The notes under the pieces: model-generated
What the model saw: only the letters and a program-made list of their open reading frames with translations
Databases searched by the model: none
Told to the model about the DNA's origin: nothing
Origin: a virus
DNA: 32,873 nt
Direction: 5' to 3' (one strand)
Virus record (IMG/VR): IMGVR_UViG_3300009163_000108
Coordinates: 1-32,873 of that record
Shown: piece after piece, positions 1-32,873 of the stretch
Numbering within the stretch: position 1 is the first letter of the stretch
How the letters are laid out: each line of letters starts with the position of its first letter
Program-made: the position numbers and the translations under genes

Positions 1-18
1 AACCCCGAAGGATACAAC

Positions 19-402
19 ATGGGACTCCTCGACAAGATGCAGCCCGGCATGGCCGGTCCTGCTGGCCCCTCCATGGGCCAAGCCCCGCCAATGCCCCCAA
101 TGGGCGGTGGTGGCCCGCCAATGGGAGCGCCTCCCGGTGGCCCGCCAATGGGGCAGGGACAGCCCCCACAGGGCCAAGGCCCCGATCCGCAGATGATCCA
201 GCAGGCAATCATGCAGGTGGCCCAGCAGCTCAAGCAGCAGCATCCTGACGTGCCCGATCAGGACATCCTGATGACGGCCCAAAAGATCGTGATGACGAAG
301 CTGCAGGGCGGCGGTGGCCCGCCTCCTCAAGGCGGCATGCCTCCCGGTGGTGGCGGTATGCCTCCGATGGGCGGCGGCGGCATGCCTCCGGGCGGCATGT
401 AG
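19..402 (+). CDS. Small Met/Pro/Gly/Gln-rich protein upstream of portal
   Basis: This is a 127-residue protein of unknown function. Residues 10-58 and 97-127 are low-complexity Pro-Met-Gly runs. Between them, residues 58-95 form a plausible amphipathic helix rich in Gln, Lys and Leu. The protein begins MGLLDK, which resembles the starts of several putative ejection proteins further downstream. A GAAGGA ribosome-binding site lies about 6 bases before the ATG. An intrinsic terminator and then the portal gene follow. I infer a virion-associated or assembly-accessory role from position only. The gene upstream, probably terminase, is not in the window. Confidence 0.7.
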   Translation: MGLLDKMQPGMAGPAGPSMGQAPPMPPMGGGGPPMGAPPGGPPMGQGQPPQGQGPDPQMIQQAIMQVAQQLKQQHPDVPDQDILMTAQKIVMTKLQGGGGPPPQGGMPPGGGGMPPMGGGGMPPGGM

Positions 403-429
403 CACTGTAGCAGTTGTAGCAGACATCAG

Positions 430-460
430 AACGCCGCTCAGCAATGGGCGGCGTTTTCAT
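430..460 (+). terminator. Intrinsic terminator between small protein and portal
   Basis: An 8-bp GC-rich stem (AACGCCGC at 430-437 with GCGGCGTT at 448-455), extended by one wobble and one G-C pair, is followed by TTCATTT. It sits 28 bases after the stop codon and only 14 bases before the portal start. It may therefore attenuate rather than fully stop transcription. Confidence 0.65.
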
Positions 461-474
461 TTGCGGGGATACGC

Positions 475-2964
475 ATGGAAACTGGATACGCCAACGGCAC
501 TGGCATGGTGTCGACCGCCCCCGCACAGGCGCAGCTGCGCGAGCGCGAGGAAGACCCGCGCCTCGAAGACGGCAAGCTCACGAAGCAATTCAACGACTGG
601 GACAAGCGCCTCGATGGGCACTGGACAGCATGGGTCGATGAGGCCCGCGAAGCGTTCGACATCGTCGCTGGTCGCCAGTGGGATAAGGACGCCGAGGAGG
701 CGGCTGATGAAGCCCGCCTCAACATCATCTCGGTGAACCGCATCGACGCTATCGTGTCGGCTGTCTGCGGTTCGGAGATGACCAATCGTCAGGAAGTTCG
801 CTACTACCCGCGCGAGATGGCGACCAAGGACGAGACGGGGCAGGCACAGGACGCCGTCGTCAATGAGATGTTCACGGCAGCAGCTGACTGGGTCAGGGAT
901 GAGTGCGACGCGGCTGACGAGGAGAGCGCAGCATTCAGGGACTGCGTGATCTGCGGCATCGGTCTGACTGAAACCCGCATGGACTATGAGACTGACCCAG
1001 AAGGCGTTGCCCTCATCATGCGCGTCTCGCCACTGGAGATGCGGATCGATGCGTCAGCACGTCGCCCCGGCGCGACGGATGCCCAGTACATCCGTCGTCG
1101 CAAACCGTTCGGGCCGGATGAAGCCAAGCTGCGCTTCGGCGTCGAGGGCGAGAGTGGCCGGGCAACAAACTCGACAGGCCGCTTGGAGCGCAGGTTTCCG
1201 GGCTCGGCCTATGCGGGCGGTCAGGGCGATGATGAAACCGAGAGCGACAACGTCTGGATCACCGAATACCAGTGGTGGGAGCTGGAGAAGGTCTGGCGCG
1301 TGCTCAACCCGAACACGGGGCAGATCGAAGAGCTGGGCGACGAAGCCTATCAGCGCATCATTCAGGCGATGCCTGATCTGGAAGCGTCAAGTTTCAGCGT
1401 TAAGCGCCGCCGCTACTATCGCGCCTTCCGCGTCGGCGACCGCATCCTCGAAGCGACCGAACTCCCAGACGAGGAGTTCACCTACAAGTTCGTGACCGGC
1501 AAGCTCGATGAGACCAAGGGTGTTTGGTACGGCATCGTGCGCCCGATGATCGAGCCGCAGAAGCTGCTCAACAAGCAGATCAGCCAGACCCAGCGCATCA
1601 TCGACAACAACGCCAAGGGTGGACTGCTCGCCGAGATGGATGCGTTTGAAGACCCGGAGCAGGCCAAGCTCGACTGGGCAGCAAGCGACAGCATTGTATG
1701 GCTCAAGCCGGGCTCGCTGGGCTCAAGCCCGCGTGTCATGCCCAAGCCCATCGCCCAGACGCCTCCGGGCATCGACAAGCTGCTCGCCATCGCACAGGAG
1801 GCCGTCCAAGGCGTCTCTGGCGTGAACAACGAGATGCTCGGCATCATCGACCGCGAGCAGGCTGGCGTCGTCGGCGTGCAGCGCAAGGAAGCCGCCTACG
1901 GTGTCTTGAAAGCCTTCTTCAACTCACTGCGCCGCTACCGCAAGGTGCATGGCCGTCACCTGCTCAAGCTGATCCAGAAGTACATGACCGATGGCCGTCT
2001 GGTCCGCATCGTCGGGCGCACCGGCAACGTGCAGTACCTGCCACTGCTCCGCGACCCGAACACGGCACGCTTCGACACCATCGTCGACGAAGCGCCGACA
2101 GGACCGAACCAGAAGGACAAGGTGTTCCAGTTCCTCATGATGTTCGGAGCGCCCGTGCTCTCGAAGCTCAACCTGCCGCCTTCGGTGTGGATGAAGTTTC
2201 TGGAGTTCTCGCCCCTGCCGACAGCGCTCGTCTCCGAGATGCAGAAGATGATCGCCGAGATGCCACCCCAGCCCAATCCCGAAGAGGAAAAAGCAAAGGC
2301 CGAGAACGCCAAGCTGCAGGCCGACCTTCAGAAGCTGCAGATGGAAATGGCCATAGAGCAGCAACGCCTGCAGATGGACACGCAACGCCTGCAGATGGAG
2401 ATGCAGCACGGCTCAATGAAGTCGCAGGTCGATATGTCGAAGGTGCAGGGCGCAAACCAGAAGCTCGAAGTCGAGAACCAGTGGGTAAAGATCGAAATGG
2501 CTCGCGCCCAGATGGAGCAGATGAACTCCTCACAGGAAGCCACGCTGCGAGCGCGCGAGACGCAGATGCGCGAGGCCAACGACAAGCTCAAGATCGACGC
2601 CGACATGCAGAAGCTGCAGGCCGACACCGAGATCAGGCGGATGGAGCTGGAGATCAAACGCGCTGAGCTGGAGTTCCGCCAGCAGGAGATGGCGCTGCAG
2701 CGCGCTGAGCTGGAGGCCAAGGTCGGCATCGAGCGCATGAAGCTCAGGCATGCAAGCCGCCTGCACAACGCAACGCTCGAAGAGTCTACTGTAGACGACA
2801 ATGATGATGGTACTTCTGATGCCGCGCCCATCACCAAAGAAAGTTCAGCGGCAAAACGTATGCGCGAACTGCACGAGCTGATGTCGGCCCCGGTCGAGAT
2901 CGAAGTTGACCCCGTAACTGGCAAGAAGCGCGCACGTCGCGTCCTGCCTTCAACCAACAATTGA
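475..2964 (+). CDS. Portal protein, P22 gp1-like, with extended C-terminal coiled coil
   Basis: This 829-residue protein would form the dodecameric portal ring at the unique vertex of the head, through which DNA is packaged and ejected. Residues 20-600 have the P22-type portal pattern. An acidic N-terminal helix (DWDKRLDGHWTAWVDEAREA) is followed by the 'GRQWD' motif, the 'NRIDAIVSAVCGSEMTNRQ' segment and the 'IDNNAKGG...EDPEQAKLDW' stretch. Residues about 600-760 are almost pure heptads rich in Met, Gln, Leu and Glu (QRLQMDTQRLQMEMQ). They correspond to the helical barrel of P22-type portals but look longer; P22 gp1 itself is about 725 residues. A GGGGAT ribosome-binding site precedes the ATG. 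The family call is confident, and no terminase is in view. Confidence 0.9.
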   Translation: METGYANGTGMVSTAPAQAQLREREEDPRLEDGKLTKQFNDWDKRLDGHWTAWVDEAREAFDIVAGRQWDKDAEEAADEARLNIISVNRIDAIVSAVCGSEMTNRQEVRYYPREMATKDETGQAQDAVVNEMFTAAADWVRDECDAADEESAAFRDCVICGIGLTETRMDYETDPEGVALIMRVSPLEMRIDASARRPGATDAQYIRRRKPFGPDEAKLRFGVEGESGRATNSTGRLERRFPGSAYAGGQGDDETESDNVWITEYQWWELEKVWRVLNPNTGQIEELGDEAYQRIIQAMPDLEASSFSVKRRRYYRAFRVGDRILEATELPDEEFTYKFVTGKLDETKGVWYGIVRPMIEPQKLLNKQISQTQRIIDNNAKGGLLAEMDAFEDPEQAKLDWAASDSIVWLKPGSLGSSPRVMPKPIAQTPPGIDKLLAIAQEAVQGVSGVNNEMLGIIDREQAGVVGVQRKEAAYGVLKAFFNSLRRYRKVHGRHLLKLIQKYMTDGRLVRIVGRTGNVQYLPLLRDPNTARFDTIVDEAPTGPNQKDKVFQFLMMFGAPVLSKLNLPPSVWMKFLEFSPLPTALVSEMQKMIAEMPPQPNPEEEKAKAENAKLQADLQKLQMEMAIEQQRLQMDTQRLQMEMQHGSMKSQVDMSKVQGANQKLEVENQWVKIEMARAQMEQMNSSQEATLRARETQMREANDKLKIDADMQKLQADTEIRRMELEIKRAELEFRQQEMALQRAELEAKVGIERMKLRHASRLHNATLEESTVDDNDDGTSDAAPITKESSAAKRMRELHELMSAPVEIEVDPVTGKKRARRVLPSTNN

Positions 2965-2977
2965 TCGGAGAATATAA

Positions 2978-3418
2978 ATGCCAGCTGGTAACTTCGCGGT
3001 ATTCAACATCGCAAAGAAGAAACTGTCGGACGGTACGTTCGACCTCGACGGAAACATCTTCCGTATGGTCCTGACAACATCGGTGCAGGCGATTAGCTCG
3101 ACATTTGTTGGCAGCTCCACCAACTGTCAGTACTCCGATCTCACAAACGAGGTGTCAGGCACTGGATACACCGCGACTGGAAAGCTGCTTACGGCAACGT
3201 GGACGCAGTCGGTCGGCACAATCACATTCGATGTGGACGATCAGGCGTGGACCGCCTCGACGATTACCGCAAAGTACGCGATCATCTATGAGAACACGAG
3301 CGCCCAAAAGAACCTGCTTGCTTGGGTCGATCTTGAGACTGGCGGCGGCTCAGTTTCGACTACGGCAGGCACGCTCACCGTCACCATCAACGCCTCTGGC
3401 GTTTTCACGCAATCGTAG
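2978..3418 (+). CDS. Small beta-rich phage structural protein, function unknown
   Basis: This 146-residue protein is rich in Thr, Ser and beta-branched residues and has no signal peptide. It has the look of small phage head or tail proteins of the 'DGNIFRMVLTTS ... YSDLTNEVSGTGYTATGKLL' type. These occur in many proteobacterial phage structural clusters and have no assigned role. It starts 13 bases after the portal stop with a CGGAG ribosome-binding site. The following gene uses the AGGAG that overlaps this gene's stop codon, so the two are probably coupled. A decoration or head-fibre role is possible, but this rests on position. Confidence 0.75.
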   Translation: MPAGNFAVFNIAKKKLSDGTFDLDGNIFRMVLTTSVQAISSTFVGSSTNCQYSDLTNEVSGTGYTATGKLLTATWTQSVGTITFDVDDQAWTASTITAKYAIIYENTSAQKNLLAWVDLETGGGSVSTTAGTLTVTINASGVFTQS

Positions 3419-3426
3419 GAGCTACA

Positions 3427-3675
3427 ATGGCCATCTGGACAATCACCGTAGACGGCGACGACTACCTCGCCACACCCGAGACAGGCGACGCCATTCCCCA
3501 GCCCCTGCTGAAGAGCAACGACAAGCTCACGCTCAAGGCGCTCGCTCGCGCTGTCTATCTGGAAGACCGCGTGCGCTTCCCTGAGGAAGGCAATACGCTC
3601 ACCATTGCGGACACTGGTGGGCCAGCAAACGATGTCCGTGTTCTGGTCGAGCGCCTCGCGGCGGAAGGGTTCTAA
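3427..3675 (+). CDS. Conserved small hypothetical protein
   Basis: This 82-residue acidic protein is not recognised. It starts with a short beta-strand pair (TITVDGDDYLAT). It ends with a helix that looks suited to oligomerisation or docking (NDVRVLVERLAAEGF). The ribosome-binding site AGGAG spans the stop of the preceding gene, 5 bases before the ATG, and the next gene begins 3 bases after its stop. This tight spacing puts it in the same virion operon, so a minor structural protein is the best guess. Confidence 0.65.
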   Translation: MAIWTITVDGDDYLATPETGDAIPQPLLKSNDKLTLKALARAVYLEDRVRFPEEGNTLTIADTGGPANDVRVLVERLAAEGF

Positions 3676-3678
3676 TCC

Positions 3679-4983
3679 ATGCTCTTGCTCGCAAGCACGT
3701 CCGACAAGATTTCGATCACTACATCGACGGCTGCGACCATCAAGGTTCAGGCGGCTTGGGTGGACCTCAACGGCACGACCGTCACGCCGGGGCGGACCAA
3801 CACCGCCATCGCATCGGCGGCTACGACTGACGTGGTGGCGTCACCTGCTGCATCCACGCAGCGGAACATTCGTGGCATGACGATCTGGAACAGCGATGCC
3901 TCCCTGTCGTGCTCCATTCAGGTCACACACACTGACGGCACAACTTCACTCAACGTCGCTGTGTTCACCCTCACGCCCGGAACTGGCGTCCAGTACACCG
4001 AGGGCGCGGGGTTCACCCCCATGTTCAGCTCGATTGCGAACGCAGTGAACGTGCAGGAGTTCAACGGCGCATCTGGAACATGGACGAAGCCTGCGGGCGC
4101 CACACTTGTCATTGTCGAACTTATCGGTGCGGGCGGTGGCGGTGGCGGTGGTGCATCCCTTGCGACTACTGTTGTAGCCAAGGGCGGCGGCGGCGGCGGT
4201 GGTGGCGCATGGGTGCGTGGGGAGTTCCGGGCATCTGAACTGGGCTCCACTGAGACCGTGACAATTGGTGCAGGTGGAACGGCAGGCGCGGCATCAACGG
4301 CGGGCAACTCAGGCGGTAACGGCGGGGTTGGTGGTAGCTCGACATTCGGTTCGTGGCTTACTGCATTCGGCGGCGGTGGTGGCGCGGGTGGTGCAAACTC
4401 GGCGGCTGTTACTGGCGGCGGCGGCGGTGGTGGCGTTGGCGGCGCGGGGGGCGTTGGATCGACTTCGGGCGGCACTGGCGGCGTGCCCACAGCAGCAACC
4501 AACGGCGCGGGCGGTCAGGGCGTCACTGGCAGCGTAGCCGTAGCCACTACGCAGAACGCAGAATTTGGCGGCGGTGGTGGCGCTGGAAGCGCAAACCCTC
4601 CCGTAGCGAACTCTAACGGCGGCTCAAGCTGGCGCGGCGGTGGTGGTGGCGGGTCGGGTGGCGGACACACGGCAACCCCAGCAAACGTTGCGGGCGGTGA
4701 TGGTGGGCGCTCTGGCTCATACACAGCGGGTGGCGGCGGCACGGCGGGCGCTAACATTACGCCCACCGCTGGAGCGAACGGCACCAACGCTACGTCAGGC
4801 CGTGGTGGCTATGGCGGTGGCGGCGGCGGCACGACCGTCACGGCATCTACGGCGGGCGCTGCTGGCGGCAATGGCGGCATCGGTGGTGGCGGCGGTGGTG
4901 GTGGCGGCGTCGGCATGAACCCCGGCGTCGGCGGCGCGGGCGGCGTGGGTGGAGCTGGCTACTGCATCGTCTATTCGTGGTGA
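3679..4983 (+). CDS. Glycine-rich tail/adhesin-like protein with conserved N-terminal phage domain
   Basis: This 434-residue protein has two parts. Residues 1-115 form a beta-rich domain (STSDKISITTSTAATIKVQA, 'PGRTNTAIASAATTDVV', 'VQYTEGAGF') seen in many small phage structural proteins. From about residue 130, 'WTKPAGATLVIVELIGAG' opens a glycine-rich domain that runs to the C terminus. It contains many G4-G7 runs broken by Ser, Asn and Ala and ends with the strand GYCIVYSW. Glycine-rich domains of this kind occur in phage tail fibres and adhesins; the S16 gp38 adhesin packs such runs as polyglycine-II helices. Adhesin function is inferred from composition. A GGAAGGG ribosome-binding site is weakly placed. 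The opposite strand shows long Pro-rich shadow frames only. Confidence 0.75.
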   Translation: MLLLASTSDKISITTSTAATIKVQAAWVDLNGTTVTPGRTNTAIASAATTDVVASPAASTQRNIRGMTIWNSDASLSCSIQVTHTDGTTSLNVAVFTLTPGTGVQYTEGAGFTPMFSSIANAVNVQEFNGASGTWTKPAGATLVIVELIGAGGGGGGGASLATTVVAKGGGGGGGGAWVRGEFRASELGSTETVTIGAGGTAGAASTAGNSGGNGGVGGSSTFGSWLTAFGGGGGAGGANSAAVTGGGGGGGVGGAGGVGSTSGGTGGVPTAATNGAGGQGVTGSVAVATTQNAEFGGGGGAGSANPPVANSNGGSSWRGGGGGGSGGGHTATPANVAGGDGGRSGSYTAGGGGTAGANITPTAGANGTNATSGRGGYGGGGGGTTVTASTAGAAGGNGGIGGGGGGGGGVGMNPGVGGAGGVGGAGYCIVYSW

Positions 4984-4989
4984 TGACGA

Positions 4990-6258
4990 ATGGCTAGGTT
5001 TGGGTCATTCAGCGGGTTCCTGCGGGACGCGACGTGGTTCACACCCACCGCGTCTGTCGAGGGATTTTTCACTGAAGACCTGATTACAACTGGCGTTGCG
5101 GCTGGCAGCGTCACGCTATTCCCCGGCGCGGGCACGCTCACGCTGGCTGGGCAGGCAGCAACAGTTACAGCGAGTTCGTCCGTCACGCCGGGAGTGGGCT
5201 CACTAACGCTCACAGGGTTCGGTGCGACAGTCGCGGCCAACTTCACTGCAACGCCCGGCGCGGGCACGCTTACTCTTACCGGCCTTGCGGTCACGCTCGC
5301 GGCCAGTAGCTCCGTCACGCCCGGCGCGGGTGCGCTGACCCTGACCGGCTTCGCGGCAACGCTCGCCGCGTCGTCTGCAGTCACTCCCGGTGTTGGATCG
5401 CTGACGCTGACCGGGTTTGCGGCCAGTGTAGTGGCCGACAGTTCCGTTACGCCGGGTGCTGGCTCGCTGACGCTGAGCGGCTTCGCTCCGACCGTAACGG
5501 GCGGCAGCGGAGTGGTTGACTTCACCGCCAATCCGGGGACTGGCGCACTCACGCTCACCGGCTTTGCTCCGACCCTGTCAGCCAGCAGCGTTGCAACGCC
5601 GGGTGTTGGGTCGCTGACCCTCACGGGTCTCGCGCCGTCTGTCGCGGCAGACAGCACCGCATCGCCCGGCACTGGCACATTGGTGCTCAATGGCTTTGCC
5701 CCAACGGTCAGTGGCGGCGCAGTCGATGTCACGGTCGCGCCGGGCACAGGCACGCTGACACTGGTCGGCTACGCGCCAACGGTAACAGGCAGCGCAGCCC
5801 TAAGCACAGCCGACAACCTGATCGACAGGTTTCACCGCCGCAAGCGCAGGAAAGAATCGTGGCGTCCGCTGCGCCCCGAAGAGCGCGACTACGATCCGAC
5901 CGACTATCGCAACTTCGAGCCCAAGCCGGAACCAGAGCCGCTCGCCGCTGATGCGGTCATGCCTGCCAAGATTTCCGCTGGCATGCTGTCACGCCTGTCG
6001 GTGTCGAGCGATCAGGTTCAGGTCAAAGCGCTGGAGCAGCTCACCACAGAAGCGCTGCGCGCCGAGAACCGCAGCAAGATCGACAAGATCAACCGCGTGC
6101 TCGAAGCCATCGGGCTTGAGGCGCTGAAGGTCGAGAAGGAGAAGGAGCGGCGCAGGCAGGAGCTTCTCGCATTCCAGCGCGAGCTTGCAGCCTATGCCGA
6201 GCAGCTCCGTCTTGAGGAAGAGGAGGAGGAAGAAATGCTCCTTCTCATGGCGGCATAG
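4990..6258 (+). CDS. Repeat protein with about ten 21-residue beta repeats and a charged helical tail
   Basis: This 422-residue protein has three parts. Residues 1-35 are a short N-terminal segment. Residues about 38-275 contain roughly ten copies of a 20-22 residue unit with consensus TPGxGxLTLTGFAxTxAAS. Each unit probably forms two short strands, which fits a beta-solenoid or fibrous repeat. After a basic patch (RFHRRKRRK), residues 300-422 are charged and helical, ending in a Glu-rich coiled coil (EEEEEEE). The architecture suggests a fibre or spacer rod with a helical attachment or trimerisation end, but function is unknown. It begins 6 bases after the glycine-rich gene, with no strong ribosome-binding site, so coupling is likely. 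Confidence 0.75.
   Translation: MARFGSFSGFLRDATWFTPTASVEGFFTEDLITTGVAAGSVTLFPGAGTLTLAGQAATVTASSSVTPGVGSLTLTGFGATVAANFTATPGAGTLTLTGLAVTLAASSSVTPGAGALTLTGFAATLAASSAVTPGVGSLTLTGFAASVVADSSVTPGAGSLTLSGFAPTVTGGSGVVDFTANPGTGALTLTGFAPTLSASSVATPGVGSLTLTGLAPSVAADSTASPGTGTLVLNGFAPTVSGGAVDVTVAPGTGTLTLVGYAPTVTGSAALSTADNLIDRFHRRKRRKESWRPLRPEERDYDPTDYRNFEPKPEPEPLAADAVMPAKISAGMLSRLSVSSDQVQVKALEQLTTEALRAENRSKIDKINRVLEAIGLEALKVEKEKERRRQELLAFQRELAAYAEQLRLEEEEEEEMLLLMAA
5110..5800 (+). repeat. In-frame tandem repeats, about 63-66 bp, inside the repeat protein
   Basis: About ten tandem coding repeats encode TPGxGxLTLTGFAxT units. They are diverged at the nucleotide level but keep the frame. Two copies carry short insertions (GGSGVVDFT and GGAVDVT), which suggests slippage or recombination followed by selection on the protein. 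Confidence 0.8.
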
Positions 6259-6271
6259 GGAGGGCTGAGAC

Positions 6272-6499
6272 ATGGACTTACCACTCTGGATGACGAGGCG
6301 TCAGGCCACGGGCATCGAGCGCGGGCTCGCGGTCTGCGGGTTCAAGGATGTCGTGCTGAACGGGTTCGGCGCACTGAACGCAATCGGCGTTGCTGCGACC
6401 GACATCGCGAGCGGACGGCGATACATGGCGATAGCCCTCAGTCATGGCGAAGTGCATGACATTCCACTGAAACTGCTGAAGGCAAGGGGCCGCGCATGA
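6272..6499 (+). CDS. Small hypothetical protein
   Basis: This 75-residue basic protein is not recognised. It has an N-terminal helix (LPLWMTRRQATGIERGL) and then a beta-rich centre ending in 'RRYMAIALSHGEVHDIPLKL'. AGGGAGG lies about 8 bases before the ATG. The stop overlaps the next start (ATGA), so the two are co-translated. It may be an assembly or head-associated protein by position, but nothing in the sequence fixes its role. Confidence 0.65.
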   Translation: MDLPLWMTRRQATGIERGLAVCGFKDVVLNGFGALNAIGVAATDIASGRRYMAIALSHGEVHDIPLKLLKARGRA

Positions 6500-6738
6500 A
6501 CAAGGACGACAAGAAGATCATGGAGGACGCCTACATCCGCCTCCTCGAAAGAGCGAACATTCAGGCGGGCGATGAACCCCACCTGATCTTCGGCATGCTC
6601 GCGGTCGAGAACGAGATGATGCTGCAGCACATCGAGCTGCTGAAGCAGACACACCGCGCATTCGTTGAGCACGTCAACAAACGATTGCCCAACCTTCGCC
6701 TCGTCATCCCCGAGGCCGGGTTCAAAGTCACTCAGTAG
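6496..6738 (+). CDS. Small helical hypothetical protein
   Basis: This 80-residue protein is not recognised. Residues 1-65 are almost entirely helical and charged (KDDKKIMEDAYIRLLERANI; ENEMMLQHIELLKQTHRAFV), consistent with a small coiled-coil assembly factor. It overlaps the preceding gene by ATGA and ends 26 bases before a strong terminator. It is thus the last gene of the first virion transcription unit. Position just before the scaffold candidate suggests a morphogenesis role, but this is an inference. Confidence 0.65.
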   Translation: MNKDDKKIMEDAYIRLLERANIQAGDEPHLIFGMLAVENEMMLQHIELLKQTHRAFVEHVNKRLPNLRLVIPEAGFKVTQ

Positions 6739-6764
6739 TCCACCACCACAATCGAACGACAGAG

Positions 6765-6791
6765 AACCCAGCCATCGAGCTGGGTTTTTTC
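6765..6791 (+). terminator. Intrinsic terminator before scaffold gene
   Basis: A perfect 8-bp stem (AACCCAGC at 6765-6772, GCTGGGTT at 6779-6786) with a 6-base loop is followed by TTTTC. It separates the small-gene pair from the scaffold candidate, 23 bases before that gene's ATG. Confidence 0.85.
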
Positions 6792-6813
6792 ATTTCAGAA
6801 ACGGAGACCACTC

Positions 6814-7767
6814 ATGGCAGACGACATCGAATCCCAACTCTCTGCAGTCATCGAGAAAGCGCCGATGACCTTGCAAGAGGGCGACGAGGGCTTCTCTCCC
6901 TCCGCTATCCCAGAGAAGGCCGCGCCTGTTCAGGACGAGCCCACTGCAATCGTCGAGAAGACTGACGCCGAGAAGGCCGCAGAAGCGCTTGCTGCCGAGA
7001 ACGATATCGAGGTGATCCGCAAGCGCCTCGCAGACATCGAGAAGAAGGCGGCGGACAAGGATGGTCAGGCCGCGTCCGAGCGCGCTAAGCGCCGCGCCGC
7101 CGAAGCCCAGAACAAGCAGATGGCTGACCAGCTCGCACGCTATGAGCAACAGCAGCGGGCGATGCAGGCGCGTCGCCAGATGGGCAACATCCCCGACCCG
7201 GAAGAGAACGTCGTCGAGGCGTTGAAGTATGAGCGAGCCCTGCGCATGCAACGCGAGCAGCAGGAGGGCCAGCGCTGGCAACAGCAACAGGTCCAGCAGC
7301 AGCAGATCGATCAGGTCACGCAGCTGAAGAACACGGTCGAGGACTTCGAGGCCGAGTTTCGCGATGCCAACCCTGACTATGACGAGGCGGCTGAGTGGCT
7401 GGTCGACATGGAGCAGAAGAAGCTGGAGCTGGCCGGGGCTCCAAAAGCTCAGGCCGAGCAGATGGCCCTGAACTGGGCGATCAACATGGCGCAGATGGGT
7501 TTGTCCCAAGGACGTAACCCCGCCCAGATGGCCTACGAGGCCGCTAAGATGCTGAACTGGAAGCCGAAGGGGGCAGGAGCCAATGCAGCCGCCCAGCAGC
7601 TGGCGGCTCAGCAACAGAAGCTCTCGACCCAGAAGGCAGGACAGCAGGCCGCGAAGACCATCGGCGGCGGCGGGGCGCAGAGTTCCGGCACGCTTTCCCT
7701 CGCCCAGATCGGCGAGCTGAAGGGGGCCGCGTTCGACTCGGCGATGGAGAAATACCTGTCCCGCTAA
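6814..7767 (+). CDS. Probable capsid scaffolding protein
   Basis: This 317-residue protein is highly charged and rich in Gln, Ala, Glu and Lys. Residues 50-190 are a long coiled coil (KTDAEKAAEALAAENDIEVI; a Gln-rich run near residue 155). The C-terminal part is Ala/Gln-rich and ends with a short helix, LKGAAFDSAMEKYLSR. Scaffolds of short-tailed phages look like this: long, helical, of low complexity, with a short C-terminal coat-binding helix. It lies downstream of the portal and is preceded and followed by terminators. The capsid gene lies 5.7 kb away rather than next to it, which is unusual. The assignment rests on composition and context. Confidence 0.65.
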   Translation: MADDIESQLSAVIEKAPMTLQEGDEGFSPSAIPEKAAPVQDEPTAIVEKTDAEKAAEALAAENDIEVIRKRLADIEKKAADKDGQAASERAKRRAAEAQNKQMADQLARYEQQQRAMQARRQMGNIPDPEENVVEALKYERALRMQREQQEGQRWQQQQVQQQQIDQVTQLKNTVEDFEAEFRDANPDYDEAAEWLVDMEQKKLELAGAPKAQAEQMALNWAINMAQMGLSQGRNPAQMAYEAAKMLNWKPKGAGANAAAQQLAAQQQKLSTQKAGQQAAKTIGGGGAQSSGTLSLAQIGELKGAAFDSAMEKYLSR

Positions 7768-7772
7768 CGGAA

Positions 7773-7800
7773 AAACCCCGGCACACGCATGCCGGGGTTT
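7773..7800 (+). terminator. Intrinsic terminator after scaffold gene
   Basis: A perfect 11-bp stem (AAACCCCGGCA at 7773-7783, TGCCGGGGTTT at 7790-7800) has a 6-base loop. Runs of A and T on both sides make it potentially bidirectional. It marks the left edge of the accessory island. Confidence 0.9.
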
Positions 7801-7850
7801 CCTAGTCTGGGTGGCGACAGTTGGTGGACCCTCCTGTCTTGGGTTATTCT

Positions 7851-8315
7851 ATGAAAATGATTCCCGGCGTCAACCGATACGCAAAGAGACCTGTTTACGA
7901 AACCGAGTCCGACCGCGATGAGCAGCGGGCCGTGGCGAAGGTGTTGCGCGCTGCGTGGCAGGTCGATGTCAAGCTGATGCCGAAACTGGCGACGGCTGAC
8001 TACCAGATCACGCGCGAGGGCAGGCTACTGGCCATCGGCGAACACAAGCGGCGCCGGGTGACGGCGGATACCTACGACACGCTGATCCTGTCCTACGCCA
8101 AGGCACGCAAGCTCCTCATCATGGGATACGAGCGCCGGGTCAACGTGCTCATCATCGTCCACTACGACGACCAGCTGATGTGGGCTCACCTGACCAACGC
8201 GCATCTGGAGAAGAGTCGGAAGGCCGGTCGCACCGACCGTGGCGACATCCACGATATCGAGCGGTGCGTCGAGATACGCCAGTCGGAAATGAAGAAGATC
8301 AAGGTGCCTGATTGA
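7851..8315 (+). CDS. Putative PD-(D/E)XK-fold nuclease-like protein
   Basis: This protein has 154 residues from the chosen ATG. Residues 23-70 carry a candidate nuclease core: E24 in a first helix, D50 in 'TADYQI', and E64-x-K66 in 'AIGEHKRR'. That order and spacing fits the PD-(D/E)XK fold. Strands and helices continue with 'VNVLIIVHYDD'. If real, it would cut DNA, as phage resolvases or host-genome nucleases do, or it could be an inactive relative. A TTG at 7821 with GGGTGG 6 bases upstream would add ten residues and is a possible alternative start. The ATG has no clear ribosome-binding site. The stop overlaps the next start. The fold call is moderate. Confidence 0.55.
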   Translation: MKMIPGVNRYAKRPVYETESDRDEQRAVAKVLRAAWQVDVKLMPKLATADYQITREGRLLAIGEHKRRRVTADTYDTLILSYAKARKLLIMGYERRVNVLIIVHYDDQLMWAHLTNAHLEKSRKAGRTDRGDIHDIERCVEIRQSEMKKIKVPD

Positions 8316-8533
8316 TTGCTCTCCAACTGAACCCGCCGCTGTTCGTTGTTACACCGCGTGGCGACGGCATCGCGCGTATCATGCTCGACTATGGGCCTGA
8401 CACTAACCCGATGTTCGTTGTCGAATTGAACGACTCGCGTGACATCCTCTGCTTCGACATGCTCGACGTGAAGGGCTCAGGCAATTCCGCTTGGGGCCTG
8501 TCTCACCCCGACCCATTTGAAAGCCGCGCCTGA
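8312..8533 (+). CDS. Small hypothetical protein, TTG start
   Basis: This 73-residue protein is not recognised by function. It has a beta-rich middle (PLFVVTPRGDGIARIMLDYG and 'MFVVELND') and a Gly/Ser/Pro C terminus. The only sensible start is a TTG overlapping the previous stop (TTGA), with AAGG 7 bases upstream. It ends in a TGATG overlap with the following gene. This chain of overlaps argues for real translation despite the rare start codon. Confidence 0.6.
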   Translation: MIALQLNPPLFVVTPRGDGIARIMLDYGPDTNPMFVVELNDSRDILCFDMLDVKGSGNSAWGLSHPDPFESRA

Positions 8534-8826
8534 TGGAATTACTGCGCCAAGCCGCTCGCATGATCGGCCTGAAGAATCGCCAGTACGAGACGCTGACGGA
8601 GATCACCGCGCAGAACCACAAGGTTCGCATCTGGCGCGTCGCGAAGTCGCTGAAGGCCGCAGAGGATTTCAATCACGGCATCCTGTCCGAGCAGATGATG
8701 AACATCTGCACGACCGTCGACAGCAAGCACTGGTTCGAAGAGCTGATGAAACTTCCGAACGTCGCGTGCATCGCCATCGTGGACAAGCACGGCAACGGCG
8801 TGAGCGCCTATCCCGACTGGCACTGA
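8533..8826 (+). CDS. Small hypothetical protein
   Basis: This 97-residue mixed alpha/beta protein is not recognised. It has an N-terminal basic helix (LLRQAARMIGLKNRQYETLT), a central helix and a final strand 'VACIAIVDKHGNGVSAYPDW'. The start ATG overlaps the stop of the preceding gene (TGATG). It is the last gene of the rightward group that starts at 7851 and is closed by a strong terminator 19 bases after its stop. Confidence 0.65.
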   Translation: MELLRQAARMIGLKNRQYETLTEITAQNHKVRIWRVAKSLKAAEDFNHGILSEQMMNICTTVDSKHWFEELMKLPNVACIAIVDKHGNGVSAYPDWH

Positions 8827-8844
8827 AGCAGCGACCACAAAAGT

Positions 8845-8879
8845 AAAAGCCCCGGCTGTGATGGCCGGGGCTTTTTTTC
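8845..8879 (+). terminator. Strong, probably bidirectional terminator between convergent genes
   Basis: A 9-bp GC-rich stem (AGCCCCGGC at 8848-8856, GCCGGGGCT at 8864-8872) is extended by three A-T pairs. It is followed by T7 on the plus strand and has an A-run on the left that serves the minus strand. It lies between the end of the plus-strand group and the end of the minus-strand gene at 8881. Confidence 0.9.
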
Positions 8880-8880
8880 G

Positions 8881-9141
8881 TTACAGGAAGCAGCCTTCGC
8901 ATACTTCAGTTGGCACGCCAGTCTTGGCGAGTATGTCCGCTGCGTGCGCTTCGCATGATAGCCGCGCCACGCCCTTTCCATGCTCATCCTTCACTTTGAA
9001 CTGGAAGTACTTCTCTCTGCCAAAGGCATCCGAGATTTTCTTGTAGGCGTCTCGCCGCGCCTGCGATCTGATCGGGAAATCCTTGATCGACAGGCTGCAG
9101 GTGAAGTGCGCGACATTCGTGTCGCCGCCAAAAAAGCTCAT
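8881..9141 (-). CDS. Minus-strand small protein with its own promoter
   Basis: This 86-residue protein of unknown function is one of only two minus-strand genes in the window. The ATG at 9141 has AGAGGA 7 bases upstream; a TTG six codons earlier is less likely. The protein is mixed alpha/beta, with 'FTCSLSIKDFPIRSQARRDA' and 'REKYFQFKVKDEHGKGVARL', and ends Cys-x2-Cys-Phe-Leu. No HTH, signal peptide or membrane segment is seen. A near-consensus sigma70-type promoter lies upstream (9190-9218) and a terminator lies just past its stop, so it forms an independent unit. That arrangement is typical of a moron expressed in the prophage or early in infection. No function is assigned. Confidence 0.7.
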   Translation of the reverse strand: MSFFGGDTNVAHFTCSLSIKDFPIRSQARRDAYKKISDAFGREKYFQFKVKDEHGKGVARLSCEAHAADILAKTGVPTEVCEGCFL

Positions 9142-9189
9142 GGTATTTTCCTCTTTCAAGCATCCGCCGCCGATTTACAGCGACAAAGA

Positions 9190-9218
9190 ACAATATCACA
9201 CCACGTTTGATATGTCAA
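9190..9218 (-). promoter_or_regulatory. Sigma70-type promoter for the minus-strand gene
   Basis: On the minus strand, TTGACA (9218-9213) and TATTGT (9195-9190) are separated by exactly 17 bases. The -35 matches consensus 6/6 and the -10 matches 4/6. The predicted start near 9183 gives a leader of about 42 bases carrying AGAGGA. Confidence 0.7.
9193..9213. promoter_or_regulatory. Operator-like inverted repeat inside the minus-strand promoter
   Basis: A perfect 6-bp inverted repeat, ATATCA (9193-9198) and TGATAT (9208-9213), with a 9-base spacer sits between and overlapping the -35 and -10 boxes. This is where a repressor dimer would block RNA polymerase. Regulation is inferred; no repressor gene is identified in the window. 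Confidence 0.4.
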
Positions 9219-9267
9219 CTCGGGCTACAGCGGAGGAATTTTGTGTGGAGAACAAATGTCGCTCCAG

Positions 9268-9296
9268 TTGACGGAGGCGCTCCAAATCAGTAGGTA
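9268..9296 (+). promoter_or_regulatory. Possible rightward promoter for the 9407 gene group
   Basis: TTGACG (9268-9273) is followed after 17 bases by TAGGTA (9291-9296). The -35 matches 5/6 but the -10 only 2/6, so this is weak. A start near 9303 would coincide with the first base of the tandem-hairpin leader, which is the main reason to report it. Confidence 0.3.
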
Positions 9297-9302
9297 CTGA
9301 AA

Positions 9303-9383
9303 GCGCATTGGGTAATGCCGGTTCCCCAACCCGCCCAGTGCGCAGCGCGGAGAGCCCGTTCCCCCAACCCAAGCTCTCCGCGC
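9303..9383 (+). ncRNA. Candidate structured RNA leader: two tandem hairpins with a shared loop motif
   Basis: Hairpin 1 pairs 9303-9312 with 9334-9343 (10 bp, one G-T wobble). Hairpin 2 pairs 9345-9355 with 9373-9383 (11 bp, perfect). One base separates them. Both loops contain the same C-rich core, GGTTCCCCAACCC in loop 1 and CGTTCCCCCAACCC in loop 2. Each core can fold into a small inner G(G)TT/AAC(C) stem with a C4 or C5 loop. The stems differ in sequence while the loops are conserved, which is unusual for terminators. A short AT-rich stretch and AAGAGGAG follow, leading into the gene at 9407. It could be a cis-regulatory RNA, a small RNA or a protein-binding site. Confidence 0.5.
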
Positions 9384-9406
9384 ACCTATTTTGAAGAGGA
9401 GCAACG

Positions 9407-9736
9407 ATGACGTTTCAAGTACGCGGCGATGAGGGCGTTGGCTTCCTCAACGAGCTGCCAGACAATTTCCGCAAGCGCCAGAAGATAGAAATTTCGGATG
9501 AGAAGCTGATCGAGGCGGCGTACAATCTGTCCGCGCGCCAGTTCGAGGCGTGGAAGCTCGCGGTCGTGCATGGCTACAGCGACGCTGAAATTGCAGATGC
9601 ACTCTGCACCTTCGATAAGGCGACGCTGCCCGGCGACGTGCGCTCAGCGCTCAAGCTCGCAGCCAAGAATGGCTACCCTGTGCCGGGCGATCCAGAGCCC
9701 AAGAAGTATCGCGCGCGCGTGAAGGAGCCCGCGTGA
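9407..9736 (+). CDS. Hypothetical protein with a possible sigma4/LuxR-type helix-turn-helix
   Basis: This protein has 109 residues. Residues 43-80 read LSARQFEAWKLAVVHGYSDA then EIADAL, and later 'DVRSALKLAAKNGY'. That order resembles the HTH of sigma-70 region 4 and LuxR-type regulators (a helix starting LSxRQ, then GYSDAEIAxAL, then a recognition helix). The N terminus (FLNELPDNFRKRQKIEISDE) is charged and the C terminus (PKKYRARVKEPA) is basic. It starts with a strong AGGAG 6-7 bases upstream and is the first gene after the tandem-hairpin leader. A DNA-binding regulator is plausible but not proven; the second half of the HTH is imperfect. Confidence 0.6.
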   Translation: MTFQVRGDEGVGFLNELPDNFRKRQKIEISDEKLIEAAYNLSARQFEAWKLAVVHGYSDAEIADALCTFDKATLPGDVRSALKLAAKNGYPVPGDPEPKKYRARVKEPA

Positions 9737-10119
9737 TGGCCGAGCATGAGACGGTAGAGAAGTTGGCGAGGGCTATCTATGAGGCAGGCATTCCGAAGGG
9801 CGGGAAGTTCTACCACGCATGGGAAGACCTAGAGAGCCAAGGCTTTTACGCCCAGCACGACCTTGCGATGATGCAAGCCCGCGCCGCCATAGCCGCCATG
9901 GGAGACGGCTGGCAGGACATAGCTAGCGCGCCGAAATCTCCTGACCTGCACAACGTCGCGGAGTTTCTGGCGTGGTGTCCGAGCGACGGTTCAGCTGGCG
10001 GATATCGGCGCGTTGTCTGGTGGGAGCCGAAGCAAAAGTGCTGGTCGTCTGACCGCGACATACCAGAGACGTTCACCCACTGGCGCCCACTTCCACCATC
10101 ACCGGGAGAAAAGCCATGA
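9736..10119 (+). CDS. Two-part protein: 'ARAIYEA' repeat domain plus DUF551-like C terminus
   Basis: This protein has 127 residues. Residues 1-57 (VEKLARAIYEAGIPKGGKFY and on) are a helical domain repeated nearly unchanged in the gene at 11123. The C terminus, from 'WQDIASAPK' to 'THWRPLPPSPGEKP', fits the DUF551 pattern found in many phage accessory genes. The ATG overlaps the previous stop (TGATG), with AAGGAG 9 bases upstream. Function is unknown. DUF551 proteins are typical cargo of phage accessory regions. The nucleotide-level similarity to 11123 indicates recent duplication. Confidence 0.7.
   Translation: MAEHETVEKLARAIYEAGIPKGGKFYHAWEDLESQGFYAQHDLAMMQARAAIAAMGDGWQDIASAPKSPDLHNVAEFLAWCPSDGSAGGYRRVVWWEPKQKCWSSDRDIPETFTHWRPLPPSPGEKP
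9752..9900 (+). repeat. Duplicated gene segment, copy 1 (partner 11140-11283)
   Basis: About 145 bp encoding the 'VEKxARAIYEAGIPKGG...AWEDLESxGFYAQHDL' domain is highly similar to 11140-11283. The last 26 bases (9875-9900) are instead identical to 11433-11458, near the end of the partner gene. The second copy therefore looks as if it has been split by an insertion or shuffled. Confidence 0.8.
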
Positions 10120-10214
10120 GCGTAGAGTACGGCGTAATGCCGAAACAACTAGAGATTGAAAGGGACTTACATGACTTCCGAAATTCACCCGCCACCGACC
10201 GAGTTCACCGCTGA
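10116..10214 (+). CDS. Possible 32-residue coupled micro-ORF
   Basis: This ORF starts MSVEYGVMPKQLEIERDL and overlaps the previous stop by ATGA, with GGGAG 8 bases upstream. It runs 44 bases into the next gene in another frame. The same upstream 20 bases (10100-10119, repeated at 11580-11599) start a convincing membrane-protein gene at 11596, which supports translation here. The protein itself shows no features, so it may be a decayed remnant whose ribosome-binding site survives. Confidence 0.3.
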   Translation: MSVEYGVMPKQLEIERDLHDFRNSPATDRVHR

Positions 10215-10416
10215 CGAAATCAAGCTAGACGATGTTCTCCGGTTCTTTCACTACGGCCACCTGCCCCCGACCCTGCAAGGGCGGTCTAAGCCGTTCTGCG
10301 ATCTAGCGCGATTGCTAATCGACACGACGCCACGCTGCCCGCAGCGGACGATTGCCCTCAACAAACTGATCGAGGCGAAGGACGCTGCTGTCCGCGCTTC
10401 ACTGCCGCCAATCTAG
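10171..10416 (+). CDS. Acb2/Tad1-hairpin-like small protein, possible anti-CBASS cyclic-nucleotide sponge
   Basis: This protein has 81 residues. After a disordered acidic N terminus, residues 21-76 form two helices joined by a short turn. They carry 'RFFHYGHLPPTLQGRSKPFC', then DLARLLIDTTP, then the second-helix signature 'QRTIALNKLIEAKDAAVRA'. This strongly resembles the small phage proteins grouped with the Acb2/Tad1 hairpin domain. Acb2 proteins oligomerise and sequester cyclic oligonucleotide signals, which blocks CBASS and in some cases Thoeris defence. The size and the accessory-island setting fit. A GGGA ribosome-binding site lies about 7 bases before the ATG; a TTG five codons earlier is less likely. 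Family membership is from memory of the pattern, and the sponge function here is inferred. Confidence 0.6.
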   Translation: MTSEIHPPPTEFTADEIKLDDVLRFFHYGHLPPTLQGRSKPFCDLARLLIDTTPRCPQRTIALNKLIEAKDAAVRASLPPI

Positions 10417-10425
10417 GAGACTGTG

Positions 10426-10803
10426 ATGAGCGAAGCGTCGCATCGTGAGTGCATAGCCGAAATCATGGGCGTGCTGAAAAAGTACGACATGGCCGGAGCT
10501 ATCACGGTTATCTCAAAGGAGCGTGCGGCGTTTCGCTATCACTTCCCGACATGGTCGGTTGTGAAACTGCACGAGACATCTGACGGCGGACTTGGTGTCC
10601 GCATCAAGTCAAAGGCGACTGACTTCCCATCACGGGAGGCCCAGCACAGAGCCAACGAGTTGAGCGCACACATCGTCTATCAGATGCGCGACATCGCCAT
10701 GAACACCTACGGCATGTGCGTAGCTGTGGGCGAAAAGATGGATGAGCATTGGAACGTCACGCACGTTTCCCATTCCGATTTTGATCCGGAGCGTTCGCAG
10801 TGA
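10426..10803 (+). CDS. Hypothetical phage accessory protein
   Basis: This 125-residue protein belongs to a type of small alphaproteobacterial-phage proteins of unknown role. It starts 'ECIAEIMGVLKKYDMAGAIT' and then 'VVKLHETSDGGLGVRIKSKA' and 'DFPSREAQHRANELSA'. It is mixed alpha/beta with no membrane segment. The stop of the Acb2-like gene overlaps its GGAG ribosome-binding site, which lies 6 bases before the ATG. A GTG one codon earlier is possible. Its own stop overlaps the next start (GTGA), so it belongs to one coupled operon. Confidence 0.65.
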   Translation: MSEASHRECIAEIMGVLKKYDMAGAITVISKERAAFRYHFPTWSVVKLHETSDGGLGVRIKSKATDFPSREAQHRANELSAHIVYQMRDIAMNTYGMCVAVGEKMDEHWNVTHVSHSDFDPERSQ

Positions 10804-11123
10804 CCGCACACGCTGAACTGATCGAGCGGTTGCGCGGACTGCAAACGACTTGCCCAACACTCCACGCCACGTTTTCCGAAGCCGCAACCGCTCTCGCAGC
10901 ACTCGTGGCCGAGCGTGATGCGCTGCGGATGTGCGCGGAGGCTGGCGGCGAACTGCTCAAAGCAATCGATGCTGGCCGTATGCGCCAGCGGGTCGGAGTG
11001 ACTGGCCAGACCATGGACGCTCAGCTACGCGCGTCCGTCTATGAACGAGTGCCAGCCTACCCCGTCGAAGAGGCTCGCGAAAAGTACACGCTCGCCCTTG
11101 CCTCGCTGAAAGGGGGAGCGTGA
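10800..11123 (+). CDS. Ead/Ea22-like small accessory protein, copy 1
   Basis: This 107-residue protein starts with a GTG overlapping the previous stop. Residues 4-45 match 'HAELIERLR ... AATALAALVAERDALR', a pattern common in Ead/Ea22-type phage accessory proteins. The middle and C terminus are unique. The N-terminal half is duplicated in the gene at 11733, with 27 identical bases at 10809-10835 and 11739-11765. Function is unknown. Confidence 0.65.
   Translation: MTAHAELIERLRGLQTTCPTLHATFSEAATALAALVAERDALRMCAEAGGELLKAIDAGRMRQRVGVTGQTMDAQLRASVYERVPAYPVEEAREKYTLALASLKGGA
10809..10835 (+). repeat. 27-bp exact direct repeat, copy 1 (partner 11739-11765)
   Basis: It encodes HAELIERLR in two neighbouring Ead/Ea22-like genes. 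A second block of similarity encoding AALVAERDALR follows about 60 bases later in both. Confidence 0.85.
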
Positions 11124-11599
11124 TGGCCGACCACGCTGAACAGGTGGAGAAGGTGGCGAGGGCTATCTATGAGGCTGGCATTCCCAAGGGCGGGCGCAAT
11201 TACGCTGCGTGGGAAGACCTAGAGAGCGAGGGCTTTTACGCCCAGCACGATCTTGTGATGAAGCAAGCCGCAGCCGCCATAGGTGTCTGCCGTGCCGCTT
11301 TTTTACCGCCCCCCGAAGCCCGCCCTGTAGCGACTGATGATCAAATCGAACGGGTAGCTCGGGCGATCTGCGAAGCCACGTCAGGTCCGTTTGAGATGTT
11401 GGATGATGTGGGCCGCGATGCGCTGCGCTGGGAAGCCCGCGCCGCCATAGCCGCCATGCCTCCCGCCCTCTCCCCCGAGCTAATCGACAAGCTCAGCAAG
11501 CTCGCGACGTACCTCACAGAGCAGGGCGAATACGAGGCGTGCGATCTGATCGACACAGTCGTTGAGCGACTGACACCCCCACCGGGAGAAAAGCCATGA
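11123..11599 (+). CDS. Paralogue of the 9736 gene with a duplicated internal motif
   Basis: This protein has 158 residues. Residues 5-55 repeat the 'VEKVARAIYEAGIPKGG' domain of the 9736 gene. A second, diverged copy starts at residue 73 (DQIERVARAICEATSGPFEM) and ends EARAAIAAM. A helical C terminus and the tail PPPGEKP follow, the latter again shared with 9736. The DUF551-like part of 9736 is absent. The ATG overlaps the previous stop (TGATG) after AGGGGGAG. Function is unknown, and the structure shows duplication followed by domain exchange. Confidence 0.7.
   Translation: MADHAEQVEKVARAIYEAGIPKGGRNYAAWEDLESEGFYAQHDLVMKQAAAAIGVCRAAFLPPPEARPVATDDQIERVARAICEATSGPFEMLDDVGRDALRWEARAAIAAMPPALSPELIDKLSKLATYLTEQGEYEACDLIDTVVERLTPPPGEKP
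11140..11283 (+). repeat. Duplicated gene segment, copy 2 (partner 9752-9900)
   Basis: It is highly similar in nucleotide sequence to 9752-9900 except at its 3' end. There a different segment is inserted before the shared 26 bases reappear at 11433-11458. Confidence 0.8.
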
Positions 11600-11736
11600 C
11601 CGACGAAGAGATCAAACGCATCCGCGACGAAAATCGCCACTACGCGGTTTTTGCCATCGTCAGCTTTATTCCGATCCTTCTGATGGTCGTGCTGTTCTTT
11701 GTGGGCGCGGCGCTGAGTGCAGGTGGTGAGCCATGA
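11596..11736 (+). CDS. 46-residue single-span membrane protein
   Basis: The protein starts with a charged helix (MTDEEIKRIRDENRHY). One strong membrane segment follows at residues 17-40 (AVFAIVSFIPILLMVVLFFV and on), and then the tail SAGGEP. The ATG overlaps the previous stop (ATGA) with GGGAG 8 bases upstream, and its own stop overlaps the next ATG (ATGA). The charge pattern predicts the N terminus in the cytoplasm. It could be a superinfection-exclusion, holin-like or effector membrane peptide; nothing selects among these. Coupling on both sides makes translation likely. Confidence 0.7.
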   Translation: MTDEEIKRIRDENRHYAVFAIVSFIPILLMVVLFFVGAALSAGGEP

Positions 11737-12008
11737 ACCACGCTGAACTGATCGAGCGGTTGCGCCGTGTCTCTGACTGTGACGCACCCGCATGGGCCTA
11801 TGACGAGATCAGCGATGCCGCCGATGCGCTAGCCGCACTCGTGGCAGAGCGTGATGCGCTGCGGGAGGCGCTGGAAGAGATCGCCAAGCAGGCTCCCGCG
11901 AAAGACATGGACGAAGACTACTACGACGCCGCCGATTTTGAAGACGGTTACGACCGCTGCATTTTTCGCGCCCGCGCCGCTCTTGCTCAGGGGGGTGAGC
12001 ATGGGTGA
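11733..12008 (+). CDS. Ead/Ea22-like small accessory protein, copy 2
   Basis: This protein has 91 residues. The N-terminal half (HAELIERLRRVSDC, then AADALAALVAERDALREALE) duplicates the gene at 10800. The C terminus is acidic (KDMDEDYYDAADFEDGYD) and ends 'FRARAALAQGGEHG'. Starts and stops overlap the neighbours (ATGA at the 5' end). It is a typical accessory gene product of unknown role. Together with 11123 it forms the second copy of a two-gene module. Confidence 0.65.
   Translation: MNHAELIERLRRVSDCDAPAWAYDEISDAADALAALVAERDALREALEEIAKQAPAKDMDEDYYDAADFEDGYDRCIFRARAALAQGGEHG
11739..11765 (+). repeat. 27-bp exact direct repeat, copy 2 (partner 10809-10835)
   Basis: Identical to 10809-10835 and in the same reading frame of the paralogous gene. 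Confidence 0.85.
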
Positions 12009-12168
12009 AAGCACAGAGATAATCCGCGAAGCAGCTCTGGCTGAAATCGAGGAAGAGGATCGGCGTTGCAAGATCGACGCAGAGAAGGCCCGGATACGTG
12101 AGCGCATGGCGCGTCCGTGGTGGAGTAGAGTGTTTCCGTGGCGCATAACCGTGAAGAGGATCACATGA
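12001..12168 (+). CDS. Small charged protein with a basic, Trp-rich C terminus
   Basis: This protein has 55 residues. Residues 1-38 are a highly charged helix (EIIREAALAEIEEEDRRCKI). Residues 39-55 are basic and aromatic (MARPWWSRVFPWRITVKRIT), which could associate with a membrane surface. It starts with GGGGGTGAGC just before the ATG and overlaps the preceding gene by 8 bases and the following one by ATGA. Function is unknown. Confidence 0.6.
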   Translation: MGESTEIIREAALAEIEEEDRRCKIDAEKARIRERMARPWWSRVFPWRITVKRIT

Positions 12169-12368
12169 GCGATATCGAGTTTACCGTCAGCCGCGCAGAA
12201 GGCATCAGGCGGGCCGCTGAGGCGGAAGTAGCCAAGGAGCAGGGCGAGGCTGCGAAGAAGGCGCTCATCGCGCTGTACAAGCGCAAGGCGGTCGCTGAAG
12301 AGGCGGTGCGCGGCATCGAGCGCGAGATCGAGACCACGCTGGCCAAGATTGAAGCTGGAGCGCTGTAA
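12165..12368 (+). CDS. Small coiled-coil protein
   Basis: This 67-residue protein is almost wholly helical, with heptads from residue 8 to 64 (AEGIRRAAEAEVAKEQGEAA; KRKAVAEEAVRGIEREIETT). It starts at an ATGA overlap with the previous gene; a GTG nine codons upstream is not needed. The next gene begins 2 bases after its stop. It is probably an oligomerising accessory protein, function unknown. Confidence 0.6.
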   Translation: MSDIEFTVSRAEGIRRAAEAEVAKEQGEAAKKALIALYKRKAVAEEAVRGIEREIETTLAKIEAGAL

Positions 12369-12370
12369 GC

Positions 12371-12940
12371 ATGCGGAACGGATACCTGCCTGAACCGTTC
12401 GGTCGCCCTATTCGCCTGATTGCGAACGGGTGGGTATCCTCGACGCTCGACCTTGGCCGCGCTGGCTGGGAGCTTTATGCCGATCAGGACTACGCCCATG
12501 GTGGGTTGTCGCTGGTGGCGCACCATCGCGAGAGCGGCCTGACCGCCTACGCGCGCGACGCGCACTGGGACTATCACCGACACGTCCACAGGGCGGACTA
12601 CAGTAGGGACGAGATGCCGACCATGCGCGCCCAGATCGGGCACCGCGACAAGGTGCAGATACACGCGATGCACGGCGGCGTGCTGCCAACCTTCGACCGC
12701 GTGAGTCCGCTTATGGAGGTGCGAACAGAGATCAGGTCAATGGCCGACATGCTCCACTTCGCACCCTACACGGCCAGCCAGATTCAGATCGAAGCGGACC
12801 CAAGCGTCGACGACCTGCTCGCCCAGATCATCGCGAAGCAGGCCAAGGCGAATGACGAATACTTCGCCGAGAAGGTGCGCAGCGGAAAGATCGTCCGCGC
12901 GTCGGCGGCAGAGGTTCTGCAGTTCAGGCGCGTTGCGTGA
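12371..12940 (+). CDS. Hypothetical protein, His-rich central region
   Basis: This 189-residue protein is not recognised. The N-terminal half is beta-rich with several aromatic residues. The centre carries many His residues (VAHHRES, HWDYHRHVHRADYS, GHRDKVQIHAMHGG). This could be metal binding but does not match a motif I can name. The C-terminal third is helical (SVDDLLAQIIAKQAKANDEY). It starts 2 bases after the previous stop with a weak site inside GCTGGAGCG, and ends in a GTGA overlap. Confidence 0.6.
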   Translation: MRNGYLPEPFGRPIRLIANGWVSSTLDLGRAGWELYADQDYAHGGLSLVAHHRESGLTAYARDAHWDYHRHVHRADYSRDEMPTMRAQIGHRDKVQIHAMHGGVLPTFDRVSPLMEVRTEIRSMADMLHFAPYTASQIQIEADPSVDDLLAQIIAKQAKANDEYFAEKVRSGKIVRASAAEVLQFRRVA

Positions 12941-13158
12941 GGGCGGGCTGGACCTTCAACGACATCCGCAAGCCGCCGCTCGGCCAGATGATCTGGGCGC
13001 TGATCGAGAGCCCGTCAGATGGCGAGCCTTACCTGATCGAGGCAATGCTCACTGAAATCATGGGCGCTGGCAGCGTCGCGATTCTTTACGATGGCCCGTC
13101 GATGAATTACCTGCCGCCGCACCACGCGATGATTGCGTGGCGGCGCGTTCGCGATTAG
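12937..13158 (+). CDS. Small hypothetical protein, GTG start, last gene of the island
   Basis: This 73-residue mixed alpha/beta protein (MIWALIESPSDGEPYLIEAM; 'GSVAILYDGPSMNYLPPHHA') has no recognised family. GTG overlaps the previous stop (GTGA). It is followed by a terminator 55 bases after its stop, so it closes the coupled group that begins at 9407. Confidence 0.6.
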   Translation: MRAGWTFNDIRKPPLGQMIWALIESPSDGEPYLIEAMLTEIMGAGSVAILYDGPSMNYLPPHHAMIAWRRVRD

Positions 13159-13213
13159 AGTTTTCGGTTCAGGCGCTCCTCCGCGAAGGGGAGTGTTGCC
13201 CGTGGCGGGGAAG

Positions 13214-13244
13214 CGGCGACTCTCACGGGTCGCCGTTTTCTTTT
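13214..13244 (+). terminator. Intrinsic terminator at the end of the accessory island
   Basis: A 7-bp stem (CGGCGAC at 13214-13220, GTCGCCG at 13229-13235) with an 8-base loop is followed by TTTTCTTTT. It isolates the capsid gene from the accessory operon. Confidence 0.85.
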
Positions 13245-13254
13245 GTCGCCCCGC

Positions 13255-13289
13255 TTGACAACTAATGGACCCCCACGTCACTAATGCAC
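13255..13289 (+). promoter_or_regulatory. Possible capsid-operon promoter with a direct repeat
   Basis: TTGACA (13255-13260) lies 10 bases after the terminator. The best -10 is ACTAAT (13280-13285), at a long 19-base spacing. A direct repeat ACTAATGSAC occurs at 13261-13270 and 13280-13289, 19 bases apart. The promoter call is weak because of the spacing, but the placement is right for a late promoter upstream of the capsid gene. Confidence 0.35.
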
Positions 13290-13465
13290 CGTCCGGTGGT
13301 GTGTATCGCCACTGTTGACTTCGAGTGGTTCACGGCACGAACCCGATCTGCTTCGATTTGCCCCCGGTAACGGGCTCGGACAACGTCAGCAAGGATGCTC
13401 GCCCTAGAGGCTGAAGCGTCGCGGCGCCCGATCCCCCCTCAACATGGCAAATCAGGCACCCCCTC
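13290..13465 (+). other. Untranslated stretch before the capsid gene
   Basis: The whole gap 13159-13465 is 307 bases long: the first part holds the terminator and promoter candidate, and these last 176 bases contain no supported gene. Near the start codon, CCCCCTC followed by ATGGCAA occurs twice, at 13434-13450 (with AAC inserted) and 13459-13472. The second ATG is the capsid start. The first opens a 42-codon ORF in another frame. The ribosome-binding site is only AGG at 9 bases, which is poor for a protein made in large amount. Confidence 0.5.
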
Positions 13466-14560
13466 ATGGCAACCAAGTCATATGCTGTGGGCGACAACGA
13501 AGTCGTCAAAATCTGGTCGAAACGGCTCGCGCGCGAAGCGCTGAAAGCGACCGTTATCTACCCGATGATTAAAGACTCCGGGTCAGCCCTCATCACTCTC
13601 GCTCCCGAAACCCAGAAGGGTGCGGGAGATCGCGTTCGCGTCGCGCTGCGCATGCAGTTCAACTCGGACGGCGTCACCGAACTCATGACCCAAGAAGGTA
13701 ACGAGGAAAGCATCACCACCTATACGGATGATGTCACTCTCGGCGAGCTGTCCAACGCCTATCGTAACCGCACCACGATGGCCCAGCAGCGCGTTCCCTT
13801 CGACATCGCAAAGGAAGGCAACGACGCCCTCGCCGACTGGCACGCAGCCCGTCTGGATCAGGTCGCGATGTACCATCTCGCGGGCTACACCCCGGCGAAC
13901 TCGCTCGCCGCCAACGGCCAGTACAACGGCTTCAACACCATCACTGCTCCGACCACTGGTCGTCAGATTTGGACCGAAGTTGGCGCAACGCAGGACTCCG
14001 ACCTCGACTCAACGGGCGACGAGATGACGCTGCAGCAGATCGACCGTGCTCGCGAACTCGCGGAAACGGGCGGCTCTACCGGCCTTGTCCCGATCCGTCC
14101 GATCAAGGGCCTTCCGGGCGGCGCGAAGTACGTTTGCTTCGTTCACCCCACGCAGGTCACGTCTCTGCGCACGTCCACCAGCACGAACAACTGGATGGAC
14201 TTGCAGAAGGCGCTGCTGCAGGGCGGCAAGGGCGACGAGTCGATGATCTGGAAGGGCGGTCTCGGTATCTACAACGAGACGGTCATCATGGTCTCCAACC
14301 GCGTTCCCTACGGCGTCACTGCCGCTGGCGCGGCCATCACGACGGTTCGCCGCGCGATCTTCTGCGGCGCGCAGTCGCTCATCATGGCATTCGGACAGGG
14401 CTACGGCCCCGAAGAGTGGCGTATCCGTGAACAGACGTTCGATTACGACCGTGAGTACGGGCAGAACGCCCTGTGCCTCTACGGGGTCAAGAAGTCCGTC
14501 TTCAACTCGAAGGACTTCGCGACCATCGTGATCTCGTCCTACGCCGCTGACGCGGCCTGA
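13466..14560 (+). CDS. Major capsid protein, N4 gp56-type family
   Basis: This 364-residue protein should be the main shell subunit. The whole length matches the pattern of the N4 gp56-type major capsid family. The features are an N-terminal 'WSKRLAREALKATVIYPMIK', 'GAGDRVRVALRMQF', 'LSNAYRNRTTMAQQRVPFDI', 'WHAARLDQVAMYHLAG', a helix-rich middle, 'YVCFVHPTQVTSLRT', 'GGLGIYNETVIMVSNRVPYG' and 'GQSL'-like 'CGAQSLIMAFGQGYGPEEWR'. No Ig-like insertion or prohead-protease motif is seen. The start ATG has only a weak ribosome-binding site and sits in the repeated CCCCCTC-ATGGCAA context. The scaffold candidate is 5.7 kb upstream. The candidate decoration protein follows 15 bases after the stop. Confidence 0.9.
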   Translation: MATKSYAVGDNEVVKIWSKRLAREALKATVIYPMIKDSGSALITLAPETQKGAGDRVRVALRMQFNSDGVTELMTQEGNEESITTYTDDVTLGELSNAYRNRTTMAQQRVPFDIAKEGNDALADWHAARLDQVAMYHLAGYTPANSLAANGQYNGFNTITAPTTGRQIWTEVGATQDSDLDSTGDEMTLQQIDRARELAETGGSTGLVPIRPIKGLPGGAKYVCFVHPTQVTSLRTSTSTNNWMDLQKALLQGGKGDESMIWKGGLGIYNETVIMVSNRVPYGVTAAGAAITTVRRAIFCGAQSLIMAFGQGYGPEEWRIREQTFDYDREYGQNALCLYGVKKSVFNSKDFATIVISSYAADAA

Positions 14561-14575
14561 TAGGAGAAATGGATC

Positions 14576-14980
14576 ATGGCCAGTAACAAAATTGCTCGTT
14601 ATTATCACGAGCGTCAGGTTCACTTTCTGACGAAGTCCGTCACCTACTCCGACGCTGACATCGCTGGTGGATCGACTGTCGCCTTCGCGTTTGGCCTCCC
14701 GGCGAACGCCTTCGTGATGAACACTGTCGTTCGTATCAAGACGGCGTTCAACGCGGCGACCACGAACGTCCTGACTGTCGGCACGAACAACCCCACCAGC
14801 GATAACCTCGTTGCTGCGGCTGACGTGACCGAAGGATCGGTTGCGACCACGACTGTCAACGGTCCCGGTATCCTCAGCACGACGACCTCTCTCGATGTCT
14901 TCGTGAAATATACCCAGACCGGCACGGCAGCGACGACCGGCGCCGCCGATGTCGTTGTCACCTACGTGATCTGGGAATAG
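14576..14980 (+). CDS. Candidate capsid decoration/accessory protein
   Basis: This 134-residue protein is rich in Thr, Ala and Val and is probably all-beta after a short basic N terminus (ASNKIARYYHERQVHFLTKS). Repeated strands such as 'GGSTVAFAFGLPANAFVMNT' and 'VDVVVTYVIWE'-like ends are typical of small jelly-roll or head-surface proteins. The gene lies directly after the capsid gene with TAGGAG about 9 bases before its ATG. Decoration is inferred from position and composition. Residue use is unlike the charged accessory proteins to the left. Confidence 0.6.
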   Translation: MASNKIARYYHERQVHFLTKSVTYSDADIAGGSTVAFAFGLPANAFVMNTVVRIKTAFNAATTNVLTVGTNNPTSDNLVAAADVTEGSVATTTVNGPGILSTTTSLDVFVKYTQTGTAATTGAADVVVTYVIWE

Positions 14981-14989
14981 ACTGACTGA

Positions 14990-15790
14990 ATGAAGGTCAT
15001 GCTGGCGACGCCGTGCTACACGGGCTACCTCCACTACGCTCACGCGGAGTCGGTGGCCAGAACACAGGCGACGCCAGCATCGACCGGCATTCGTTTTGAG
15101 CGCTGGGTCGCGCCGGGAAATCCGGTTCTTCCCCGCGTCAGAAACGTCCTCTGCGCGCACATGCTGTCGCCGCAGCCGGATGGGGTGGACTTCGACGGCA
15201 TCCTCTTCATTGACGACGACATCGCGTTCAAGCCGGAAGACGCTGTTCGCATGGTCAGTCACGGCGAGAAGATCGTCGCGGGCGTCGCGCAGAAGCGCGC
15301 CCCGAACACAAACGCCCCCGCAGAGATCAACGCAGCGCTCGACCATAACCTCGAAGTCGATGAGCGCGGCTTGGCCAGCAACACATTCATCCCATCCTGC
15401 TTCATGTGGATACATCGAAGCGTGTTTGAGGGGATGCTGAACAACGAAGAGCTGCACGACAGCGGCCTCGTCCGCCGCTTCATCTACCCGAAGCTGCCGG
15501 ATGCTGCGATGCCGTTCTGCGCCACCTATTTCGGCTACGGACTGGCGGCGGCTCCCGAGAACGGGCCAGAAGCCAAGCGCGCTGCCGCACTCGGCATCGA
15601 AGACGCTATGGTCGATGTCGGCGAGGACTATGACTTCTCGATCAAGTGCGACGTGCTCGGCGTGCCCCGGTACATCGACACAGCTGTCGAGCTGATCCAC
15701 TACGATGGCCGCGTGGCGCACGATCTTTCGTTCAGGAAGATGCTGCAGACCGGGGCGATCAAGGTCGACAACGGCTCGCAAGCGGCCTGA
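14990..15790 (+). CDS. GT-A-fold glycosyltransferase-like protein
   Basis: This protein has 266 residues. The N terminus (MKVMLATPCYTGYLHYAH) and the 'RVRNVLCAHML' helix fit phage GT-A glycosyltransferases. The key motif is the acidic metal-binding triplet D75-D76-D77 in 'ILFIDDDIAF'. The C-terminal part has 'GEDYDFSIKCDVLG' and 'YIDTAVELIHYDG', where the acidic base and the metal-binding His of the family are expected. It would transfer a sugar from a nucleotide sugar. The target is unknown; its place just after the capsid and decoration genes suggests a virion protein, though modification of host surface or DNA is possible. It lacks a strong ribosome-binding site and starts 10 bases after the preceding gene. 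Confidence 0.75.
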   Translation: MKVMLATPCYTGYLHYAHAESVARTQATPASTGIRFERWVAPGNPVLPRVRNVLCAHMLSPQPDGVDFDGILFIDDDIAFKPEDAVRMVSHGEKIVAGVAQKRAPNTNAPAEINAALDHNLEVDERGLASNTFIPSCFMWIHRSVFEGMLNNEELHDSGLVRRFIYPKLPDAAMPFCATYFGYGLAAAPENGPEAKRAAALGIEDAMVDVGEDYDFSIKCDVLGVPRYIDTAVELIHYDGRVAHDLSFRKMLQTGAIKVDNGSQAA

Positions 15791-15816
15791 CACAGATTTA
15801 CATTTGAGTGGCCTCT

Positions 15817-15850
15817 CGGCCCCGCAGGCAGCTGCGGGGCCGAACCTTTT
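15817..15850 (+). terminator. Intrinsic terminator after the glycosyltransferase
   Basis: A perfect 11-bp GC-rich stem (CGGCCCCGCAG at 15817-15827, CTGCGGGGCCG at 15832-15842) with a 4-base loop is followed by AACCTTTTC. The T-run is short, so partial termination is possible. Confidence 0.7.
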
Positions 15851-15863
15851 CAGGGGATAAGAC

Positions 15864-16265
15864 ATGCCTTCATTCAACGAGGGGCAGACGCCCCAGAACG
15901 TCCTTCTATTCGTCAAGGAAGGCTCGTCCATTCGCATCGTCACGTCGGCTGACCTTGTAGGCGGCGGCGGCGGAAACCCTCTGGGTGACACCGCAGTCAA
16001 CACCGGCACGGCAAGCTCGGTTGCCTCGTCTGCATCTGCAGGAACGGTGCTCGCTTCTAACGCCGCCCGGTATGGCGCGACGGTGTGGAACGATTCGACA
16101 TCGGTTCTCTATCTGCTGCTCGGCGCTGGCACGGTAAGCGCCACCAACTGCACGACAAAAATTCTTGCTGACGGGTTCTTTGCAATTCCGTTCGGGTACA
16201 CCGGAATTATCAGCGGCATCTGGGCAGTCGCCAACGGCTTTGCTCGCGTCACCGAGTTCACCTGA
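15864..16265 (+). CDS. Small beta-rich structural protein
   Basis: This 133-residue protein has an N-terminal segment (PSFNEGQTPQNVLLFVKEGS), a Gly run, an Ala/Ser/Thr-rich centre and C-terminal strands (GFFAIPFGYTGIISGIWAVA). It looks like small phage fibre-base or head proteins with a beta-sandwich, but I cannot name a family. GGGGAT precedes the ATG. It lies between a terminator and the tailspike gene, so an accessory receptor-binding or adaptor function is a reasonable guess. Confidence 0.6.
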   Translation: MPSFNEGQTPQNVLLFVKEGSSIRIVTSADLVGGGGGNPLGDTAVNTGTASSVASSASAGTVLASNAARYGATVWNDSTSVLYLLLGAGTVSATNCTTKILADGFFAIPFGYTGIISGIWAVANGFARVTEFT

Positions 16266-16286
16266 ACTACGTAGCGGAGGCGCTTT

Positions 16287-18677
16287 ATGCCAGTCACAGT
16301 TTCCAATCCGCAGCTTGATGCAGATACCGATGCCAGCACAGTTGTGCTCGCGGATATCGCGGCAATCCGGGCGGCAACATTCCTGCTTGCGGCGGCTCCC
16401 GACACAATCCGTGTGCTGAACAACTACGTTGCGGGTGATGGCGGCGGCACGTTTCGCCTCGACAGTACCGACACGACATCCGCCGACGATGGCGGCGTGA
16501 TCGTCAACACTTCAACGCCCAGCACCGCCCTGCGCTACAAGCGGCAGTTTGACAATGGATACGAGATCGACCTCGGCTGGTATGGCGTCGGAGCCACACG
16601 AACCAGCACGCAAAATTCGACCGGCATAGCTGCGGCAATTTCTTACGCGAACACATACAACGTCGGCATTCTGAAAGTTCCGCCCTGCACGCGCTCCGTT
16701 CCGATCAAGATCAAGAAAACCATCGATCTTATCGGCTATCATAATATCCGCATTCAAGGGCAGTCGATTGCCAACTCTGGAATCTACAAAGCGTGCTTTC
16801 GCTGGGACGGCCATGTTGGCGGCGTCATGTATCGCACCAACCGGGAATGCCGGTATGTGGTTGCAGCATCGACTGCCAACGTCAGCATTGCCTCTCTTGC
16901 GAATGGAAGCACGATTGATGGCGTCGCGCTGGTCACGGGCGATTACGTTCTTCTGAAGAACCAGACGACGGCGTCCGAGAATGGCCCCTATCTGATCGGG
17001 GCTTCAGGCCCGGCCACGCGCGCAACTTACTATACTGCGGGCCGCGCAGATGACTTCAACTTCAAGTCGGTCGGCGGAACAGTGAATGCGGGTCTGCGCT
17101 GGGTATGCACGCAAGACCCTGCAACCATCACGCTGGGAACAACGGCCCTGACGTTCTCGGCTGGCGCCGCCCCTGCCGCGAACAATGGAGGCGGTCTCTC
17201 TTCCATTGCATTTGATGGTTATCTTGTCGCGGCCATTGGGCTGTCTCTCTGGGGCTGCATTGAGCACCACAATACTGGCGTCGTCACCGCAGAAGGATGC
17301 ACCGATTATCAGATCGTGTGTGGCGCAACTTCCACCGGAAATTATATGTTCTGTTACTGGGAGCGCATGGAGGTAAACGCCTACTTCTCCCAAGCTGGCA
17401 CGCAGGATGGCGCAAACGGCCTGAAGTGGACTAACGTGCAGGGCAGCAACAGCTGGGATATCTGCCTTTCTCGCTTTGGCATCGTCCGTATCCAGCACAA
17501 AAATGGCATTGGCTTCGACCACGGCGCGTCAGACACCAATCTGTGCGACCAGATGATTGTTCAGCGTCAATCGGGTGGCACTGGTCAGGGCTGGATTATT
17601 CGCGCTGGCGACGGAGTTCTGGGAGACGGCGGGGCTTCTGATTACAACTACTCCTACGACAACTATTTCAGCGTCACTTCATGCGATACGGCTCCGCTGT
17701 TTGAGACAGGAGTCAAACCGTCAGTCTCGCAGCATTTTTATGGAATTTCCGCAACGTCTGGAAACCAGCAGCCAAACTTTAACGGCGTCGGCTCGGGCTC
17801 GTGGTCGAAGCCCAACAACCAGAAATTCCAAGCCTATGCGAACGGTGCGAACTCGTATGAGGACGGCACGGGGAGCATCCACATCGGATACACAACCAAC
17901 CGATCCGATGGCTGTCGTGTAGCGATCTATCACCCAACCGGAATGCTGCAGCGCTGGAGGAGCGACGAGCCCACCACCAACCAAAAGGTGTACCAGCAGA
18001 CCATCAACGCAAGCGGCTTTCTTCAGACAGCGACGATGTCGGACGGCGGCGCGTTTGGCGCTGAGATGGAGCGCTGGGAGCGCTCGGGCACGACGCCAAC
18101 CGTCAAGAAATTTTTTTACCCCGTTCAATTCCCGAATAATGGTGTCAAGATTCAAGACACCAATGCCTCTCACACAATGACCCTTACAACCGATGAGAAC
18201 ATCACGGCAAACGTCTTGGTCAATTTCCGCACCGGAGGCGCAGACCGTAAGCTCGACCTCGTTGACACCAGCTTCACGCCAACAATTACAGCCGCCGTGC
18301 CGGGCGACCTTTCCATTGCATACACCACGCAGCTCGGGCGTTATCACCGCTTTGGAAAGCTGGTTTTTTTCCAGTTGGAGTTTCTGTTTACGCCGACCTA
18401 TACGACAGCCTCTGGCGAGTGGAATATCGCAGGACTCCCATTTACGGTTGAGAGCACCGGGCTGGACCCGTCTTTCGCATTTGGCCGCGTGCAAAACGTC
18501 ACGCGCCCCGCGAACGCAACCGTTCCCCTTGTCCAAGGTCTCGTTGGCACCACAACATGCCGCATTACGTGGCCGCTAACGACGGGTGGCCTCACGGTTT
18601 CAGCCATGACAAATCTTCCGTCCGCTACTGCCGTGACGCTGCACGTAGGCGGTCACTACATGACTTCAGACGCATAA
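16287..18677 (+). CDS. Tailspike protein with beta-helix body and inserted fibre module
   Basis: This 796-residue protein should form the trimeric spike that binds, and perhaps cleaves, host surface polysaccharide. Residues 1-90 include a coiled-coil start and the 'YVAGDGGGTFRLDSTDTTSA ... DDGGVIV' head-binding pattern common in tailspikes. Residues 100-190 and 295-600 look like a pectate-lyase-type beta-helix ('GIAAAISYANTYNVG', 'GILKVPPC'). Residues about 191-294 are an inserted module ('DGVALVTGDYVLLKNQTTAS', 'GLRWVCTQDPATITLGTTAL') usually found in tail fibres. Residues 660-796 are a C-terminal beta-sandwich ('YTTQLGRYHRFGKLVFFQLE'). No catalytic residues can be assigned by eye. GGAGG lies 7 bases before the ATG. 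The codon usage and the AAATTTTTTT-like tracts differ slightly from the neighbours, hinting at exchange. Confidence 0.85.
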   Translation: MPVTVSNPQLDADTDASTVVLADIAAIRAATFLLAAAPDTIRVLNNYVAGDGGGTFRLDSTDTTSADDGGVIVNTSTPSTALRYKRQFDNGYEIDLGWYGVGATRTSTQNSTGIAAAISYANTYNVGILKVPPCTRSVPIKIKKTIDLIGYHNIRIQGQSIANSGIYKACFRWDGHVGGVMYRTNRECRYVVAASTANVSIASLANGSTIDGVALVTGDYVLLKNQTTASENGPYLIGASGPATRATYYTAGRADDFNFKSVGGTVNAGLRWVCTQDPATITLGTTALTFSAGAAPAANNGGGLSSIAFDGYLVAAIGLSLWGCIEHHNTGVVTAEGCTDYQIVCGATSTGNYMFCYWERMEVNAYFSQAGTQDGANGLKWTNVQGSNSWDICLSRFGIVRIQHKNGIGFDHGASDTNLCDQMIVQRQSGGTGQGWIIRAGDGVLGDGGASDYNYSYDNYFSVTSCDTAPLFETGVKPSVSQHFYGISATSGNQQPNFNGVGSGSWSKPNNQKFQAYANGANSYEDGTGSIHIGYTTNRSDGCRVAIYHPTGMLQRWRSDEPTTNQKVYQQTINASGFLQTATMSDGGAFGAEMERWERSGTTPTVKKFFYPVQFPNNGVKIQDTNASHTMTLTTDENITANVLVNFRTGGADRKLDLVDTSFTPTITAAVPGDLSIAYTTQLGRYHRFGKLVFFQLEFLFTPTYTTASGEWNIAGLPFTVESTGLDPSFAFGRVQNVTRPANATVPLVQGLVGTTTCRITWPLTTGGLTVSAMTNLPSATAVTLHVGGHYMTSDA

Positions 18678-18689
18678 GGGGAGACGGTA

Positions 18690-19646
18690 ATGGCAACCAC
18701 TGACATTGCCGTCTTCTCTTCAACCACCGCGCAAACAGCGTGGGCTGCGAGCGGCGACAACATCACGGCGGACCTTCGCAATAACGCTGGCTCGACCATG
18801 TATGGCCGCTTCAATGGCGGGACGCCCAGCTCGACAATCGGCGAGCACGACTTTGCGCTGATCCCCGGAGCGTCTGCGACCGTCACGGCCCCGCAGGTCT
18901 ACCAGATACTGAAGGTCGTCTGGGATAGCGTCACGGGCGGCGCTGGTCTCTCTGGCCAGCTCTTCTCCAGCTCTACCAGCGTCGGCGGCGACGACGCCAA
19001 TCTTGGCGACATGAAGAACCGGATTGCCTCCGACCTCGAACGCACGCTCACCGATGTCACGCACGTCACTCTGGGTCGCACATGGGACAAGGAGATCGAG
19101 GACGCCATCTTCGACTCGATCAAGCTCTACAGGAGCCGACCGTTCTGGTTTCTGCAGGAGCCGAACACGCTGACCATCACGTCCTCGACCACGTCTGGAT
19201 CGGAATACGTCAACGACTATACTGGCCTGATCCGCCTCGACAGCCTTCGCATCACGATCAGCGGCCAGCGCTACTCCATGCGCGAGATCAGCTTCAACGA
19301 GATGGAGTCGCGCTTTGACGGCGTGACGACGCAGAACCAGCCCTACGAGTACAGCCGCTATGGTGGCCGCATCCGCATCTACCCAGTGCCAGACGCTGCC
19401 TACACGCTGACGTGGTCGGGCATCTTCGAGGACTCGACGCTCACCGGCAACGAGATCAGCAATGGCTGGATGACGCATGGCGAGCTGCTGATCCGCGCCA
19501 GCGCGAAGCTGTTCCTGCTGCGTGACTACATCAAGAGCTACGAGGACGTGCCCGCCGCCCAGCAGGCGCTCGAAAACGCCGAGAAGGCGCTCTACCGCGA
19601 GCACGTCATGCGGACGACCTCGAAGCGGATCGCGCGGAGGATTTGA
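18690..19646 (+). CDS. Head-tail adaptor (P22 gp4 / SU10-adaptor-like) with an N-terminal beta extension
   Basis: This protein has 318 residues. From residue about 103 to 318 it has the short-tailed-phage adaptor pattern: 'LGDMKNRIASDLERTLTD', 'EIEDAIFDSIKLYRSRPFWF', 'RLDSLRITISGQRYSM', 'RIRIYPVPDAAYTLTWSGIF' and a C-terminal helical arm 'AAQQALENAEKALYREH'. It would bind under the portal and connect it to the nozzle. Residues 1-100 are an additional beta-rich domain (TDIAVFSSTTAQTAWAASGD) that P22 gp4 (166 residues) lacks. The gene has a GGGGAG ribosome-binding site and its stop overlaps the next start (TGATG). The tail-module position supports the call. Confidence 0.8.
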   Translation: MATTDIAVFSSTTAQTAWAASGDNITADLRNNAGSTMYGRFNGGTPSSTIGEHDFALIPGASATVTAPQVYQILKVVWDSVTGGAGLSGQLFSSSTSVGGDDANLGDMKNRIASDLERTLTDVTHVTLGRTWDKEIEDAIFDSIKLYRSRPFWFLQEPNTLTITSSTTSGSEYVNDYTGLIRLDSLRITISGQRYSMREISFNEMESRFDGVTTQNQPYEYSRYGGRIRIYPVPDAAYTLTWSGIFEDSTLTGNEISNGWMTHGELLIRASAKLFLLRDYIKSYEDVPAAQQALENAEKALYREHVMRTTSKRIARRI

Positions 19647-20023
19647 TGGGCCTGCTGACGCGATTGCTGAAAGCCTCCGTCGCAGACATCCCACAAGCAG
19701 AGAAGTATGCTGCCGCCCGCAAGGCCCTCACGATGGCCGATCTCGTGAAGCTGGAGAGCGTGCCAGACGAGAACGCCAACTTCTTCGTCGTGCGACGCGG
19801 CGCCGCCAACAAGGTCGGCATGCCGACACGGGAGTTCAATCCCGAGCACTACGGCGCCTACGTCTACAGGCCAGACATCATCGATCCAGACTATCTCTTC
19901 TACGCGCTCCAGCACCTGCACCAGCAGGGCAGGTTCCAGCAGGCCGCGAGAGGGTCGACGGGTCTGCAGAACATCAGAATGTCCGACCTCTACTCGATAC
20001 CGTTCGGAGCAAGAGATGCCTGA
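19646..20023 (+). CDS. HsdS target-recognition-domain-like protein in the tail cluster
   Basis: This protein has 125 residues. From residue about 45, 'NFFVVRRGAANKVGMP', 'EHYGAYVYRPDIIDPDYLFY' and 'ALQHLHQQGRFQQAARGSTG' followed by 'LQNIRMSDLYSIPF' follow the order of a type I restriction S-subunit half-domain. There the DNA-reading TRD is followed by the helix and the 'GST..NI...DL..IP' ending. No partner HsdM or HsdR is present. It starts GLLTRLLKASVADIP, a motif shared with other tail-cluster proteins. The ATG overlaps the adaptor stop with GGAGG 5-6 bases upstream; a TTG one codon earlier is possible. It may read or mark DNA for ejection or anti-restriction, or be a virion protein that borrowed the fold. 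Confidence 0.6.
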   Translation: MGLLTRLLKASVADIPQAEKYAAARKALTMADLVKLESVPDENANFFVVRRGAANKVGMPTREFNPEHYGAYVYRPDIIDPDYLFYALQHLHQQGRFQQAARGSTGLQNIRMSDLYSIPFGARDA

Positions 20024-20192
20024 AGCAACATTCGAGCTGAAGACTGTTGGCGGCAAGCCGCTCGTGGTCTGCACCTATGACGGCCAGACTGGCACGGCCC
20101 GCGTGTTCTCGAAGGGTGAGGAAGACGCACGCTCGCGCGCTGAGGAACAGGCGCGAGACAAGGCTGCGAAAGCGGCACAGGGAGGAGCATAA
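20016..20192 (+). CDS. Small charged hypothetical protein
   Basis: This 58-residue protein starts with beta strands (MPEATFELKTVGGKPLVVCT, then YDGQTGTARVF). A charged helix follows (SKGEEDARSRAEEQARDKAA) before the end KAAQGGA. It starts 8 bases inside the end of the previous gene with CGGAG about 8 bases upstream. Its end provides the GGAGG used by the next gene. The coupled placement makes it credible. It has no assigned function. Confidence 0.65.
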   Translation: MPEATFELKTVGGKPLVVCTYDGQTGTARVFSKGEEDARSRAEEQARDKAAKAAQGGA

Positions 20193-20194
20193 CT

Positions 20195-22579
20195 ATGGCG
20201 GGCCTTCTCGGTAAACTTCTCAGAACGGCAGCGGGCGCTATCGACAATTCTGTCGAGCAGCCGGTGTTCTATTCGGCCCTGCGCGAGGGCCTTGTCGATC
20301 ACCCTATGGAAAGCGGCACGGGAGCTGAGTGGCTCGCACAGGTATTCGAGCCTGAGCGCACCGTTCGCAGCGCCCTTCGCGATGCGGCCACCAACAAGCC
20401 GGTGATCGACGAGCTTGGTCAGCCGGTAATCGAGACGCGCGTTGTTCCGCGCAGCATCAAGCTCGCTGGCGTCAAACCGGCAGAGATCAAGTGGTCTGGG
20501 TTCGAGGACTACCTGAACGAGATGAAGGACCGCCCACTGAAGCGGCAAGACCTGATCGACTTCATGGACGGCGGCTCTGGCGGCAGCAACGCGACCAACA
20601 GCGCGCGCGGCATGACCCGTTACTCGCCTGTCGATTACAGCGCTCGCAAGGGCGGCGATGAGCAGATGTCGGAGTCTGACTGGTTCGACGAGCATCAAAG
20701 CACGATTGACGACGTTCAAAACGATATAATCGATCGTGAGCTTGACGATGGCGACTGGGCTGCTGAGTCATACGCGACTTCCGAAGACGTCGGTCGGTTC
20801 CCCAATCGCGATGAGCTGATCGCGCAGCTTAATCGTTTGACGAACAGTGCCGACCACTACGAGAGCACGGGCAATCGCATGATGAATGGCCGAACGCTCT
20901 TCGGCGAAGACGAATTTGCCAACGCGGCGCACGGCGACGCCAACTATTATTTCCGCAACGCCGGGTATCAAAGACAGAACATGATCCCGCATCAGCGGCG
21001 TCTGGATTATGTGGACAGCATGCTGGCGCGCGACCCCAACACGCCAGACCTCTTCACGGGCTATCAGGATAGCTACCTTCTCGCCGATGAACTTGATCCG
21101 GTGCGCACGGAATGGACCGCACACATTAACGACCAGTATGGCGACAATCTGCATACGTTTGATGATGTGTTCCAAACAGAGCGCGACGCGCTGCGCCACG
21201 CTGAAAGGTCGGCAGAGCTGAGCGACTTTAACGACGAAGCTCGACAAGCCGCAGAAGAGTCGCTTCGGGAAGAAAATTACGGCTACGACCGCGCATTGCG
21301 CGAGGTCCGTGCCGATTACCCGCTCAGCGATGGCGGCGGCACTGAATATCACGACTACACAATTCCCGGTGGTGAAAAATACGACGAGCAATTCTTCAAT
21401 CTGCCGGAGGAATTTACGACGCCTCGCGGATCGACTTACCGTCAGCCGCACTGGTCAAACCAGAATGACGAAGGCACGCGCTTCGGTCACGTCCGCTGGA
21501 AGGACCGCTATGTGGACGTGCCGGGGCCACAGATCGAGGGCGGCGCTCCAGTTGCGCTACCCGCGAGTGACCCTGCAGCCTTGGCCAGAGCGCAAGAAGA
21601 CTATCGGGCGACACTGGATGCCGCGATTCGCAGGATGGAAGTTGTTCGTAGAGAAAACCCCGGCGTCAACGATACTCGCCTCGTCGAGGGAGATCAGATG
21701 CTCACCGCCCTCAACGCAAATCTCGAACACGCGCTACAAAAAGTAAAAGACTTGGAGTCCAACGCACTCGCGCCCGCACCTCGCGCCCCGGCCCCTACGG
21801 TCAGGAAGAAGGTCATGGCGATTGAAGAGTCGCAGTCAGACCTTCACCAGAAAGGCCGCGACGCGGGATACGCACGCGATCTGACGCCGGAAGAGCGGGT
21901 GCAGCTAGATGCTCTCCAGCAGGATAAAATCCGCGCGTATGACGATATGTCGAACGCGCGCCGCGCGCTCAACCAAGCCTACTCCGCATACGACAACATG
22001 CGTTACGACGCGCGCCCGAACGTCTATTCTCCGAAGTATTATGAGCACATGAACGAGCTGGGTCGGAGGCGGCAGGAGTATCTGGGCGCTCAGACGGCAC
22101 ATGATGACGCTCAGACGGCGGCGAGCAACCTCGATGAGTCCGTGAGAAAACTAGCCGATCTGGCGAATGGTGTTCCCGATACGCCGTTCGCTGGCACCGC
22201 ATGGACGAAGTATGCGGTGAACCGGATGCTGCGCATGGCGGCGGATGGCGACTACGATCATTTCGCATGGCCGGTGAACGTGTCGAACGGCGGCGTCGGA
22301 AATCATCCGGGCAACTATTATTACGAGAAAATCTTCGGCAAGGAAGTCGAAGACGCCGTCAAAAAGGCTGGCGTAAAAGTCCAGAAGCGCCTTGGGCCTG
22401 AGCGCGGCAAGGATGGCGGTCTGGTGGACTGGCGCTTTATCGAGATGACGCCTGAAGCACAGGCCCTCATCAAGAAAGGCTTCAAGATTTGGATGTTGCC
22501 GTTCCTCCTCGGGACTGCTGGCGCCGCTGGCGGGGCTCGCGGACTGCTCTCTCGCAAGATCAGCGATGAAGAGGCATAG
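20195..22579 (+). CDS. Large conserved phage protein (polyvalent-protein-associated type), probable ejected protein
   Basis: This 794-residue protein belongs to a widespread phage and mobile-element family of unknown biochemistry. It starts MAGLLGKLLRTAAGA. Residues 24-120 carry 'PVFYSALREGL', 'GAEWLAQVF', 'EIKWSGFEDYLNEM' and 'LKRQDLIDFMDGG'. Residues about 400-560 carry 'YRQPHWSNQNDEGTRFGHVR' and 'VMAIEESQSDLHQKGRDAGY'. Near residue 670 come 'DTPFAGTAWTKYAVNRMLRM' and 'YDHFAWPV'. These blocks recur in the same order in large polyvalent proteins. Between them is a long, acidic, Tyr/Asp-rich segment unlike the family core. The C terminus has a hydrophobic Gly/Ala segment (FLLGTAGAAGGARGLL). 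Position between adaptor and nozzle suggests a virion or ejected effector protein. Confidence 0.75.
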   Translation: MAGLLGKLLRTAAGAIDNSVEQPVFYSALREGLVDHPMESGTGAEWLAQVFEPERTVRSALRDAATNKPVIDELGQPVIETRVVPRSIKLAGVKPAEIKWSGFEDYLNEMKDRPLKRQDLIDFMDGGSGGSNATNSARGMTRYSPVDYSARKGGDEQMSESDWFDEHQSTIDDVQNDIIDRELDDGDWAAESYATSEDVGRFPNRDELIAQLNRLTNSADHYESTGNRMMNGRTLFGEDEFANAAHGDANYYFRNAGYQRQNMIPHQRRLDYVDSMLARDPNTPDLFTGYQDSYLLADELDPVRTEWTAHINDQYGDNLHTFDDVFQTERDALRHAERSAELSDFNDEARQAAEESLREENYGYDRALREVRADYPLSDGGGTEYHDYTIPGGEKYDEQFFNLPEEFTTPRGSTYRQPHWSNQNDEGTRFGHVRWKDRYVDVPGPQIEGGAPVALPASDPAALARAQEDYRATLDAAIRRMEVVRRENPGVNDTRLVEGDQMLTALNANLEHALQKVKDLESNALAPAPRAPAPTVRKKVMAIEESQSDLHQKGRDAGYARDLTPEERVQLDALQQDKIRAYDDMSNARRALNQAYSAYDNMRYDARPNVYSPKYYEHMNELGRRRQEYLGAQTAHDDAQTAASNLDESVRKLADLANGVPDTPFAGTAWTKYAVNRMLRMAADGDYDHFAWPVNVSNGGVGNHPGNYYYEKIFGKEVEDAVKKAGVKVQKRLGPERGKDGGLVDWRFIEMTPEAQALIKKGFKIWMLPFLLGTAGAAGGARGLLSRKISDEEA

Positions 22580-22581
22580 GC

Positions 22582-24021
22582 ATGATTGATCTTGGCGCGT
22601 GGTCTCCCGACCTTCCTATTGTGCGCTCCCCGCACCTTCGCACGGCATCTGGTGTGACGCCGCTGATCGAGGGCTACGGCCCCTTCAACGGGCTCTCGGT
22701 TACGACCTCTGCGCTCGACGCGAAGTGTCTCGGCGCGATTGCTGTGCGCGACATCGACCAAGCGCACCACATCTACGCCGGTAACTCGACGAAGCTCTAT
22801 GAGCTGGAGAGCATCACGTTCACGGATCGCAGCCGCGTCGGCGGATACGGCCCTGCCGGTGAGACAACGCGCTGGCGCTTCTCGCCCTATGGCGACCGCC
22901 TCATCGCGGTGAACGGAACGGACGTGCCGCAGTATATCGACATGAGCACGGCATCGACCGCGTTCGCCAATCTCGGCGGCTCTCCTCCATCTGCCCAGTT
23001 CGTCTCTTCCTTCGTCGAGTTCGTCGTCCTCGGTGCGCTTGGTACGTCAGCGATGGCGATCAAGTGGAGCGGCTTTGGCGACAGCACGGGCTGGACGCCG
23101 GGCACGAACCAGAGCGACGAGCAGGAGTTTGCGGACGGCGGCAGGATCACCGGCCTTGCCGCGCTCGACGTGCTCTACGTGTTTCAGGAAAACGCGATCC
23201 GCCGCATGAACTATGTCGGCGGGCCGACGATCATGCAGATCGACAAGCTGGTGGACGGTATTGGCTGCATCGAGCCAAACAGCCTCGTGCAGTGGGGCAC
23301 GATGTTCTTCTTCCTGTCGGAGGACGGCTTCTACGCCTTCGACGGTCAACAGGTCATCCCGATTGGCGTTGGCAAATTCGACCGCTGGTTCATTGCGAAC
23401 AGCAACCGCTCCCTCTGGAACCGCATGTCGGCGGCGATCAACCCGTCAGACAAGCTCGTGGCGTGGGCCTATTGCTCGGCTGACAATGTGAGCGGAACGC
23501 CTGACCAGATTCTGATCTACAACTGGGCGTCCAAGATGGCGTCTGTCGTCCCATACTCGACAGAGTTCATAATCAGCGCGGCGTCGCTTGGCGTCAGCAT
23601 CGACGACTATCCCTACAGCATCGACGACATGACCATCTCGTTCGACGATCCGTTCTTCCTTGGCGGCACGCGCTACTTTGGCGGCTTCAACTCGGAGCAC
23701 AAGCTCGGCACGTTCTCGGGCGACTCTGTTGCGGCAACTCTTGAGACCGGAGACTTTGCGCTGACACAGGGACCGGCAACGGTCGAGTGGCTCCGTCCAA
23801 TCTCCGACTCAACGGGCGCGACGATGGCGGGCGCTGGAACGATGCGACCAGCTCAGACGGTGACATTCAAGCCAGCCATCTCACAGCAGGCCAGCGGACG
23901 CTGCCCGCAGCGCGGTGTGATGGGCAACTACGTCCGAGCCAAGATGCAAATCCCTGCAGCCGATACGTGGACGTTCGTGACGGCGATTGACTACAAGGGC
24001 AAGGCGATGGGCGCACGATGA
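22582..24021 (+). CDS. Tail nozzle / packaged-DNA stabilisation protein, P22 gp10-like
   Basis: This 479-residue protein is very close in length to P22 gp10 (472). The sequence is a series of beta-rich blades: 'GAIAVRDIDQAHHIYAGNST', 'RWRFSPYGDRLIAVNGTDVP', 'VEFVVLGALGTSAMAIKWSG', 'LDVLYVFQENAIRRMNYVGG', 'FFFLSEDGFYAFDGQQVIPI' and 'QILIYNWASKMASVVPYS'. This pattern is a beta-propeller of the nozzle family, which caps the adaptor and keeps packaged DNA in. It starts 2 bases after the 794-residue gene with AAGAGG as ribosome-binding site, and ends in an ATGA overlap. Family call is confident. Confidence 0.85.
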   Translation: MIDLGAWSPDLPIVRSPHLRTASGVTPLIEGYGPFNGLSVTTSALDAKCLGAIAVRDIDQAHHIYAGNSTKLYELESITFTDRSRVGGYGPAGETTRWRFSPYGDRLIAVNGTDVPQYIDMSTASTAFANLGGSPPSAQFVSSFVEFVVLGALGTSAMAIKWSGFGDSTGWTPGTNQSDEQEFADGGRITGLAALDVLYVFQENAIRRMNYVGGPTIMQIDKLVDGIGCIEPNSLVQWGTMFFFLSEDGFYAFDGQQVIPIGVGKFDRWFIANSNRSLWNRMSAAINPSDKLVAWAYCSADNVSGTPDQILIYNWASKMASVVPYSTEFIISAASLGVSIDDYPYSIDDMTISFDDPFFLGGTRYFGGFNSEHKLGTFSGDSVAATLETGDFALTQGPATVEWLRPISDSTGATMAGAGTMRPAQTVTFKPAISQQASGRCPQRGVMGNYVRAKMQIPAADTWTFVTAIDYKGKAMGAR

Positions 24022-24281
24022 ACGACGCAGCACCAGCAAAGAAGCTCGCGCCAAAGGGTGACACCGTCGTCCGCATGACGGACGCGATCAACCAGCACGC
24101 CGATCTGCTCAATGTCGGCCAGTTCCAGAAGCGCACGATGGCTGAGCTTGCAAACGAAGATGCAACACTCACAGAGGGGCGCTCGTTCTACGTGCCCGAT
24201 GAAAGCGCTGGGCCTTGCCTCGTTGTCAGCAACGGCGCGAACTGGCGCAAGATCACGCTTGGAGGCATCGCCACGCCATGA
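24018..24281 (+). CDS. Small tail-associated protein
   Basis: This 87-residue protein has a helical start (VVRMTDAINQHADLLNVGQF). The C-terminal half ('RSFYVPDESAGPCLVVSNGA', 'NWRKITLGG') resembles the small phage proteins that present a 'YVPDE.GG..LAFSDG.NWRR' strand pair near tail genes. Starts and stops overlap the nozzle gene and the next gene (ATGA both sides). A structural role at the tail tip or fibre base is inferred. Confidence 0.7.
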   Translation: MNDAAPAKKLAPKGDTVVRMTDAINQHADLLNVGQFQKRTMAELANEDATLTEGRSFYVPDESAGPCLVVSNGANWRKITLGGIATP

Positions 24282-24709
24282 CGAAGACCGCAACGAGACT
24301 TACTCTGGAGTTCGTCGGACCCAACGACTTTCCGCGCCTCTGGCCCCATCTGCATCCCATGCTGAAAGAGGCGTGCGAATGGAGCGCGGGCCAGTTCAGC
24401 GTTGCTGGCGTGGTCGAGGGCGTCATGAATGGCGAGTATCGGCCAGCCATCTTCTTCGACGACAAGGGCAAGCCGCTGGCCATGATGATACTGAGCGTCA
24501 GCCAGTTCCCAACCGGCAAGCGCATCCTCGAAGTCCTGCTGGCTTCCGGGTCGGCCCTGAAAGAGTGGCTCACGCTGCAACCGCAGCTCGATGACTACGC
24601 CAAGGAAAACGAGTGTGTGTCCCTTCGGATGATTGGACGCGAAGGTCTGCAGCGGCTGATGCCGGAATGGAAGCGCACGGCTATCGTGCTTGAGCGGGAG
24701 ATTGGCTAA
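24278..24709 (+). CDS. GNAT-like phage protein
   Basis: This 143-residue protein follows the order of phage GNAT-like proteins found near tail genes. The features are an N-terminal 'LEFVGPNDFPRLWPHLHPML', a central beta strand 'RPAIFFDDKGKPLAMMILSV', 'KRILEVLLASGSALKEWL', and the final 'CVSLRMIGREGLQRLMPEWK' with 'TAIVLEREIG'. The acetyl-CoA-binding Q/R-x-x-G-x-G/A loop is not evident, so enzymatic activity is doubtful. A GGAGG lies 12 bases before the ATG, which overlaps the previous stop. It may act as a structural or scaffolding relative of acetyltransferases. Confidence 0.65.
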   Translation: MTKTATRLTLEFVGPNDFPRLWPHLHPMLKEACEWSAGQFSVAGVVEGVMNGEYRPAIFFDDKGKPLAMMILSVSQFPTGKRILEVLLASGSALKEWLTLQPQLDDYAKENECVSLRMIGREGLQRLMPEWKRTAIVLEREIG

Positions 24710-25521
24710 TGGCTGGTGGCGGTCTTCTCGCGCGCATCATGCGCAGCCCTGAGCTGATGGCGGCGCTTGGCCTTGGCGGCGGCGCGGCGCTTCTCTCGAA
24801 CAATGAAGACAAGCTCGGCAATGCCGTTGCTGGGGCGGCTCTTGGGCTTGGCGCTGGGCACGGCATCCGTGGCGTGCGTGGGCTCCTGTCGCGCATCCCA
24901 GTGTCGACGATGTCTCAGGCCGAGAAGGTTGCAAAGACGCTGGAGCTGCGCCGCGCTCTGGGCCAGACGGGAAGTCAGGCGACCCAGTTCCCAACCGCTC
25001 AGGCGATGTCAGCCATCGACGATCTGGGTGAAGGCTATGCGATGAACAAGTACGGCGCGCAGATCGGCATGAATGGCGTCGACAAGGCGATTGACGGCCT
25101 CAAGGAAGTCGGTCGCCTCGGATCGGCAGCATGGGATGGTGTTGATGACGCCTTCGGACGCGCGATGCCTCGTGACCTGATCCAAGGCGTCAAGGACAAG
25201 GTTGGCAACAATGCTGGCTGGCTGGTCGGCGGCGGCATCGTCGGCGGTCTGGGAGCCTTTGGCTACGGGCTGTCGCGCGCGCTCAGCGGCAAGGACGGGC
25301 AAGATGATGAAGTCCGCTCCAAAGCCATGCAGGCAATCGGCTTCGAGAACACGCCGACCGGCATCAGGATGTTTCAGGCTCAGGTCGGCGTTCCGCTGAC
25401 CGGCGAGTGGGACGACCAGACCATCCAAGCCATCTCAAAGATGGTTGAGGAAAAAATGAAAACGCAGCGCAGGGGCGATGGTCCGCCCGCGCCGTCACTG
25501 GCGCCGCATAACCAACGCTAG
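24709..25521 (+). CDS. Putative ejection protein with glycine zippers and PG-binding-like C terminus
   Basis: This protein has 270 residues. Residues 13-55 form a Gly/Ala-rich hydrophobic hairpin with an acidic turn (NNEDKLGN). Residues 170-188 are a second Gly-rich membrane-like segment (GWLVGGGIVGGLGAFGYGL). Residues 218-242 fit a short PG_binding_1-type motif (F-Q-x3-G-x3-T-G-x-W-D-x2-T-x2-A-I). The start GGGLLARIM resembles neighbouring ejection proteins. Together these features suggest a protein ejected with the DNA that contacts peptidoglycan and inserts in the inner membrane. No lytic catalytic residue is seen. TAATG overlap with the previous gene supports the start. Confidence 0.65.
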   Translation: MAGGGLLARIMRSPELMAALGLGGGAALLSNNEDKLGNAVAGAALGLGAGHGIRGVRGLLSRIPVSTMSQAEKVAKTLELRRALGQTGSQATQFPTAQAMSAIDDLGEGYAMNKYGAQIGMNGVDKAIDGLKEVGRLGSAAWDGVDDAFGRAMPRDLIQGVKDKVGNNAGWLVGGGIVGGLGAFGYGLSRALSGKDGQDDEVRSKAMQAIGFENTPTGIRMFQAQVGVPLTGEWDDQTIQAISKMVEEKMKTQRRGDGPPAPSLAPHNQR

Positions 25522-25640
25522 AAAATCGACGGAAACGTCTGCCTGAGTAAGTCGCCAAGCGGCTGGATCAGGAAAATCGCTCCGGCCAGAATTGCTACCG
25601 TAGCAACGAGTTCGATCAGTTTCAGGGTCTGGCGGGTCAC
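25518..25640 (-). CDS. Hidden minus-strand 40-residue membrane protein
   Basis: The GTG start at 25640 is preceded by AAAAGGAG, leaving 6 bases between GGAG and GTG. The protein starts MTRQTLKLIELVATVAILAG and continues through AIFLIQPLGDLL; it is one membrane span (residues 8-26) with basic residues at the N terminus. Its stop overlaps the stop of the convergent 24709 gene by two bases. A matching minus-strand promoter lies upstream (25663-25691). It is not covered by any other gene. It could be a holin-like, superinfection-exclusion or moron peptide. Translation is inferred from sequence signals only. Confidence 0.55.
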   Translation of the reverse strand: MTRQTLKLIELVATVAILAGAIFLIQPLGDLLRQTFPSIF

Positions 25641-25662
25641 GTCGGTCTCCTTTTCGACATCA

Positions 25663-25691
25663 GAAATAGTAAACGCGCATTTAGCCGTCAA
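25663..25691 (-). promoter_or_regulatory. Sigma70-type promoter for the hidden membrane-protein gene
   Basis: On the minus strand, TTGACG (25691-25686) and TATTTC (25668-25663) have a 17-base spacer. The -35 matches 5/6 and the -10 3/6. A 7-bp inverted repeat, AGTAAAC (25668-25674) and GTTTACT (25696-25702), brackets the -35 and touches the -10, so it is a possible operator. Confidence 0.5.
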
Positions 25692-25717
25692 CCCGGTTTA
25701 CTGCGCATGGAGGGAAC

Positions 25718-26686
25718 ATGGGTCAGAAAACGCCCAAAACCCAGACGGTCACAACCAAGACCGAGCTGGACCCGGCGACGAAGGCTTGGCAGGGCACGCT
25801 GTCCGGTATCGGCAGCACGCTCTACGGCCAAGGGCCTTTGCAATACTTCGGCGGCAACACGGTCGCCCAGTATTCGCCGGAAACCAACCAAGCGCTCGAT
25901 ATGATGAAGACGCAGGCTGCAGGAGGCGCTCCAAACTACGAGCTGGCCCAGCAGTCAGCGGCGCAGAACCTCTCAGGCTACAATCCCGCGATGGGCGGCG
26001 CGGCGATGTTCGCGACAGGTCAGAGCGCGCCGCAGCAGCAGCTCGACCAGTTCGGAATGGGCAGCGTCAACCCGTACATTGATCGCGCCTACAGCAACGG
26101 CGCGCGGCACGTCACCGACAGCATGAATGCGCAGTTCGCAAAGTCGGGAAGGTTCGGCGCGAACGCCGCCTACGGACAGGGCATGGGTAACGCTCTGGGC
26201 GACCTCTACACGAACATCGCAATGCCAGCTTACGAAGGCTCGGCCAACCGCGCGCTCTCGGCTGCGGGCACGAACCTGCAATCGCAGATGCAGGGCCTCG
26301 GCATGTACGGCGATATGTTCCAGCAGGGCGCGCAGAACTCGATGAACCAGCAGCAGCTGCTCGCGGGTCTCTACAACTACGGCTCGATGCCAGCGCAGCA
26401 GATGGCGCAAGTCGGTGGCGCAATCGACTCGCAGAACCAAGCCAACATCGACGCAGAGAAGGCGAAGTGGGACTTCAACCAGATGGCCCCGTGGCAGACC
26501 GCAAACATGTACGCGGGCCTCATGTCGGGCATGCCGGGCACGACCAACTCGTCGCAGACATCTCCGGTCCAGCAAAGCAACAAGCTGATGGCCGGTCTCG
26601 GTGGGGCGGCCTCTGCATTCGGCGCAAGCGGTGGCAATCCTTGGATGGCCGCAGCAGGCGGTCTCGCTGGCCTGTTCGGAGGGTGA
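25718..26686 (+). CDS. Gln/Ala/Gly-rich virion protein, probable ejection or internal protein
   Basis: This protein has 322 residues. The pattern 'LDPATKAWQGTLSGIGSTLY', 'LQYFGGNTVAQYSPETNQAL' and later 'GRFGANAAYGQGMGNALGDL' recurs in phage proteins with no named function that lie next to ejection proteins. The middle is Gln/Met/Asn-rich and helical ('QMQGLGMYGDMFQQGAQNSM'). The C terminus is Gly/Ala rich and hydrophobic (WMAAAGGLAGLFGG). A GGAGGGAA ribosome-binding site lies before the ATG, after an intergenic region that holds the reverse-strand gene and its promoter. Internal virion role is inferred. Confidence 0.7.
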   Translation: MGQKTPKTQTVTTKTELDPATKAWQGTLSGIGSTLYGQGPLQYFGGNTVAQYSPETNQALDMMKTQAAGGAPNYELAQQSAAQNLSGYNPAMGGAAMFATGQSAPQQQLDQFGMGSVNPYIDRAYSNGARHVTDSMNAQFAKSGRFGANAAYGQGMGNALGDLYTNIAMPAYEGSANRALSAAGTNLQSQMQGLGMYGDMFQQGAQNSMNQQQLLAGLYNYGSMPAQQMAQVGGAIDSQNQANIDAEKAKWDFNQMAPWQTANMYAGLMSGMPGTTNSSQTSPVQQSNKLMAGLGGAASAFGASGGNPWMAAAGGLAGLFGG

Positions 26687-26690
26687 TGTC

Positions 26691-27173
26691 ATGAACAACC
26701 AATACGGAAATGGCGGACGCGGATTTCTCGGAAGGGTACAAGCGCCAACAGCTGCGCCCTATGGCGCGGGCGCTGGCGCTCAGGCTCTTACCAACAAGCC
26801 GGGTCTCGACAGGGGCATCCCAACGACCGCTGGCTTCGCGCAAGGGCTTGCTCTTCCCGGTCCCGACGCAAAGGGCGCCAATCCGCTCGTGCCAACCGGC
26901 TCATACGGTATGAGCGACTCCGATACCGCCGCCATCGGCATCGGCCTGAACCTGATGAAGCAGTCGCAGCCGCAGCAGCAAGCGCCTCTGCCGCCCGTGC
27001 CTCAGCAGAATATGTACGCATACCGTGGCCAGTATGGCGGTCTCAATCCGCTCGGGCTTGGGCCGATATCGAATTCTGATTTCCAGCGCACGCAAGGCCG
27101 TCAGCCGTATGCTCAGAACGGGCTCGGGCCTCTGTCAAATTTTGAGATGCAACAGATGATAGGGCGCCGCTGA
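26691..27173 (+). CDS. Low-complexity protein sharing a 17-residue motif with the 27610 gene
   Basis: This 160-residue protein is rich in Gly, Ala, Pro and Gln and is predicted disordered. Residues about 41-57 (RGIPTTAGFAQGLALPG) recur in the 27610 protein as RGVPTTADFAQGLALPG. Later it carries two similar phrases, GLGPISNSDFQ and GLGPLSNFEMQ, an internal repeat. GGAGGG lies 7 bases before the ATG and the stop overlaps the next start (TGATG). A flexible virion or chaperone-docking protein is a guess from composition. Confidence 0.6.
   Translation: MNNQYGNGGRGFLGRVQAPTAAPYGAGAGAQALTNKPGLDRGIPTTAGFAQGLALPGPDAKGANPLVPTGSYGMSDSDTAAIGIGLNLMKQSQPQQQAPLPPVPQQNMYAYRGQYGGLNPLGLGPISNSDFQRTQGRQPYAQNGLGPLSNFEMQQMIGRR
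26812..26860 (+). repeat. 49-bp diverged direct repeat, copy 1 (partner 27887-27935)
   Basis: 43 of 49 bases match by my count. It encodes RG(I/V)PTTA(G/D)FAQGLALPG in two different genes. Confidence 0.75.
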
Positions 27174-27610
27174 TGGGAATCTTTGCGCGTCTCGGCAGGA
27201 TGGTCCCGCGCGCCTCCGCGCAGGGCGTCGCTGACAACTTCCTGTCGGGCGTTGGCGGGGGCGTCATCGGCGGTGGACTTGGTGCGGCTCTCGGCGGCGA
27301 TGACTCGATGGTGCCCGGTGCGTTGTCAGGTGCGGCGTTCGGTGCGGGCGCTCACGCCATTGTGCCGCTTCTCATCAAGGGCGCGCGCAAACTGTTCGGG
27401 CCGATGAGCGAGCAGGACTTGGCGAAGATCATCTCGCAGATGAATGACGAAGAAATCGCCCAGATCGCCAAGCATGGATACGACGATCCGCGTCCCGTGC
27501 GCCGCGCCTTTGGCCCCGGTGGAGACTTTGGCCCACGCGAGCCAAATCCGCTCGATACAATGACGAACAACCAGCTCGCTCGCGAGAAGATGCGCAGGGG
27601 AGATTACTGA
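27173..27610 (+). CDS. Glycine-zipper membrane-active protein
   Basis: This protein has 145 residues. It begins MGIFARLGRMVPRA. Residues 24-68 form a glycine-zipper hairpin with an acidic turn (VGGGVIGGGLGAALGGDDSM, then GALSGAAFGAGAHAIVPLL). This resembles the hairpin in the 24709 protein. Residues 78-105 form an amphipathic helix (EQDLAKIISQMNDEEIAQIA). The C terminus is Pro/Gly/Arg-rich. The overlap on both sides (TGATG) places it in the ejection-protein operon. A membrane-inserting ejection protein is the best guess. Confidence 0.65.
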   Translation: MGIFARLGRMVPRASAQGVADNFLSGVGGGVIGGGLGAALGGDDSMVPGALSGAAFGAGAHAIVPLLIKGARKLFGPMSEQDLAKIISQMNDEEIAQIAKHGYDDPRPVRRAFGPGGDFGPREPNPLDTMTNNQLAREKMRRGDY

Positions 27611-29427
27611 TGGGATTTTTCAAAAACTTCGACAGCCTGCTGCAGCAGCAGCAGGAACAAGAGCGGCAGCGCCAGCAGCAAATGAACCCGTTCACAGCGG
27701 GGCCGCGAACAATCATGTCGCCATACCAGCCGCAGAAGTCGTCTCCAATTCCACAGCCACAGATACCGTGGACCGCTGGAATGCCGGGGATGCAGTCGCC
27801 GCCTCAGCAGCGCCCGGCGCCGCAGCGCACGGGGCAGCGCCCCACTCCAACGCCAATCAATCCGCTGAACATTCCGATGCCGCCACGGGGCGTCCCAACG
27901 ACTGCTGATTTTGCGCAAGGGCTTGCCCTTCCCGGCGTCGACGATTCATCAAGCGCTTACAGCGACCAGCTCGTCGCCGCGAACGGCCAGATGCCCGCTG
28001 GTGGGTTTCAGAACGATCCGGCTGCTGCTGCCTACCCCGGCGCGAGCGGCTTCCAGCAGGGCACTGGGGTCGCGCGCCAGCCGCAAGCGGGCGAGAAAGC
28101 CACGGGCGACACCGCGCAGCCGACCGGCACAGAGGGTGCATTCGGTCTCGGCTTCAGCAATATGGATTGGGTTCGCCTTGGCGGCTCGCTGCTCGCCGGT
28201 TCTCAGCCGGGCGGCGCCGGATGGGCCGCGCCTACGGAAGCGCTTGGCCAGATCACGGGCGAGAAGGAAAACAAGAAACGCTACGACGCGGAGCAGGCGC
28301 GTCAGGCTGCGCAAGACGCGATGCAAAAAGAGATGTTTGCCTTGCAGAAGGGCGAAGCACAGTACACAGCAGATCAGCGCGACCGCCTTGTGAAATCTCA
28401 GGGTGAGCTAGTCGCTTCTCTCCAAGGTACAAACCCGGAGCTGGCGGCGGCGATCAAGAACATGGGGGCTGAGCAGTTCGGCACGTTCTACGGTCAGCGC
28501 CTTCTGGCCAATGAGGACGCGAAGGCGAAAGAACTCCTGACGCAAAGAGAGTGGGACCATCAGGATTCCATGCTGGGCAGGCAGCTCAGCTCGCAGGAAC
28601 GCATCGCAAGGATCGGCGCTGCCAACGAGAACAACGTCTTCAAGGCATTCCAGACGAAGGATGCCGGGATGATTGCGGATCGGCAGCAAGAGGCAGTCGA
28701 CATCGATACCAAGACGCTTCCGGCAATGAGGACTCTGCTGCAAAACATCAAGCAGGCTGGTCAGTACGAAGATGCGACAGGTCAGATTATCCCGGCGAAC
28801 CTTCGCGTTAAACTGAGCCGCGTTTTCAATGGAAGCACGGGCGAGCGCGTTGCCCTCGATACATGGGCGGCACGGACGCTTCAGCCAGCCATTGCCATGT
28901 TCGCGGGAACCGGGCCGATGGCGACGCAGGAACTTGAACTGGCCATGAAATCGTTTGCTAACCCCGACATGGACTTGGGCTCTGCCGTTGAGCTGGTTGA
29001 GGAGATGATCGCTCAGAAAGAGCGGGTGCTGAACGCAACCAATGGGCTGAGCGAATACTACAGCACCTATGGCGGCATCACGAGGCCGACTGTTCCCGGC
29101 GCTCCTCCAGTTACCCAGTGGATGAAAGATAGGCTTCAAGATACAGGCTTCACCCCCGGTCAGGCCGGTCGCGACGAGCGCGCGGCAGCTGCAGGAATGG
29201 GAGCGACGCCAGCAGCGCCCGCAGCCCCTCGGGTTCAAATGTCTCACGTCGGAGACAGGAAGCCGGGCAAAGACGGAAAATTTTACGTGATGGTAAAGAA
29301 TGACCCCGGCCCAAACGGTGCGCCGCCCGATTTGAATCCGAACAACTGGCAAGAAGAAAAAAAGCCAGTAGCGATTAAGGGCAAAAGAGTCGGCGGATGG
29401 CCCACTGGCGGCTTCTCCAGAAATTAA
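27610..29427 (+). CDS. Large Gln/Pro-rich internal virion protein candidate
   Basis: This protein has 605 residues. Residues 1-100 are Gln/Pro-rich and disordered, starting MGFFKNFDSLLQ. Near residue 93 is the shared motif RGVPTTADFAQGLALPG. Residues 215-330 are a charged helical region (KENKKRYDAEQARQAAQDAM; KELLTQREWDHQDSMLGRQL). Residues 345-500 are a helical domain with 'IDTKTLPAMRTLLQNIKQAG' and 'ELELAMKSFANPDMDLGSAV', a pattern seen in phage internal or ejection proteins. The C terminus has 'GDRKPGKDGKFYVMVKNDPG'. The family is unnamed. A strong GGGGAG ribosome-binding site is present. Confidence 0.65.
   Translation: MGFFKNFDSLLQQQQEQERQRQQQMNPFTAGPRTIMSPYQPQKSSPIPQPQIPWTAGMPGMQSPPQQRPAPQRTGQRPTPTPINPLNIPMPPRGVPTTADFAQGLALPGVDDSSSAYSDQLVAANGQMPAGGFQNDPAAAAYPGASGFQQGTGVARQPQAGEKATGDTAQPTGTEGAFGLGFSNMDWVRLGGSLLAGSQPGGAGWAAPTEALGQITGEKENKKRYDAEQARQAAQDAMQKEMFALQKGEAQYTADQRDRLVKSQGELVASLQGTNPELAAAIKNMGAEQFGTFYGQRLLANEDAKAKELLTQREWDHQDSMLGRQLSSQERIARIGAANENNVFKAFQTKDAGMIADRQQEAVDIDTKTLPAMRTLLQNIKQAGQYEDATGQIIPANLRVKLSRVFNGSTGERVALDTWAARTLQPAIAMFAGTGPMATQELELAMKSFANPDMDLGSAVELVEEMIAQKERVLNATNGLSEYYSTYGGITRPTVPGAPPVTQWMKDRLQDTGFTPGQAGRDERAAAAGMGATPAAPAAPRVQMSHVGDRKPGKDGKFYVMVKNDPGPNGAPPDLNPNNWQEEKKPVAIKGKRVGGWPTGGFSRN
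27887..27935 (+). repeat. 49-bp diverged direct repeat, copy 2 (partner 26812-26860)
   Basis: See copy 1. The two copies are 1075 bases apart and in frame in different genes. Confidence 0.75.
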
Positions 29428-29443
29428 CTGACGGAGGCTTTTT

Positions 29444-31654
29444 ATGCCAAACAAGAATCCTTGGGAGCCGGGTTACTACGACGACAACAATGGAAAGCCC
29501 GACAAGAATCCTTGGGAGCCGGGATACGTTCAGCGGCCTCAAAAACAAAACGGCTTCAGCTCTGGTCGCGGTGGCGATCTGAAGAGAATGTCGGCGAGCG
29601 ATTCTTTCCTGTCTGGATTTGGCGACTCTTTGTCATTCGGGTGGGGCGATGAAATCCAAGGTATTCTCGCTGGCCTTGGAGGCATGACGCAGGGCAAGGA
29701 CTATTGGGATACCTACAACAACTCTGTTGACGAGGCTCGTCGCTGGCAGGACGTGGCGAGCGCAGACGAGGGCGGCTGGCATTTCCTTGGAGAACTTGGC
29801 GGTGCTGCAGCTGGCGGCATGCTCACTGGTGGAGGCGTGGCCGCTATTGGCAATCTGGCGCGTGGTGGCCGCGCTGTTGCTGCTGCTGTTCCAGCGGCGC
29901 AAAAAATGGGGTTGCTTGGCCGCTCCCTTCGCGCTGCGCCCTTCGCGGCTGGAGGCGGCGCTGTGTATGGCGCTGGCGCGGCAGACGGCGGAGAGAATGG
30001 CGACATGCTGCTCAATGCCGGTCTGGGTGCTGCAAGCGGCGCTGTGATGGGACCAGCTCTCGGTATTGCCGGTTCCGTTGGAAAGCGCGCGCTTATTGAC
30101 CCGTTCCTTAACATGAACCCCGCGCGCTCAGCGGCGAAGCATGTGATGCGCGAGCTTGATCGCTACGGCATCGACGCGGCGCAACTTTTGCAGAATGCCA
30201 AAGCGGTCGGCGACGTTGACGCCAAGAATGCGTGGACGATGGATGCGTTTGGAAACCTTGGCTCTGATCTGGTTAGCGCATCGAGCGCGTCTCCCGGTCC
30301 CGAGCTTGGGGCAATGATAAAGGCATCTAAAGCTCGCAACGTGTCCATCTCCGATGGCGCGCGTGATAATTTCTGGAAGAAGCTCGGCGGTGGATTGCGT
30401 GAGCGCATCAATTACGTTTCGCGCGTCTCCGACATCGACACCCAGTTGAAAAACTTTGACGCCGTTTACGGCGCCATCGACAGCAAGCGGCTGAATGTGG
30501 ACGCCTTCCCGAAGGAGCTGAAAGACTTCCTCCTGAAGAACGCGCCGGATGACTTCAAGATCGACACCGCGAGGGGGGTGAAAGACCTCACATCAAAAGC
30601 TATCGGCCCGTTCAAGGACGCCATGAACTCGGCAGTGGCGGTGATGCGCGCCGATCTGGGCTCGGACGTTCCGGCTCAGGTGCTGATGGATCAGCCGAAG
30701 TTCTGGCGCGAGTTCCTCACGCTGGCGCGCAAATCCAAGGAAGATGCATGGCGTAGTAACGACAGCGGCCTCGGAGAGGTTCGCTCCCGGCACTACAACA
30801 AGCTGAAGGAGATGCTGGGCCACGACAATGTGCTCGGCAAGGACTGGGTCGCCGCACAGGAGCGCTACGCCACTCTCCTGAAGGAGCGCAACGGTCTGGA
30901 GTTCGGGTTCAAGGCGGTGATGCAGACCGATCCTCCCAGCCTCGCTGACAACCTGAAACTGTTCAACAACATGGACCCCGCTGCGAAAAAGTGGGCGCGC
31001 AAGGGCATGATTACCCGGCTTGAAGAAGGCATTCGCAATCAGCAGACACGCGGATCAACACGCGACATGCTTCGCAAGGTGGCCGACAACCCGTCGCAGC
31101 GCGAAACGCTCGCGCGCTTCTTTGCTCGCGTGAACAAGGACGGCAGCATTGACGACCGCTTTACGAAGCTGCTCGGCATGTTTGAAGACCTCGATCTGCG
31201 CTACGGCTTCTTCGACAACATCGAGCGCTCGGGCATTCTGAAGGGGCCGAAGACGGCTCACGTCCTGACGCAGGCTGGACAGCAGGCGGATCAGACGCTT
31301 CCCGTTGCCGGTGAAGTCCTCAAGGGCAACATCTTCGGCGCGCTGAAGAAGGCGTTTACCGGCGACTCCGGCGCACGCTTCGATCAGGACGTGGCAAACG
31401 AGATCATCAAGTTCATGCGCGCCCCGGCGAGCATTCGCGACAAGGCTGGCAATCTCGTCGGTGGACTTGAGCACGAGATCAGCTCTCAGGGACTTGAGAA
31501 ATGGCTTAACGGTCCATCTGTCGTGCAGAAAGCGCTGAAGCGTCAGCAACAACTTCAGAACGCCTATCAGAACCGTTGGAGCGATGCGCGCGGCAACCTG
31601 TATGCGGGCGTTGGCGGCGGCGCTCTGGCTGGGCTCATCGCGGGCAATCCCTAA
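29444..31654 (+). CDS. Large internal virion / ejection protein candidate
   Basis: This protein has 736 residues. Residues 3-29 contain NPWEPGY twice. Residues 50-110 follow the 'ASDSFLSGFGDSLSFGWGDE ... YNNSVDEARRWQ' pattern seen at the start of many phage ejection proteins. Residues 110-215 are Gly/Ala-rich hydrophobic helices (LGGAAAGGMLTGGGVAAIGN; GLGAASGAVMGPALGIAGSV) separated by an acidic turn (DGGENGD). Residues 215-690 are long helices ('DIDTQLKNFDAVYGAIDSKR'; 'DPAAKKWARKGMITRLEEGI'). A Gly-rich hydrophobic end (YAGVGGGALAGLIAG) may be another membrane anchor. The layout fits a protein that enters the cell first and forms a channel. GGAGG lies 7 bases before the ATG. Confidence 0.7.
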   Translation: MPNKNPWEPGYYDDNNGKPDKNPWEPGYVQRPQKQNGFSSGRGGDLKRMSASDSFLSGFGDSLSFGWGDEIQGILAGLGGMTQGKDYWDTYNNSVDEARRWQDVASADEGGWHFLGELGGAAAGGMLTGGGVAAIGNLARGGRAVAAAVPAAQKMGLLGRSLRAAPFAAGGGAVYGAGAADGGENGDMLLNAGLGAASGAVMGPALGIAGSVGKRALIDPFLNMNPARSAAKHVMRELDRYGIDAAQLLQNAKAVGDVDAKNAWTMDAFGNLGSDLVSASSASPGPELGAMIKASKARNVSISDGARDNFWKKLGGGLRERINYVSRVSDIDTQLKNFDAVYGAIDSKRLNVDAFPKELKDFLLKNAPDDFKIDTARGVKDLTSKAIGPFKDAMNSAVAVMRADLGSDVPAQVLMDQPKFWREFLTLARKSKEDAWRSNDSGLGEVRSRHYNKLKEMLGHDNVLGKDWVAAQERYATLLKERNGLEFGFKAVMQTDPPSLADNLKLFNNMDPAAKKWARKGMITRLEEGIRNQQTRGSTRDMLRKVADNPSQRETLARFFARVNKDGSIDDRFTKLLGMFEDLDLRYGFFDNIERSGILKGPKTAHVLTQAGQQADQTLPVAGEVLKGNIFGALKKAFTGDSGARFDQDVANEIIKFMRAPASIRDKAGNLVGGLEHEISSQGLEKWLNGPSVVQKALKRQQQLQNAYQNRWSDARGNLYAGVGGGALAGLIAGNP
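29451..29472 (+). repeat. 22-bp exact direct repeat, copy 1 (partner 29502-29523)
   Basis: It encodes NKNPWEPG / DKNPWEPG at the N terminus of the 736-residue protein; copy 2 is 51 bases downstream in the same frame. Confidence 0.85.
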
Positions 31655-31655
31655 G

Positions 31656-31802
31656 ATGGAAATCCTTGGGTTCGTGGCGATCATCGCGATGTACGCGGTG
31701 GGCGCTCAGATCGGCGCGGCCATCGTTAACTCGTGGTTTGCACGACGCCGCGCCGCTCGCGAAGCACGCATGAAAAACATCACACCACGCAGGGAGAACT
31801 AG
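31656..31802 (+). CDS. 48-residue single-span membrane protein
   Basis: Residues 2-28 are a membrane segment (EILGFVAIIAMYAVGAQIGA and on). A very basic tail follows (FARRRAARE...RMKNITPRREN). The ATG starts one base after the preceding stop and the stop is directly followed by the next ATG. The positive tail predicts an external N terminus. Small holins can look like this but usually have more spans. Function is unknown. There is no clear ribosome-binding site, so translation probably depends on coupling. Confidence 0.6.
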   Translation: MEILGFVAIIAMYAVGAQIGAAIVNSWFARRRAAREARMKNITPRREN

Positions 31803-32786
31803 ATGGCTCAAGGCCCGCAGGACTGGTCTCTCACAGCTGGCAGTAACGGCACAGCTGACGCAAACATCAACTGGGCCGAAGGTCAGCTCGGGCCGACCGT
31901 GAACAACTCTGCGCGCGCGATGATGTCGGCGATCAGGGCATACACGAACACCATTGGCGGCGGTGTCGCGTATGGCGGCGCGTCCAATGCCTATACCATC
32001 ACAAATGATGGTGTCGGTGCGTGGACCTCACTCACCGCTCCGCGCCTTGTCCTGCTCAAGGCAAACCACACCTGCTCTGGCGCGTCCACGGTAGCGGTCG
32101 ATGGTCTTGCGGCCACGGCCATCACGAAGGGCGGGGCGACAGCGGTTGCGTCGGGAGACATCGTCTCGGGCGCGTTCTACTGGCTCGCCTACGATGGCAC
32201 GCGCTTCCAGATCGTCGGAGACCCTGTCGTGTCCTTGGCGTCCTATCAGCCACTCGACGCCACGCTGACGGCGCTCGCTGCACTCACAATTGCCAGCGGC
32301 AAGATCATCAAGGGCACGGGCGTTGATACGTTCTCGACAATCGACATCGGCACGATGGGCGAGACGATCCTTGCCACGGCGAACGAGGCTGCATTCAAGA
32401 CCGCAACTAACCTCACGATTGGCACGAACGTCCAAGCCTATAACGCAAATACTGCTGTCACGAGCACCGCAGCGACATGGTCTGCAGCGCAGTCGATCCG
32501 GGTCAAAGTCAGCTCGGAGACGACAGGTTCAATCACAGCAGCAAACAGCGCGAACGCATCCGTGCTGTGCAGCGGCGGCATCACGCTTGACAACGCCATC
32601 TTCACTGCAGGAGACATCACAGTATTCGACAGCAACGGCGCGGCGCGCACATTCACACGCGGGGCCAGCGTGACGATGTATGTCAACGGCACAAACTCCG
32701 CGACCGCCACGCTGGCGATTGACCAGACCGGAACGGCTTACTGGCGAACAGCTTCAGTTGTTGTTTTGTCAGGGGGCTTCTCATGA
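31803..32786 (+). CDS. Beta-rich tail fibre-like protein
   Basis: This protein has 327 residues. The N terminus ('WSLTAGSNGTADANINWAEG', 'NSARAMMSAIRAYTNTIGGG') matches the start of many phage tail fibre proteins. Residues 55-145 form a beta-rich domain ('ITNDGVGAWTSLTAPRLVLL'). Residues 150-327 carry 'YQPLDATLTALAALTIASGK', a common fibre-repeat phrase, and a C-terminal beta domain. No chaperone domain is evident. AGGGAG lies 6 bases before the ATG and the stop overlaps the next start (ATGA). Confidence 0.75.
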   Translation: MAQGPQDWSLTAGSNGTADANINWAEGQLGPTVNNSARAMMSAIRAYTNTIGGGVAYGGASNAYTITNDGVGAWTSLTAPRLVLLKANHTCSGASTVAVDGLAATAITKGGATAVASGDIVSGAFYWLAYDGTRFQIVGDPVVSLASYQPLDATLTALAALTIASGKIIKGTGVDTFSTIDIGTMGETILATANEAAFKTATNLTIGTNVQAYNANTAVTSTAATWSAAQSIRVKVSSETTGSITAANSANASVLCSGGITLDNAIFTAGDITVFDSNGAARTFTRGASVTMYVNGTNSATATLAIDQTGTAYWRTASVVVLSGGFS

Positions 32787-32873
32787 GCCTTCTTCTAGCT
32801 GCGGTAATAGGTGGCGGGCCGCGCGTACTCATCAACGATACGTCCATTACGGACATTCGCTCGGGCGTCTCGG
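32783..32873 (+). CDS. Partial CDS running off the window
   Basis: It starts MSLLLAAVIGGGPRVLINDT with an AGGGGG ribosome-binding site 7 bases upstream. The start overlaps the stop of the fibre-like gene (ATGA). Only 30 codons are visible. A short hydrophobic start followed by 'SITDIRSGVS' is consistent with a further fibre or tail protein, but too little is seen to name it. Confidence 0.6.
   Translation, partial: MSLLLAAVIGGGPRVLINDTSITDIRSGVS

Follow-up and report, generated by a model that had tools for sequence, protein, structure and literature searches.

The 81-residue protein encoded at positions 10171-10416 of the window (the whole stretch of DNA analysed here, a 32,873-base IMG/VR virus record) belongs to a family that, as computation supports, makes up a distant and previously unrecognised branch of the Acb2/Tad1 hairpin superfamily. 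The best explanation of the protein, to which we give slightly better than an even chance, is a divergent, probably oligomeric immune-signal sponge with a different pocket, distantly related to Acb2/Tad1 and encoded by a mobile phage gene. The label that fits is 'divergent Acb2/Tad1-hairpin-superfamily protein, putative signal sponge', and the protein should be called neither Acb2 nor Tad1.

The open reading frame of 81 residues described in the sequence-only reading is present, with both of the motifs quoted there (Table 1). Compared with its closest different relative (locus L002, 96% amino-acid identity), the changed codons comprise 25 synonymous and two non-synonymous ones, which identifies it as a real protein-coding gene under selection; the corresponding counts against a further relative (L003) are 32 and 12. 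The gene is under strong purifying selection. Another record in the set (L219, IMGVR_UViG_3300027736_000195) is the same virus, since from 6171 onwards it agrees with the window at 8,243 of 8,243 bases. A 32-codon open reading frame (10117-10215) overlaps the 9733 gene's stop by an ATGA at its own start; it reads in a different frame past the beginning of the hairpin gene and might have a role in translational coupling.

Table 1. Positions of the hairpin gene, its parts and its downstream neighbour in the window, and of fused family members in their own loci.
Feature	Position	Strand	Basis
Probable ribosome-binding site AAGGG, 6 nt upstream of the hairpin gene ATG	10160..10164	+	Sequence
Gene of the 81-residue hairpin protein	10171..10416	+	Open reading frame with ATG start and TAG stop; PHROG match; purifying selection; profile and fold evidence
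FHYGHLP motif, residues 26-32; F26, H30 and L31 almost invariant	10246..10266	+	Alignment, profile alignment
First long helix, residues 33-52; near-invariant S39, A46	10267..10326	+	AlphaFold2, conservation
Second long helix, residues 57-76; near-invariant K65, E68, K70, D71, R75	10339..10398	+	AlphaFold2, conservation
Downstream gene, possible partner	10423..10803	+	Synteny; amino-acid identity 85% (L220) and 70% (L004)
Fused member, phage OH	L041 765-1133
Fused member, phage SNUABM_3	L045 1234-1686
Fused member, phage Jollymon	L218 2054-2692

The hairpin gene is one in a series of tightly packed small genes upstream of the capsid gene. The window carries a portal gene (phrog_156) and a major capsid protein of the N4-gp56 type (TIGR04387; phrog_334), the latter having its nearest matches in Microcystis phage Mae-JY35, Rhizobium phage RHph_Y1_10, an uncultured member of Caudoviricetes and Paracoccus phage KLEP18-1; a putative phage PDDEXK endonuclease is encoded at 7821-8315 (PF24579, E 4.5e-28). 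The location of the hairpin gene, with early structural genes on one side and the capsid gene on the other, would suit a virion or head-assembly protein, and copies also lie near portal or capsid genes in Acinetobacter B1251, Vibrio 1.012.O and Vibrio martha 12B12. However, the neighbours in sequenced phages range from portal and head genes to lysis genes (holin/endolysin) and to genes of nucleotide metabolism or DNA modification, the family is present in unrelated phage types, and close relatives of the gene occur without the window's other proteins around them. Because the gene settings are so variable, we consider a virion role very improbable.

Among 13 related loci, two (L220 and L004) share solely the hairpin gene and the downstream gene starting at 10423 with the window island, and the remaining 11 share the hairpin gene alone. 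The gene thus moves alone or with this downstream partner and is a mobile accessory gene. The 10423 gene, which accompanies it in two otherwise unrelated viruses and has no match among 50,697 phage records, is a possible functional partner. The small, mostly overlapping downstream genes (10423/10426, 10800, 11120, 11596 and 11733), three of which (10426, 10800 and 11596) had been taken to make a counter-defence cluster plausible, do exist as open reading frames. They gave no confident match in Pfam, PHROG or, where tested, PADLOC; no neighbour in the window has a defence-related match, and only the 10423 gene travels with the hairpin gene, so that the island as a whole is unsupported as a counter-defence cluster. 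The products of 9733-10119 and 11120-11599 have a common N-terminal part of 54 residues that is 80% identical, and those of 10800-11123 and 11733-12008 both start near HAELIERLR and have a common LAALVAERDALR stretch; the island seems to expand through duplication and module swapping.

The protein's own family is formed by phrog_1761 (E 8.5e-22) and phrog_5120 (E 2.6e-13), both of which are annotated as of unknown function with no link to sponges recorded there. The protein could not be assigned through Pfam, NCBIfam or PADLOC, the database entries encountered call family members hypothetical or unknown, and a literature search found, under the terms used, no paper discussing the phrog_1761/5120 family. 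Its relatives occur on more than 550 viral contigs and more than 200 genome contigs, in phages with hosts from Alphaproteobacteria to Vibrio, Acinetobacter, Gordonia and mycobacteria. A single-query tblastn search placed them in 310 phage records (including Vibrio, Erwinia jumbo, Acinetobacter, Gordonia, Brevibacterium, roseobacter and mycobacterial phages), so that the family is about as abundant as the recognised Tad1-like hairpin proteins, which a search of the same single-query kind found in 380. An alignment of 174 non-redundant sequences displays the core F-x-Y-x-H-L-P-x-x-L-Q-x-x-S-x-P-F-x-x-L-A ... P-x-x-x-E-R-T-V-A-L-R-K-L-L-E-A-K-D-A-A-V-R-A, in which H30, L31, L66, E68, K70 and V74 are fixed and F26, S39, A46, K65, D71 and R75 reach 98-99%. 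Part of the set was gathered with a pattern including the C-terminal KD..VR block, so that conservation of this block is overstated; the N-terminal half is unaffected. A PDB sequence search with the single protein found nothing. The family profile gave a weak match to phage Gp22 (8jaj chain a, residues 426-471; E 0.0025), in which the HLPxxLQxxS...LA stretch of the family lies inside a 529-residue protein, possibly by chance.

The resemblance to Acb2/Tad1 proposed in the sequence-only reading was to be checked by a profile HMM search against that hairpin domain. The window protein has no match to the corresponding Pfam model (PF24729, curated cut-off for membership 27 bits), and the proposal therefore fails in its simplest form; among relatives, weak sub-threshold matches (two of 30 and five of 82, best E 0.011-0.022) were no better than those to unrelated models. 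PF24729 covers two branches, the Tad1-like 'SREKSLALTKLEEAVMWANAAIAR' branch and the Acb2 branch 'RW.AIGKTDLQ.GFMALVRAVAQP', and 80 proteins were fetched for each. The fetching queries were a consensus and a sequence partly read off PDB alignments, and the comparisons themselves were made on the real fetched sequences. Aligned by hhalign, the family matched the Tad1-like branch with a probability of 73-74%, rising to 78-86% with more sequences and to 85-91% against a broader Tad1-like set; with an independently built tool alignment it was 82%. The hhalign scores of 30-35 compare with at most 20 for 200 column-permuted nulls and with no match for reversed-profile controls. The two accepted branches of PF24729 score 34-37 against each other, so that in strength the link between the family and the Tad1-like branch falls little short of the accepted one.

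Searches in both directions agree with this link. When the Tad1-like profile was compared with 519 real families and single open reading frames from the same DNA, the hairpin family came first (32.7; next 22.0), and an HMM of the Tad1-like branch run against 12,421 open reading frames matched only the hairpin family at E < 0.01 (18 of 18). Conversely, the top 40 matches of the family HMM among 12,402 sequences were all Tad1-like (best E 2.7e-4). In the best profile comparison up to 53 columns align, taking in the F-x-Y motif and the greater part of both long helices. Both groups share the order of an F-x-Y motif and two long helices (the Tad1-like proteins being phage proteins of the form 'F-x-Y-H-x-P ... 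SREKSLALTKLEEAVMWANAAIARN'), the turn P..(R)E(K/R)(S/T) and the start of the second helix, (S/T)xALxKLxEA; alignment and profile alignment make FHYGHLP the counterpart of the F-x-Y-H-x-P motif. By contrast, the distance from the F-x-Y motif to helix 1 is 4-5 residues shorter in the hairpin family. Direct profile-profile comparison with the Acb2 branch gave no match, and an individual Tad1 homologue (L383) likewise failed to match the profile of the family directly. In 36 viral records, too small a sample to carry weight, the family did not co-occur with any PF24729 gene. Taken as a whole, distant homology of the family to the Acb2/Tad1 hairpin is likely, and we hold it with considerable confidence.

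The two-helix hairpin that had been read from the sequence is borne out by structure prediction. The AlphaFold2 model (82 relatives; mean pLDDT 93.4, pTM 0.82) has short helices at residues 14-19 and 21-26, followed by two long antiparallel helices at 33-52 and 57-76; a Tad1-like control was predicted with similar helices, one short (3-8) and two long (18-39 and 44-66). By the fold description in ref. PMC12043709 the model is of the Acb2 type, and Acb2 itself (T4 Vs.4, PDB 7uq2; phage p26, 8h2j) is likewise a small phage protein in which a short N-terminal helix is joined to two long antiparallel ones. Tad1 (PDB 7uav) shares its C-terminal hairpin motif with the family by way of the Tad1-like branch, but in Tad1 a four-stranded antiparallel N-terminal beta-sheet precedes the hairpin (PMC12043709), whereas the 81-residue model contains no strand. 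In a viral structure library the top matches were mainly the family itself, followed by many entries named 'Acb2/Tad1 hairpin domain-containing protein' at E of at least 0.3; at this level, and leaving the family itself aside, the named structures that came nearest were mostly Acb2/Tad1 hairpin proteins (Lactococcus 1706, probability 0.89; ctRRy11, 0.80; Saintus, 0.75; Stephig9, 0.75, 1.3 Å over 43 columns; ctiJI15, 0.72, 0.8 Å).

An unrelated helical hairpin with a merely similar appearance and an unconnected function has to be weighed against this, as helical hairpins are readily matched by chance, Pfam gives no match and a Foldseek search of the PDB with the model returned neither Acb2 nor Tad1. 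The last of these carries little weight, because the Tad1-like positive control itself, with T4 Acb2 and Tad1 on top, reached only E 0.2-2. Controls by permutation, by reversal, with real families and with reciprocal searches all set the match apart from chance, and the viral-library fold search indicates the same Acb2/Tad1 family; we therefore rate a chance likeness as improbable. The original proposal is thus partly supported: a distant homology stands, drawn from profiles, reciprocal searches and viral-library folds, and some relatives adjoin Tad2 sponge genes, but PF24729 and the Acb2 branch are not matched and the ligand-site residues are lost.

The ligand-contact residues of Acb2 (Tyr 11/Y8, K26, T68 of the T4 protein and the Arg at the start of helix 2) are not kept in the family. 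We take K26 and R67 of Acb2 to have ligand-site roles. In profile alignments the position of K26, an Arg in the Tad1-like branch, is occupied by S39; the SRE-motif Arg at the start of helix 2 is replaced by P57; and the position of T68 in T4 Acb2 is Arg in 94% of the family and Asn64 in the window protein. More generally, the invariant R26, R44, T51, W59 and N61 of the Tad1-like branch correspond to S39, P57, Arg/Asn64, A72 and V74. The aromatic Y28, kept in 91% of the family, and the invariant H30 lie around the place where Acb2 has its binding Tyr. Strongly conserved instead are Y28, H30, S39, K65, E68, K70, D71 and R75, of which H30, K65, K70, D71 and R75 are specific to the hairpin family compared with the Tad1-like branch. 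In T4 Acb2 the T68M change lowers affinity and the Y8A mutant is deficient in binding (PMC12657230). To judge from these alignments, the pocket region is strongly constrained, with a chemistry different from that of Acb2. The changed ligand-site positions and the other conserved set suggest that the ligand is probably not the one preferred by Acb2; a constrained pocket with altered chemistry points to another ligand or another use, and argues against the name Acb2. Because PF24729 and the Acb2 branch are not matched and the ligand-site residues are lost, we infer rather than observe any anti-CBASS activity or cyclic-nucleotide binding of the kind first proposed.

Some copies of the hairpin gene, like some of Acb2, adjoin Tad2, which is known to sequester Thoeris and CBASS signals (PMC12043709). 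Tad2 was located by means of a consensus, and PF11195 confirmed it in seven records. In a Pfam scan of 126 immediate neighbours, Tad2-like proteins (PF11195) were the commonest, tied with DNA methylases (four each). A Tad2-like gene lies within 500 nt at six of 216 hairpin-family loci, while control tiles from the same DNA, 763 in all, yielded none (Fisher p 1e-4, an optimistic value because the loci are not fully independent); the same distance holds at four of 80 true Acb2 loci. Tad2 neighbours are found at fewer than 3% of hairpin-family loci, mainly in alphaproteobacterial phages. They lie upstream at some loci and downstream at others, and pairwise identity among the adjoining Tad2-like proteins is mostly 31-53% (89% for one pair), an indication that the two genes came together on several separate occasions. 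At six loci (L227, L309, L310, L313, L326 and L030), mainly in alphaproteobacterial phages and prophages, the Tad2-like protein abutting the hairpin gene has an extra N-terminal domain (FIGTKLIKAxPM...YRGW...GYISWSP).

A homologue of the Acb2/Tad1 hairpin need not be an immune sponge, and could have been reused for binding a different small molecule or a host protein, the bound partner being for example a regulator of the host or a component of phage nucleotide metabolism. Such reuse would fit the fixed way in which the known ligand-site positions are replaced, as well as the copies that lie among genes for thymidylate synthase, pyrophosphohydrolase, dNMP kinase and adenylate kinase. It would also fit the fusion of some copies to other domains: the member in Ochrobactrum phage OH is joined to an anti-TRAP-type zinc domain, and those in Erwinia jumbo phage SNUABM_3 and Gordonia phage Jollymon have longer uncharacterised N-terminal parts. 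However, the rate of co-location with Tad2 resembles that of true Acb2, and the gene has the scattered single-gene distribution that is typical of counter-defence genes. We regard reuse as a serious but rather unlikely explanation.

For the divergent sponge that we prefer, an oligomeric function is attributed by analogy. Copies of the protein would assemble into an oligomer, as in Acb2 and Tad1, the interfaces of which would form pockets holding a nucleotide-derived immune signal; with the signal captured, the effector of CBASS, Thoeris or a related system would stay off. Acb2 itself is a hexamer, with pockets between its protomers, that binds cyclic di- or trinucleotides of CBASS; sponges are also triggers of Panoptes (PMC12657218, PMC12657230). 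The broader proposal, that phrog_1761/5120 constitutes a new and very widespread family of sponges, sharing a hairpin ancestor with Acb2 and Tad1, with a rebuilt pocket for a different and perhaps novel signalling nucleotide and sometimes acting beside Tad2, is advanced tentatively and at somewhat less than even probability. If these proteins are sponges, many phages carry a counter-defence gene that has gone unnoticed, and the altered pocket would indicate an immune signal beyond those covered by Acb2 and Tad1.
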